Source of the DNA: a marine gamma proteobacterium HTCC2089
GTDB lineage: Bacteria > Pseudomonadota > Gammaproteobacteria > Pseudomonadales > Azotimanducaceae
Assembly: GCA_905182905.1 (NCBI GenBank)
Contig: CAJJDH010000023.1
Location: 1 to 47,689 of the forward strand
DNA: 47,689 bases
Direction of reading: 5' to 3'
A program made the translations under genes and the position numbers. The notes under the pieces were generated by a model, which searched no databases, was not told the DNA's origin, and was given only the letters and a program-made list of their open reading frames with translations. The stretch's first letter is position 1. Each line of letters begins with the position of its first letter. Below are positions 1 through 47,689 of the stretch, piece after piece.

Positions 1-806
1 GTGACCGTCACCCTCAAACCAATGTGGGTATTGCCGCAGATATTAGTGCTACTCAAGAAGGCTTTAGCCGTTTAGAACTTGATGCATTCTCCGCTGAGAG
101 TCAGCGCCGTGCAGGGTTGGCTATGCAAAGTGGTGCCTTCGCCAAGAGTCTTATTCCGGTTTACCGTCCTGATGGCACCTTGGCTTTAGATGACGAAGAA
201 TTTCCTCGCCCTCAGACTACTGCCGAGAGCTTAGCTAAGTTACAGCCAGTCTTCGGCAATTTCATGGACCTACCTTTTTATGATTCAGGTCTGACCTTCC
301 GCGAAATGGTCGCAAAACACTGGCCCGGGCTTGATGTAGAGCACGTACACCATGCTGGTAGCTCTTCGGGCGTAGTAGATGGCGCGGGTGCATTAGTACT
401 CGCTTCTCCCGAGTATGCCAAGGCGCATGGTCTAAAGCCACGCGCTAAGATTAAAGCTATGGCCAACATGGGTCACTCACCAGAACACATATTAAACGCG
501 CCAGTGGACGCAGCGAAGAAAGTGTTAGGCAAAGCGAATATGTCACTCAGTGATATCGATTTGTTTGAAGTCAACGAAGCCTTTGCTGTAGTCCCTGTTA
601 AGTTTATGCGCGATCTAGGTGTTGACCATAACAAGGTTAACGTCAACGGCGGCGCTATTGCGTTGGGTCACCCAATTGGTGCTACCGGTGCCATGTTGAT
701 TGGCACAGCATTAGATGAGCTTGAACGTAGCGATAAATCAACTGGTCTAGTGACCATGTGTGCGGCGGGTGGTATGGCGCCAGCGGTGATTATCGAACGT
801 ATGTAA
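1..806 (+). CDS. Thiolase (acetyl-CoA acyltransferase), 5'-truncated by the window edge
   Basis: The reading frame is open from base 3, so the N-terminus, including the acyl-accepting Cys, lies outside the window. What remains is the C-terminal two thirds of a thiolase. The GHPIGATG box and the C-terminal CAAGGMAPA segment carry the second catalytic Cys, and NEAFA carries a conserved active-site element. Thiolases cleave 3-ketoacyl-CoA with CoA in beta-oxidation, or condense acetyl-CoA in the reverse direction. The segment SAESQRRA is typical of FadA/FadI-type degradative thiolases, but the exact subfamily cannot be fixed from a partial protein. A hairpin terminator follows at 836-861. The next gene, a Baeyer-Villiger monooxygenase, has its own GTG start 125 bases on. 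Family is certain; substrate is not. Confidence 0.93.
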   Translation, partial: DRHPQTNVGIAADISATQEGFSRLELDAFSAESQRRAGLAMQSGAFAKSLIPVYRPDGTLALDDEEFPRPQTTAESLAKLQPVFGNFMDLPFYDSGLTFREMVAKHWPGLDVEHVHHAGSSSGVVDGAGALVLASPEYAKAHGLKPRAKIKAMANMGHSPEHILNAPVDAAKKVLGKANMSLSDIDLFEVNEAFAVVPVKFMRDLGVDHNKVNVNGGAIALGHPIGATGAMLIGTALDELERSDKSTGLVTMCAAGGMAPAVIIERM

Positions 807-835
807 TTTAGTAGGGCATTAGTTTCCTACACTGT

Positions 836-861
836 AAGGCGTCACTTGTGACGCCTTTTTT
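836..861 (+). terminator. Rho-independent terminator after the thiolase gene
   Basis: GGCGTCAC (838-845) pairs perfectly with GTGACGCC (848-855) and is followed directly by six T. It lies about 30 bases after the thiolase stop. Confidence 0.88.
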
Positions 862-930
862 GCATTCCACCTGCGGAGTTTGCTTCGCCTAGCTAGGTGG
901 CATATTTAGAGATTTGGGAGTTTAGTAATC

Positions 931-2739
931 GTGTCTAGTGAGAATTCGGCTTTGAATGATTTGGGTTTTGATCCTGATGCTTTGCGGGAGAAATATCGAC
1001 TCGAAAGAGATAAGCGTTTGCGTGTTGATGCAAATGAGCAGTATCAGCAAGTGACCGGAGATTTCTCCCATTATGTAGATGACCCATATGTTGAGACAGG
1101 GTTCACCAGAGCGCCGTTAGAAGATCAGATGGATGTCGTTGTCATTGGAGGTGGTTTTGGCGGCCTGTTGGCTGGTGCACGTCTTACCGAAGCCGGTGTT
1201 GGGAGCGTGCGAATCATCGAAAAGGGCGGCGACTTTGGTGGCACTTGGTACTGGAATAGATACCCGGGCGCTGCATGTGATGTTGAATCCTATGTGTACC
1301 TACCCCTGTGCGAAGAACTGAACTTCGTACCTAAAGAAAAATACACCCACGCGCCGGAAATCTTAGCTCACAGCAAAGCTATTGGTGAAAAATTTAATCT
1401 CTATGAAAATGCCTGCTTTCAAACAGAAGTAGAAGGGCTTGAATGGGATGAAAAGAGCAAACTTTGGACAGTAAAGACGAATAGAAATGATCGTATGCGA
1501 GCGCGCTATGTGGTTATGGCTAACGGCCCGTTAAACCGGCCTAAATTGCCAGGGATAGAAGGAATTAACGACTATAAAGGCCACACATTCCACACTAGTC
1601 GATGGGACTATAATTACACCGGTGGCAGTCCAGAAGGAAATTTGACCGGTCTAAAGGATAAAAGGGTCGGTGTTATCGGTACCGGCGCTACAGCTATCCA
1701 GTGTGTGCCTCATTTAGCGAAAGGCGCTCAAGAACTTTATGTTTTTCAGCGCACGCCATCATCGGTCGATGTCAGAGCAAACCGGCCGACTGACCCCGAG
1801 TGGGCGGAGAGTTTGCAGCCGGGTTGGCAGCAAGCGCGCATGGATAATTTTAACACGCTGGTTTCAGGCGGTTTCGCAGATGAAGACATGGTTAACGATG
1901 GCTGGACGGAAATTATTCGTAACTTAGGTTCGATGGTTAACTTTAAAGGTGGTGCGCGTCTTTCGCCTCAAGAGATAGGCGAGAAAATGGAACTGGCAGA
2001 TTTCCAGAAGATGGAGCAGGTCAGGGCGCGCGCAGAGGAACTGGTCAATGATCCCGCCACTGCTGAAGCGCTCAAACCTTATTATCGGCAGTTTTGTAAA
2101 CGACCATGTTTTAACGACGAATATCTAGAGGCGTTCAACCTTCCTGGCGTGCACTTGGTAGATACCCAAGGTCAAGGAATTGATCGAATTACCGAAAAAG
2201 GCATTGTCGCGAATGGTATCGAAGTGGAGTTAGATTGCATTGTTTTTGCAACCGGCTTTGAGGTGGGTACTGAGTATACTCGGCGATCTGGTTACGACCT
2301 CATTGGTCGCAATGGTCTAAGCCTTAAGGATAAGTGGAAAGACGGTATTGCTACATTGCACGGCTTGCAAACCCGCGGATTCCCAAACTGTTTTATTATC
2401 AGTAACGCGCAGTCTGGCTTTACAGTGAGCTTTCCACACGCAATGAATGAGCAAGCCAAACACATCGCCTACATTATGAATCGGTGTATTGAGGCTAATG
2501 CTGAGACTGTAGATGTTGCCGCCGAAGCTGAAGCCGCATGGGTGGAAGAAATTGTTAGTCTTTCTCGACTTAGTGAGAGCTTTCAAGCCAGTTGTACGCC
2601 GGGATATTACAACAATGAAGGTAAGCCAAATCCGAAGAGTATTCAAAACGGCTCCTATGGTGCCGGCCCGGTTAAGTTCTTCAAAGTGCTGGATGCTTGG
2701 CGTGAAGAAGGCACTATGCAGGGGCTGGAGCTTAAGTAG
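931..2739 (+). CDS. Baeyer-Villiger monooxygenase, long N-terminal-extension type
   Basis: This class B flavoprotein monooxygenase uses FAD, NADPH and O2 to insert oxygen beside a ketone, giving an ester or lactone. Residues 73-78 (GGGFGG) are the FAD Rossmann motif. The Baeyer-Villiger fingerprint Y-x-G-x3-H-x3-W-D is at about 215-226, and a second GTGATA motif for NADPH is at about 250. At 602 residues it is about 60 longer than cyclohexanone monooxygenase. The N-terminal ALREKYRLERDKRLR segment resembles the extension of cyclopentadecanone/steroid-active enzymes, so a bulky ketone substrate is likely but inferred. It starts at GTG 931, with GGGAG (916-920) upstream. The gene stands alone between a terminator and a convergent DUF1295 gene. 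Confidence 0.93.
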   Translation: MSSENSALNDLGFDPDALREKYRLERDKRLRVDANEQYQQVTGDFSHYVDDPYVETGFTRAPLEDQMDVVVIGGGFGGLLAGARLTEAGVGSVRIIEKGGDFGGTWYWNRYPGAACDVESYVYLPLCEELNFVPKEKYTHAPEILAHSKAIGEKFNLYENACFQTEVEGLEWDEKSKLWTVKTNRNDRMRARYVVMANGPLNRPKLPGIEGINDYKGHTFHTSRWDYNYTGGSPEGNLTGLKDKRVGVIGTGATAIQCVPHLAKGAQELYVFQRTPSSVDVRANRPTDPEWAESLQPGWQQARMDNFNTLVSGGFADEDMVNDGWTEIIRNLGSMVNFKGGARLSPQEIGEKMELADFQKMEQVRARAEELVNDPATAEALKPYYRQFCKRPCFNDEYLEAFNLPGVHLVDTQGQGIDRITEKGIVANGIEVELDCIVFATGFEVGTEYTRRSGYDLIGRNGLSLKDKWKDGIATLHGLQTRGFPNCFIISNAQSGFTVSFPHAMNEQAKHIAYIMNRCIEANAETVDVAAEAEAAWVEEIVSLSRLSESFQASCTPGYYNNEGKPNPKSIQNGSYGAGPVKFFKVLDAWREEGTMQGLELK

Positions 2740-2817
2740 TTAAAATATGCAGTGCTGAGTGAATGGTGCTTGCTGAGCACTTGCCTCACTGGGTACTTAC
2801 ACAGTGCTGTGTGCTGC

Positions 2818-3708
2818 TTATCGTTTGAACCTAGGTATTAGGCTGGGCACCTGGGCATGATACTGCGCATATTTGGCTTTATTTGCTAGCTGGCGTTTGT
2901 CAATCATGGGAATACTTATGCCTAGGAATAGGGCGACCATTGCTAGGAATCCCACCCAGCTTAGATGCGAGCCTGACCCAATATAACCGGCTATTGCCAA
3001 TGCTAACCAAAAGCCTATTTCGCCCAAGTAGTTCGGGTGTCGGCACCAATTCCACACGTCGTAGTCGAGAACTTTTTTTGAGTTATCTGAATTTTGTCGG
3101 AATGCGCTGAGTACATTGTCCGCTCGAAACTCTAACCAAACCGCTAAAAACCCTAAGCAAAGCCAAATCAGATCCATATTTCTGAGTGGGGTGCCTAATT
3201 CGCCAGAGGTTGCAGCACTACTTATCAATAGCCAGATGGGTAAGCAGCCGACAAAAACTAAAACCGTTGGGAACATTTGGATGCCCAGAAAGTCGACCAA
3301 AGGAAAGAATATTCCAGTTTTAGCTTTTAGATCTACGTAACGCCAATCTACATGGGTTAGTCCTTGCCACCCTCTGGCCCAATTGTGTGTGAGTCTCATC
3401 GACCATAAAGAGGTGAGCAGTAAAACTAGCCCAAGCCTTAAATCAAATACCTCGTAGCTGAACAACCAAAATATCATTAGGAGCGGAGGCGCCACAGACC
3501 AGTAGGGGTCATAGAAACTTGAATTACTGAAGGCGCAGGAGAATAGAAAAATGATAATTGTTGCTACTACATCCGCCAAAGCCGCCTGCAGTAGTGGGTT
3601 TTCTATGGGCGCATAGTAGATGGCAAAGACTGCCGCGCCCAATGCGCAAAGATAGGCAGTGATGACCCAATAAAACTGGCTTGCAGAACTACTGTTGGTT
3701 GTTTGCAT
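2818..3708 (-). CDS. DUF1295 / steroid 5-alpha-reductase-like integral membrane protein
   Basis: The 296-residue protein is strongly hydrophobic, with about seven to eight likely membrane spans. Its C-terminal part carries NWCRHPNYLGEIGFW, the signature of the DUF1295 and isoprenylcysteine methyltransferase/steroid 5-alpha-reductase superfamily. Characterised relatives reduce a double bond in steroids or related lipids with NADPH, but bacterial DUF1295 proteins are mostly uncharacterised. It is convergent with the Baeyer-Villiger gene, 78 bases away, so the two are not co-transcribed. The pairing with a long-type BVMO hints at sterol or terpenoid metabolism, which is inference. The start is ATG 3708. 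Upstream are 297 gene-free bases containing the palindrome at 3936-3955. Confidence 0.85.
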   Translation of the reverse strand: MQTTNSSSASQFYWVITAYLCALGAAVFAIYYAPIENPLLQAALADVVATIIIFLFSCAFSNSSFYDPYWSVAPPLLMIFWLFSYEVFDLRLGLVLLLTSLWSMRLTHNWARGWQGLTHVDWRYVDLKAKTGIFFPLVDFLGIQMFPTVLVFVGCLPIWLLISSAATSGELGTPLRNMDLIWLCLGFLAVWLEFRADNVLSAFRQNSDNSKKVLDYDVWNWCRHPNYLGEIGFWLALAIAGYIGSGSHLSWVGFLAMVALFLGISIPMIDKRQLANKAKYAQYHAQVPSLIPRFKR

Positions 3709-3935
3709 AAGTCTTAACTTAGTCGGCTGTGATTTAGAACGCTATTGCCATGGAGTTTAGGTTCGCCACGCAAACCGCGATTTGTTTATTGAGTAGTCTG
3801 CCCAAAAAATTAATTTACAGGGTTATAGCTGGATGTTGCAAATGCATTGCCAACACCCACGAGGTCCATGCTGCCATATGTCTGATTTTGCTTGGATGCC
3901 ACTTGATGGGGCGCCACTTTATCCTATCTTTTTTC

Positions 3936-3955
3936 TAGGATTCCTAGGAATCCTA
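3936..3955. promoter_or_regulatory. Perfect 20-bp palindrome upstream of the LCAT-type lipase
   Basis: TAGGATTCCTAGGAATCCTA is identical to its reverse complement over all 20 bases. It ends 50 bases before the lipase ATG (4006) and lies 228 bases from the divergent DUF1295 start (3708). Perfect dyads of this size are typical of dimeric repressor operators such as TetR-type sites. It has no loop and no T-run, so it is not a terminator. Apart from this I see nothing in the 3709-4005 gap. Confidence 0.6.
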
Positions 3956-4005
3956 TGCCTTGGGGCCAGAGAGCGACCACCTAAGGCTAAACTAGAGGTT
4001 TACAG

Positions 4006-5460
4006 ATGGTTGTTTTTCATAACAAAGCCTACTGCGTGTTGGTGCTCTGCTTATTCTCGTTCTCGCTGAGTGGCTGCCGGGTGTTAACGCCAAATTTTGC
4101 CGCGCTCTATTTAGATGGGCCAGATCAACTTGAGCGCGAACTAGTGCATCCGCCAGCGATTATTATTCCTGGCTTGCTGGGTAGTCGTCTTGTCGATACG
4201 AAAACTGGTAAGGAGGTATGGCCCGGCTCTTTATTTGATGTTGCCTTGGGTCGCTATAGAGACTTAGTAGTGGACCTAGACGCGAAGTCTGGAGATAACG
4301 CAACGCTAGTTTCTGCAGGTATCGCCGAGAGCAAGTTGGGTGTGGACTTCTACGGCGAATTGCTGCGAGTTCTTGTGCAATATGCTGGGTATGAGAGGGC
4401 AGCCTTGGGTGGGGGTCGCCCACGCCCTGGTCAGCGGCGGCTGTACGTTTTTGACTATGATTGGCGACAGGATAATGTCCAAACGGTCAGGAAGCTACAC
4501 GATTTCATTCTCGCTATTCGTGCAGATTATGCGGACCCTACACTGAAGGTCGACGTGATTGCTCATAGTATGGGTGGGTTGATGGCTCGCTATTATTTGC
4601 GCTTTGGTAACGCAGATGTGTTGCAAGACAATGACCTGAAAGTAACTTGGGCTGGGGCGGGAGCCATCAATAAAATGATTTTGCTCGGTGCTCCTAACTT
4701 AGGTTCAGTGTCTGCTATAGAGGGGTTTATTCGTGGTCAAACGGTAGGTTTGAGACGAATTCCAGAAGAAGTAGTGGCCAGCATGCCGAGTACCTATCAA
4801 TTATTCCCGCACCGTATAGTCGACTGGCTATACGATACCTCGGGCCAGCGGCTAGATATCGATCAGTTCGATACGTCGATCTGGCGAGAGTTTGGCTGGA
4901 ATATTTTTTCTGCCAAGGTGCGTCGCAGGGCGATTGAGGAGAAAGGATTGGACTACTATCGAAAATTGACCACTTACTTTGAACGCAGTGCGGAGCGAGC
5001 TCGAAGGTTCAGTTGGGCTTTAACGGTTTGCCCTAACTTTGATGAAAATAGTGGTGGCTGCTCCGAGGTCGTTGAACCACCGGTTAAATTGGTGGTCTTT
5101 GGCGGCAACTGCGCAGCTACTCCCTCTCGTTGGGTGGTGGAGGTCGATGGCGTTGGGCGGCGGATCGTGAGGTTCAATCCCAAACAAATTCGCTCTAAGG
5201 TAGAAGGTATAGATTATGCCGACTTAATGTTTGATCCAGGGGACGGTACCGTTACTAAACCCTCATTGTTGGCACGCGATGCACTTTCTCCGCACACGCC
5301 AAGACATAAATATTCCTACTTTCCTTTGGCATATAGTTTTTTACTTTGTGCCAAGCACTCCGCGCTTACCGGCAACCGGCATTTTCAAGCCAACTTGCTT
5401 GATGTATTACTCACTAGGGCGCGACCTTGGGAGTTACATAAAGACCATGTATTGAGGTAA
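4006..5460 (+). CDS. LCAT-family lipase/acyltransferase lipoprotein
   Basis: This is a lecithin:cholesterol acyltransferase-like alpha/beta hydrolase that probably hydrolyses or transfers acyl chains of lipids at the cell envelope. A short hydrophobic leader ends in the lipobox LSGC at about residues 21-24, so it is predicted to be lipid-anchored. PAIIIPGLLGSRL is the oxyanion-hole region typical of LCAT and phospholipase members. AHSMGG carries the nucleophile Ser near residue 188. A later DGTV segment supplies the acid and a late H completes the triad. AGAGG (3993-3997) precedes the ATG. The gene lies 70 bases before the amidohydrolase and may be co-transcribed with it. A perfect palindrome at 3936-3955 is a plausible operator. 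Confidence 0.88.
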   Translation: MVVFHNKAYCVLVLCLFSFSLSGCRVLTPNFAALYLDGPDQLERELVHPPAIIIPGLLGSRLVDTKTGKEVWPGSLFDVALGRYRDLVVDLDAKSGDNATLVSAGIAESKLGVDFYGELLRVLVQYAGYERAALGGGRPRPGQRRLYVFDYDWRQDNVQTVRKLHDFILAIRADYADPTLKVDVIAHSMGGLMARYYLRFGNADVLQDNDLKVTWAGAGAINKMILLGAPNLGSVSAIEGFIRGQTVGLRRIPEEVVASMPSTYQLFPHRIVDWLYDTSGQRLDIDQFDTSIWREFGWNIFSAKVRRRAIEEKGLDYYRKLTTYFERSAERARRFSWALTVCPNFDENSGGCSEVVEPPVKLVVFGGNCAATPSRWVVEVDGVGRRIVRFNPKQIRSKVEGIDYADLMFDPGDGTVTKPSLLARDALSPHTPRHKYSYFPLAYSFLLCAKHSALTGNRHFQANLLDVLLTRARPWELHKDHVLR

Positions 5461-5530
5461 GTTAATCCCTTTGGCGTTAGTTCTGGGCGAGAGAGCCTTT
5501 TACACAAAACCATGTTCCAACGATTAGAGA

Positions 5531-7288
5531 ATGTCTATGCTTGCCAATTTCCACCGTCACCTTGTGCCACTCGCCTCCACCGTATTGTTAGGGTTTGTTT
5601 TAGGCGCCTGCGATACTGCTATCAAATCTCAGCCTGAGATTTATGCGGACATGGTATTGCACAACGGCATTGTTGCTAGCGTTGATGAAACAATTGGTAA
5701 TGTGCAAGGGATAGCAATTTCAGGCCATGAAATTATTGCCCTAGGCACCAATGAAGAGATGAATGCATACATCAATGCTGACACTCAGGTTATTGACCTA
5801 GCCGGTCGTTTCGCCATGCCTGGATTTATAGAAGGGCATGGTCATTTTATGAGTCTAGGGCGCTCTAAACAGATTCTTGATTTGACGGACATTACGAATT
5901 GGCAACAAGCCGTGAGTCGTGTCGCTGCGGCAGTAGATGGCGCAGAGCCGGGCGAATGGATTTTTGGTCGCGGTTGGCACCAAGATAAATGGAATCGTAT
6001 TCCTGAAGATGCTGTGGAAGGAGTACCACTGAATCGAAGCCTGAATCTTATTTCACCAAATAATCCAGTCTTATTGGGCCACGCTAGTGGTCACGCAGCA
6101 TTTGCAAATGATGCAGCTTTGCAGGCGGCGGGTATTGATAAAGATACCGCTGATCCGGAGGGCGGTACAATTTTGCGCGACGTAGATGGTCGTGCTACCG
6201 GTTTACTGCGTGAAACAGCCCAGCGTTTAGTGGCTAAGGCTGGCCTTGATTACGAGTCCCAGCGCAGTGCTGAAGAGCAAGAAAGGCTAAAGCGCGAGCA
6301 GGTATTCTTGGCCAGCGCCGAAGCCCTTGCTAATGGTGTAACTTCTTTTCAGGACGCAGGTGCTGATTTTGCGACTATAGATTTTTTCAAACAGCTGGAA
6401 AATGAGGGCGCGCTGTCTATACGCCTGTATGTGATGGTGCGTGGCGAGGACAATGCACAGATGGACGAGTTGCTTGGCGCATATTTGATGCCCATCGAGG
6501 GAAATGATTTTCTCACCGTGCGATCTATTAAGCGTCAGCTTGATGGTGCTTTAGGCGCTCATGGTGCATGGCTGTTAGAGCCTTATATAGATTTGCCCAG
6601 TACATCGGGTTTGGTTTTGGAGACGGTTGAAGATATTCAAGAAACCGCTAGGTTAGCCGTTAAGTATGGTTTTCAGGTCAATACTCACGCCATCGGCGAT
6701 CGGGCTAACCGTGAAACCCTAAATCTTTATCAACGTGCTTTTAGTGACCTTGAGAATGAAGATGCGGACTTACGTTGGCGTGTGGAGCATGCTCAACATA
6801 TTGATCCAACAGATGTGCCGCGCTTTGCCCAGCTGGGAGTTATTGCCTCAATTCAAGGGGTACATTGCATCTCCGATGGTCCATGGGTGCCTTCACGGTT
6901 AGGCGAAGAGCGAACGCGGTTAACCTCCTATCCTTGGCGCGATCTGATTGACACTGGTGCAGTTGTTACAAATGGTACAGATGTGCCAGTTGAGGCCATA
7001 AATCCTATAGCCTCTTTTTATGCTTCTGTTTCTAGAATGACCAATAGTGGTGAAAAGTTTCATCCCGACCAAGCAATGACTAGGGAAGAAGCTCTTGCCA
7101 GCTACACAATAAATAATGCTTATGCGGCTTTTGAGGAAGCTTATAAGGGTTCGCTGGTACCGGGTAAGTTGGCAGATATTGTCGTGCTTTCGCAAAATAT
7201 TCTTACCGTTGAAGAGTCTCGTATTCTTGAAACCGAAGTAGATATGACGATTGTTGCCGGACAGGTGCGTTACGAACGGGAAGATTGA
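5531..7288 (+). CDS. Amidohydrolase 3 family (YtcJ-like) lipoprotein
   Basis: This metal-dependent hydrolase of the amidohydrolase superfamily has a lipoprotein leader (lipobox LGAC at about 24-27). Metal-binding signatures appear in order: EGHGHF (HxH) near residue 98, FQVNTHAIGD, RVEHAQHI, and NGTDVPVE near the end. The 585-residue length and the N-terminal hydantoinase-like beta sandwich (DMVLHNGIVASVD) fit YtcJ-type enzymes. Substrates for these exported versions are generally unknown; hydrolysis of amides or imides is likely. The start is ATG 5531, with an alternative ATG two codons later; the ribosome site is weak. It follows the LCAT-type lipase with only a 70-base gap and no terminator. 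Confidence 0.88.
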   Translation: MSMLANFHRHLVPLASTVLLGFVLGACDTAIKSQPEIYADMVLHNGIVASVDETIGNVQGIAISGHEIIALGTNEEMNAYINADTQVIDLAGRFAMPGFIEGHGHFMSLGRSKQILDLTDITNWQQAVSRVAAAVDGAEPGEWIFGRGWHQDKWNRIPEDAVEGVPLNRSLNLISPNNPVLLGHASGHAAFANDAALQAAGIDKDTADPEGGTILRDVDGRATGLLRETAQRLVAKAGLDYESQRSAEEQERLKREQVFLASAEALANGVTSFQDAGADFATIDFFKQLENEGALSIRLYVMVRGEDNAQMDELLGAYLMPIEGNDFLTVRSIKRQLDGALGAHGAWLLEPYIDLPSTSGLVLETVEDIQETARLAVKYGFQVNTHAIGDRANRETLNLYQRAFSDLENEDADLRWRVEHAQHIDPTDVPRFAQLGVIASIQGVHCISDGPWVPSRLGEERTRLTSYPWRDLIDTGAVVTNGTDVPVEAINPIASFYASVSRMTNSGEKFHPDQAMTREEALASYTINNAYAAFEEAYKGSLVPGKLADIVVLSQNILTVEESRILETEVDMTIVAGQVRYERED

Positions 7289-7433
7289 GAGCGTTTAGGT
7301 TCGTGCCTTAGTTTTGCGGTGACCTGAAAATCTGCTGCTGGGGCCGTTGGCCTTCGTGCTGATTTACTCAGATTCTTTCCTGAGAAAGCACTTTGTGAAA
7401 GACTGTTTAATTAATTCATAGAAGGGAAGTTCA

Positions 7434-7997
7434 ATGCCTCAGCCCACAGCCTTAGATCTGCCTATGGTCGACCCGTTACCAGAAGCCACTCAGAAGTACT
7501 TCGATATATGTAATGACAAATTAGGCATGGTGCCCAATGTGCTGCAAGCCTATGCCTTTGATGTGGATAAGCTCAATGCGTTTACCAGTTTCTACAATGA
7601 CTTGATGTTAGCTAGTAGCGGTTTAACTAAGTTAGAGCGTGAGATGATTGCGGTAGTCGTCTCGTCTATCAACCGTTGTTTTTATTGCCTAACCGCTCAT
7701 GGTGCCGCCGTTAGAGAGCTTTCGGGCGACGCTAAGTTAGGCGAAATGATGGTAATGAATTATCGAGTAGCTGATCTCGATACGCGCACGCGAGCTATGT
7801 TGGATTTCGCCGCGCAAGTTACCGTTGAGAGCTACACGATTGAAGAAGCGGATCGGCAAGCCCTACGCGATGTAGGTTTTAGTGATCGAGATATCTGGGA
7901 TATTGCTAACGTAGCTGCTTTTTTTAATATGACAAACCGTGTAGCCAGCGCCACTGATATGCGACCTAATGATGAATATCACGAGCAACATCGTTAG
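7434..7997 (+). CDS. Carboxymuconolactone decarboxylase-family / AhpD-like peroxidase-related protein
   Basis: The 187-residue all-helical protein carries the CxxC-xxxH redox motif in NRCFYCLTAHG (about residues 82-92), as in AhpD. The LEREMIAVVVSSINRC context matches the uncharacterised peroxidase-related branch of the family. AhpD-type proteins use the cysteine pair to reduce peroxides or regenerate a peroxiredoxin. The physiological partner is not visible here. A strong ribosome site, GAAGGGAAG (7422-7430), precedes ATG 7434. A 145-base gap separates it from the amidohydrolase. A second family member lies at 21793 beside a TonB receptor. Confidence 0.9.
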   Translation: MPQPTALDLPMVDPLPEATQKYFDICNDKLGMVPNVLQAYAFDVDKLNAFTSFYNDLMLASSGLTKLEREMIAVVVSSINRCFYCLTAHGAAVRELSGDAKLGEMMVMNYRVADLDTRTRAMLDFAAQVTVESYTIEEADRQALRDVGFSDRDIWDIANVAAFFNMTNRVASATDMRPNDEYHEQHR

Positions 7998-8053
7998 AAG
8001 AACCAAACTTGGCTTCTATTTAGCGTCTATTTAGCTTCTATAAAGTGCGCCTT

Positions 8054-8590
8054 TTAAGATACTAAATGCCGGCCGGTAAATGCTAGATCTGCATAGTTTT
8101 TCTCGGCAATGTTTCGATCAACAGCTTGCCCTGTAACTGCTTGTTCTAGCAAATCCAAATAGCGATGCCAGCCTGCAAGTACGGCTATGGCAACTTCCAG
8201 TTTGGTTAACCCGTTGCTAAACACTAGCGTGTCACTAAAGTGCAGGTGGCAGCCATTAGGTGTCGCTTCAAGCTGAAAGATAATAGTGCCCAATTGCAGT
8301 AGGTTAGGTTCTTGTAGTGCTTCAATGTGACCTTGAATGTGCGCTGGCCCAGAGCACTCTTCTGCAAACCATAACTCATACTTAGCGCCTAGTTGCGGAG
8401 TAAAGCGGAACCCCGGAGACCATCTGTTTAGCTCTGCTTTGTCGGTTATAGTCTTCCACAGGTGTTCTATGCCGGTACTGAAGGTTCGGTCAAAATGCAC
8501 AGCAATATTGCCGTTAACCGCGCTTTGTAGCCATCCAACCCGACCCCCTTCCTCACAGCTGTCTTTATGTTCTTGTGTGATCAATTGCAT
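8054..8590 (-). CDS. SRPBCC (START-like, polyketide cyclase/AHSA1-type) protein
   Basis: The sequence from about residue 26 on (NGNIAVHFDRTFSTGIEHLWKT) has the opening strand and helix of the SRPBCC hydrophobic-cavity fold. HLHFSDTLVF and a C-terminal amphipathic helix (HRYLDLLEQAV) complete it, as in AHSA1-like proteins. Such proteins bind hydrophobic ligands or act as small hydrolases or cyclases; no specific role can be read. The start is uncertain. ATG 8590 has CGGGGA directly upstream, which is too close for a normal ribosome site. An in-frame TTG at 8635 would add 15 residues. It is convergent with the preceding AhpD-like gene; 158 bases of unremarkable sequence separate it from the methyltransferase. 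Confidence 0.75.
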   Translation of the reverse strand: MQLITQEHKDSCEEGGRVGWLQSAVNGNIAVHFDRTFSTGIEHLWKTITDKAELNRWSPGFRFTPQLGAKYELWFAEECSGPAHIQGHIEALQEPNLLQLGTIIFQLEATPNGCHLHFSDTLVFSNGLTKLEVAIAVLAGWHRYLDLLEQAVTGQAVDRNIAEKNYADLAFTGRHLVS

Positions 8591-8793
8591 TCCCCGAAAA
8601 AGCGATAACAGTAGTTCGCCGTTAACTGTTAACAAGAAGATATCAATCTAAAGGGATCTATCTGCTCTATTCCTAGATTGAGCGACCACTGGCAGTTTTC
8701 GCGGTTTACTCGGTAGTCCTTTGAATAGCTGCTTTATCTCCCAATATCAATTCAGGGGCAGCGAACGCTAGCCATTTTTGTTGCGTCTGATTG

Positions 8794-9627
8794 TTACGTT
8801 TGATTACGCGCGCTGACTATCCACACCGCTGCGCCTAGGTCTAAGCCATTGTCAGTCATATGTGGACGGAACATTTCCCGTACCGCATCAAGGGCCTGTG
8901 TTTTTTCAGTGCCTTGCAGGGTTGCAACTGCATTGGCAGCAGGGCCGATTTGTGTTTGGAAATACAGCGCATCATCTAAATTGTCAGCAATGTGTAGTTG
9001 ACACTGAAATGACTCAATCTGCACCTGGTCAAAACCTGCATCTGTGAGTGTCGCTAGAACATAGGCAGGGTCGGAGAACGCAAAAGGCCCAGGTGCTTTG
9101 GGGTTGGGTGGGGTTGCTGGGGGAGTAACATAAGGCTGTACAGCTTTGCCTGCTAATGACATCCATGGATTTTCGCTTGGAGGCTGCCAGCATATAAACA
9201 CCATTCGCCCGCTGGGTTTCAAGGCTTTGCGCAAATTTTTGAAAGCCGCTTCTGGTTCTGCAAAGAACATCACACCAAACCGCGAAAAGAGTAGGTCATA
9301 CTGATTATCAAATTCAGCGTCGGCGGCGTCGGCTTGGGTAAAAGTGACATTTTGCATGCCAGCAGCTCTAGTGCGGGCGTGGGCCAACATAGGTTCTGAT
9401 ATATCTAATCCAGTCACTGTACCCTGACTCGCGGCCAAGGCGAGGCTGGTATCACCACAACCGCAGCCAACATCAAGGGCTGTTTCCGTTGCCGAAAATT
9501 CGGCCGCTGCAAGTCCAGCTTTGGAAAGTGGCGCAAGCAGCTGGTCAAGGTGGGCTTGTTGATCAACCCATACTGCGCCAGCTTTTGCGTTCCAATATTC
9601 GATCTGCTCGCTATTTGTGTCGCTCAT
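8794..9627 (-). CDS. Class I SAM-dependent methyltransferase (UbiE/Methyltransf_11 type)
   Basis: The 277-residue protein has the SAM-binding motif I ALDVGCGCGDTSLALA at about residues 50-65, an acidic residue after it (GLDIS), and FTQADAADAEF as motif II. The C-terminal half is helical and variable, so the methyl acceptor cannot be named; small molecules such as quinones or lipids are typical. A textbook AGGAGG lies just before ATG 9627. The upstream alcohol dehydrogenase stops 8 bases earlier on the same strand, so the two form a tight operon. The product of the dehydrogenase may therefore be linked to the methylated substrate, which is inference. Confidence 0.88.
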   Translation of the reverse strand: MSDTNSEQIEYWNAKAGAVWVDQQAHLDQLLAPLSKAGLAAAEFSATETALDVGCGCGDTSLALAASQGTVTGLDISEPMLAHARTRAAGMQNVTFTQADAADAEFDNQYDLLFSRFGVMFFAEPEAAFKNLRKALKPSGRMVFICWQPPSENPWMSLAGKAVQPYVTPPATPPNPKAPGPFAFSDPAYVLATLTDAGFDQVQIESFQCQLHIADNLDDALYFQTQIGPAANAVATLQGTEKTQALDAVREMFRPHMTDNGLDLGAAVWIVSARNQT

Positions 9628-9635
9628 TACGCCTC

Positions 9636-10730
9636 CTAGTGCTTGTCATTAACTAGTGTTGGATCAACCAAAATCTTCGCATGTAGCTCCGGATTAGCCA
9701 AATCTTCGAAAGCCTGTGCTACACCATCTAAACCTACTGTAGCGGTGATTAGTGGCGCAACGTCCACATATCCTTCGGCTATGTTGTGCAAAGTCTCGGC
9801 AAATTCTTCAGGTTTGTAGCCCAACACAAATTGTAGATTCAGCTCCTTGTTGATACCCACCAGTGGCCTTATCTGATCTGATTCCATGCATACGCCTACA
9901 ACTACAATTCGACAGTTTCTCGGAGCACCAGCCATAATTTGATCAATGACGCCCGGTACCCCCACACATTCGAAAAACACGCCTTCGCGAAAGGTCTGTC
10001 CGGAAAAAGGTTCTATAGGCATCGGGTTACCATTTACATCGTTTTTTGCCATAGCCATCCATGACTCATACGGCGAGTTTTTGCTTGGGTCGATTGTTTC
10101 ATCGGCGCCCATAAGCTGTGCCAGTTGACGCCTTTTGACGCTGTAATCCACCGCGATAATGGGTCCGATACCCAATTGTTTTAGCGCACTAATAACCGCC
10201 AAACCTACAGGGCCGCAGCCAATAACCAGGGGTAATTCACCTTTATTCATTTTTGCCATTCTTATTGCATGTAAACCCACGGCCATGGGTTCTGTGAGCG
10301 CGGCATGTTGTGTGGCTAGGCCATTGGGTACAGCTAGTAACATGGATTCCAGTAGCACCATGTTTTGCGAGTAACCTCCGGGAACAAGGTTGGAATAGCC
10401 TACGGTTGTAGGAGTTCCGTTGCGTACTGTCATTGGTACGGAGCAAACTCGGGTACCTGCTTTAAAGTCATGGTTGGTATTGGGACCGTGATCTAAGACC
10501 TCGGCGCAAAATTCGTGACCCATAACAATGTCTTTGGTTAGATCCATGTCAAATGATCCTCCAGTCTCTATGGACGTTTGCACCATTTGGTCGCCGTGTT
10601 TGAGCGCATGAAGGTCCGAGCCGCAAATGCCGCATGCCAAGGTTTTAACCAATACCTCACCGTCGCCGGGTGTGGGTGTTGCCATGTCGTCGACGACTAT
10701 CTCAGAGTCGCGCATAATTGCTGCTTTCAT
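9636..10730 (-). CDS. Zinc-dependent MDR alcohol dehydrogenase lacking the structural-zinc loop
   Basis: This 364-residue medium-chain dehydrogenase/reductase oxidises an alcohol or reduces a carbonyl with NAD(P). CGICGSD (about 29-35) and GHEF supply catalytic zinc ligands, and IGCGPVG is the Rossmann glycine motif. The usual four-cysteine structural-zinc lobe is missing: the stretch after CSVPMTV has no CxxCxxC. I chose ATG 10730 over the longer frame (10766) because AGGAAG lies at the right distance before it and the family consensus begins MKAA. It is first in an operon with the methyltransferase 8 bases on. Upstream are about 370 non-coding bases with an inverted repeat at 11002-11019. 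Confidence 0.88.
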   Translation of the reverse strand: MKAAIMRDSEIVVDDMATPTPGDGEVLVKTLACGICGSDLHALKHGDQMVQTSIETGGSFDMDLTKDIVMGHEFCAEVLDHGPNTNHDFKAGTRVCSVPMTVRNGTPTTVGYSNLVPGGYSQNMVLLESMLLAVPNGLATQHAALTEPMAVGLHAIRMAKMNKGELPLVIGCGPVGLAVISALKQLGIGPIIAVDYSVKRRQLAQLMGADETIDPSKNSPYESWMAMAKNDVNGNPMPIEPFSGQTFREGVFFECVGVPGVIDQIMAGAPRNCRIVVVGVCMESDQIRPLVGINKELNLQFVLGYKPEEFAETLHNIAEGYVDVAPLITATVGLDGVAQAFEDLANPELHAKILVDPTLVNDKH

Positions 10731-11001
10731 AGTAGCTTCCTGCTTCTTATGGATATTTGTATCCATGGATACTACCCCAGAGGATTCGAAAAAAACTATA
10801 AGTGTCTTGATGGCGGCGAAGGTAAGGCATAGATTCTAGGCAGCTTTTGGAAAAAGTAGGTGGGCATCTTGGGTTTGGATGTTTACTAAACTAGGGGAGA
10901 GTGCAGGTGGTTCAACATCTCTTGTTGAAGCCAGAATTTGCCAGTGAAGTACAGGTATTTAAGTCGTTAAAGATGATTACATCTGCACTGCAATTGATGC
11001 A

Positions 11002-11019
11002 GTTGATTACTCAATCAAC
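11002..11019. promoter_or_regulatory. Inverted repeat upstream of the ADH-methyltransferase operon
   Basis: GTTGATT and AATCAAC form a perfect 7-bp dyad around ACTC. It lies about 270 bases upstream of the ADH start and 80 bases after the end of the GST-like gene on the minus strand. It could be an operator or part of a weak transcript-end hairpin; no T-run follows. Nothing else is evident in 10731-11099. Confidence 0.3.
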
Positions 11020-11099
11020 GTTGAGTCATGTAGCTAAGTTTTAGTGCGAGCGCCTTCTTAAAATTGATTGCCAGCGTTACCCTACGCACTCTCACGCCG

Positions 11100-12098
11100 C
11101 TAATGATTTACTCTTAGCAACTCGTCAAAATCCTTATTCTTTGCTCTGGTCTTTAATATCGTCAAACTAGCGGCCACAACTTCGGGTCTGAGATAGGCTA
11201 AGATAGCCGTCTTATAGCTGTTTCTGGACTTTAATTCTTCCCAGTAGCATTTTAGGTTAGGGCGATGAGAATTAAAAAGGTCTTCTAACATTGTCAGTAA
11301 ATTTAGACGATCTAGCAGCACCATCATTTCGATGTCTATCTGGGTGAAGGTCTCTCCAGCAACCCACGGCCCTCCATGCTCTTTTAAAGAATTTTCAGCC
11401 TCGTCAAGTTGCGCTTCAATGGCTTCTTTTGCTGTTTCGAAGGCATCGGTTAAATTCGAATTTTCTATTACGGATGCCAATGTAGGTGCTCTTAAGGCTG
11501 AAGCGCTTATGGATTTTCGTGAAAAACGATTTATCAAAAAGGTCTTTAAGACTTTGCGAAAACTAACTTGCTCTATAGTCGCCTCAAAAAGTGGAAAAGA
11601 TATAATGAAAATTTCATTTCCCGGCACCATTTGGAATTGATCTTTGTCCAAGAGAGACATTTTTCCCAACCACTCCTTAAGCCTAGATTTTTCCTCTTTG
11701 AGCTCAGGAATCATTAGACCACTAGCTGATTGTTGCTCGATTACATATCTCATCTGCTTTCTAGAATCGTAAATAGCATTGCCATTGTGCAAGAGTACTG
11801 GGATTTGGTGTCTCGGCAACTGGCCCAAGGTGTCGTTTGGTGCGGCGGAACTCAAATCAGAGTCCACTTTGATGATATGACTTTTGTATGAAATTTTTAG
11901 TTCCGCCAAGCAAACTCTAATTCTTTGCGAGGGCACTAATTCATTGTGGTAGAGCTCCCATTCGTGATTATGAGTTATCTCTTTTTCTAAGCTAGAGATA
12001 ACCGAGCTGATTCGCCCTTGTCTTTTCTTTCTCAGAGCCCAGTAAGCGATAATCATCATAGAGATTGCAATGATGATCAAGGTTGTCACGCCTGACAT
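11100..12098 (-). CDS. N-terminally membrane-anchored glutathione S-transferase-like protein
   Basis: Residues 5-21 form a hydrophobic helix (TTLIIIAISMMIIAYWA) followed by RKKRQGR, a typical inside-positive anchor. From about residue 47 comes a thioredoxin-fold GST N-domain: WELYHNELVPSQRIRVCLAELKI. It includes the cis-Pro segment HQIPVLLHNGNAIYDSRKQMRYV that binds glutathione. The C-terminal all-helical GST domain contains the typical PWVAGETFTQIDIEMMVLLDRL. At 332 residues it is about 120 longer than a standard GST because of the anchor and an insert. GSTs conjugate or isomerise electrophiles, or bind them. Membrane anchoring suggests a hydrophobic substrate or partner, which is inference. 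It stands alone between two non-coding gaps. Confidence 0.78.
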   Translation of the reverse strand: MSGVTTLIIIAISMMIIAYWALRKKRQGRISSVISSLEKEITHNHEWELYHNELVPSQRIRVCLAELKISYKSHIIKVDSDLSSAAPNDTLGQLPRHQIPVLLHNGNAIYDSRKQMRYVIEQQSASGLMIPELKEEKSRLKEWLGKMSLLDKDQFQMVPGNEIFIISFPLFEATIEQVSFRKVLKTFLINRFSRKSISASALRAPTLASVIENSNLTDAFETAKEAIEAQLDEAENSLKEHGGPWVAGETFTQIDIEMMVLLDRLNLLTMLEDLFNSHRPNLKCYWEELKSRNSYKTAILAYLRPEVVAASLTILKTRAKNKDFDELLRVNH

Positions 12099-12473
12099 AT
12101 ATTCTTGCCCTTAGAAGCAAGCGCCCCAAAATTGCGGAGCAGCTTCTTTTTATTATTATTTTTCTTCGTTGCCGGTTTCTCCTCTCGTTAAGTACTAGAG
12201 GCCGACAGGGTCGGAGTAGTGAACGCTAGATTGTACGACAGAGTTGTCTTAACGTTGCGGATAATATAAATCTTCAGGTCAACCAAGTGTGAAAATTTCA
12301 CTCTGCTTGTGCCCGGCATTTAGCTTAAGTCCACAGAGCGTGTTTTATTCAGAAAGCCTCAATCAATTGCCCCTGAATAAATCCACTCCGCAAATGCACT
12401 ATGCGCAGTGGATTCAAGTTACCTATGCATATCCCACTTGGAACTTGGCAAGCTCAGAGTCTATCTCTCAGCT
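12099..12473. other. Gene-free gap between the GST-like and DUF3604 genes
   Basis: I find no convincing gene, RNA or terminator in these 375 bases. A 62-codon plus-strand frame (12289-12477) runs through most of it. It has no ribosome site or recognisable protein motif, and it overlaps the convergent DUF3604 stop. The GST promoter should lie near the left end of this gap. Confidence 0.5.
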
Positions 12474-14495
12474 TTAACCGTTATTGGGTATTAACCATAT
12501 TGCTGAAGACCAGGCGCGTTCTTGAATGGTCGCTTGCAAGTCCGATCTGGGTGGACTTCCCGCCTTAATTGCATCCCATGTTGACCAGCGGCAGGTTGGG
12601 TTTTCCAAGGCACGAACATAATAAAATGCTCTGTATTGGGGGTTGAAGTCTGGGTCCTGCCATGTGGCATTGAGTTCCGCTGCGCCCAAGTTACGACTTA
12701 TGCCACAAGTAGTGAGATCTACTTGAGCACCGTTATTCGGGCAGCGGTGGGTGATGGGATCAACACTGCCGCCGTCAGCGCAAGCCACGTCATACACCTG
12801 CTCATTGTGCTGGCCGTCAATGGTCCAACCTTTAATGATTTGCAGTCTTTGTAGTGGTGCGGAGTTAGGGTCCTGGCTAGCCTGGGCCAAAAGGGTAGGC
12901 GCCTGCTGTCCGTTGGTTAGCAGTTCTGAACCCATACTGACGCCATTTGCATAGGCTGCTGCAACTGCTGTTGAGTCGTTCAAAGTATTGTCCGCCAAGT
13001 CATAGCCTGCAAACAATCTAACCTTCATTCTAGGTCCAGAAGTGGCAAAGGTTTCTTTGCGCCTAAATGCGCTATAGATAGCATTTCGAGTATTTTCTTC
13101 CGCCCAGACACCAGTTAACCCAGATGCTCCCCAAGTTTCATAAGCTCCTGATGCATATTGTTTGCCTCCCACCTGTTTGATTTCAACGCGACCGGCAGCT
13201 TTGATGATCTCGGCATCGCCCGCGGAAAGAGGCTGTGATCCACGGCGGCTGCCATCACCATCTAAAAGCCCTACTTTGGAAAAGTAATTTTCCTCATCTA
13301 GTGACGCTGCCCCTGTATGGGTATCAGACGCTCCAACAAAACCAAATTGATATGCGTTTGTTAGACCCTGATCGCTTAGCGTCATGCCGTTTAATAACGC
13401 TTCTCTTGCGTAGGAACCTTGAGGTTGGCTGGCAAGGGTCGTCGCTATGCGGTATGGCATTATCTCAAAATTAGCCCATTCATCTTTTTGTGAAAGAAGC
13501 GGGTGCGTCTCAGATGTACCCTTTACTTGAGTGATTTCTACAAGCGGTTCATTACGAATTCTGCGCTGAGCGTATGACTCATCTATGGGGTTACTGGCCC
13601 AGTCGACCATTTGAAACATTGCGCCATTAGATCCATTTGAGTTGTGGGGTATAGCTAGCGTTTCTATGCCTTGTGCTCTGAGCCCGTCCATCCAATCCCA
13701 TAAACCTTCAGGATTTTGACTATGAAAACGTGAAAACGGCATGGCCGGCAGTTTATCGGAGTCTTTGAAAATAACATTGCGGTGCAAATTGCCGCGCCCA
13801 TCGGTAGACGATGTGTACTCATAGGCAACAAAAGTGGTGAATTCACCGGGGCGGTTGTTTGCTTGGGCTGCTTGCACAATATCAGCCCATGCGTCCTTGG
13901 CAATTTGATTGACTACGTTAACGTCAGTTTCTCCGCCGGCAATTCTATTCAGTGTGTCCGGTAGAAATGTACTAAAGGCTTTCACCCGCTGAGGCAGACT
14001 TGCGATATTCAGGTTGTCAGGTGCATTGATATCATGTAAATCCTGCACGTGAGGTTCACGAGAAAATTCGCTGTTGGTATTAGCTGCGGCCTTTACAGCA
14101 CCCAAAAACATGGCGTGATCGGTAACTGCATAGAAGTCTAACGGCTGGCCTAACTGTACTTGGAAGCCTGCTGGGTGAGCTATTGCCTCACCTTGGGCAT
14201 ATCTATATGCATCATATGGCGTGGCTACTGTACCGAAGGCGTAGGCATCAAATGAGTAGTCTGTATGAACGTGTAGATCGCCAAAATAGGCTTCTCTGTA
14301 AGCGTTTGCTTGAGGTTCGCCGGTAATTGTTTCGGCGGGCATAACAAGGCTTGGGGCGCTGAATCTAGGTATAAGGGTGCGCCCTTCGGAAGCCGCCTCG
14401 CTTGAGGTACTTTCCTGTGGGCTAGAACAGCCAACTAAAAAAATTGCGGCAACAATAATTGCACCGCGCGTTAACTGATAACTTAGCGTATCCAT
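12474..14495 (-). CDS. DUF3604 (PHP-like) lipoprotein
   Basis: The 673-residue protein belongs to the DUF3604 family, which keeps a PHP-phosphoesterase-like metal site. FGDLHVHTDYSFDA near residue 72 gives the HxH signature, followed by DHAMFLG and a late SDTHTGA. The leader ends in lipobox LVGC at about 20-23, so the protein is predicted to be exported and lipid-anchored. Function is unknown; a metal-dependent hydrolase acting in the periplasm or at the outer membrane is the reasonable guess. A pair of late cysteines (DVACADGGSV and TTCGIS) could form a disulfide. It lies downstream of a TonB receptor on the same strand, but a strong terminator (14631-14654) separates them, so it probably has its own promoter. 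Confidence 0.9.
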   Translation of the reverse strand: MDTLSYQLTRGAIIVAAIFLVGCSSPQESTSSEAASEGRTLIPRFSAPSLVMPAETITGEPQANAYREAYFGDLHVHTDYSFDAYAFGTVATPYDAYRYAQGEAIAHPAGFQVQLGQPLDFYAVTDHAMFLGAVKAAANTNSEFSREPHVQDLHDINAPDNLNIASLPQRVKAFSTFLPDTLNRIAGGETDVNVVNQIAKDAWADIVQAAQANNRPGEFTTFVAYEYTSSTDGRGNLHRNVIFKDSDKLPAMPFSRFHSQNPEGLWDWMDGLRAQGIETLAIPHNSNGSNGAMFQMVDWASNPIDESYAQRRIRNEPLVEITQVKGTSETHPLLSQKDEWANFEIMPYRIATTLASQPQGSYAREALLNGMTLSDQGLTNAYQFGFVGASDTHTGAASLDEENYFSKVGLLDGDGSRRGSQPLSAGDAEIIKAAGRVEIKQVGGKQYASGAYETWGASGLTGVWAEENTRNAIYSAFRRKETFATSGPRMKVRLFAGYDLADNTLNDSTAVAAAYANGVSMGSELLTNGQQAPTLLAQASQDPNSAPLQRLQIIKGWTIDGQHNEQVYDVACADGGSVDPITHRCPNNGAQVDLTTCGISRNLGAAELNATWQDPDFNPQYRAFYYVRALENPTCRWSTWDAIKAGSPPRSDLQATIQERAWSSAIWLIPNNG

Positions 14496-14630
14496 AAGTC
14501 TCCTCTCCTTGCTGAATGCTGTGCTGATATTAAATTACACCATTAGCAGCAAAAGTGCATAGACCACTGGACAAATTTTGCTTCCTAGAGCTCGCCAAGA
14601 ACTGTGTACTAAGGGCATTATTCGAAGAAA

Positions 14631-14654
14631 AAAAAGCCCGCAAAAAGCGGGCTT
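14631..14654 (-). terminator. Rho-independent terminator after the minus-strand TonB receptor
   Basis: Read on the minus strand, AAGCCCGC pairs with GCGGGCTT around a five-base loop and is followed by a long T-run (bases 14635 downward to about 14628). It lies 20 bases past the receptor stop. Confidence 0.9.
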
Positions 14655-14674
14655 AGTGTCATTTAGTCGCGGTT

Positions 14675-17440
14675 TTAACGGTCGCCGAACCTGTAGGTTA
14701 CATCTATGCCGTAGTAGCGGGGGTAGAGCGCTTCTGCAGCTAAGCGAAAATCTCGAGCTTCCGTTGGCGTAGCTAAGCCTCTGGAGTAGACCTGATCAGT
14801 CACGTTGTCAACGAAGCCCTTCACTGTCCAGTTTTCTGCGGCATCGCGCCAAATTAGGGACAAATCAATGCGAATACGTTCAGGTACTTCATCTAGAGAT
14901 CTTTCGATACCAGAGGAGTAGTAAGAACCTGTATAGGCATAAACTGCGCCTGCTGTGAGCGAACTATTCGCTAGCTGCCATTCGTAGGTAGTCCACAGGG
15001 TCGCCTTCCACTCTGGAATTCGCTTTAATGCATTGCCGTTGAAGTTGCGCACCAAAAAGTTGTCAGCGCCGGGGTTATTTGGATCCAAATTGAAGTCATT
15101 GAATATGCTTGTTGGGTAGGCAGGGTTGTCGTCCTCTAAGACAAAGAGATCCGAGTCGTACTCTGTTTTTGTATAGCTTGCATTACCACCAAGGCTAAGC
15201 GCGTCGCTAATTAACCAGATTACTTCAACTTCTACACCAGCATTTGTGGCTGAGTTGGCGTTAATTACTTGGTCAAGGGCGCCACTGGCAGCTGAATTGA
15301 AAATTTCGATTCGGTCTTGATAATCTGAATAATCATACAAGTAGGTAGAGCCGTTTATTTGTAATTGACCATCTAACAACGTGCCTTTGTAGCCTAGCTC
15401 ATAAGCCATTACTTCTTCTTGATCATAGGTTAGCAATGCGCCAACTGCGCGTGAGTCGCCAATGCCAAGAGAATAACCGCCGGCCCTATAGCCTGTAGTT
15501 ACAGAGCCGTAGATCAAGGTGTCCTCGGTGGGTGTCCAATCTAAATTAACTCTGAAAGAAACATCTCCCCAATCGTCTTCGTCGGCTGCTTGGTCAGCAA
15601 ATGAAAACGGAATACCTTGAAGTAGTAGGGGGGTCGCACAGTTTGCGCTGCCTAATGCGCACGTTGGGGTTATCGGATTTGCTGGGTTGAAAGTCGGTGT
15701 GGCAGCGCCGGCAAAGATGTTTGCAATGGCCAGTGGTGTGAGGCCTAGAGCGCTACAATCTGTGGCGAACGCAGCATCGCATTGCCCGTCTAATGCTGGT
15801 CCGAACCCGGCAAATGGGCCATCGCTAAGGTTGGCTTCGAAATATCCGGTACGATTCTCCGAAGCTGCTTTTTCGTCATTAGCCCAACGTACTCCAACCG
15901 TTAATGCCCAACTGTCACTAAACGTGTACGTACCCTGGGTATAGGCTGCTAGTGCTTTGGTGACTACATCGTTGAAATATTCGTAGGAAGCGCCGCCTGG
16001 ATCACCTTGCCAGGGGCCAATTCCTCCTGTGCTGCCCAGTCTTTGGTGAACATTGCTGGCGCCAGCTGCGGGAAGGAAGCCCGCCAGATTCCCATAATTA
16101 TAGGGGGCTACAAAACGCTGGTTATCTCTAAAGGCAAAGTTTTGTCGTCGATCAGAGTTGAAGATATAGAGGCCGCTAGTCATTTCTAGGCGCTCGCCAA
16201 TCTGCCACAACAACTGTAGTTCGTGGGATGACGTTTCAACCGCTTCTAGGACAGTTTGTCGCGGCTGAGAAAACTCTCCATTTGTGAAGTCGTAGTCGAT
16301 GTCAAATGTGTAGTCAAAGTCCTGCCATCCAGCTAAGTACTTTAGCGACACTGTGTCACTAATGTCCCAGTTCACGTCGAACTGTATACCTTGCTGAACG
16401 AATTCCTCGTCATTACCGTTATTTGTGGCGACGCTGTTGTTCAGGTCGAACAAATTTCGGTCAGTAGTTAATCCAGTCAGGCCAAAGGCAGGGTTTGGCA
16501 CTTGCGAGGCAGATCTATCGACACCGGGTCTTACCGGTAAGCCGTAAAGTCTTGCACCACTGGTTGGGTGGGTGAAAATGAACTCTCCAGCAGTTGCGCC
16601 GGTAGTGGGTCTTAAACCCCGAGCATAGGCTGTGTCACGAACTCCTCGTTGCCCAGCGATGCCGTCAGCTACAACAATGCCTTGGCCGATAATTCTGTCA
16701 GAATCTCTATCATTCCAACGTAGATTCATTTGCCAGTCATCAGAGATATCCCATTTCAGTGCTAAAGATATATTTTGGTCATCGATTGTGTTGATGTCCT
16801 CGGAACCGTTTTGACCTTCTATGGAACCGTCCCTGTCACGTTTTACCCCAACTAAGCGGTAAGCAAGTTTGTCTTTTACCAATGGACCTGAAAGAACGCC
16901 GTAGTATTCTTGGGAACCAAAGTTACCTACAGCTGCGCGGAATTCACCTTCAAACTCGTTAGTCTGCTTATTGGTAATATAATTCAAAGCGCCACCGATA
17001 GAGTTGCGTCCGTACAAGGTACCTTGGGGGCCGCGTAATACTTCCACACGCTCTACGTCGTAGAGTCCGTTTTCGGAGGATGCAATTCCAAAGTCTTCGG
17101 AATAGATGCCGTTGTAGTATGTGGCAACACCCGGATCACCACCCAATGCACGAAAATTTCGACCAACGCCTCGAATACGAATATCGTAGGCGTCTCTCGT
17201 GGTAGCTGGAATGAAGTTGACCAGCTCATCTGCCCCTTGGATACCGAAATCTTCAAGTTGAGATTGGCCGAACGCGGTAATAGAAATGGAAGTATCAGAA
17301 ACCGTTGACTCGCGCTTTTCCGCCGTAACGATTACTTCCTCAATGACTCGCCCCTCAGCATGTAACTGCTGGGTGGCAAGGGTGGTTGTTGATAGGAATA
17401 CGATGCTGGTGACAGCAACCCAGTTAAATTGAAAATTCAT
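14675..17440 (-). CDS. TonB-dependent outer-membrane receptor
   Basis: This 921-residue receptor is predicted to import a ligand across the outer membrane using TonB energy. A signal peptide ends near LHAEG. The TonB box and plug begin at VIEEVIVTAEKRE. Plug motifs GVGRNF and VEVLRGPQGTLYGRNSIGGALNYIT follow, and the C-terminal beta-barrel ends YYGIDVTYRFGD. The long frame (to 17605) adds 55 residues with no signal-peptide character. ATG 17440 has GGGGAG just upstream and begins the signal sequence, so I use it. Two adjacent Cys pairs in an extracellular-loop region (CDAAFATDCSAL, CALGSANCA) may be disulfides. The ligand is unknown; the style resembles marine receptors for lipids, oligosaccharides or aromatic compounds. 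It is divergent from trpB2. Confidence 0.93.
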   Translation of the reverse strand: MNFQFNWVAVTSIVFLSTTTLATQQLHAEGRVIEEVIVTAEKRESTVSDTSISITAFGQSQLEDFGIQGADELVNFIPATTRDAYDIRIRGVGRNFRALGGDPGVATYYNGIYSEDFGIASSENGLYDVERVEVLRGPQGTLYGRNSIGGALNYITNKQTNEFEGEFRAAVGNFGSQEYYGVLSGPLVKDKLAYRLVGVKRDRDGSIEGQNGSEDINTIDDQNISLALKWDISDDWQMNLRWNDRDSDRIIGQGIVVADGIAGQRGVRDTAYARGLRPTTGATAGEFIFTHPTSGARLYGLPVRPGVDRSASQVPNPAFGLTGLTTDRNLFDLNNSVATNNGNDEEFVQQGIQFDVNWDISDTVSLKYLAGWQDFDYTFDIDYDFTNGEFSQPRQTVLEAVETSSHELQLLWQIGERLEMTSGLYIFNSDRRQNFAFRDNQRFVAPYNYGNLAGFLPAAGASNVHQRLGSTGGIGPWQGDPGGASYEYFNDVVTKALAAYTQGTYTFSDSWALTVGVRWANDEKAASENRTGYFEANLSDGPFAGFGPALDGQCDAAFATDCSALGLTPLAIANIFAGAATPTFNPANPITPTCALGSANCATPLLLQGIPFSFADQAADEDDWGDVSFRVNLDWTPTEDTLIYGSVTTGYRAGGYSLGIGDSRAVGALLTYDQEEVMAYELGYKGTLLDGQLQINGSTYLYDYSDYQDRIEIFNSAASGALDQVINANSATNAGVEVEVIWLISDALSLGGNASYTKTEYDSDLFVLEDDNPAYPTSIFNDFNLDPNNPGADNFLVRNFNGNALKRIPEWKATLWTTYEWQLANSSLTAGAVYAYTGSYYSSGIERSLDEVPERIRIDLSLIWRDAAENWTVKGFVDNVTDQVYSRGLATPTEARDFRLAAEALYPRYYGIDVTYRFGDR

Positions 17441-17642
17441 ATGTCTCCCCGAACATTTGTTGACACAAAATAGGATTTTAGGCCGGCAATAACCGGTGGC
17501 TGAAACCCATTCATTGGGGACAAGTTTCGACCTATAGCGACAAGATATGTTCGCGGAGAAAGTAAAGCGTAGTGAATGAGCGATAAACGGTAGTTGCTGT
17601 ATCATGATGAGTGGAGTGGAGGGCTAAATCAGGCGGGTCAAC

Positions 17643-17672
17643 CTTGACTTGGCTTTTCTTGACTTGGCTTTC
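17643..17672. repeat. 15-bp tandem duplication in the TonB-receptor/trpB2 divergent region
   Basis: CTTGACTTGGCTTT is present twice in direct succession (17643-17657 and 17658-17672), the copies differing only in the last base. A third partial copy, TTCTTGAAC, follows. The repeat sits midway between divergent starts at 17440 and 17829. It contains TTGACT, which could be read as a promoter -35 element. Otherwise the 388-base gap 17441-17828 holds no gene that I can support. Confidence 0.55.
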
Positions 17673-17828
17673 ATTGTTCTTGAACTGAGAGGCCTTGGAC
17701 GTTGCCTCATGTGACTGTAAGCCTGGTAGATAGAGAAGCTTTCCTTTCCCGATAGGGGGCAATATGATGTCGCTCCCACAGTAGATTAGTTTTTGCGCCA
17801 TAAAGGCCGTTTTAATTTGGATATATTG

Positions 17829-19190
17829 ATGAGTGATTACACGAAAATCTTGCTAGAAGAAGATGAAATGCCAACACAGTGGTACAACGTTGTGGCTGAC
17901 CTGCCAGAACCACCGCCACCGGCCTTACACCCTGGTACTCATCAACCTGCAACGGCAGAAGATTTTGCCCCATTGTTTCCTAAAGCATTGATCGCTCAAG
18001 AAATGTCTACGGAACGTTACATCGATATTCCTGGAGAAGTACTCGATGTTTACCGCTTGTGGCGGCCTAGCCCACTGTTTAGAGCGCGTAGATTAGAAAA
18101 ACTTCTCGATACGCCAGCAAAGATATTTTATAAGTATGAAGGTGTGAGTCCTGCGGGCTCGCATAAGCCCAATACTGCAGTGCCTCAGGTTTGGTACAAC
18201 GCGCAGGAAGGCGTGCGTAAACTCACTACCGAAACCGGTGCAGGGCAGTGGGGTAGTTCGCTCGCATTTGCTTGTGCACAGTTTGGCTTGGAATGTGAAA
18301 TTTGGCAGGTTGCGGCTTCATATTTGGCCAAACCTTATCGTCGTACCATGATGGAAATTTGGGGCGGCAAAGTGCATCCAAGCCCTTCTACTGTTACAGA
18401 ATTTGGCCGATCTCTATTAGCAGAAGATCCCGATCATCCTGGCTCATTGGGTATTGCCATTTCTGAAGCTGTGAGTGAAGCAGTGCAAGATCCAACTATT
18501 CGCTATGCGCTGGGTAGTGTTCTCAACCATGTGTTATTGCACCAAACCATTATTGGCGAAGAAGCTTTGTTGCAGTTGGCTAAAGTAGGTGAAACACCTG
18601 ATGTATTAGTGGGTTGTACTGGTGGTGGCTCTAACTTCGGTGGCCTGGCCTTTCCGTTTCTGCGTGAGAAGATGGCAGGAAACATGAACCCTACCATCCG
18701 TTGTGTGGAGCCTTCTGCTTGTCCAACGCTGACTAAGGGCGAATATCGGTACGACTTTGGTGACACTGCTGGGCTAACGCCGCTGATGAAAATGCATACG
18801 CTAGGGCACTCCTTTATACCTGAAGCCATTCACGCTGGCGGGCTGCGTTATCACGGTATGGCCCCGTTGGTTTCCCATGTTTACGAACTAGGCTTAGTGG
18901 AAGCCATTTCTGTGCCGCAGACCGAGTGCTTTTCTAGCGCCTTACAGTTTGCTCGCTCTGAGGGCATTGTGCCTGCGCCGGAACCTACCCATGCATTAGC
19001 GGCTGCTATTCGTGAAGCCCTAGCTTGTAAGGAGTCAGGTGAAGAAAAAGTCATTCTTACCGCTTTATGTGGGCATGGTCATCTTGACTTAGCCTCCTAT
19101 GACAAATACATGAATGGCGAAATGTCGGATTTAGATTTGTCTGATGAACAGATTGCAGCGGCTATGCGCTCGGTTCCAGTGATCGCCTAA
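17829..19190 (+). CDS. trpB2: TrpB2-type tryptophan synthase beta-like PLP enzyme
   Basis: This is a fold-type II PLP enzyme of the TrpB2 branch, which condenses indole with serine to tryptophan without obligatory TrpA. The PLP lysine is K113 in GSHKPNTA, and the catalytic Glu lies in TETGAGQWG. The W in GAGQWG, where TrpB1 has H, marks TrpB2, as does the N-terminal extension with [17 protein letters not shown] phosphate-binding [11 protein letters not shown] follows near residue 258. ATG 17829 matches the family start; the longer frame (17793) is not needed. Length (453 residues) is normal. No trpA or other trp gene is nearby. The downstream TonB receptor is 145 bases away on the same strand. 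The Pro after the PLP lysine is unusual. Confidence 0.93.
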
Positions 19191-19335
19191 CGGCGACCAA
19201 TATAGGTTCAGCGCAAAGTAGAGAAACGACAAACTACCTCTTTAGCTGTACGAGCATGCTGTTTTAGATGTTCGTTCATTGGCTATTAGACGGTTTAAAA
19301 AGTACAAGTAAATAAAAATACAAAGGGGACATATT

Positions 19336-21747
19336 GTGAAAATAGATAAGTTTGGCTTGGCGGCTGCGGTTGCAATGGCCTCAGTGCTGTCCGTGAGTGG
19401 GGCTGTGGCTGACGAAGTTGCGCAGTCCAGTGCCGGTTTTAACGCGGTGATTGAAGAAGTTGTAGTGACCGCGCGCCGTCGCGAAGAAGGCCTGCAAGAT
19501 GCGCCTATAGCGATATCTGCCTACACCGGTGACTCCTTGGATTACCGTGGCATCACTACTTTAGATGAGATTTCCCGTTTTGCGCCAAGTTTGACATTGG
19601 AAAATAACCCGAGCTTTGGTGGCGCGTCTAACTCTGCCGCTATTTATCTGCGCGGTGTAGGACAAAAAGAGTTTTTACCAACCACTGAGCCAGGCGTTGG
19701 CTTATATGTAGATGGTGTGTATATCGCTCGCTCAGTGGGTGCGATATTGGATTTAGTGGATATTGAACGTTTAGAAGTATTACGCGGACCTCAAGGTACT
19801 TTGTTTGGCCGCAATACAATTGGTGGTGCAATTTCCATAACCACGGTTAAACCGGAAGTAGGTGGGACCACAACTGGTAGCTTGGGAGTTACCGCTGGCA
19901 CCGACAGTTTGATGAATTTCAAAGGTTCCGTGGAAACACCTCTTGGTGAAAACGCTGCTGCTCGATTATCGTTGGCAAGCTTCAAGCAAGATGGTTATGT
20001 GCAACGGGCAGATGGCATTGACCTAGGCAACGATGACACCATTGCTGGTCGCTTGGCCGTGAATTGGGAACCTACAGATAGTTTTTCTGCCCAGTTTAAT
20101 TTGGATATTTCTCAAGACCGCGAAAATGGCCCTGCAATGGAATTGATCGGCATTGATTTTACTGATTTAAGCCAGCTCACAGGCGTTGTGCTGGCGCCGC
20201 CACCGCCAATGGCGTTTATTCATAACGTCACAACAGCTGCCTTGGGACCGGGCCAACCTTGCGCTGCAACAAATGCTGCAGGTGCTGGCGTCACGTCTAA
20301 CCCAGCGAGCGCAAATTGCTATGACAACCGCTATGTCGGCAAAGACGGTAGCGACGAGGGTACTGCGCCTGCTTATTCAGAAAACGATACCTTAGGTGCG
20401 TCACTGACATTGAATTATGATGTGAGTGAAACATTGTCTTTGAAGTCCATTACAGCTATTCGTCAACTTGATGCGGAATTTGCGCGGGATGGTGACCACT
20501 CTCCTCACCGTATTTCTCAGTTCTCTGATGTTTTAGACCAAGACCAATTCACTCAAGAAATTCAGTTGTTAGGTAGTTATGATAGAACGCAATGGGTAGC
20601 CGGCTTCTACTATTTTTCTGAGGACGGAACGAATACAAATATCTTAGACTTCACCGTTTCTAATTTCCGTTCAGGTGGTGATTTTGATAACGAAGCTTGG
20701 GCAGCATTTGCACAAGTGACTTACGATGTAACTGAAGACTTACACCTAACGTTGGGTGGCCGGTATACAGATGAGCAGAAGTCATTTACACCTGATCAAA
20801 TCATTTTCCAAAATTACTATGCTGGTATTAGCCAAGTGGTGCCACCGGGTAACCCACTAGCGCCATTAGATGCGCCTTTCCTACAAGCCGGTGGGCGAAT
20901 TTTACCGTTGTTAGAAAAAGAAATTGAAGTATCAGAATTTACCCCTACTGTGAATTTGGCTTATGACATATCTGATGATGTGATGGTCTACTTCAATTAC
21001 TCGGAAGGCTTTAAATCAGGCGGATTTACACAAAGAGTATTCCCACCAGTTGTTGCAGGTTTTACGGCACCACCAGGCACACCTGATATAGATCTAATTC
21101 CCACTTATGATCCAGAATTTGTTGAAGTTGCAGAAATCGGCTTTAAGGCTGTATTAGCCGAAGGAAAGTTGCGATTGAACGGCGCGGTCTTCACCACCGA
21201 CTATGACGAGTTGCAAGTGCAAGTGTTTAACAGCGTTGCGCCGGTAACCCGTAACTTAGGTCAGGCATCAATTGAAGGCCTAGAACTTGAAGCATTGTTT
21301 GCGCCGGGTGCAGGCTGGTTGGTTGAGGGTAGCTTTGCCTACCTAGATGCGAACTACGACAATATTGATACCAGCATTACTCTAATTAGTGAGTCCTTCG
21401 ACTTCGAACGTGTACCTGACGTGGCTGCAAGCCTGGGTGTTTCTAAGGAGTTCCAAATGGATGACTCGGGTACATTGGTTGTTCGTGCAGACTGGAGTTA
21501 TCGCGCTGAGACCTTTAATGACGCCTATAACACACCGCTGCTTGCAACGGACTCGGTACAACTGATTGATGCTAGCGTGCGCTGGATCAGCGCCGATGAA
21601 GATTGGTTAGTTACTTTGTCAGGCCGTAATTTAAGCGATGATGATTACTTGATTAGTGGCGTTTACGGCACCGCTTTTCAGTCATTTGAAGGCCTGTTTG
21701 ATCGTGGTAGAGAGTGGCGTTTAGAAGTTAGACGCGACTTTAACTAA
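19336..21747 (+). CDS. TonB-dependent outer-membrane receptor
   Basis: The 803-residue receptor begins with a signal peptide (GLAAAVAMASVLSVSGAVAD), then the TonB box VIEEVVVTARRREE. The plug motif ERLEVLRGPQGTLFGRNTIGGAISI follows, and the barrel ends in a terminal aromatic-rich strand (EWRLEVRRDFN). A GTG start at 19336 is preceded by AAGGGG (19323-19328). A pair of cysteines (QPCAATNAAG and SANCYDN) probably forms a loop disulfide. The ligand is unknown. The neighbours are trpB2 upstream (145 bases) and a CMD/AhpD-like protein downstream (45 bases). These three make a likely transcription unit concerned with uptake and processing of one compound, which is inference. Confidence 0.93.
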   Translation: MKIDKFGLAAAVAMASVLSVSGAVADEVAQSSAGFNAVIEEVVVTARRREEGLQDAPIAISAYTGDSLDYRGITTLDEISRFAPSLTLENNPSFGGASNSAAIYLRGVGQKEFLPTTEPGVGLYVDGVYIARSVGAILDLVDIERLEVLRGPQGTLFGRNTIGGAISITTVKPEVGGTTTGSLGVTAGTDSLMNFKGSVETPLGENAAARLSLASFKQDGYVQRADGIDLGNDDTIAGRLAVNWEPTDSFSAQFNLDISQDRENGPAMELIGIDFTDLSQLTGVVLAPPPPMAFIHNVTTAALGPGQPCAATNAAGAGVTSNPASANCYDNRYVGKDGSDEGTAPAYSENDTLGASLTLNYDVSETLSLKSITAIRQLDAEFARDGDHSPHRISQFSDVLDQDQFTQEIQLLGSYDRTQWVAGFYYFSEDGTNTNILDFTVSNFRSGGDFDNEAWAAFAQVTYDVTEDLHLTLGGRYTDEQKSFTPDQIIFQNYYAGISQVVPPGNPLAPLDAPFLQAGGRILPLLEKEIEVSEFTPTVNLAYDISDDVMVYFNYSEGFKSGGFTQRVFPPVVAGFTAPPGTPDIDLIPTYDPEFVEVAEIGFKAVLAEGKLRLNGAVFTTDYDELQVQVFNSVAPVTRNLGQASIEGLELEALFAPGAGWLVEGSFAYLDANYDNIDTSITLISESFDFERVPDVAASLGVSKEFQMDDSGTLVVRADWSYRAETFNDAYNTPLLATDSVQLIDASVRWISADEDWLVTLSGRNLSDDDYLISGVYGTAFQSFEGLFDRGREWRLEVRRDFN

Positions 21748-21792
21748 GTTCAAAGTGTCCGTTGCATAGAGTTTAAAGGTAAAGGAAGAATA

Positions 21793-22365
21793 ATGGCGAG
21801 AGTAAAAATTGCTAAACCAGAGCAAGTTGAGGATCCTGCTGTACAGGGGATTTTTGATTGGGTAACGCAAATGGAAGGTAGTGTTCCTAACCATTTTTAT
21901 GTGGAGTTGAACTTCCCTGAATTCTTTACTGCAAAACTCGGTGCCACTAAAGTGTTGTGGGAGGCGGGTGAACTGGAAATGGCTGAAATTCAGCACATTG
22001 GCATTCTAGTTTCCCAGCGCAATGGCTGCGCCTACTGCACCGCTGCGTTTTGCACTATCCTTAATCATGGGTTGGGTGAGTCCGAAGATCTGGTTGGCGA
22101 GCTTTTGCAAAAAGGCACTGACAGTGTAGATAACGCTCGCCTTAAGCATATATTGGAATATGCATTAAAGGTGAATGATGAGCCCGCGGCAGTTACTGAT
22201 GCGGATATAGAAGGTCTGCGCGGTGTTGGTCTGACAGATAAAGGGATTGTTCAGGTGACCCATATTGTTAGTGATTTTGGGTCTTACAATCGCCTGAATT
22301 TGGCCCTACAAACAGACTACGACTACCAGGACCTTTGGCAGAACTTAGCATTTCCTAAGAAGTAG
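21793..22365 (+). CDS. Carboxymuconolactone decarboxylase-family protein
   Basis: The 190-residue helical protein has the AhpD/CMD cysteine motif in RNGCAYCTAAFCTIL (about residues 76-90) with an extra Cys after the CxxC pair. In AhpD the CxxC-xxxH set is redox active. Here the position four after the second Cys is F-C rather than H, so peroxidase chemistry is not assured. AAAGGAAG (21781-21788) precedes ATG 21793. It is the last gene of the trpB2-receptor run and is convergent with tesB. It is only distantly similar to the 7434 family member, so a recent duplication is unlikely. Confidence 0.88.
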   Translation: MARVKIAKPEQVEDPAVQGIFDWVTQMEGSVPNHFYVELNFPEFFTAKLGATKVLWEAGELEMAEIQHIGILVSQRNGCAYCTAAFCTILNHGLGESEDLVGELLQKGTDSVDNARLKHILEYALKVNDEPAAVTDADIEGLRGVGLTDKGIVQVTHIVSDFGSYNRLNLALQTDYDYQDLWQNLAFPKK

Positions 22366-22380
22366 TTTTACACAACGGCA

Positions 22381-22410
22381 GTGCTGCGGATTTCGCAAGA
22401 TCTGCAGCAC
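22381..22410. terminator. Hairpin between convergent CMD-family and tesB genes
   Basis: GTGCTGC (22381-22387) pairs with GCAGCAC (22404-22410), and the stem can extend inward through GAT/ATC across a G-T pair. No clean T-run follows on either strand, so terminator activity is only likely from position. Confidence 0.4.
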
Positions 22411-22420
22411 AACTGCTCAG

Positions 22421-23278
22421 CTACTTATGTACTCGCATTAACCCTTCTTGGGTTGTTGATGCAACTAACTCGCCAGCCTGATTATAAATCAACCCTCGAT
22501 TAAAACCTCTAGCACCACTTGCCGTGGGGCTGTCCTGGTCATAAAGCAACCATTCATCGGCTCTAAATGGACGGTGAAACCACATGGCGTGATCAAGACT
22601 GGCAACTTGTACGTTGTCCTGCATAAAACTCACGCCGTGGGGTCGAGCGGCTGTATCTAGTAATGACCAATCAGATAAATACGCTAGCACACACTGGTGT
22701 AGGCGCGGGTCGTCAGGTAAGGCCTCGCCACTCTTCATCCAACAACGCTGGCGAGGCTCGGCGGGTTCGGGGTTGAGAAGGTCAGTGGGCTCAACGTGTT
22801 TCATTTGAATTGCAGAAGAGCCAGTAAAGGATTCTTGAAATTCTGCTGGCCAAGATTGCGCCTGCTCCCTGCGTAATTCGCCTTCGTCCTTAAGCTCTTC
22901 GGGCTTAGGTGTAGGGGGCATTGGAAATTGATGCGATAAACCCTCTTCAGCAACCTGAAAGGAAATAGACATGGTAAAAATGGCCTGGCCATGCTGGATG
23001 GCGACCACTCTTCTAGTCGTGAAACTTCTGCCGTCGCGAATGCGGTCTACCTTATACAGAATGGGGATGTCTTTATCGCCAGCACGAAGAAAGTAACCGT
23101 GCAAGCTGTGCGCCTGTCGATCTTCATCCACAGTACGCGACGCGGCAACTAACGCCTGACCGATAACTTGGCCCCCGTAGACACGTTGCCAACCCTCGTT
23201 CGGGCTGGTGGCAAGGTAGTGATTCAACTCGATTTCTTCGAGATCGAGTGTTTCGATAATTTTATTCAATGGTTGCAT
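22421..23278 (-). CDS. tesB: Acyl-CoA thioesterase II
   Basis: TesB hydrolyses medium- and long-chain acyl-CoA to free acid and CoA. The 285-residue protein has the expected double hot-dog fold. The first half contains the GWQRVYGGQVIGQALVAA helix region. The second contains SLDHAMWFHRPFRADEWLLYDQDSPTA, whose Asp and the following S/T-Q residues form the E. coli TesB active site, and ends with FNRGLIYNQAGELVASTTQEGLMR. Length matches the family (about 286). It starts at ATG 23278; upstream, 23279-23517 shows no gene I would defend. It is transcribed leftward after the ahcY terminator, so it is probably an independent unit. Confidence 0.95.
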   Translation of the reverse strand: MQPLNKIIETLDLEEIELNHYLATSPNEGWQRVYGGQVIGQALVAASRTVDEDRQAHSLHGYFLRAGDKDIPILYKVDRIRDGRSFTTRRVVAIQHGQAIFTMSISFQVAEEGLSHQFPMPPTPKPEELKDEGELRREQAQSWPAEFQESFTGSSAIQMKHVEPTDLLNPEPAEPRQRCWMKSGEALPDDPRLHQCVLAYLSDWSLLDTAARPHGVSFMQDNVQVASLDHAMWFHRPFRADEWLLYDQDSPTASGARGFNRGLIYNQAGELVASTTQEGLMRVHK

Positions 23279-23517
23279 AGTGCTTCTAGTGTCGCGCTTT
23301 TCAGATAGGGCAGTTACTGCTGGGAGGCGGACAATACGCGGTCTGATTCGGTGAGTAAAGTAGTCGGTGTAGAGCGTCTCTCTTGCTGTAAATTTGGACC
23401 TTGGCGCGCGCTGAGAAAGGAACGAAACGGAAATAAAAAGGGAAAAAACAAACGCGAAAGGCTGCGCTAAAGATAACTAAATTCTCACCAACTTCATTCC
23501 ACGAGCGTGGCAAAACA

Positions 23518-23549
23518 ACATATTGGCTGACCGGCGCCAGCCAATATGT
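23518..23549 (-). terminator. Terminator hairpin after ahcY
   Basis: ACATATTGGCTG (23518-23529) pairs perfectly over 12 bases with CAGCCAATATGT (23538-23549) around an eight-base loop. On the minus strand a T-rich TGTTGTTTTG follows. It lies 32 bases past the ahcY stop. The rest of the 23279-23581 gap appears empty. Confidence 0.78.
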
Positions 23550-23581
23550 GAGTGACCCATTTGTGGGCCACTGATCCAGTG

Positions 23582-24943
23582 CTAGTACTTGTAGCTGTCG
23601 ATCTTAAACGGACCTTCTTCGCCAACACCGATATAGTCGGCTTGGTACTTGGTCAAGCGTGTCATAACGCCGCCGAAGCCGGCAACCATGAGTTCTGCCA
23701 CTTCTTCGTCTAGTTTCTTAGGCAATACTTCAACACCAATAGGCTGACGTTGATTCACAGGCTGATCTGACCATGCCTGTTCAAACAGATACATTTGCGC
23801 CAGTACTTGGTTGGCAAATGAACCGTCCATGATGCGCGATGGGTGACCCATGGCGTTGCCCAAGTTCACCAAGCGGCCTTCTGATAACAGAATCAGGTAG
23901 TCGCCGCGAGTCTCTGAGCGGTGGATCATGTGAACCTGGTCTTTGACCTTGTCCCAAGTCCAGTTTTCGCGCATGAAGGCCGTATCAATTTCGTTGTCGA
24001 AGTGACCGATGTTACAAATAACCGCGCCTGCTTTAACCGTGCGCAGAATGGCTTCGTCACACACATTTGCGTTGCCTGTGCAGGTTACAACAATGTCTGT
24101 GTCTTGCAATAAACGTAGGTCGATGTCTGCTACTTTACCCGTGTTCTTGCCGCCAACGTAGGGGGATACAACTTCGTAGCCGTCCATGCAGGCCTGCATT
24201 GCACAAATTGGATCTACTTCAGTAACGCGTACGATCATGCCTTCTTGGCGTAAGCTTTGAGCTGAGCCTTTACCCACATCGCCATAACCAATAACTAAGG
24301 CACGCTTGCCTGCCATCAGCATGTCTGTGCCGCGCTTGATGGCATCATTTAGACTATGGCGGCAGCCATATTTGTTGTCGTTCTTAGATTTGGTAACAGA
24401 GTCATTTACGTTGATCGCTGGCACTTTCAGTTCGCCGTCGCGCATCATTTCGTAAAGGCGGTGTACGCCAGTAGTTGTCTCTTCGCTGATGCCGTGAATC
24501 TTTTCAAGCATCTGTGGGTATTCCTTGTGAATGATCACAGTGAGGTCACCGCCGTCGTCCAACAACATGTTGGCATCCCACGGGCTACCGTCTTTAAGAA
24601 TAGTTTGCTCAATACACCACTCGTACTCTTCCTCGGTTTCGCCTTTCCATGCAAAAACAGGAATGTCTGCTGCAGCCATTGCAGCGGCTGCATGGTCTTG
24701 GGTAGAGAAGATATTGCAAGAAGACCAGCGTACCTCTGCACCTAGGTCAATTAGAGTTTCTATCAATACCGCTGTTTGAATGGTCATGTGAATGCAGCCG
24801 ATAATCCTAGCGCCTGCTAAGGGCTGGCTTGCTGCATAACGCTCACGCAGCGCCATCAGTGCAGGCATTTCTGCTTCGGCTAAAGTAATTTCTTTACGAC
24901 CAAATTCGGCCAGAGCCATATCGGCTACTTTGTAATCTGACAT
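23582..24943 (-). CDS. ahcY: Adenosylhomocysteinase (SAH hydrolase)
   Basis: AhcY splits S-adenosylhomocysteine reversibly to adenosine and homocysteine. It removes the product inhibitor of all SAM-dependent methylation and feeds the methionine cycle. The N-terminal substrate region includes [16 protein letters not shown] and [13 protein letters not shown]. The tightly bound NAD site is [18 protein letters not shown], and [11 protein letters not shown] precedes the C-terminal tail [10 protein letters not shown] that completes the neighbouring NAD site. At 453 residues it is of normal bacterial size. Its AAGGAG ribosome site (24950-24955) overlaps the stop codon of the upstream sahR-like gene, indicating translational coupling. 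No SAH riboswitch is possible in the 10-base gap between them. Confidence 0.97.
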
Positions 24944-24953
24944 TGCTATCTCC

Positions 24954-25985
24954 TTAAGATAGAGGGGGTTGGGGTGTAACTAGTTCGAAACTGGGTATTT
25001 GCACACGAAATCCATTGCGCTGGGCAAGGTATTGTTGGGACTTCAATTGCAAACCGTTTTTGGTTGCGTGCTCTTGCAAAATTTCTGGACCAAAGCCAAG
25101 CCAAAGATCTCCGCAAAGTGTTTTTGCTTTTTCTTGGGTGTGTGGACACAACTCGGCAAGGACCAACAATCCATTGGGCGCTAGAAGTCTGTTCACTTGT
25201 TTGAAGAATGCATCGGGCGAGGGCATATGGTGGAGGACCATAGCAGCAACGATAACCTGGTACTTATTGCTGCTGGGCAACTGATAAAAGTCTTTTTTCT
25301 GTAACGCAATATTTGTGGCTGGGCTTTGCTCAAGCATTGCAAGTCCGACATCTAGCATGGACTGGCTGCTGTCTACGCCAACGACTTCACCAAACAACGG
25401 TGCCAAGGCATTCAGGAGCGAGCAGTCTCCGGGGCCGATTTCTAAAACCCTAGTCTTTGTTGCTTTGCCTTTAACCGCTTGCGACTGCTTTGTGTGCGCT
25501 ACGATGGCTTCAACTATAGAGGGAATGAATACCGCAGAGGGACATATCAGTTCGCTTTGGTGATTCAGTACATCGGCATTATTTTGGAAGAATGAAGCAC
25601 TTTGCTGTGCTCTTTCTGCATAGATCTCGTCCACTGTGTTCAGGGCTGCAGTTGGCAGCGCAGTTTGATCTAGAGCAGCAAACAGGCTTGCTGGAAGAGA
25701 TTGGGATGGATACCCCACGCGTTGATAAAAAACACTGGTGCCTTCGCGCCTGGAGCTTGCAAGTCCAGCCTGTTTGAGGAGTTTTAAATGATGGCTTAAA
25801 GCAGGCTGCGCCACTGCAAAAATTTTGCATAGTTCCATCACGCCGAATGAGTCTCTGGCTAATACACGCAATATATTCGCTCTGAGTTCATCGCCTATGG
25901 CTTTAGCCATAGCCACAATATCCAACTCGAATGCGCTGGAAGTGTTTAGTGGCGGCAAATTTAGCGGCGCTATATTTGTTTGCAA
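24954..25985 (-). CDS. sahR: SahR-like ArsR-family regulator fused to a SAM methyltransferase-type domain
   Basis: Residues 25-85 are a winged helix of the ArsR type: [35 protein letters not shown] spans helices 2-4 with the recognition helix at [13 protein letters not shown]. Residues about 170-300 are a class I methyltransferase-like domain with [17 protein letters not shown] and AAMVLHHM. This architecture next to ahcY matches SahR, the SAH-responsive repressor of methionine-cycle genes in Proteobacteria. The C-terminal domain would then sense SAH rather than methylate, which is inference. The first in-frame start is TTG 25985, with only a weak GAGA upstream. Codon 26 is an ATG but lies inside the winged-helix region. 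The gene is translationally coupled to ahcY. Confidence 0.85.
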
Positions 25986-26068
25986 AAGCGTATTTCTCAG
26001 ATTGAAAGGGTTGTAAACGGGTGCTGTCGTTATGCAGCGGAGCGCATGCTACCAAGATTTTTTTAAAT

Positions 26069-26084
26069 ATCAAAATATTTTGAT
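26069..26084. promoter_or_regulatory. Candidate SahR operator, perfect 16-bp palindrome
   Basis: ATCAAAATATTTTGAT is a perfect palindrome in the 223-base divergent region. It lies 84 bases upstream of sahR and 125 upstream of the methionine aminotransferase. ATCAA-N6-TTGAT is the shape expected for an ArsR-family dimer. Assignment to SahR rests on context, because both flanking operons belong to methionine metabolism. Confidence 0.6.
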
Positions 26085-26208
26085 GTTTGTTTTTGCGAGT
26101 CCTGTGCGAAACTGTGTGGCGCTAAGCTGCTTGTACACCCAACCACCTAACAAAAATTTGGGTTATGGTTTGGCGGCATGTTGATGTTAATAATTTTACT
26201 GGGTAGAT

Positions 26209-27420
26209 ATGATGAGTATTTCTTCCTCTACGAGGGGTGCAGCTCGGCTGAGTAACTCACAGGTAACGCCCGCTGTTACAAGTAAGTTGCCAGATGTCGC
26301 AACGACAATTTTTACAACTATGAGCGCCATGGCGCAGCGTTATGGTGCGCTGAATTTGTCCCAAGGTTTCCCTGACTTTGATGGCCCTGGGGCACTTTTA
26401 GAGCGGGTAAATTACTATCTAACCCAAGGCTACAATCAATACCCTCCTATGACTGGCGTTGTGCCCCTACGCGAAAATATTGCGCAAAAGGTAAGAGATC
26501 TATACGGCCTTGAGTGTGATTCCGAGGCAGAGGTGACAGTCACGGCTGGAGCAACTCAAGCGCTGTTTTGTGCGATTGCCAGTGTGGTGAATGCCGGTGA
26601 TGAAGTCATTGTCTTTGATCCAGCCTACGACAGCTATGATCCTGTGATCCGCCTGCAAGGTGGGGTGCCCATACACATTGCGTTGACGGCACCAGCCTTT
26701 ACTGTGGATTGGCTGCGGGTTAGAGAGGCTATAACTTCGCGTACGCGACTAATCATTATCAACACGCCCCACAATCCCACGGGATCCGTTTGGACCGATG
26801 AAGATATACAAGAATTGCGTGATTTGGTCAGCGACAGCAATATTTACCTAATCGGCGACGAAGTTTATGAACACATGGTATTTGATCAGGCCAGTCATAC
26901 GAGTTTGTGCCGTTATGAAGATTTATATGCACGCAGTTTTGTTATTTCCTCGTTTGGCAAGACCTATCATGTCACCGGCTGGAAGGTAGGCTACTGTGTA
27001 GCTCCAGAACCGCTGACGCTTGAGTTTCGGCGCATTCACCAATACGTAAATTTCACTGTGAATACGCCGGTGCAATATGGTCTGGCCGATTTTCTTCAGT
27101 CAAGTCCAGAGCACCATTTACAGCTAGCAAATTTTTATCAGGCTAAGAGAGATTTATTTTGCACTTTACTCGCCCCTTCCAAGTTCAAAATTACGCCTGC
27201 TGCCGGCACCTACTTCCAACTCTTAGATTACTCAGACATATCTGATGAGCTGGATTTGTCTTTAGCGGAACGTTGGACTAAAGAGTTGGGTATTGCCTCA
27301 ATTCCTATTTCTGTTTTTTACCAAGACCCAAGTCAATGCACTCATCAAGCGTTACGATTTTGTTTTGCAAAGGACGATGACACCCTTAAGCGAGCGGCGG
27401 AAATTCTATGCAAACTTTAA
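26209..27420 (+). CDS. ybdL: Methionine aminotransferase (YbdL/MtnE-like PLP enzyme)
   Basis: This fold-type I PLP aminotransferase is of the kynurenine/methionine aminotransferase group. N-terminal LNLSQGFPDFDGP and YNQYPPMTGVVPLRENIA are diagnostic of the YbdL-type group. NTPHNPTGSVW is the PLP-binding Asn region, and SSFGKTYHVTGWKVGY carries the PLP lysine. The enzyme transaminates methionine or its keto acid, 4-methylthio-2-oxobutyrate, usually with glutamine as donor. Its stop overlaps the start of the next gene, an omega-amidase, by 13 bases. That is the known pairing in which the amidase removes the alpha-ketoglutaramate formed. It is divergent from sahR-ahcY across a palindrome. ATG 26209 is preceded by GGGTAG. 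Confidence 0.92.
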   Translation: MMSISSSTRGAARLSNSQVTPAVTSKLPDVATTIFTTMSAMAQRYGALNLSQGFPDFDGPGALLERVNYYLTQGYNQYPPMTGVVPLRENIAQKVRDLYGLECDSEAEVTVTAGATQALFCAIASVVNAGDEVIVFDPAYDSYDPVIRLQGGVPIHIALTAPAFTVDWLRVREAITSRTRLIIINTPHNPTGSVWTDEDIQELRDLVSDSNIYLIGDEVYEHMVFDQASHTSLCRYEDLYARSFVISSFGKTYHVTGWKVGYCVAPEPLTLEFRRIHQYVNFTVNTPVQYGLADFLQSSPEHHLQLANFYQAKRDLFCTLLAPSKFKITPAAGTYFQLLDYSDISDELDLSLAERWTKELGIASIPISVFYQDPSQCTHQALRFCFAKDDDTLKRAAEILCKL

Positions 27421-28190
27421 CACTGTCGTTGTTACAGACTGCGACTCATTGGCATGCCCCGGCGCGCAACAGGGCACACTTTGAAACTTTGTTGGAGCAA
27501 GTGCCGTCTTCTGCACAATTGGTCGTGTTACCTGAAATGTTCAGCACAGGTTTTACCATGGACTCCTCCGCGGTAGCTGAAACCATGGATGGAGAAACGG
27601 TTAGTTGGATGCAGGCCCAAGCTAAGCGGCGACACAAAGTACTTTGTGGAAGCTTGGTAATAGAGGAGCAAGGTCAGTTTTATAATCGTATGTTGTGGGT
27701 ACAGCCAGATGGCAATATCAAAATCTACGACAAAGGCCACTTGTTTCGCATGGGCGGCGAAGATCAGCATTACAGTGAAGGCAAAGATCGCGTAGTTGTA
27801 GAGTTTCAGGGTTGGCGAATTTGTCTATCTGTTTGCTATGACCTGCGCTTCCCTGTGTGGCTGCGTAATGACAGGCAATATGACTTGCTGCTCTGTGTGG
27901 CGAATTGGCCTGAGGCGAGGCGCGACATATGGCAAACCCTGCTTCGAGCCAGAGCGGTGGAAAATCAGACGTATTGTGCTGGCGTAAATATAATTGGTAC
28001 TGACGGTGCAGGCATTGTTTATGGCGGTGGCAGCGGTCTATATCATGGTGACGGTAAAGTGCTGGTTGATCCTGATGAGGGTTTAGGTGAGCAAAGAATT
28101 CTGACGCAAACGTTGGATTTGGCTGAACTAGAAACCCTACGCAGGGGGTTTCCTGTTGCACTGGATGCGGATGAATTTAAGCTTGTCTGA
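27408..28190 (+). CDS. yafV: Omega-amidase (YafV-like nitrilase-superfamily hydrolase)
   Basis: This carbon-nitrogen hydrolase of 260 residues probably hydrolyses 2-oxoglutaramate (alpha-ketoglutaramate) to 2-oxoglutarate and ammonia. The catalytic triad is visible: Glu in VLPEMFSTGF, Lys in YDKGHLFRM and Cys in LSVCYDLRFPVW. RAVENQTYCAGVN is the typical second conserved block. Its ATG lies inside the end of the aminotransferase gene (13-base overlap), so the two are translationally coupled and act in one methionine-salvage or transamination step. Length is normal for YafV/NIT2-like proteins. Confidence 0.93.
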   Translation: MQTLTLSLLQTATHWHAPARNRAHFETLLEQVPSSAQLVVLPEMFSTGFTMDSSAVAETMDGETVSWMQAQAKRRHKVLCGSLVIEEQGQFYNRMLWVQPDGNIKIYDKGHLFRMGGEDQHYSEGKDRVVVEFQGWRICLSVCYDLRFPVWLRNDRQYDLLLCVANWPEARRDIWQTLLRARAVENQTYCAGVNIIGTDGAGIVYGGGSGLYHGDGKVLVDPDEGLGEQRILTQTLDLAELETLRRGFPVALDADEFKLV

Positions 28191-28307
28191 GAGTTGTTGA
28201 AGAAATAGTAAGCAAATTTCCCTCTCGTTAAACGGTTTTTCAGTGACGGCACTCTATAATGTGGCGGCTGATTTCTAATCTAGTATTTTGCTTGGAGTAG
28301 TAGTGCA

Positions 28308-28706
28308 ATGAAGAGATTTCGTTTGAACCCCTTTGCTAATTCATTTGGGTTAGCCTCTATAGTGGTAGGTAGCCTGCTGCTAACTGGTTGTTCTCAAGGC
28401 GGTGACACAGTAGCTGGCGGTAGTGCTGTGAGCCACCCGGGTAAAGCCGTATACGATGACTACTGTTATTCCTGTCATAACCCTGGGCTTAATGGTGCAC
28501 CCAGAATTGGTGATGTGGATGAGTGGCGACCGCGTATAGCCAAGGGTAGAGGGCTGTTGCTTGCATCTACCGTGAATGGACTGGCGCCAGCTATGCCGGC
28601 TCGGGGCCTGTGTTATAGCTGCACTGATGAGGAACTATCCCATGCGGTGGATTATCTCATTGAACTAGCGCAACCAAAGCCAGCTCAACCAAAGCCAGCT
28701 CAATAG
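28308..28706 (+). CDS. Cytochrome c5-like lipoprotein
   Basis: This small c-type cytochrome has a single haem site, CYSCH, at residues 53-57. A second CxxC pair, LCYSCTDEEL, is the disulfide seen in cytochrome c5, and the axial Met is probably in APAMPARG. The leader ends in lipobox LTGC at residues 25-28, so it is likely lipid-anchored in the periplasm as an electron shuttle. Residues 122-132 are a duplicated QPKPA tail created by a perfect 15-bp tandem duplication at 28671-28700. It lies upstream of oxyR in the same direction with a 45-base gap, and may share its transcript. Confidence 0.9.
   Translation: MKRFRLNPFANSFGLASIVVGSLLLTGCSQGGDTVAGGSAVSHPGKAVYDDYCYSCHNPGLNGAPRIGDVDEWRPRIAKGRGLLLASTVNGLAPAMPARGLCYSCTDEELSHAVDYLIELAQPKPAQPKPAQ
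28671..28700 (+). repeat. 15-bp tandem duplication in the cytochrome tail
   Basis: CAACCAAAGCCAGCT occurs twice without a gap and encodes QPKPA twice, just before CAA TAG. Being a multiple of three it changes tail length without shifting the frame. Confidence 0.9.
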
Positions 28707-28751
28707 GTTGTTGGCTAACTGCGGTTTGTTCGTTTACCAGAAAGGCTTTTT

Positions 28752-29690
28752 ATGAATCTTCGAGACCTACGTTACTTGGTTGCTGTGGCTGAACATAAAC
28801 ATTTTGGTCGCGCAGCTGAAGCGTGTTTTGTTAGTCAGCCGACACTTTCTACCCAGCTGAAAAAGTTAGAAGAAACACTGGGTGTTTTGCTTATTGAACG
28901 CACTAACCGCCGAGTAATGTTGTCTCCCGAGGGCGAACAAATAGTTGCTCAAGCGCAACTAATCCTCTCAGAAGTGAATACGTTATTAGCGCTGTCTGAG
29001 CAACTTCAGGACCCTTTAGGTGGTGAGCTACGAGTGGGGATTATTCCAACCATAGCTCCTTATTTGCTACCAAAAATTCTTCAGCCCATTAAAGAGGCGT
29101 TTCCCAACCTGCAATTACAGCTCACAGAAGGCCAGACCGCGCATATAACTCGGCTGCTGAAGAGGGGTGACTTAGACGCGATCCTACTCGCCATTCCTAT
29201 TCCAGATTTGCACGATGAAAATATTCAGGAATTTGAACTGTACGATGAGCCTTTCTACTTGGCCGTCAGCGCAGATCACCCTAAAGCTAAAAGTGCGACT
29301 GTCACCGCAGCTGACCTAGAGGGCGAGTCTGTGTTGTTGCTTGAAGATGGTCATTGCCTGCGTGATCAAGCATTGGCTGTATGTAATGCCCATCGTGGTG
29401 TTGAAAGCAAAAGTTACAGCGCCACTAGCTTGGAAACGCTAAGACAATTAGTTGGGGCCGGAATGGGCGTCACTTTGATGCCTGAGCTGGCAGTACCCAT
29501 TGACGCTATAAAGAACACTAAAAAGGGTGCTGCGGAGAAAGGCGGGGTGACTGCCAGCCATGTGCACTATCTACCGTTTAGTGAAGATGATGTGCCTTAT
29601 CGAACCCTTGGGCTTTGCTGGCGAAATACTTCAACCAGAGCTGAATTGCTGGGTGACTTAGCTCAAGTTTTACGCGCGAGCCTACAGTAG
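28752..29690 (+). CDS. oxyR: Hydrogen peroxide-sensing LysR regulator OxyR
   Basis: OxyR senses H2O2 by forming a disulfide between two conserved cysteines and then activates peroxide defence genes. Both are present here: C202 in LLEDGHCLRDQ and C211 in ALAVC, with the same nine-residue spacing as Cys199/Cys208 of E. coli. TSLETLRQLVGAGMGVTLMPELAV is the conserved regulatory-domain tail. The N-terminal winged helix (FGRAAEACFVSQPTLSTQLKKLE) is typical. AAAGG (28741-28745) precedes ATG 28752. A probable terminator follows at 29725-29762. The rubrerythrin gene 2.2 kb away, with an OxyR-like half-site upstream, is a likely target. Confidence 0.95.
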   Translation: MNLRDLRYLVAVAEHKHFGRAAEACFVSQPTLSTQLKKLEETLGVLLIERTNRRVMLSPEGEQIVAQAQLILSEVNTLLALSEQLQDPLGGELRVGIIPTIAPYLLPKILQPIKEAFPNLQLQLTEGQTAHITRLLKRGDLDAILLAIPIPDLHDENIQEFELYDEPFYLAVSADHPKAKSATVTAADLEGESVLLLEDGHCLRDQALAVCNAHRGVESKSYSATSLETLRQLVGAGMGVTLMPELAVPIDAIKNTKKGAAEKGGVTASHVHYLPFSEDDVPYRTLGLCWRNTSTRAELLGDLAQVLRASLQ

Positions 29691-29724
29691 TCTTCGGCGA
29701 CTATCTGGTGTCTGAAGGGAGTAG

Positions 29725-29762
29725 GTTGGGGCCGAAGCTAGCCCCAACGTGACCTCTTTTTA
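29725..29762 (+). terminator. Probable terminator after oxyR
   Basis: GTTGGGGC (29725-29732) pairs perfectly with GCCCCAAC (29741-29748), and a T-run begins at 29757. The spacing between stem and T-run is longer than ideal. Confidence 0.65.
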
Positions 29763-29800
29763 AAAAAGGGGAATAAGGGTGAAGGAGGGTTAGGAGCGAC

Positions 29801-30379
29801 TTATGTTAAATCGCTCATCAGTGCATCTCGTGTCGCACCTTCAACATTGATAGTGCAAGGTATGCTGCTGTGATCAATACCCATCTTTAGCGGCCGACCA
29901 TTTTTCAGGTCTGCGACGTTTTCTGCACTTAACTCAAAGCGGGTGAAGTGCACTGCCGCTGCTTTTTCATCTCGCGTACGCTCCATGTCTTCATTAGCAA
30001 TAGCGTAAATTTTCTCGCCGTCGTTAACTTGCACCCAGACGGTGAGTTCAATGCCGCCCATTTTTGCCAACGCTACTTTGCGCTCTTCGGCATCGCTATA
30101 TTCAATCATGAATGTCGCTTTCCAATTGCTGCCGTCTGGAATCAGTGGGTTGTACGACTCTAGTTCTTCTTCAATTTCTGCTGCTTCAAAAATACGTTCC
30201 ACCCTAAGCATTTCCTGAATTTGGTAACGCATAGTCAGCTCATTTTCGAAATACAAAGTAGCATTGGCCCCAAGTGCAACTTGACGGTTCTTTTTCTGGG
30301 CGATGACATCTTGGCGAAAGGATTCACGTTTTTGCGCGTATTCTTCTAGAGACCAAAGGTCTGCTCGAGTTAGTTTCAT
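29801..30379 (-). CDS. DUF3501 family protein
   Basis: The 192-residue soluble protein fits DUF3501, a family with no established function that is found beside rubrerythrin and GlpC/HdrD-like Fe-S proteins. It starts MKLTRADLWSLEEY and contains RMELTMRYQIQEML-like helices (ELTMRYQIQEMLRVERI) and EELESYNPLIPDG. No cysteines, membrane segments or catalytic motif are obvious. A good AAGGA ribosome site precedes ATG 30379. It follows the Fe-S protein gene with an 88-base gap on the same strand. Co-occurrence with rubrerythrin suggests a role in the same peroxide or redox pathway. Confidence 0.88.
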   Translation of the reverse strand: MKLTRADLWSLEEYAQKRESFRQDVIAQKKNRQVALGANATLYFENELTMRYQIQEMLRVERIFEAAEIEEELESYNPLIPDGSNWKATFMIEYSDAEERKVALAKMGGIELTVWVQVNDGEKIYAIANEDMERTRDEKAAAVHFTRFELSAENVADLKNGRPLKMGIDHSSIPCTINVEGATRDALMSDLT

Positions 30380-30467
30380 GTTTTTTCCTTATTGCCACGA
30401 GGCGTTGCCACGCGGCTGCTATAAATTTTGCAAAAAGCTAGATTAGCGACTCGCTGTTCACTAGCTG

Positions 30468-31796
30468 CTAGATACCGTATGCCTGACGTACCATGCTTAC
30501 CGGATGCTTAGCCTCGCCACCCTCAACACCTTCTGCAATAAGGCGGCCGGCCATTGGGCAGTCTGAGCCGAATTCGTCTGGTTCGCTGTCGATTACGCGC
30601 TTGACTACCGGCTTGGCAATTTTCTTCGCTTTGTCGTAGGTTTCGGCTTTTACCGCATAGGTACCATCGTGCCCTGAACAACGCTCAATGGCGGTGACTT
30701 CAGTTTCAGGTATGAGTTTTAGAAAATCTCGTGTCTTCATACCAAAGTTTTGCACGCGTTGGTGGCAGGCGACATGGTAGGCAACTTTGCCTAGGGGCCG
30801 CGCAAATTCCGTTTCGATCAGTCCCGCTTTATGTCTGAGCATTAGGTATTCAAACGGGTCGAAGAAATGCGCCTTAACATTGGCAATATCTTCTTGCTCA
30901 GGAAACATAAGTGGCAACTCTTGCTTGTACATAAGCACACAAGATGGAATAGGCGCGATGATATCGTAGCCTTCTTCAATGGCCTGCTGGAAAACTGGGA
31001 TGTTCGCATCCTTCATCTTTTCAACTTTCTTCAAGTCGCCCAGTTCTAATTTGGGCATGCCACAGCATTTGGCATCTTGGAGTACTTTCACTGCAACGCC
31101 ATTATGGTTGAGTACGGCGATCAGATCTTCCACCATCTGTGGTTCGTTATGATCTCCGTAGCAGGTTACAAATATCGCAACCTTGCCGGTTGTTTTGTCG
31201 GTTGAAGTTACTTTGCTGTGGTCGCCGATATAACCCTCAAGAGATTTGGTCAAAGGCTTGGCTATAAAGTTAGGCAGTGGGGCATCTTGGTGTATACCAA
31301 ACAATGCTTCCCCAGCTTTCCGTAGCGGTTTGGAGTTGGCCGCAGCGTTAGCCATTTGTGCAATACCCGGTGTAGATATGGCGTCAAAAATTGGATCTGT
31401 TGAGGTAATAATGCGATCGCGCCACTTGGTATCTTTGTTGGCAAAGTTTTGCGCTTTTGCGCGTAACATCAAATGCGGGAAGTCCAGTGCCCATTCGTGA
31501 GGTGGAAGGTATGGACACTTAGTTTCTGCGCATAGGTCGCAAAGAAAGCACTGGTCGACCACTTTGTTGTAATCGGCTTTATCTACTCCATCTACTTCAA
31601 ATGTTTCTGATTCATCAACCAAATCAAAGAGTGTTGGAAATGAGTCGCACAAACTTACACAGCGCCGGCAACCGTGGCATATGTCAAAAACGCGCTCCAT
31701 TTCTTTGTGCAGCGAATCTTTGTCGTAAAATTCAGGATTCTTCCAATCTAGCGGTTGGCGATCTGGGGCTTCTAAACTACCTTCACGTGTACTCAT
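30468..31796 (-). CDS. GlpC/HdrD-like Fe-S oxidoreductase with two 4Fe-4S motifs and CCG domains
   Basis: Residues 40-50 give CxxCxxCxxxC (C40, C43, C46, C50). Residues 83-94 give a second cluster set (C83, C86, C89, C94). The C-terminal half has cysteine-rich (CCG) domains: DAKCCGMPKLELG and IERCSGHDGTYAVK. This is the architecture of GlpC and heterodisulfide reductase subunit D, which move electrons between quinone, thiols and partner flavoproteins. The partner here is probably rubrerythrin, encoded upstream on the same strand, with DUF3501 downstream. I infer a peroxide-reduction electron chain. A strong terminator (31847-31873) between rubrerythrin and this gene would reduce its expression. 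Length is 442 residues. Confidence 0.9.
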   Translation of the reverse strand: MSTREGSLEAPDRQPLDWKNPEFYDKDSLHKEMERVFDICHGCRRCVSLCDSFPTLFDLVDESETFEVDGVDKADYNKVVDQCFLCDLCAETKCPYLPPHEWALDFPHLMLRAKAQNFANKDTKWRDRIITSTDPIFDAISTPGIAQMANAAANSKPLRKAGEALFGIHQDAPLPNFIAKPLTKSLEGYIGDHSKVTSTDKTTGKVAIFVTCYGDHNEPQMVEDLIAVLNHNGVAVKVLQDAKCCGMPKLELGDLKKVEKMKDANIPVFQQAIEEGYDIIAPIPSCVLMYKQELPLMFPEQEDIANVKAHFFDPFEYLMLRHKAGLIETEFARPLGKVAYHVACHQRVQNFGMKTRDFLKLIPETEVTAIERCSGHDGTYAVKAETYDKAKKIAKPVVKRVIDSEPDEFGSDCPMAGRLIAEGVEGGEAKHPVSMVRQAYGI

Positions 31797-31846
31797 TGGT
31801 TTTCTCTATTCTCATCATTTACGGGGTCTATGCTGTTTTGCTGGCA

Positions 31847-31873
31847 TAAAAAAGGGGCTCAAATAAGCCCCTT
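31847..31873 (-). terminator. Intra-operon terminator/attenuator between rubrerythrin and the Fe-S gene
   Basis: On the minus strand AAGGGGCT pairs with AGCCCCTT (31866-31873 with 31852-31859) around a six-base loop, followed by six T. It lies 46 bases past the rubrerythrin stop and 51 before the Fe-S gene start. Confidence 0.88.
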
Positions 31874-31919
31874 CGTAGAACATCTTGCGAATATCGCCGT
31901 GTTCTTGGCTAGCCATCCG

Positions 31920-32336
31920 CTAGTCCATAGCATCCAAAGCTTTTTGGAATCTGTTGGCGTGTGAACGCTCAGCTTTCGCTAGTGTTTCAAACCAATCTGC
32001 GATTTCATCAAAACCTTCGTCGCGTGCTGTCTTGGCCATACCAGGGTACATATCTGTGTACTCGTGGGTCTCGCCAGCTACAGCTGCTTTAAGGTTGTCA
32101 GAAGTCGTACCGATCGGTAGGCCTGTTGCTGGATCGCCAACGGCTTCCATGTACTCAAGGTGTCCGTGGGCATGCCCAGTTTCGCCTTCTGCTGTTGAGC
32201 GGAATACGGTTGCGACGTCATTTTCGCCTTCAACATCAGCCTTCGCTGCGAAATAGAGGTATCGACGATTTGCTTGAGATTCCCCAGCAAAGGCGTCCTT
32301 AAGGTTTTGCAAAGTATTGCTGTCCTTTAGTTCCAT
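31920..32336 (-). CDS. Rubrerythrin without rubredoxin domain (erythrin-like)
   Basis: This 138-residue ferritin-like four-helix protein has a non-haem di-iron site that reduces H2O2. The iron-ligand glutamates lie in [36 protein letters not shown] and [12 protein letters not shown], the standard rubrerythrin pattern. The C-terminal rubredoxin CxxC pair of full-length rubrerythrins is absent, so electrons must come from another protein; the neighbouring Fe-S protein is a candidate. Both an OxyR-like dyad (32444-32458) and a Fur-like box (32490-32508) lie upstream, consistent with peroxide and iron control. The ribosome site CGGAG is about ten bases before ATG 32336. Confidence 0.95.
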
Positions 32337-32443
32337 GATTGCATGAACTCCGTCTTGTTTATATTTGAGCCAATGGCCCGGTGACTGAACATTAGTATAG
32401 GTATCTAAAGATTCTTTTCTATTTGAAACTTTAGATCATTACA

Positions 32444-32458
32444 ATAGGCGGAGCCTAT
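32444..32458. promoter_or_regulatory. OxyR-like ATAG-N7-CTAT dyad upstream of rubrerythrin
   Basis: ATAGGC-N3-GCCTAT is a perfect inverted repeat that fits one OxyR half-site (ATAG-N7-CTAT). A TATACT-like -10 (32394-32399, minus strand) would place it near -60. The second half-site of a full OxyR box is not recognisable. A further 8-bp inverted repeat, ATCTAAAG/CTTTAGAT, lies at 32403-32436. Confidence 0.5.
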
Positions 32459-32489
32459 CAATGATTGATTCTTAGTTGCTTTCCTCAAT

Positions 32490-32508
32490 GATAATGATTC
32501 CTATTACC
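32490..32508. promoter_or_regulatory. Fur-like iron box
   Basis: GATAATGAT followed by TCCTATTACC matches the 19-bp Fur consensus at 14 positions, including all of the first nine. It is 154 bases upstream of rubrerythrin and 125 upstream of the MATE gene, so its target is ambiguous. Confidence 0.55.
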
Positions 32509-32632
32509 AACTAATCCTTGGATTTTGAGCTGGCGCTAAGGGTACGAAAGATATCTATCCTGCTAATACTACCTCTGTACAATGCCACTTTTTATTGGCG
32601 GCTTAGTTGACGTCGAAAGCTGAGTGAGTGCT

Positions 32633-33982
32633 ATGGACTGGGCGGTAAGTAAAGAGCTAAAGAAATTGACTGGTTTAGCCGTGCCGCTGGTAGTCACTCA
32701 GCTTGCGCAGATGGGTTTGGGCGTTCTAGATACCATTATGGCAGGTCGTGTTAGCGCCGTTGAATTAGCGGGAGTTGCCTTGGGCGGAGTAGTCTTCTGG
32801 CCGGTGCTTATGCTGATAGCGGGCATTGTTATGGCAGTGACTCCCACTGTTTCTCAATTACATGGTGGGGGTCGGGTAAAGGAAGCTGGGGCAGTGGTGC
32901 GCCAAGCACTTTGGATCGCCTTATTCTGTGGCTCGGCAATGATCATTCTGCTGCACAACCTCGAGCCCATGTATCATTTTGTTGGCGTTGACCCGTTAGC
33001 TATCCCTATAACCATGGCTTATGTGAAAGCCGTTAGCTGGGGTGTTTTGCCGGTATTAGGTTACTTTGTGCTGCGTTATCTGTGTGAAGGTACGTCTTGG
33101 ACAACTCCTGCAATGGTCATCGCAGGTTCAGCCTTCTTGCTCAAGATTCCACTCAACTATTGGTTTATCTATGGCGGCATGGGCTTGCCTGCTATGGGCG
33201 GAGAAGGTTGTGGGTGGGCGACCTCTGCCATTATGTTTTATGAGTTGGTTGCGATAATTTGTGTTGTGCAATTCTCGCGTGTAAGGGTTACGGGGGTTTT
33301 TGCAAAGTTTTCTTGGCCCCATGCCGGTGAGATGAAACGCCTAGTTCGTCTTGGCCTACCGATTGGTCTTTCCACATTCGCCGAGTTTGGAATTTTTTCC
33401 GCCGTCACGTTGTTGATCGGGCGTCTTGGAGTAGAGACTGTAGCGGCGAATCAGATTGTTAATAATGTCAGTGGTTTGGTGTTTATGATCCCCTTGGGGT
33501 TGGGTATGGCCACCTCTATCCGCGTTGGTTATAACGTTGGGGCCGGAGACTACTTGGCTGCGCGTAGAAGTGGTCAGGTGGCATTAAGTGCGGGCTTTAT
33601 TTTTGCACTGTTCGCTTCCACTGGATTGCTATTGGGCGGCGAATTTATTGCGCGTTTATATTCCAGTGAAGCGCCAGTCGTAGCACTCGCTAGCGGATTG
33701 CTGGTTATTGTTGCGCTTATTCAAATTAGTGACGACCTGCAGGTTATCGCCATGGGTGCGTTGAGGGGTTATAAAGATACAAGGACACCATTCTTAATCG
33801 CGCTATTTTGCTATTGGGTTGTCGGCTTTCCCATCGCTTGGTTGTTTGGATTCGGCTATTTTGAAGCAATAGATTTTGGTGTGTACGGGTATTGGATGGG
33901 TATGGCGTCGGGGTTAACTTGCGCTGCGGGTCTACTGCTATATCGGTTTAACAAGGTCTCAAAACATGCGTTGTCCCTTTAA
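32633..33982 (+). CDS. norM: MATE-family (NorM-like) cation/drug antiporter
   Basis: This 449-residue polytopic membrane protein has about twelve spans and the MATE signatures LVVTQLAQMGLGVLDTIMAG at the start and AANQIVNNVSGLVFMIPLGLGMATSIRVG in the second half. The repeat symmetry between halves is as expected. Relatives export cationic drugs and dyes with Na+ or H+. I start at ATG 32633 because the family consensus follows directly. A GTG three codons earlier (32624) is possible, since the ribosome site is poor for either. The downstream DMT transporter begins 30 bases after its stop, so the two are probably co-transcribed. A Fur-like box lies about 125 bases upstream. Confidence 0.92.
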   Translation: MDWAVSKELKKLTGLAVPLVVTQLAQMGLGVLDTIMAGRVSAVELAGVALGGVVFWPVLMLIAGIVMAVTPTVSQLHGGGRVKEAGAVVRQALWIALFCGSAMIILLHNLEPMYHFVGVDPLAIPITMAYVKAVSWGVLPVLGYFVLRYLCEGTSWTTPAMVIAGSAFLLKIPLNYWFIYGGMGLPAMGGEGCGWATSAIMFYELVAIICVVQFSRVRVTGVFAKFSWPHAGEMKRLVRLGLPIGLSTFAEFGIFSAVTLLIGRLGVETVAANQIVNNVSGLVFMIPLGLGMATSIRVGYNVGAGDYLAARRSGQVALSAGFIFALFASTGLLLGGEFIARLYSSEAPVVALASGLLVIVALIQISDDLQVIAMGALRGYKDTRTPFLIALFCYWVVGFPIAWLFGFGYFEAIDFGVYGYWMGMASGLTCAAGLLLYRFNKVSKHALSL

Positions 33983-34012
33983 TAAAATGCCTTTCTTGGA
34001 GTCGCCGATCTA

Positions 34013-34924
34013 ATGGAGCTTTGGGTTGGTCTAACTATTGCGGGTGCTTTTCTACAAAACCTGCGCTCCTTATTACAGAAACGTCTGACGGGCGAGCTTT
34101 CTGTTAATGGCGCAGCCTACGTGCGTTTTGTTTACGCCATTCCATTTGCATGGTTTTACGTGGCCTATATTTGGGAGGGCCGTCTTCCAGAGATCAATTT
34201 TGCATTCATTGCTTACGTCATTGCTGGTGCCTGTACGCAAATCATTGCCACATCTGCTCTAGTTGCGGCTGTGAGCGGTTCGCACTTTGCAGTTGGCACA
34301 GCTCTAAGTAAAACCGAGGCGGTACAGGCTGCACTTTTGGGTTTGCTTTTATTGGGCGATGCAATATCTGGGTTGGCAATGACGGGTATTGCGGTGAGTT
34401 TAGTCGGCGTATTCTTTTTGTCTGGCAGTATTCGTACTAAAGATTTTTTACGTGGCGATGCCAGTGTTTGGTACGGTGTGCTTGCTGGTACCGCTTTCGC
34501 CCTTTGCTCGGTGTGTTTTCGTGGTGCGAGTTTGGCTTTAGAGGTTGATTTGGAGACTATTGATCCTGCTCAGAAAGCGCAAACACTGGGGTTCGCTGAG
34601 CGTGCTGGATTCACCTTGGCCGTTACCCTGACTTTGCAAACTCTGCTTATGGGAATTTATCTTTATCTGCGAGAGCCCGGGCAAATGGTCAAGGTCGCCA
34701 CCAATTGGCCTATTGGAATATGGGTGGGATTGATCGGCAGTATCAGTTCAATTTTTTGGTTTTCTGCAATGACCTTACAAAACGCCGCGATTGTCAGGGC
34801 GTTAGGGCAGATCGAATTACTATTTACGCTTGTCACTTCAATTTTCTTTTTGCGTGAACGAGTTAGGGCGCGGGAGATTGCAGGTATGTGTTTGCTAGTA
34901 TTCGGAATCCTGTTGCTGGTCTAA
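34013..34924 (+). CDS. DMT/EamA-family transporter
   Basis: This 303-residue protein has about ten predicted membrane spans arranged as two EamA repeats. The first includes VRFVYAIPFAWFYVAYIW and AVGTALSKTEAVQAALLGLLLLGD; the second ends MTLQNAAIVRALGQIELLFTLVTSIFFLRERV. The ALSKTEA and GQIELLFT elements near paired helix ends are typical of the drug/metabolite superfamily. The substrate is unknown; metabolite export is the commonest role. It sits 30 bases after the MATE gene and 38 bases before a crotonase gene with its own good ribosome site, so the three may be one transcript. Confidence 0.88.
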   Translation: MELWVGLTIAGAFLQNLRSLLQKRLTGELSVNGAAYVRFVYAIPFAWFYVAYIWEGRLPEINFAFIAYVIAGACTQIIATSALVAAVSGSHFAVGTALSKTEAVQAALLGLLLLGDAISGLAMTGIAVSLVGVFFLSGSIRTKDFLRGDASVWYGVLAGTAFALCSVCFRGASLALEVDLETIDPAQKAQTLGFAERAGFTLAVTLTLQTLLMGIYLYLREPGQMVKVATNWPIGIWVGLIGSISSIFWFSAMTLQNAAIVRALGQIELLFTLVTSIFFLRERVRAREIAGMCLLVFGILLLV

Positions 34925-34962
34925 TTGGCGAGTAAAAGTTCTCAAACGAAAAGGGGTTGGTC

Positions 34963-35703
34963 ATGGATGAGGTTGTAGTTAATAAGTTCACTACTGAAGC
35001 CGGCGGTGTTTGGGCGGAAGTGGTGTTAAACCGGCCTGAACGTAAAAATGCGATTACTGGTCCCTTAGGCGTTGGTCTTGCCAAGGGCATCAATGAGCTA
35101 GCGGCAGATGATCAAGTGCAAGCAATTATGCTTCGTGGCGAAGGTGGGGCCTTTTGCTCTGGCCTAGATCTTGGCGCATTTAACGCCACGCCAGAACCAG
35201 AGTGGTTGCCGAATTTTCAGCAAATCTGGCGCAGTGCGCATAAAGCAATTTTCGAATGTGATAAACCTATTGTAGGGGCGATGGAGCGATACGCGATCAA
35301 CGGCGGCGCGGCTTTGGCTGTGGCGTGCGACTATTTGGTGATCGGCGAACAGTCTTTTGTTCAAGTGGGCGAAGTTCAAATTGGTATGGCTGCGCCGTAC
35401 AATTTGGCGTGGTTAAACTTGCGCTACAGCGAGGCTGCGATCACCGAGGTTGTACTTTTAGGCGATAGGATAAGTGGTGCAGAAATGTTGCGTTTAGGCC
35501 TTGCCAATCAATGTGTAGTTGATGATCAAGTTGTGCATTCTGCCTCGGCTATTTGTCAGCGATTTGCAGATTTCCCTGCCGGTGCTGCGGCCAAAATCAA
35601 GAAGGGGATGCGAGCGCGTCTTAACCAAACCGCCGACGAGTGGTTTGATTTGCATACCCGTGCAACTGCAGGCGTGCAGGTAAAGCCGACCTCAATGAAA
35701 TAG
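34963..35703 (+). CDS. Enoyl-CoA hydratase/isomerase (crotonase) family protein
   Basis: This 246-residue crotonase-fold protein hydrates or isomerises acyl-CoA thioesters. VVLNRPERKNAI is the opening signature and RGEGGAFCSGLDLGAF the first oxyanion-hole loop. GAMERYAINGGAALAVACDYLVIGE gives the second oxyanion hole (the NGGA segment). The catalytic Glu region is FVQVGEVQIGMAAP. The subfamily and substrate are not clear. ATG 34963 is chosen over the TTG at 34957 because AAGGGG (34951-34956) is correctly spaced to the ATG. It is convergent with the IPP isomerase gene 45 bases on. Confidence 0.9.
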   Translation: MDEVVVNKFTTEAGGVWAEVVLNRPERKNAITGPLGVGLAKGINELAADDQVQAIMLRGEGGAFCSGLDLGAFNATPEPEWLPNFQQIWRSAHKAIFECDKPIVGAMERYAINGGAALAVACDYLVIGEQSFVQVGEVQIGMAAPYNLAWLNLRYSEAAITEVVLLGDRISGAEMLRLGLANQCVVDDQVVHSASAICQRFADFPAGAAAKIKKGMRARLNQTADEWFDLHTRATAGVQVKPTSMK

Positions 35704-35748
35704 TTTGGCGAAAGGTGTAACTAGAGAGTTGTATGGGCTGGAGATAGT

Positions 35749-36324
35749 TTAAGAGGCTCTAAGCGCGTTGCCGTGCTCGCTTCGTAGAGTTTCCCACTCT
35801 AATTTCAGCCAAGGCGTGTAGTGGTCAGCATTGTCGACTAGAGCTTTTGCTAGCTTGGCGGGCGCAACCCAGCGGCAGGCGCTGATTTCTTCAGTGTTAA
35901 AAACGGGTTCGTCGTTTGTTTGCGCCACGTAAACCGAGCAAAGTTCCCGTTCGCTGCCAGAGTCACCAAACTGGGCTGAGTATTCAAATTTATATATGAA
36001 CTTGGCATCAACGGTGAGTCCGAGCTCCTGTTCGCTGCGTCGGATCACGGCGTCGGCAAGAGACTCACCAACCCGCGGATGCGAGCAACAAGAATTCGAC
36101 CAATAACCACCCCATAAACGCTTATTTTTTGCACGCTTTTGCAGCAAGATTTGACCCTTGCTGTTGAGGATAAAGAGGGAAAATGCTCTGTGTAGTTTGC
36201 CGTCTCCATTATGACAGGCTGCTTTATCAAGCTCGCCAATAGGCTGGTCTTCGCTGTTAACGAGGATCAGTAACTCTGCGTCGTCTGAAACGACTTCGGT
36301 TCTAGTTTGAATTTGTTCTGTCAT
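35749..36324 (-). CDS. idi: Isopentenyl-diphosphate delta-isomerase, type 1 (Nudix)
   Basis: Idi interconverts IPP and DMAPP for isoprenoid synthesis. ILQKRAKNKRLWGGYWSNSCCSHPRVGES contains the active-site Cys (in SNSCCSHP) and the Nudix-like segment DAVIRRSEQELGL holds metal-binding glutamates. FEYSAQFGDSGSERELCSVYVA and a C-terminal WLKLEWE complete the fold. I use ATG 36324, giving 191 residues. The frame continues to a TTG at 36405 through a tandem repeat, and that extension has no family match and overlaps an AT-rich promoter-like stretch. No clear ribosome site precedes the ATG, which is odd. It stands divergent from an alpha/beta hydrolase. Confidence 0.93.
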   Translation of the reverse strand: MTEQIQTRTEVVSDDAELLILVNSEDQPIGELDKAACHNGDGKLHRAFSLFILNSKGQILLQKRAKNKRLWGGYWSNSCCSHPRVGESLADAVIRRSEQELGLTVDAKFIYKFEYSAQFGDSGSERELCSVYVAQTNDEPVFNTEEISACRWVAPAKLAKALVDNADHYTPWLKLEWETLRSEHGNALRAS

Positions 36325-36360
36325 TGTTTGGTCTATTGTTTGGTCTTTTGTTTGGTCTTT
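36325..36360 (-). repeat. Three 12-bp tandem repeats directly before idi
   Basis: Read on the minus strand the unit is AAAGACCAAACA, twice exactly and once with ATAGACCAAACA, ending at the idi ATG. The run occupies the place where a ribosome site would be. If translated it would give repeated KDQT. Confidence 0.85.
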
Positions 36361-36513
36361 CGCTTTCGTCACCGAAGGGTTATTCGCTAGTACACTATTG
36401 TACAAATTTCTAGTGTAACGCTTTGTTGCGCTTTCGCCTAAGATATCTCGCTTCGTTGGGGTGGGCGTTTAGCGCATGTCTCACTTTTTTTGTAGTTCAT
36501 GAGAGTTTGAAAT

Positions 36514-37389
36514 ATGCCAGCTTTGCCAAAGCAAAAAACCCTTAGCCTGCCTGATGTCGATCTATGTGTGTTTGAGTGGGGTGTTCCCGGCGGGCAACAG
36601 GTGCTGTTAGTTCACGCGACAGGGTTTCATGCCCGCTGCTGGGATCAAGTAGTGGCTCAGTTGCCAGAAGATTGGCATATCTTTGCGTTAGACATGCGCG
36701 GGCATGGACGTTCGGGCAATGTTGAACCGTTTGCTTGGCCGCAGTTTGGCGATGACTTGCTTAAGGTTTGTGAAATGCTCGGTCTTCAAGATGCCATTGC
36801 AGTAGGTCATTCAATGGGTGGGCACTGCGTTGTACATGCTTGTGGTCATGGCGCCAAGTACTTCAAACATCTCGTGTTGGTAGATCCAGTTATTTTGTCT
36901 CCTGAGGCATTCAAGAATAGTACAAGGCATCAATTTGCTTCCGTTGACGAGCACCCGGTTGCCAGGCGTCGAAGTAATTTTGCCACCGTCACGGATATGC
37001 ACGATCGCTATGCGCTGCGCGATCCTTATGCGACTTGGGATGCCAAAGTATTTGCTGATTATTGCGAATTTGGCCTAGTGCCCTCTAGCAATGGTGCCGG
37101 ACTAGAGCTGGCCTGCCCTGCAAAAGTGGAGGCATCTATTTATATGGCTGACTTCGATATAAATTTATATGCATTGATTCCAACTATTGAAAAACCGGTG
37201 GTGGTATTGCGTGCTCTGCCGCGTGATGCGTCCAGCCAAGAGGTGGATTTTTCAGCGTCACCCACTTGGCCTGAGCTGGCTGATCAATTTCAGCGTGGAC
37301 AAGATGTGCTATTGCCGGAGTTGAGTCATTTTATTCCTATGCAAGATCCAAGTTTGGTGGCAGATTTTATCAAGGCAGGGGCAACCTAA
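36514..37389 (+). CDS. Alpha/beta hydrolase
   Basis: This 291-residue hydrolase has the expected alpha/beta fold elements. VLLVHATGFHARCWDQV holds the oxyanion-hole loop and FALDMRGHGRSG follows it. The nucleophile Ser is S100 in VGHSMGGHC. Near the C-terminus LSHFIPMQDPSLV supplies the catalytic His. No subfamily can be assigned; esterase or carbon-carbon hydrolase activity is typical. ATG 36514 has only a weak GAG upstream. The LLM oxidoreductase begins 90 bases after its stop on the same strand, so they may form one unit, with a terminator after the second gene. Confidence 0.88.
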   Translation: MPALPKQKTLSLPDVDLCVFEWGVPGGQQVLLVHATGFHARCWDQVVAQLPEDWHIFALDMRGHGRSGNVEPFAWPQFGDDLLKVCEMLGLQDAIAVGHSMGGHCVVHACGHGAKYFKHLVLVDPVILSPEAFKNSTRHQFASVDEHPVARRRSNFATVTDMHDRYALRDPYATWDAKVFADYCEFGLVPSSNGAGLELACPAKVEASIYMADFDINLYALIPTIEKPVVVLRALPRDASSQEVDFSASPTWPELADQFQRGQDVLLPELSHFIPMQDPSLVADFIKAGAT

Positions 37390-37479
37390 GCCGCAATGCA
37401 AACGAACGTTATGTAGTCTTTACCTTAGGGTACGCATTGGCCCAGACTGGAAATTGATTAACCTTTGGGAGAGGGAGCA

Positions 37480-38331
37480 ATGAAAATTAGTGTCGCGATG
37501 GCGTTTAACGAAAGGACGCCAGTAGAGTTCATTAGAGATGCAGTGCAGTTGGTGGAAGCCAAGGGAGTCCACGGTATTTGGGTCCCAGAGCATGTGCTGT
37601 TTTATCCAGAGTATGCATCTACATATCCCTATGCAGATGACGGGCGTATTCCTGGCAATCCTGAAGGTCTTTTGGATCCCTTTACTGCGTTAACCTTTAT
37701 CGCAGCCCACACCACCCGGGTGCGGTTAGGCACTGGCATATGTTTGGTGCCACAACGCCAGCCTGTGTACACGGCTAAAATGGTCGCTGATTTAGACTTT
37801 CTCTCCGGCGGGCGGGTGGACTTTGGTGTAGGTATTGGTTGGCTTAAGGAAGAGTTTGATAGCTTGGGTATGGATTTTTCCACCAGAGCATCCAGAACTG
37901 AAGAATATATAATGGTCATGCGGGCATTGTGGTCTGAGGGTATTACAGAGTTCTCAGGCAAAACCGTTGAATTAGCGCCTTGCCACTTTAATCCCAAGCC
38001 TGTGCAGAAACCTTATCCGCCAATTATCTTTGGCGGCGAGTCTGATCCTGCGTTGCGCCGCGTTGCGCGCATGGGGGACGGGTGGTATGGCTATGATTTG
38101 ACACCTGAAGCATTAGTTGAGCGTTTGCCAGGACTAGATGCTGCTTTGGCTGCCAGTGGGCGTTCGCGAAGCGACATTCAGCTTATTGTTGGACCAAATC
38201 GCCATCCGGTAAATGCTGAAACTATTGCCGCCTATGCCGCAGCCGGTACCGACCAATTGGTTGTGCCTGTTTTTGCGGGGTCTATAGACAAACTGGCAAG
38301 TCGTTTAGATGTATTGATGTCTAATCAGTAG
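37480..38331 (+). CDS. LLM-class F420-dependent oxidoreductase
   Basis: This 283-residue TIM-barrel protein belongs to the luciferase-like monooxygenase superfamily, close to the F420-dependent TIGR03619-type group. Typical segments are VEAKGVHGIWVPEHVLFYP, FIAAHTTRVRLGTGICLVPQRQPVYTAKMVADLDFLSGGRVDFGVGIGW and the late GGESDPALRRVARMGDGWYGY. The cofactor could be F420 or FMN, and the substrate is unknown. GAGGGAG (37471-37477) just before ATG 37480 sets the start; the longer frame from 37465 is not needed. A second member of the same group is at 39974 on the opposite strand. Confidence 0.88.
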   Translation: MKISVAMAFNERTPVEFIRDAVQLVEAKGVHGIWVPEHVLFYPEYASTYPYADDGRIPGNPEGLLDPFTALTFIAAHTTRVRLGTGICLVPQRQPVYTAKMVADLDFLSGGRVDFGVGIGWLKEEFDSLGMDFSTRASRTEEYIMVMRALWSEGITEFSGKTVELAPCHFNPKPVQKPYPPIIFGGESDPALRRVARMGDGWYGYDLTPEALVERLPGLDAALAASGRSRSDIQLIVGPNRHPVNAETIAAYAAAGTDQLVVPVFAGSIDKLASRLDVLMSNQ

Positions 38332-38378
38332 GCGGATTTGAGAGGCCAACTTAATCAGTTGCTTCATTGGTGGTGAGA

Positions 38379-38447
38379 GGGGTTGAGTAAAACTTAACCC
38401 CGTATTCTTTGATCCTTCAGCACAGTATTGCGCTGAGGCGATTTTTT
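38379..38447 (+). terminator. Double hairpin terminator after the LLM gene
   Basis: First hairpin: GGGGTTGAG (38379-38387) with CTTAACCCC (38393-38401), one G-T pair. Second hairpin: CTTCAGC (38415-38421) with GCTGAGG (38432-38438), followed by six T (38442-38447). The second is the better terminator. Confidence 0.65.
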
Positions 38448-38486
38448 GCCTAGGTCTTCAACTCTTTTAATTTATTGGATTTGACT

Positions 38487-39860
38487 ATGACGCGTTTTAA
38501 TTTGTTGCATCGAAAGCCTCTTTTTATTTCAACCGCTGTTACTGTAGCTAAAACTCTGACCTTTGCAGGAGTACTTTTCATGAGTTCGGCCCCAAGCAAT
38601 GCCCAAGTTAATCGCATAGATATTATTCGTCCCGATGCACCTAGCCTCGCTGCCTACGGAGACTACGATATCGGTGTGCGCACGTTAACGTTGGTGGACC
38701 CCGGACGCGTAGACATACTCAATACTCAAGCTGGTGCCGAGGCCGCAATTTATGACCGCAAGTTAACTGTGGAAGTTTGGTATCCGGGTAAGCTCGAGAC
38801 TGGACAGTCACGTGGCGGCGAATATCAAGCGATTACCCGCAACCCGGAGATCATTGCGACACTTTCAGGGCAGGCGGTGCGTGATACAGCACCTGACACA
38901 CCGGCTGCAGCAAAAGGTGCGTTCCCATTGGTTGTTATCTCCCATGGCTATCCAGGTAACCGTTACCTGTTGAGTCACCTAGGTGAGAACCTCGCCAGCA
39001 AGGGTTTTGTTGTGGTGTCTATTGACCATGCAGACAGTACCTATGACGACATGCAGGCATTTTCCAGTACTTTGTATAACCGGCCCCTAGATCAGCGTTT
39101 CGTCATCGAAAGCATGGCGGAGTTGTCTGCTGATACGAATAGCTTCCTTGCTGGCATGCTTGATGCCAACAATACTGGTGTGGTCGGTTACTCTATGGGT
39201 GGTTATGGACTGGTGAATAATCTCGGCGGTGGCTATAGCGATGAGGTAGTGCCGTCCTATATGGCACCACCCAATGAGCTGCTAGCACTGCACGCGGCAA
39301 GTAATCCTGAGTACCGGAGCAATCTTGATTCGCGTATTAAGGCTGGCTTTGCCATTGCACCGTGGGGTATGGAGCGAGGGGTCTGGCGCGAGCAAGACTT
39401 AGCAGGAATAGAAGTGCCAACGTTTTATCTTGCCGGCGACGCAGATACAGTCTCGGGCTACGAAAACGGTGTGCGTGCGATGTACAAGGCAGCTGTGAAT
39501 AGCGATCGCTATCTGCTCACTTATAAGAATGCAGGCCATAATGCTGGCGCACCCTATCCGGCGCCGCGTGAAATCCTAGACAGTGCAACTGGCGAAGGCG
39601 CAGATCATTACACCGATCCCGTATGGGATAACGTGCGTATGAACAATGTGATGGATCATTTTGCTACTGCGTATTTTAACTTTCACCTGAAGGGTGACAT
39701 GTCGATGTTGGAGTTTTTGGATGTTTATCCAGACGGCGCTGAAGCAACTTACTCAGTGACGGATGGTGTCCCAAGTAAGGCGCATAACTATTGGCCTGGA
39801 TTTGCAGAGGGCTCGGCGGTGGGATTTAAGCTCGAGAAACTTGAGCGCGGTCAACGCTAG
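38487..39860 (+). CDS. Exported alpha/beta hydrolase (PAF-acetylhydrolase/dienelactone-hydrolase-like)
   Basis: This 457-residue protein has a signal peptide ending near SNAQ, so it is predicted to be periplasmic or secreted. VEVWYPG followed by FPLVVISHGYPGNRYLLSHLGENLASKGFVVVSIDH is the layout of PAF-acetylhydrolase-like enzymes. The nucleophile S236 is in GYSMGGYG, an Asp lies in YLAGDADTVSG and the His is in NAGHNAG. It probably cleaves small esters; the natural substrate is unknown. The in-frame TTG at 38475 is dismissed in favour of ATG 38487, the natural start of the signal peptide. A hairpin follows at 39871-39893. Confidence 0.85.
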   Translation: MTRFNLLHRKPLFISTAVTVAKTLTFAGVLFMSSAPSNAQVNRIDIIRPDAPSLAAYGDYDIGVRTLTLVDPGRVDILNTQAGAEAAIYDRKLTVEVWYPGKLETGQSRGGEYQAITRNPEIIATLSGQAVRDTAPDTPAAAKGAFPLVVISHGYPGNRYLLSHLGENLASKGFVVVSIDHADSTYDDMQAFSSTLYNRPLDQRFVIESMAELSADTNSFLAGMLDANNTGVVGYSMGGYGLVNNLGGGYSDEVVPSYMAPPNELLALHAASNPEYRSNLDSRIKAGFAIAPWGMERGVWREQDLAGIEVPTFYLAGDADTVSGYENGVRAMYKAAVNSDRYLLTYKNAGHNAGAPYPAPREILDSATGEGADHYTDPVWDNVRMNNVMDHFATAYFNFHLKGDMSMLEFLDVYPDGAEATYSVTDGVPSKAHNYWPGFAEGSAVGFKLEKLERGQR

Positions 39861-39870
39861 TGGCTAATGT

Positions 39871-39893
39871 CCGTGGAGTATCTTTCTCCACGG
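39871..39893. terminator. Hairpin between convergent hydrolase and LLM genes
   Basis: CCGTGGAG pairs with CTCCACGG around a seven-base loop, 11 bases after the hydrolase stop. It has no T-run, so Rho-independent action is doubtful. Confidence 0.5.
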
Positions 39894-39973
39894 CTGGGTT
39901 CACGTCGACGTTCACAGCAGCGGTTGCGCTGACAGCATTGCTTAGAGTTATTTCTAGGAATCCATTCTAAGCA

Positions 39974-40852
39974 CTATTCCTGCAGAGCGCGTTGGTACTC
40001 TTCAATGCGTTTGAGGTGACCATCCACATTAGTCTCGCCGGCATTATGAGTGGCTACCGCTAAATGCGTACAACCCATACTTTGCCAGGCTTTGGCGTGT
40101 TTGACCCAACGGTCCGCATCGCCGCCCGCATATTGCGCTTGGGCTTGTATACCGAAACCGTCAAAGCTCATACCAACGTCCTCTCGCTTTGCCTTTATGT
40201 GATCTAGGCATGCTTGGGCTTTCTCATTTGCGCCCATTAAGGGGATCCATCCATCGCCTAGCCTAGCGGTACGATCAAGCAGCGCTGGCGCTGACCCGCC
40301 AAACCAAACGGGGATTGGCTTGCTTGGGCGCGGGTTAATACTGGCTTTATCAATACGATGATATTCACCGGTGTAGTCAATTGAATCCTCATTCCATAGC
40401 TTGCGCATAACTTCTACTTGCTCCGTCTGGCGACGGCCGCGGTTGGTGAAGGTTTCGTTAAGGCCGGTGTATTCAACTTGGTTCCAACCCACACCAACAC
40501 CTAGGCGAAAGCGGTTGTTTGATAATAGTGCTACTTGGGCCGCTTGCTTAGCCACCAGCACGGTTTGCCTTTGCGGCAAAATCATAACCGTGGTGATCAT
40601 TTCCAATTTTTCAGTCACGCCCGCGATAAATGCGAAGGTGGTGAGGGGTTCGTGAAAAGCCACATCCTTGTCGTAAGGCCCGCGAAAACCGCCTTCTCTG
40701 TCCGGATCTGCACCTAATACATGATCGTAAATAAGCAGGTGACTTATGCCCAATGCTTCGACCCCTTGGGCGTACGCTTTGATTGCGCTGGGGTCTGTGC
40801 CTATTTCGTTGTGGGGAAATACCGCACCGATTTGCATATCTTTCAGATCCAT
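39974..40852 (-). CDS. LLM-class F420-dependent oxidoreductase
   Basis: This is the second luciferase-like TIM-barrel enzyme in the window (292 residues), of the same TIGR03619-type group as the one at 37480. MQIGAVFPHNEIG, FAFIAGVTEKLEMITTVMILPQRQTVLVAKQAAQVALLSNNRFRLGVGVGWNQVEY and WFGGSAPALLDRTARLGDGWIPL line up with it segment by segment. The two proteins are nevertheless clearly diverged, so this is not a recent duplication. Cofactor F420 or FMN; substrate unknown. A purine-rich ribosome site (AGGAGAGGAAG) precedes ATG 40852; an internal ATG five codons on is also possible. It is divergent from ileS. Confidence 0.88.
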   Translation of the reverse strand: MDLKDMQIGAVFPHNEIGTDPSAIKAYAQGVEALGISHLLIYDHVLGADPDREGGFRGPYDKDVAFHEPLTTFAFIAGVTEKLEMITTVMILPQRQTVLVAKQAAQVALLSNNRFRLGVGVGWNQVEYTGLNETFTNRGRRQTEQVEVMRKLWNEDSIDYTGEYHRIDKASINPRPSKPIPVWFGGSAPALLDRTARLGDGWIPLMGANEKAQACLDHIKAKREDVGMSFDGFGIQAQAQYAGGDADRWVKHAKAWQSMGCTHLAVATHNAGETNVDGHLKRIEEYQRALQE

Positions 40853-40904
40853 CTATTTCTTCCTCTCCTGTAAGGCTTAAAAGGCTATCCTTTTCCTCAT
40901 CAAG

Positions 40905-40937
40905 TTGACAGCATCCTGCGGCCAAAATAGGTACTAT
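40905..40937 (+). promoter_or_regulatory. Possible ileS promoter
   Basis: A perfect -35 TTGACA (40905-40910) lies upstream of TACTAT (40932-40937), but the 21-base spacer is too long for a standard promoter. Weak support. Confidence 0.25.
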
Positions 40938-40970
40938 AAGCGCCGAATTTCAGCCACAGAATATCTATAC

Positions 40971-43900
40971 ATGTCCGAGTCATCTGATAGCGCCCAATTC
41001 TCCTTTGTTGAGATGGAACACGACATTCTCAAATTTTGGGAAGATACCGGGGCATTTCAAAAATCCCTCAACAATACTAAAGGTAAAAAGCCGTACATTT
41101 TTTACGATGGTCCGCCGTTTGCCACGGGCTTACCGCATCACGGTCACCTTGTAGCCAGTACCATAAAAGACATAGTGCCGCGTTACTGGACCATGAAGGG
41201 TCGCTACGTCATGCGACGTTTTGGTTGGGATTGCCATGGTTTACCTATTGAGCATGAGATAGACAAACAGCTGGGTTTGTCCGCTCAGGAAGCGGTAGAA
41301 AAACTCGGTGTTGCTGGTTACAACGACGAATGCCGCGGTATTGTGCAACGGTACGTTGGCGAGTGGCGCAATACCATTACCCGTATTGGTCGCTGGATTG
41401 ATTTTGATAATGACTACAAAACCATGGACGTTTGGTACATGGAGTCTTTGTGGTGGGTGTTTAAGCAGCTTTGGGATAAAGGGCTGATTTATCAAGGTGT
41501 GAAGGTCATGCCTATTTCTACCGCGCTCGGCACGCCCTTGGCTAACTTTGAAGCCACGTCTAATTATCAGGATGTACAGGATCCGGCTGTGACAGTACTG
41601 CTGAAGTTACTTGATGAAGACGCACATTTAGCTATTTGGACCACTACGCCATGGACGCTGCCGTCTAATCTAGCGGTATGTGTCGGCGCTGATATTGAGT
41701 ATTCCTTGGTCGTTGATCCTGCAACCGGAGAAAAGATTTATTTGGCAACCGAGCGGTTGTCGCACTATCAGGGTGACGGCGAGTTTGAGGTGGTGAAAAC
41801 CGTTCAAGGCGCTGAGTTAGTAGGCCTGAAATACGCACCTATCTTTGATTACTTTGCAGATATGCGAGATCAGGGTGCTTTTGTTGTTGTCAGCGATGGC
41901 TACGTGAGCACTGAAAGTGGGACAGGACTTGTGCATCAAGCACCGGCATTTGGTGAGGACGATAACCGGGTGTTACGTGCTAACGGCATTGAAGCGTTTG
42001 TCTGCCCAGTAACTATTCATGGTGAATTTACGGATGAGGTGCCCGAATTTGCTGGGCAATATGTCAAGGCCGCGGATAAAGAGATCATCACCAAACTCAA
42101 GGCGCAAGGTGTGCTTTATCGCCAAGAGGTAATTCAGCACAGCTACCCGTATTGCTACCGCTCCGATACGCCGTTGATCTATCGCGCAATTCCTTCTTGG
42201 TATGTGGAAGTGACCTCTATCAAGGATAAGTTGCTCAAGGCTAATGAGCAGATCAACTGGGTGCCTGGTCACATTAAGGAAGGCCGGTTTGGAAACTGGT
42301 TGGAAGGTTCCATTGACTGGTCAATATCGCGTAACCGAGTTTGGGGTACACCCTTACCGGTATGGATTAACGATGTTTCGGATAAAGCTCTGTGCATAGG
42401 TTCTATTGAAGAGTTAGAACAATACTCTGGCGTCAAGGTAGATGACTTGCACCGCGAGCATGTAGATGGACTGACCTTTAGCGTTGCTGGTGAAGAGGGT
42501 ACTTATCGTCGTATTGAGGAGGTCCTAGATTGCTGGTTTGAGTCTGGTTCCATGCCTTACGCTCAATTGCATTACCCCTTTGAGAATAAGGAAGTATTTG
42601 AAGCGGGTTTCCCAGCTGAATTTATTGCCGAGGGCTTAGACCAAACCCGTGGGTGGTTCTATACATTAACCGTATTGGCAGCCGCACTGCATGACAAGCC
42701 TGCATTTAGAAATGTCATTGTTAACGGCATGGTCATGGCTGAAGACGGCAAAAAAATGTCAAAAAGCCTGCGCAACTACACGCCCCCAGATGATCTGATG
42801 GAAGCCTACGGAGCAGACGCTTTGCGCCTGTACTGTATTAACTCAGGTTTAGTGCGCGGCGAAGAGCAGCGTTTTGCAGATGCGGGTGTACGGGATATGG
42901 TGCGCCGGGCATTACTGCCTTGGTACAACGCGTTTTCCTTTCTGCGCACATACGCTGCAATAGACGGCTGGTCACCCGATAAAGGGCTGCATTTTGGTGA
43001 TAACGTTTTGGATCAATGGATTCAATCTCGTTTACAAACGCTGAAGAGCAATATCGCTGAGGAAATGGAAGGCTATAAGCTCTACAACGTTGTGCCGCAA
43101 TTATTTGCGTTTATTGAAGATTTAACTAATTGGTACATTCGCCTGAATCGCGGTCGTTTCTGGGGTGAAGAAATCACCGCTGATAAGATTGCCGCCTACA
43201 GTACGCTTTACGAAGTGTTGCTCGAGCTGGCTCAGGTCATGGCACCATTCACGCCGTTTATTTCTGAGCATTTATTCCAGTCCTTAGAGCGCTTGGCGGG
43301 ACGAGCGCCAAGCCCAGAGTCGGTGCACTTGTGTGACTACCCGATGGCAGACGAACAAAAGGTCAAACCCACTCTAGAAGTTGCCGTTGACCGAATGCAG
43401 CAGGTGATTTTGCTTGGGCGACAAAAGCGCGAGGAAGTCAAAATTGGCCTGCGCACGCCTTTAGCAAGTTTGACCATCATTAATCGTGATGAAGCATTGT
43501 TAGACGACATGCGTTTGCTTGAAAGCTATGTACGCGATGAGCTGAATGTGCAACAGGTACATTACTCTGCGAATGAGTCCGACTACATCGAGTTGCAGGC
43601 CAAGGCCAATTTTCCAATGTTGGGCAAACGTCTTGGTAAACGCATGAAGGCATTTGCTGCACAGATTAGTGCACTGTCTCCAGATGATATTTCTACATTG
43701 CAGGCCCAAGGCAGTATTAGCCTTGAAGCTAATGGCGATACGGAAGTCTTTAGTAATGAAGAGATCCAAGTTCAGCAGCAAGCTAAGCCGGGTACCAATA
43801 CGGTATCAAACAGTCAGATTAGCTTGGATCTAGATTGCACGTTGACCCCAGAGTTAATCCGCGGTGGCTATGCGCGTGAGGTGGTTAACCGTATTCAGCG

Positions 43901-44117
43901 TGGTCGTAAAGACAGTGGTTTTGCCGTCACAGACCGCATCACCGTAATCTACTTTGCAGAGGGCGATTTAGCTCAGGCTATTGAAGAGCATCAGGATTAT
44001 ATTATGCGCGAAACACTGTGCTTGGATTTACAGAAGGCTTGGGTTGCTCAGCCAAATGTGGCGGAGATAGATGGTGCAACGATGAGTTACGAAATGAAGC
44101 AAGTGAGCACGATCTAG
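40971..44117 (+). CDS. ileS: Isoleucyl-tRNA synthetase, type 2 (eukaryote-like)
   Basis: IleRS charges tRNA-Ile with isoleucine and edits valine. The class I HxGH signature is H56-H59 in FATGLPHHGHLVAST, and KMSKS is at about 595-599. Type 2 character is shown by GPPFATGLPHHGH, where the E. coli-type enzyme has a PPYANGxxHIGH form, and by the absence of the C-terminal zinc-finger cysteines of type 1. Its 1048 residues fit IleS2. Type 2 enzymes are known for low sensitivity to mupirocin. I chose ATG 40971 because the family begins there; the upstream in-frame ATG (40905) covers a TTGACA promoter-like element. The stop is 42 bases before the Rieske gene. Confidence 0.95.
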   Translation: MSESSDSAQFSFVEMEHDILKFWEDTGAFQKSLNNTKGKKPYIFYDGPPFATGLPHHGHLVASTIKDIVPRYWTMKGRYVMRRFGWDCHGLPIEHEIDKQLGLSAQEAVEKLGVAGYNDECRGIVQRYVGEWRNTITRIGRWIDFDNDYKTMDVWYMESLWWVFKQLWDKGLIYQGVKVMPISTALGTPLANFEATSNYQDVQDPAVTVLLKLLDEDAHLAIWTTTPWTLPSNLAVCVGADIEYSLVVDPATGEKIYLATERLSHYQGDGEFEVVKTVQGAELVGLKYAPIFDYFADMRDQGAFVVVSDGYVSTESGTGLVHQAPAFGEDDNRVLRANGIEAFVCPVTIHGEFTDEVPEFAGQYVKAADKEIITKLKAQGVLYRQEVIQHSYPYCYRSDTPLIYRAIPSWYVEVTSIKDKLLKANEQINWVPGHIKEGRFGNWLEGSIDWSISRNRVWGTPLPVWINDVSDKALCIGSIEELEQYSGVKVDDLHREHVDGLTFSVAGEEGTYRRIEEVLDCWFESGSMPYAQLHYPFENKEVFEAGFPAEFIAEGLDQTRGWFYTLTVLAAALHDKPAFRNVIVNGMVMAEDGKKMSKSLRNYTPPDDLMEAYGADALRLYCINSGLVRGEEQRFADAGVRDMVRRALLPWYNAFSFLRTYAAIDGWSPDKGLHFGDNVLDQWIQSRLQTLKSNIAEEMEGYKLYNVVPQLFAFIEDLTNWYIRLNRGRFWGEEITADKIAAYSTLYEVLLELAQVMAPFTPFISEHLFQSLERLAGRAPSPESVHLCDYPMADEQKVKPTLEVAVDRMQQVILLGRQKREEVKIGLRTPLASLTIINRDEALLDDMRLLESYVRDELNVQQVHYSANESDYIELQAKANFPMLGKRLGKRMKAFAAQISALSPDDISTLQAQGSISLEANGDTEVFSNEEIQVQQQAKPGTNTVSNSQISLDLDCTLTPELIRGGYAREVVNRIQRGRKDSGFAVTDRITVIYFAEGDLAQAIEEHQDYIMRETLCLDLQKAWVAQPNVAEIDGATMSYEMKQVSTI

Positions 44118-44159
44118 AATGCTCTGGTTGCAGCGGATAAATATGATTGAAGGTAAGTC

Positions 44160-44993
44160 GTGAAATATACGTTTCAGCCTGCTCAAGCAGATAATCAAGT
44201 AAATCATGTGGGCAGCTATCGCCGGCGTCTGCCGGTGAGTGTAGAGCGGATGTATGAGAACACGCTGGATTGGGCGCATTTGCCTCACCTTCATGACAGC
44301 AGTTTTGCTGAGATTCGCTGCTTAGATGCCGGTGCTTGGGGCTGGCGTGCAGAAGTAGGTGGCGTTCAATCAGCTAATGGTTCTACTGCTACTCCAAAGA
44401 GTTTGATTGAGCTGACGTTGGATAGACAAGCGCGACGTTGGATTACGCGAAATATAGAAGGGCCGAATAAAGGCGCTGAGATTTGGACCCACGTGTTTAT
44501 TGAAGGCCCGCAGATCCTCGATATTGTTGTAGATTTCTATGTGCCGGATGTTCCAGTTGAAGCGAAAGACAAAGTAGGCATGGCGTATGCGACTGCCTAT
44601 GAGCAATTGTACGATGAAGATGTAGCCATGATGGTTGAGCGGCAGCAACAATTAGACCTTCGGGTAGAAGGCTTTGATCGCTCAGAAACCCTACGGTTGG
44701 GGGCCGCGTCAGAACTAATCCTTCCAACTCTTGTGAAGTTGTCTCAACGCAGTTTTGTGTTGAACCAAATCGCAGGGGAGTGGGTAGCCTACTCTGCCCA
44801 ATGCCCGCATCAAATGGGGCCGCTAATAGACTCGCCAATTGTCGAAGGTGAAGTACGCTGCCCTTGGCATGGTTTCACCTTCAATGTTCGTACTGGTGAA
44901 TGTACTAGCGGCGCTGTCTGCCAACTCACCGAAGCGCCCTTGGTCGCTGAAGCTTCTGATGGCACTTTGCTGCTGAAATGGGCAGACACTTAG
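44160..44993 (+). CDS. Rieske-type oxygenase with reversed domain order (catalytic domain first)
   Basis: The C-terminal third has a Rieske [2Fe-2S] site with C215-x-H217 in AQCPHQMG and C234-x2-H237 in VRCPWHGF. The N-terminal part resembles the catalytic domain of Rieske oxygenases. NTLDWAHLPHLH gives D37-x2-H40-x4-H45, the two-His mononuclear-iron motif with its bridging Asp. LYDEDVAMMVERQQ around D154 matches the region that supplies the third, acidic ligand. Normal Rieske oxygenases have the Rieske domain first, so this protein looks circularly permuted. It would need an external reductase, none of which is adjacent. It follows ileS by 42 bases and is convergent with a crotonase gene. 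The reaction is unknown. Confidence 0.82.
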   Translation: MKYTFQPAQADNQVNHVGSYRRRLPVSVERMYENTLDWAHLPHLHDSSFAEIRCLDAGAWGWRAEVGGVQSANGSTATPKSLIELTLDRQARRWITRNIEGPNKGAEIWTHVFIEGPQILDIVVDFYVPDVPVEAKDKVGMAYATAYEQLYDEDVAMMVERQQQLDLRVEGFDRSETLRLGAASELILPTLVKLSQRSFVLNQIAGEWVAYSAQCPHQMGPLIDSPIVEGEVRCPWHGFTFNVRTGECTSGAVCQLTEAPLVAEASDGTLLLKWADT

Positions 44994-45018
44994 TAATTTG
45001 CCTTTGTCAGCAGCGCGT

Positions 45019-45831
45019 CTAGTTGCCGCGATAATCCCCCGGTTCTTTACTGAAATGTGCCTCAATAGCTGCGGCTCTGTCCTGGGTCCCTGCGCTGAGT
45101 AAATTTTGATCGCTGTCCATATGCATAATTGCGTGGTTCAGTGCATTGGCAAGTTGATTGGTTGACTGTTTAATCATCTGCGCCGCAATTGGGGGTTTGC
45201 TCGCGTAAAAGTCCGCCATCTTCTTTGCTGCGATCGTGAGCTCTTGAGGTTCGACTAGTTCGTCTAATATTCCCCATTGTAATAATTGTGCTGCGGTTAA
45301 CCGCTCACCGCCGACAACTAGTCTCTTTGCCCGAGCGGGTCCAACTAAGTTGAGAATAAGCGGCAGACTCTTCCACATCAAATTGATCCCAAGGTCAATT
45401 TCAGGGTATTGCATAAAGCAGTCATGAGCGCCCACCCTAAAATCACACGCGGTGGCAATGCATGCACCGCCACCCATTGCCGCGCCGTGCCATGCGGCTA
45501 TGGTAATTTGATCAATACCCAATATCGCCTCTATTGCACGTTCGCCTATGCGCGCTCTTCTGCGCATTTGTATGAGTGGTAATGGCGGGTCTTGTTTCGG
45601 TTCCGATAGGTCTGCTCCTGAGGAGAAGTGACTGCCGTTACCGTTGAAAATTACAACTCTGGTTTCACTATCGTCGCGAAGTGCTAATGCTGAGGTTTCG
45701 ATTTCCGCTAAGTGGTCGTAGCTTAGGGCGTTGGCTTTATCTGGCCTATTCAAGGTTATCCAGGTTATGTGGCCGTCACGGGAAACTGCTAGGTGTTGGT
45801 ACGCGGGTGTAGTCTGCTGATTTTTTTTCAT
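45019..45831 (-). CDS. Enoyl-CoA hydratase/isomerase (crotonase) family protein
   Basis: The 270-residue crotonase has WITLNRPDKANALSYDHLAEIE, then FNGNGSHFSSGADLSEP as the first oxyanion-hole loop. AAWHGAAMGGGACIATACDFRVGAHDCFMQYPEIDLGINLMW carries the second oxyanion hole and the catalytic Glu region. TQDRAAAIEAHFSKEPGDY is the usual C-terminal end. It probably hydrates or isomerises an acyl-CoA; substrate unknown. It is diverged from the crotonase at 34963. ATG 45831 lies 36 bases after the minus-strand terminator of the small-RNA candidate at 45866-45975, so it needs its own promoter or readthrough from that unit. Confidence 0.9.
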   Translation of the reverse strand: MKKNQQTTPAYQHLAVSRDGHITWITLNRPDKANALSYDHLAEIETSALALRDDSETRVVIFNGNGSHFSSGADLSEPKQDPPLPLIQMRRRARIGERAIEAILGIDQITIAAWHGAAMGGGACIATACDFRVGAHDCFMQYPEIDLGINLMWKSLPLILNLVGPARAKRLVVGGERLTAAQLLQWGILDELVEPQELTIAAKKMADFYASKPPIAAQMIKQSTNQLANALNHAIMHMDSDQNLLSAGTQDRAAAIEAHFSKEPGDYRGN

Positions 45832-45865
45832 CTACGGATAGTAGCGCAAGTCAGAAAAAAGGCAT

Positions 45866-45975
45866 TAAAAAAGCGGAGGACTTTGCAGTCCTCCGCTTTG
45901 AAGAAGGAGACACTCGAAGAGGGGAGGGGGAGAGGAGTATCGAGTGTCTCTTTGTCAGTGCTTTCGCTACCGACA
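45866..45975 (-). ncRNA. Candidate small RNA A with anti-Shine-Dalgarno hairpin loop
   Basis: On the minus strand a perfect 11-bp stem (GAGACACTCGA at 45940-45950 with TCGAGTGTCTC at 45907-45917, minus-strand reading) encloses a 22-base loop that is almost purely C and U, including CTCCTCTCCCCCTCCCC. A short upstream stem (around TGTCGGT and ACTGACA) precedes it. A perfect 13-bp terminator follows. A promoter at 45982-46010 would start transcription near 45975, giving about 110 nt. The second copy at 46211-46289 has the same order of parts with different stem sequence but conserved pairing, which is strong evidence of a selected RNA. I do not recognise a named family. Confidence 0.68.
45867..45899 (-). 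terminator. Rho-independent terminator of small RNA A
   Basis: Minus-strand AAAGCGGAGGACT pairs over 13 bases with AGTCCTCCGCTTT around GCAA, followed by T's (45869-45867). The orientation requires a minus-strand transcript arriving from the right, where there is no protein gene. Confidence 0.85.
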
Positions 45976-45981
45976 AAAAGA

Positions 45982-46010
45982 ATGTTACCTAAGGTTACAC
46001 AATAGTGCAA
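45982..46010 (-). promoter_or_regulatory. Promoter of small RNA A
   Basis: On the minus strand TTGCAC (46005-46010), a 17-base spacer and TAACAT (45982-45987) form a sigma-70-like promoter. GTTACTT-N2-AGTTGCA around the -35 is shared with the promoter of copy B. Confidence 0.62.
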
Positions 46011-46210
46011 CTATAAGTAACAAATTTATTTTACCCGCCGAAAAGCGATATTTTGAGTAGATAAAAGCGCGTTTCTGAAGAGTATTCTGGCCATATGTGG
46101 AAAGTAAAGATCGGATGAAGTTTGGCAGGCCAACAAGTTTAGGTTAGTAAATTTTGGAGGCACATTGCTGCAGTGGGCTTTATAGGAATGCTGGGGAAAA
46201 AGTTTGAGAG

Positions 46211-46289
46211 AAAAACAGAGAGGCATCCGAAGGAGGAGGGGAGAGGGGTTTCGGATGTCTCTCTTATCGATGGTTACTGCCACCGGTTG
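46211..46289 (-). ncRNA. Candidate small RNA B, paralogue of small RNA A
   Basis: On the minus strand a 14-bp stem with one wobble pair (46250-46263 with 46218-46231) encloses an 18-base loop (46232-46249) of only C and U after the first base. The loop ends CCCCTCCTCC, complementary to GGAGGAGG. The stem is followed at once by TGTTTTT, so this hairpin also serves as terminator. The promoter at 46296-46323 puts the start near 46289, giving about 79 nt. Compared with copy A, arm sequences differ while pairing is preserved, and promoter boxes match. It lies 235 bases upstream of copy A on the same strand. Confidence 0.68.
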
Positions 46290-46295
46290 AAGAGC

Positions 46296-46323
46296 ATGTT
46301 ACGCCTGGTAACAAGAAATGCAA
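46296..46323 (-). promoter_or_regulatory. Promoter of small RNA B
   Basis: On the minus strand TTGCAT (46318-46323), a 16-base spacer and TAACAT (46296-46301). The -10 hexamer is identical to that of copy A, and GTTACTT precedes the -35 in both. Confidence 0.62.
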
Positions 46324-46331
46324 CTCAAAGT

Positions 46332-46355
46332 AACGCAACGCTGTGTTGCGTTTTT
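46332..46355 (+). terminator. Hairpin with T-run just upstream of small RNA B promoter
   Basis: AACGCAAC (46332-46339) pairs with GTTGCGTT (46345-46352), followed by T to 46355 on the plus strand. It could terminate a plus-strand transcript across the small-RNA region, or act as a dyad controlling the small RNA B promoter. Confidence 0.5.
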
Positions 46356-46366
46356 GCCTCACTATG

Positions 46367-46384
46367 CCACTATATGCATAGTGG
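46367..46384. promoter_or_regulatory. Inverted repeat, candidate LysR operator
   Basis: CCACTAT and ATAGTGG form a perfect 7-bp dyad around ATGC, 88 bases upstream of the LysR start and 44 bases upstream of the small RNA B -35. LysR proteins usually autoregulate from such sites. Confidence 0.45.
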
Positions 46385-46472
46385 TGCCTAATTTCAGCTA
46401 AGCGGGTGAGATTACCTTTTAGCGGGGCGAAAGAAAGAAGGTGGTTAAACGGTATGCTTGTGAGGTGTTTGC

Positions 46473-47390
46473 GTGGATTGGGATGACTATAAGTATTTTA
46501 CCGCTTTATCCTCTACTTTATCGGTACGCGGGGCTGCTGATGCTTTGGGGGTTAATGCCTCTACAGTGAGTCGAAGATTAGATCTCTTTGAGCGGCGCCT
46601 GGGCGTCACTTTATTCACGCGATCAGCTAAAGGGCTGGTTATCACTCCTGAAGGTGCGGAGGTGGTGACCAGAGTAAAGTCTGTAGCAACAGACCTAGAC
46701 GATATTGAAGGTCACCTTATTGGCCGAGACAAAAAATTATCTGGGATCGTGCGGATTGTGATTCCAGAAGTACTGGCTCTGAGTTTGTTGATTCAAGAGT
46801 TACCCAGATTCCAAAAGAGCTATCCAGATATCGAATTACACATTTTACCGAGTCATCAAGGTGCAGATGTGGGGCGGCGTGAAGCGGACATAACCATGCA
46901 TGTGACTAATCAGCCAACTGATTCATTAGTGGGTAGGGTGCTGGCTCCGATCGCGGTTGCAGCCTATGGCGCAGAGTCGTTAATTGCTCGACTAGGCGAA
47001 AACAGTGCCAGCGCAGATCTCAATAAGCTGCCCTGGGTGGATTGGCTTGGGGACAGCGAAATGTCACAAACCTGTAGAACACTGCTTAAGAGCCATGTCC
47101 CCGATACGCCGGTAAGCATCAGGACTCATAGTTTATTGTTACACCTTGAAGCCGCGCGAAAAGGGTTGGGTCTAGCGTTTCTGCCGTGCATTCTTGCCGA
47201 GTCTGACCCGTTGCTGCAACGCATTGATATGATTAAACCGACTTTAGGGCCGCCAATGTGGATGTTGGTCCACCCAGATTTACGTCATACTCTGCGCATT
47301 ACCGTTTTCATTGAATTCGTTCGCGATGTCTTTTCTCGGCGCAGCCATGAGTTACTTGGTGGAGCGATGCTAGAACTCGGCAAAGGCTAA
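46473..47390 (+). CDS. LysR-family transcriptional regulator
   Basis: This 305-residue regulator has an N-terminal winged helix-turn-helix (LSVRGAADALGVNASTVSRRLDLFERRLGVTLFTR, about residues 17-51) and a periplasmic-binding-protein-like effector domain. It has the MDWDDYKYFTAL start of the subgroup that often regulates a neighbouring single gene. The GTG start at 46473 is preceded by GAGG (46462-46465). The downstream gene, an alpha/beta hydrolase, begins 28 bases after its stop on the same strand and may be co-transcribed. A dyad at 46367-46384 is a plausible autoregulatory site. The effector is unknown. Confidence 0.92.
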   Translation: MDWDDYKYFTALSSTLSVRGAADALGVNASTVSRRLDLFERRLGVTLFTRSAKGLVITPEGAEVVTRVKSVATDLDDIEGHLIGRDKKLSGIVRIVIPEVLALSLLIQELPRFQKSYPDIELHILPSHQGADVGRREADITMHVTNQPTDSLVGRVLAPIAVAAYGAESLIARLGENSASADLNKLPWVDWLGDSEMSQTCRTLLKSHVPDTPVSIRTHSLLLHLEAARKGLGLAFLPCILAESDPLLQRIDMIKPTLGPPMWMLVHPDLRHTLRITVFIEFVRDVFSRRSHELLGGAMLELGKG

Positions 47391-47418
47391 TCTCAAACGT
47401 AGTATTTTAGGACCCTAA

Positions 47419-47689
47419 ATGTCATCCGACTCCCTATTTCTTGCCGCAACATCGCAGAATTTTTTCTCGCAACGTCTTCGATTGCACTATGTTGAATGGG
47501 GTTCGCGAGACAACCCAACCATAGTGTTGGTGCACGGCATTCAAGACCATTGTCGTACATGGGATGATATGGCCCAGCGCATTGGAGAGTATGCTGGGGA
47601 CTACCACATTGTGGCACCAGATCTTCGCGGTCATGGTGATTCCGAGTGGGTAACGGGCTCCGGTTACCAATATCTTGATTATGTTTACG
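47419..47689 (+). CDS. Alpha/beta hydrolase, 3'-truncated by the window edge
   Basis: An open frame begins at ATG 47419 and runs off the window without a stop. The translation includes LRLHYVEWG, then TIVLVHGIQDHCRTWDDMA, which holds the HG oxyanion-hole loop, and VAPDLRGHGDSEW. These are the first blocks of the alpha/beta hydrolase fold; the nucleophile elbow and the catalytic His lie beyond the edge. The start follows the LysR stop by 28 bases, so the two probably share a transcript. The substrate cannot be named. Confidence 0.85.
   Translation, partial: MSSDSLFLAATSQNFFSQRLRLHYVEWGSRDNPTIVLVHGIQDHCRTWDDMAQRIGEYAGDYHIVAPDLRGHGDSEWVTGSGYQYLDYVY

Follow-up and report, generated by a model that had tools for sequence, protein, structure and literature searches.

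A 641-base stretch between a LysR-type regulator gene and a crotonase gene (45832-46472 of the window, by which we mean the whole 47,689-nucleotide stretch of DNA that was analysed) holds two diverged tandem copies of one unit on its minus strand, and comparison with relatives indicates that this copy A/copy B region very probably consists of LysR-linked small RNA (sRNA) genes. In our main reading, to which we assign a probability of roughly 0.62, the copies are two sibling sRNA genes with their own promoters, of which the one next to the LysR gene (copy A) is linked to that regulator, and their C/U loop would act in trans on Shine–Dalgarno (SD) regions. The gene family, the structure, the promoter and the LysR link come from comparison, whereas transcription, trans action and targets are what we infer. 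The parts of the locus are these:

46473 to 47390, plus strand: divergent gene for a LysR-type regulator (Pfam HTH_1 and LysR_substrate), the proposed regulator of copy A
46334 to 46350, unstranded: dyad C, upstream of copy A, CGCAACA-CAG-CGTTGCG, one mismatch; proposed LysR operator
46296 to 46323, minus strand: copy A promoter, -35 TTGCAT (46323-46318), N16, -10 TAACAT (46301-46296), from the sequence and the alignment with relatives
46297 to 46313, unstranded: dyad B of copy A, TGTTACCAGGCGTAACA, one mismatch to the pattern, overlapping the -10 hexamer
46211 to 46289, minus strand: predicted transcript of sRNA copy A (LysR side), with a 5' hairpin at 46285-46268, from the fold and a covariance match
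46217 to 46264, minus strand: copy A long hairpin, 6+8 bp with one A.C mismatch and an 18-nt loop, ACCCCUCUCCCCUCCUCC, at 46249-46232
45982 to 46010, minus strand: copy B promoter, -35 TTGCAC (46010-46005), N17, -10 TAACAT (45987-45982), from the sequence and the alignment with relatives
45983 to 45999, unstranded: dyad B of copy B, TGTAACCTTAGGTAACA, one mismatch
45866 to 45977, minus strand: predicted transcript of sRNA copy B (crotonase side), made up of a 5' hairpin (45977-45951), the long hairpin and a terminator
45907 to 45950, minus strand: copy B long hairpin, 11 bp with a 22-nt loop, UACUCCUCUCCCCCUCCCCUCU
45899-45866, minus strand: copy B terminator, 13 bp, GC-rich
45019 to 45831, minus strand: downstream crotonase/enoyl-CoA hydratase gene (Pfam ECH_1)

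A preliminary description of this DNA had proposed two diverged tandem copies on the minus strand with their own promoters, and C/U loops of 18 to 22 bases; the sequence and the alignment of the copies agree with the former, and the loops measure 18 nt in copy A and 22 nt in copy B. The copies align over promoter and RNA and are 69% identical (the aligned span being the copies plus part of their promoters). Both fold better than dinucleotide shuffles (copy A, z = -4.4; copy B, z = -9.9; 0 of 200 shuffles as good in either case), copy A into two stems and copy B into three stem-loops with one C/U loop. The stem of 11 perfect base pairs described for copy B is present; that of copy A, described as 14 bp with a wobble, folds instead as 6+8 bp around an A.C mismatch. 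Similarly, a terminator had been described for each copy, and that of copy B stands (13 bp, GC-rich), but in copy A a downstream search yielded no separate terminator, and only GTTTTT immediately 3' of the long hairpin was seen. By a strict rule, rho-independent terminators are present in 31 of 55 units, including copy B and not copy A, and many of the remaining 24 have, as judged by eye, a mismatched GC-rich hairpin followed by a T run. A generic promoter and terminator scan, whose terminator rule wants more T 3' of the stem, missed both promoters and the copy B terminator, and we regard these elements as supported because they are conserved across relatives rather than on the strength of that scan. 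Protein coding in this stretch is unlikely, because its four open reading frames of at least 60 aa have no credible Pfam match (none better than E = 0.012, all below cut-off) and because changes in loop length ignore codons.

The two copies almost certainly belong to a paralogous sRNA gene family, as judged from the conservation of stem and loop. We aligned 54 hairpins; the scan that supplied them accepted only candidates with a paired stem, CTCC and at least 80% C/U in the loop. Changes on both sides are seen in 11 of 13 stem pairs, in agreement with the earlier proposal that structure is kept rather than stem sequence; double-change cells number 77, against 21.9 in shuffles, and the covariation score was reached by none of 500 shuffles. 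When the structure is slid along the alignment, pairing drops to 31–56%, and a fold of 16 whole units gives three helices with double changes in 18 of 30 pairs. The collection rule biases upward both the stem pairing of 94.7% and the loop composition (591 C, 207 T and 1 A in columns 27-44), and CCUCC is present in 52 of the 54 loops, which had been selected for CTCC. Left out of the alignment were L130 and L131; L121 and L122, whose loops (76% C/U) the scan missed; L117, whose hairpin is that of L116; the variants L145, L148 and L149 (genus g4) and L156 (g14); and off-unit scan matches such as L044:1225, L111:3719 and L114:774.

A scan of contigs that places no bias on the loop gives the same picture. 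Here only stem arms of the GGGATAYCCG type were fixed (the arms of other members, not that of the window), with the loop set to N{14,30}; 31 stretches were found, 30 of them with a C/U-rich loop (above 80% in 28, at 76% in two) and an upstream GTTAC-N5-GTAAC dyad. Homologues of one or more of the neighbour genes accompany 29 of these 30; the exception, L214, lies near a contig end and shows none in 2.8 kb. The 31st, a Planctomycetota record, has no C/U-rich loop, no dyad and no neighbour homologue. The 30 are recorded as uncultured Gammaproteobacteria, Pseudomonadales or Proteobacteria, together with one Candidatus Azophilus lithoversatilis (in NCBI, Ca. Azotimanducaceae). Loop length and register vary among units, while the C/U make-up is kept. 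Relatives that had lost the stem pairing or the C/U loop had been named beforehand as the outcome that would speak against such a family, and among the relatives examined the family held on both counts.

To map the distribution of the family, we compared the stretch by BLASTN with 206 genomes of the bacterial family, of which 14 matched, namely 13 of the window's genus (its own included) and G162; from 12 of these 14 we read 16 units that contain the RNA in full, plus one (L041) truncated where its contig ends. At the weak matches G093:C14 and G162:C2 a hairpin scan showed no such hairpin, and G093 has the RNA at another place. The covariance-model check proposed in the preliminary description was run with two models, R1 (hairpin plus terminator) and R2 (hairpin alone, 54 sequences). 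R2 finds the hairpin in 61 of the 206 family genomes, spread over 12 of 37 genera, and in 5 of 390 genomes sampled from the order (four of the window's genus, its own included, and G244); it matches copy A at E 6e-14, and copy B is matched by both models. R1 matches 59 of the 206 family genomes, seven of them counted without locus inspection (G003, G004, G006, G008, G048, G074 and G144, the G074 unit being seen as L170). Inspection of 40 further R1 loci revealed 38 with a C/U-loop hairpin and either a neighbour gene of the window locus or the promoter dyad, and the R1 matches L130 and L131, within the genus, have a related hairpin but lack a dyad (5 mismatches at best) and show no match to the neighbour genes. 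Genomes without a match may still have the RNA, as several assemblies are incomplete and units may sit on contig ends.

Among the 390 genomes of the order sample R1 matched 23. Four belong to the window's genus; the matches in the other 19, which lie outside the family (L077-L095), were rejected as terminators or other inverted repeats with no tblastn match to the neighbour genes. The R2 match in G244 (L177) was likewise set aside as chance or an analogue, as it is intergenic, differs in its stem and has no dyad (6 mismatches at best). Variant C/U-loop hairpins that lie beside the same dyad in genera g4 (L145, L148, L149) and g14 (L156) were left out when the models were built. In Rfam 15 nothing reached the gathering threshold over window positions 40000-47689 (the best score being RF02503, 28.9 against 40, a terminator on the other strand; RF00519 suhB/mmgR scored 23.6 against a threshold of 41), nor did any family at the loci of six relatives.

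Several individual loci show variation in how the units are arranged. In G095 the unit is split over L041 and L262, which overlap by 23 bases inside a hairpin arm, an instance of how contig breaks can hide the RNA. Three tandem units occur in G125, and G106 has a pair and, where another contig begins, a third unit (these loci are among L033-L036), whereas the single unit of G091 joins a promoter of the LysR-side type to downstream sequence of the crotonase-side type, as if the copies had recombined. Near the LysR gene in L152 (g7), L158 (g22) and L171 (g26) there is a dyad B and the scan found no C/U hairpin; the RNA may there be lost or diverged. A tree of 14 units, aimed at dating the duplication, left 9 of 11 inner branches open.

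The upstream regions contain two dyads, which we denote dyad B (pattern TGTTACY-N3-RGTAACA) and dyad C (pattern CGCAACA-N3-TGTTGCG, up to 3 mismatches), and which were examined in the 51 of 55 units having at least 200 nt upstream (L035, L041, L119 and L144, with short flanks, were set aside; L117 was kept). Dyad B lies at the -10 hexamer with at most 1 mismatch in 50 of the 51 units and with at most 2 in all of them, and its distance upstream of the aligned hairpin row is never below 10 nt. Its exact pattern is found in 75 of the 206 family genomes, compared with 0 of 206 for a reversed control; the window's own genome has no exact dyad B, its two copies each being off by one base. The recurrence of dyad B suggests an undescribed regulon in this bacterial family.

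Dyad C, in turn, follows the LysR gene. Among the 51 units, which are related and do not count as independent events, both are present at 36 and neither at 12; the LysR gene stands without dyad C at two, and dyad C without the LysR gene at one (L140, near a contig start). The two former cases both belong to tandem arrays: one is copy B of the window, upstream of which there is no dyad C (the best candidate has 6 mismatches), and the other is the crotonase-side copy of L033. The 12 units without LysR (L037-L040, L042, L043, L133 and L134 in g1; L111 in g15; L120 in g17; L128 in g5; L170 in g25) nevertheless span five genera, and when their upstream regions are shuffled, 9 of 600 trials reach dyad C at 3 or fewer mismatches. 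A protein search for the LysR (E up to 1e-25) recovered it from 4 of 4 assemblies with the gene at the locus and from 0 of 8 assemblies of genus members lacking it there, three of these eight being 68, 80 and 81% complete. Because dyad C tracks the LysR gene and both go missing together, we read dyad C as the operator of the adjacent LysR, a link that the comparison makes likely. Dyad B is retained where the LysR is gone. The joint absence of LysR and dyad C at loci where the RNA and dyad B stay makes the regulator–operator link directly testable.

Dyad B was also seen at 24 further places, one of which (L262) is the other half of the G095 RNA locus. Eight of the other 23 lie beside GntR-HlyD operons (L261, L263-L267, L271 and L272; L264 and L265 are in one genome), four beside another LysR gene and a protein of the 120-aa class (L253, L254, L255, L257), and the remainder beside TetR-HlyD-RND genes (L258), an HlyD-like gene (L260) or rpoH (L256), or, for 8 of the 23, in no clear pattern. 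These neighbour names derive from one scanned representative per kind (LysR, GntR, TetR, HlyD, sigma-32), the others being named by likeness and L260 unscanned.

Tandem sRNAs with C/U loops are a known kind of RNA. CCUCC-type loops occur in the CcsR/cuckoo RNAs, and Xanthomonas, the host of the C-rich-loop sRNA sX13, belongs to another bacterial order. In Neisseria meningitidis, NmsRA and NmsRB are tandem sibling sRNAs, about 70% identical, in one intergenic region (PMC5362039). They resemble the window copies (69% identical) in this arrangement and in having UC-rich anti-SD segments in and beside a loop; they differ in having two such segments (between stem-loops 1 and 2, and in loop 2) within a fold of three stem-loops, whereas the window RNAs, with one long hairpin and one C/U loop, do not show the two anti-SD segments that mark NmsR. 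NmsRA and NmsRB are moreover tied to RelA (PMC5362039), in contrast to the LysR-linked promoter of the window, a comparison made by description only. The sX13 RNA of Xanthomonas is likewise a strongly structured gammaproteobacterial sRNA, whose C-rich loops repress mRNAs with G-rich motifs; judged by its description, it differs in having three stem-loops and 4C motifs in at least two loops (PMC3771888). GsrN of Caulobacter, too, has a conserved exposed C-rich loop, which pairs with a G-tract in an mRNA leader, and its BLASTn relatives fall within one bacterial family; compared by description only, it differs in that it raises katG expression and belongs to the sigma-EcfG stress system (PMC5869019).

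The CcsR/cuckoo RNAs of Alphaproteobacteria also place several related RNAs side by side, but CcsR1-4 arise by processing of a single RpoHI/RpoHII transcript that also covers a DUF1127 protein gene, an association often found for cuckoo RNAs (PMC10253847), whereas a TTGCA-type promoter precedes each unit of the window separately. The scanned neighbours (the flanking LysR and crotonase) and the four reading frames of at least 60 aa in the stretch include no DUF1127 protein, and with a separate promoter for each unit we see no sign of membership of the cuckoo/CcsR group. The preliminary description knew of no such RNA in this kind of gammaproteobacterium; that statement is narrowed by sX13 in Xanthomonas, and tandem anti-SD siblings are known from Neisseria as well (PMC3771888, PMC5362039). 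A search of the literature naming taxa of the group found no paper with sRNA in its title, and one on anti-SD, C-rich or sibling sRNAs found only other bacteria and subjects. As far as the literature and Rfam searches reach, an RNA family with a single long pyrimidine loop and a LysR-linked promoter is new. A bacterial family whose one named member here is filed under Ca. Azotimanducaceae thereby gains a clearly delimited sRNA family, backed by covariance and by a distinct promoter. Pyrimidine-loop sRNAs are now known from a number of lineages that lie far apart and differ in stem and regulator, which points to repeated origins of an exposed anti-SD-like loop.

We propose that a separate sigma-70-like promoter drives minus-strand transcription of each copy, and that the long hairpin of each RNA would present an unpaired loop consisting almost entirely of C and U. 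Copy A, which adjoins the LysR gene and has the additional dyad C, is probably controlled by that LysR, and copy B has only the common dyad B, so that the siblings would probably answer to different inputs with the same kind of effector. The loop would most likely pair in trans with G/A-rich mRNA stretches, foremost SD regions, and thereby lower translation. Repression by anti-SD pairing is a working guess that we favour because the loop is complementary to GGAGG-type sequence and because C-rich loops of other bacteria act by pairing. A more far-reaching version is doubtful in our estimation: because the sibling loops are alike while the LysR dyad is found only on LysR-side copies, the locus might be a LysR-controlled translation brake in which two inputs are summed into one anti-SD RNA pool, within a dyad B regulon that also takes in RND-efflux operons, further LysR genes and, in a single genome, rpoH.

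The claim in the preliminary description that many mRNAs are silenced by covering of their ribosome sites did not gain support from the target prediction proposed along with it: a CCUCC-type loop is present, but starts pair no better than matched internal sites. Loop duplex energies at 271 predicted starts were no different from those at internal sites chosen in an identical way, nor from the energies that shuffled loops gave, in a sample of little power (starts came from about 0.37 Mb of the 2.83-Mb assembly and were taken as those of the longest open reading frames, with no gene finder), so that the missing preference over controls pertains to crude starts and part of the genome. An apparent excess of targets at starts, obtained against an unmatched control, arose from the selection of starts and vanished with matched controls. 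SD usage is itself weak in the sampled genes, with a 16S-tail energy of -5.9 at starts and -5.7 at matched internal sites. Complements of the 18-nt loop across 10 genomes of the genus numbered 186, against 202 for a reversed control pattern (the units' own loci included), and none of the neighbouring genes' starts showed consistent pairing with the loop.

The absence of an excess in these target tests would also be expected if the C/U loop served to bind or titrate a protein (a pyrimidine-binding ribosomal protein or an RNA chaperone, for instance) rather than as an antisense element, and a loop with variable length and register but conserved C/U make-up would suit such a role. We nevertheless rate this explanation as unlikely, given that the C- or UC-rich loops of sX13, GsrN and NmsR act by pairing (PMC3771888, PMC5869019, PMC5362039) and that CCUCC recurs in 52 of 54 loops, themselves selected for CTCC. 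Somewhat more unlikely still is the reading in which the main pairing partners of the sRNA are a small set of specific G-rich mRNA sites, or another RNA, rather than SD regions in general, and in which it may also activate, as GsrN does for katG; the sampled genes, showing no general preference for starts, speak for it, but the roughly 0.37 Mb of the 2.83-Mb assembly read for starts yielded no specific partner.

That the hairpin and terminator act in cis on the downstream crotonase gene, as its leader or attenuator, is very improbable: the hairpin does lie 35–190 nt from a crotonase match in the window and many other loci, but that match is about 1.2–1.3 kb off in L109 (where a contig end cuts it), L111, L112 and L120; no crotonase was found in L103, L106, L107, L113-L119, L121-L123, L126, L127, L129 and L142, some of whose contigs or stretches end early; a Rieske gene match 63–132 nt from the hairpin row in L103, L113, L118, L126 and L127 leaves no room for it; up to three tandem units each have their own promoter (L033); and the crotonase start region has almost no complementarity to the loop (10 loci). 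An attenuator in which the loop pairs with a GGAGG arm of the terminator was rejected on inspection, as the terminators of other genera do not have that arm. As a separate observation, a possible -10 element, TACTAT (45843-45838), lies 6 nt before the crotonase ATG (window 45829-45843), and TAnnAT-N6-ATG is found in some relatives; from this sequence the crotonase mRNA may be leaderless.

Hairpins with pyrimidine loops were also encountered outside the family. In G000, a site outside the locus that complements the loop with 2 mismatches was discarded as a target, having proved to be another C/U-loop hairpin. L244 (G000:C31, about 4.2 kb, minus strand) is a C/U-loop hairpin with CUUCUCCCCUCUCCUCCCU in its loop, followed by a T run; its stem is unrelated to that of the window family, and it lies downstream of an open reading frame of about 50 codons that by eye resembles a small membrane protein. 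At L235 (G095:C8, about 14.2 kb), an open reading frame is followed by a GC-rich hairpin that resembles a terminator and has a CUCUCCUCCCCUCCCCCCC loop; it is possibly another pyrimidine-loop RNA.
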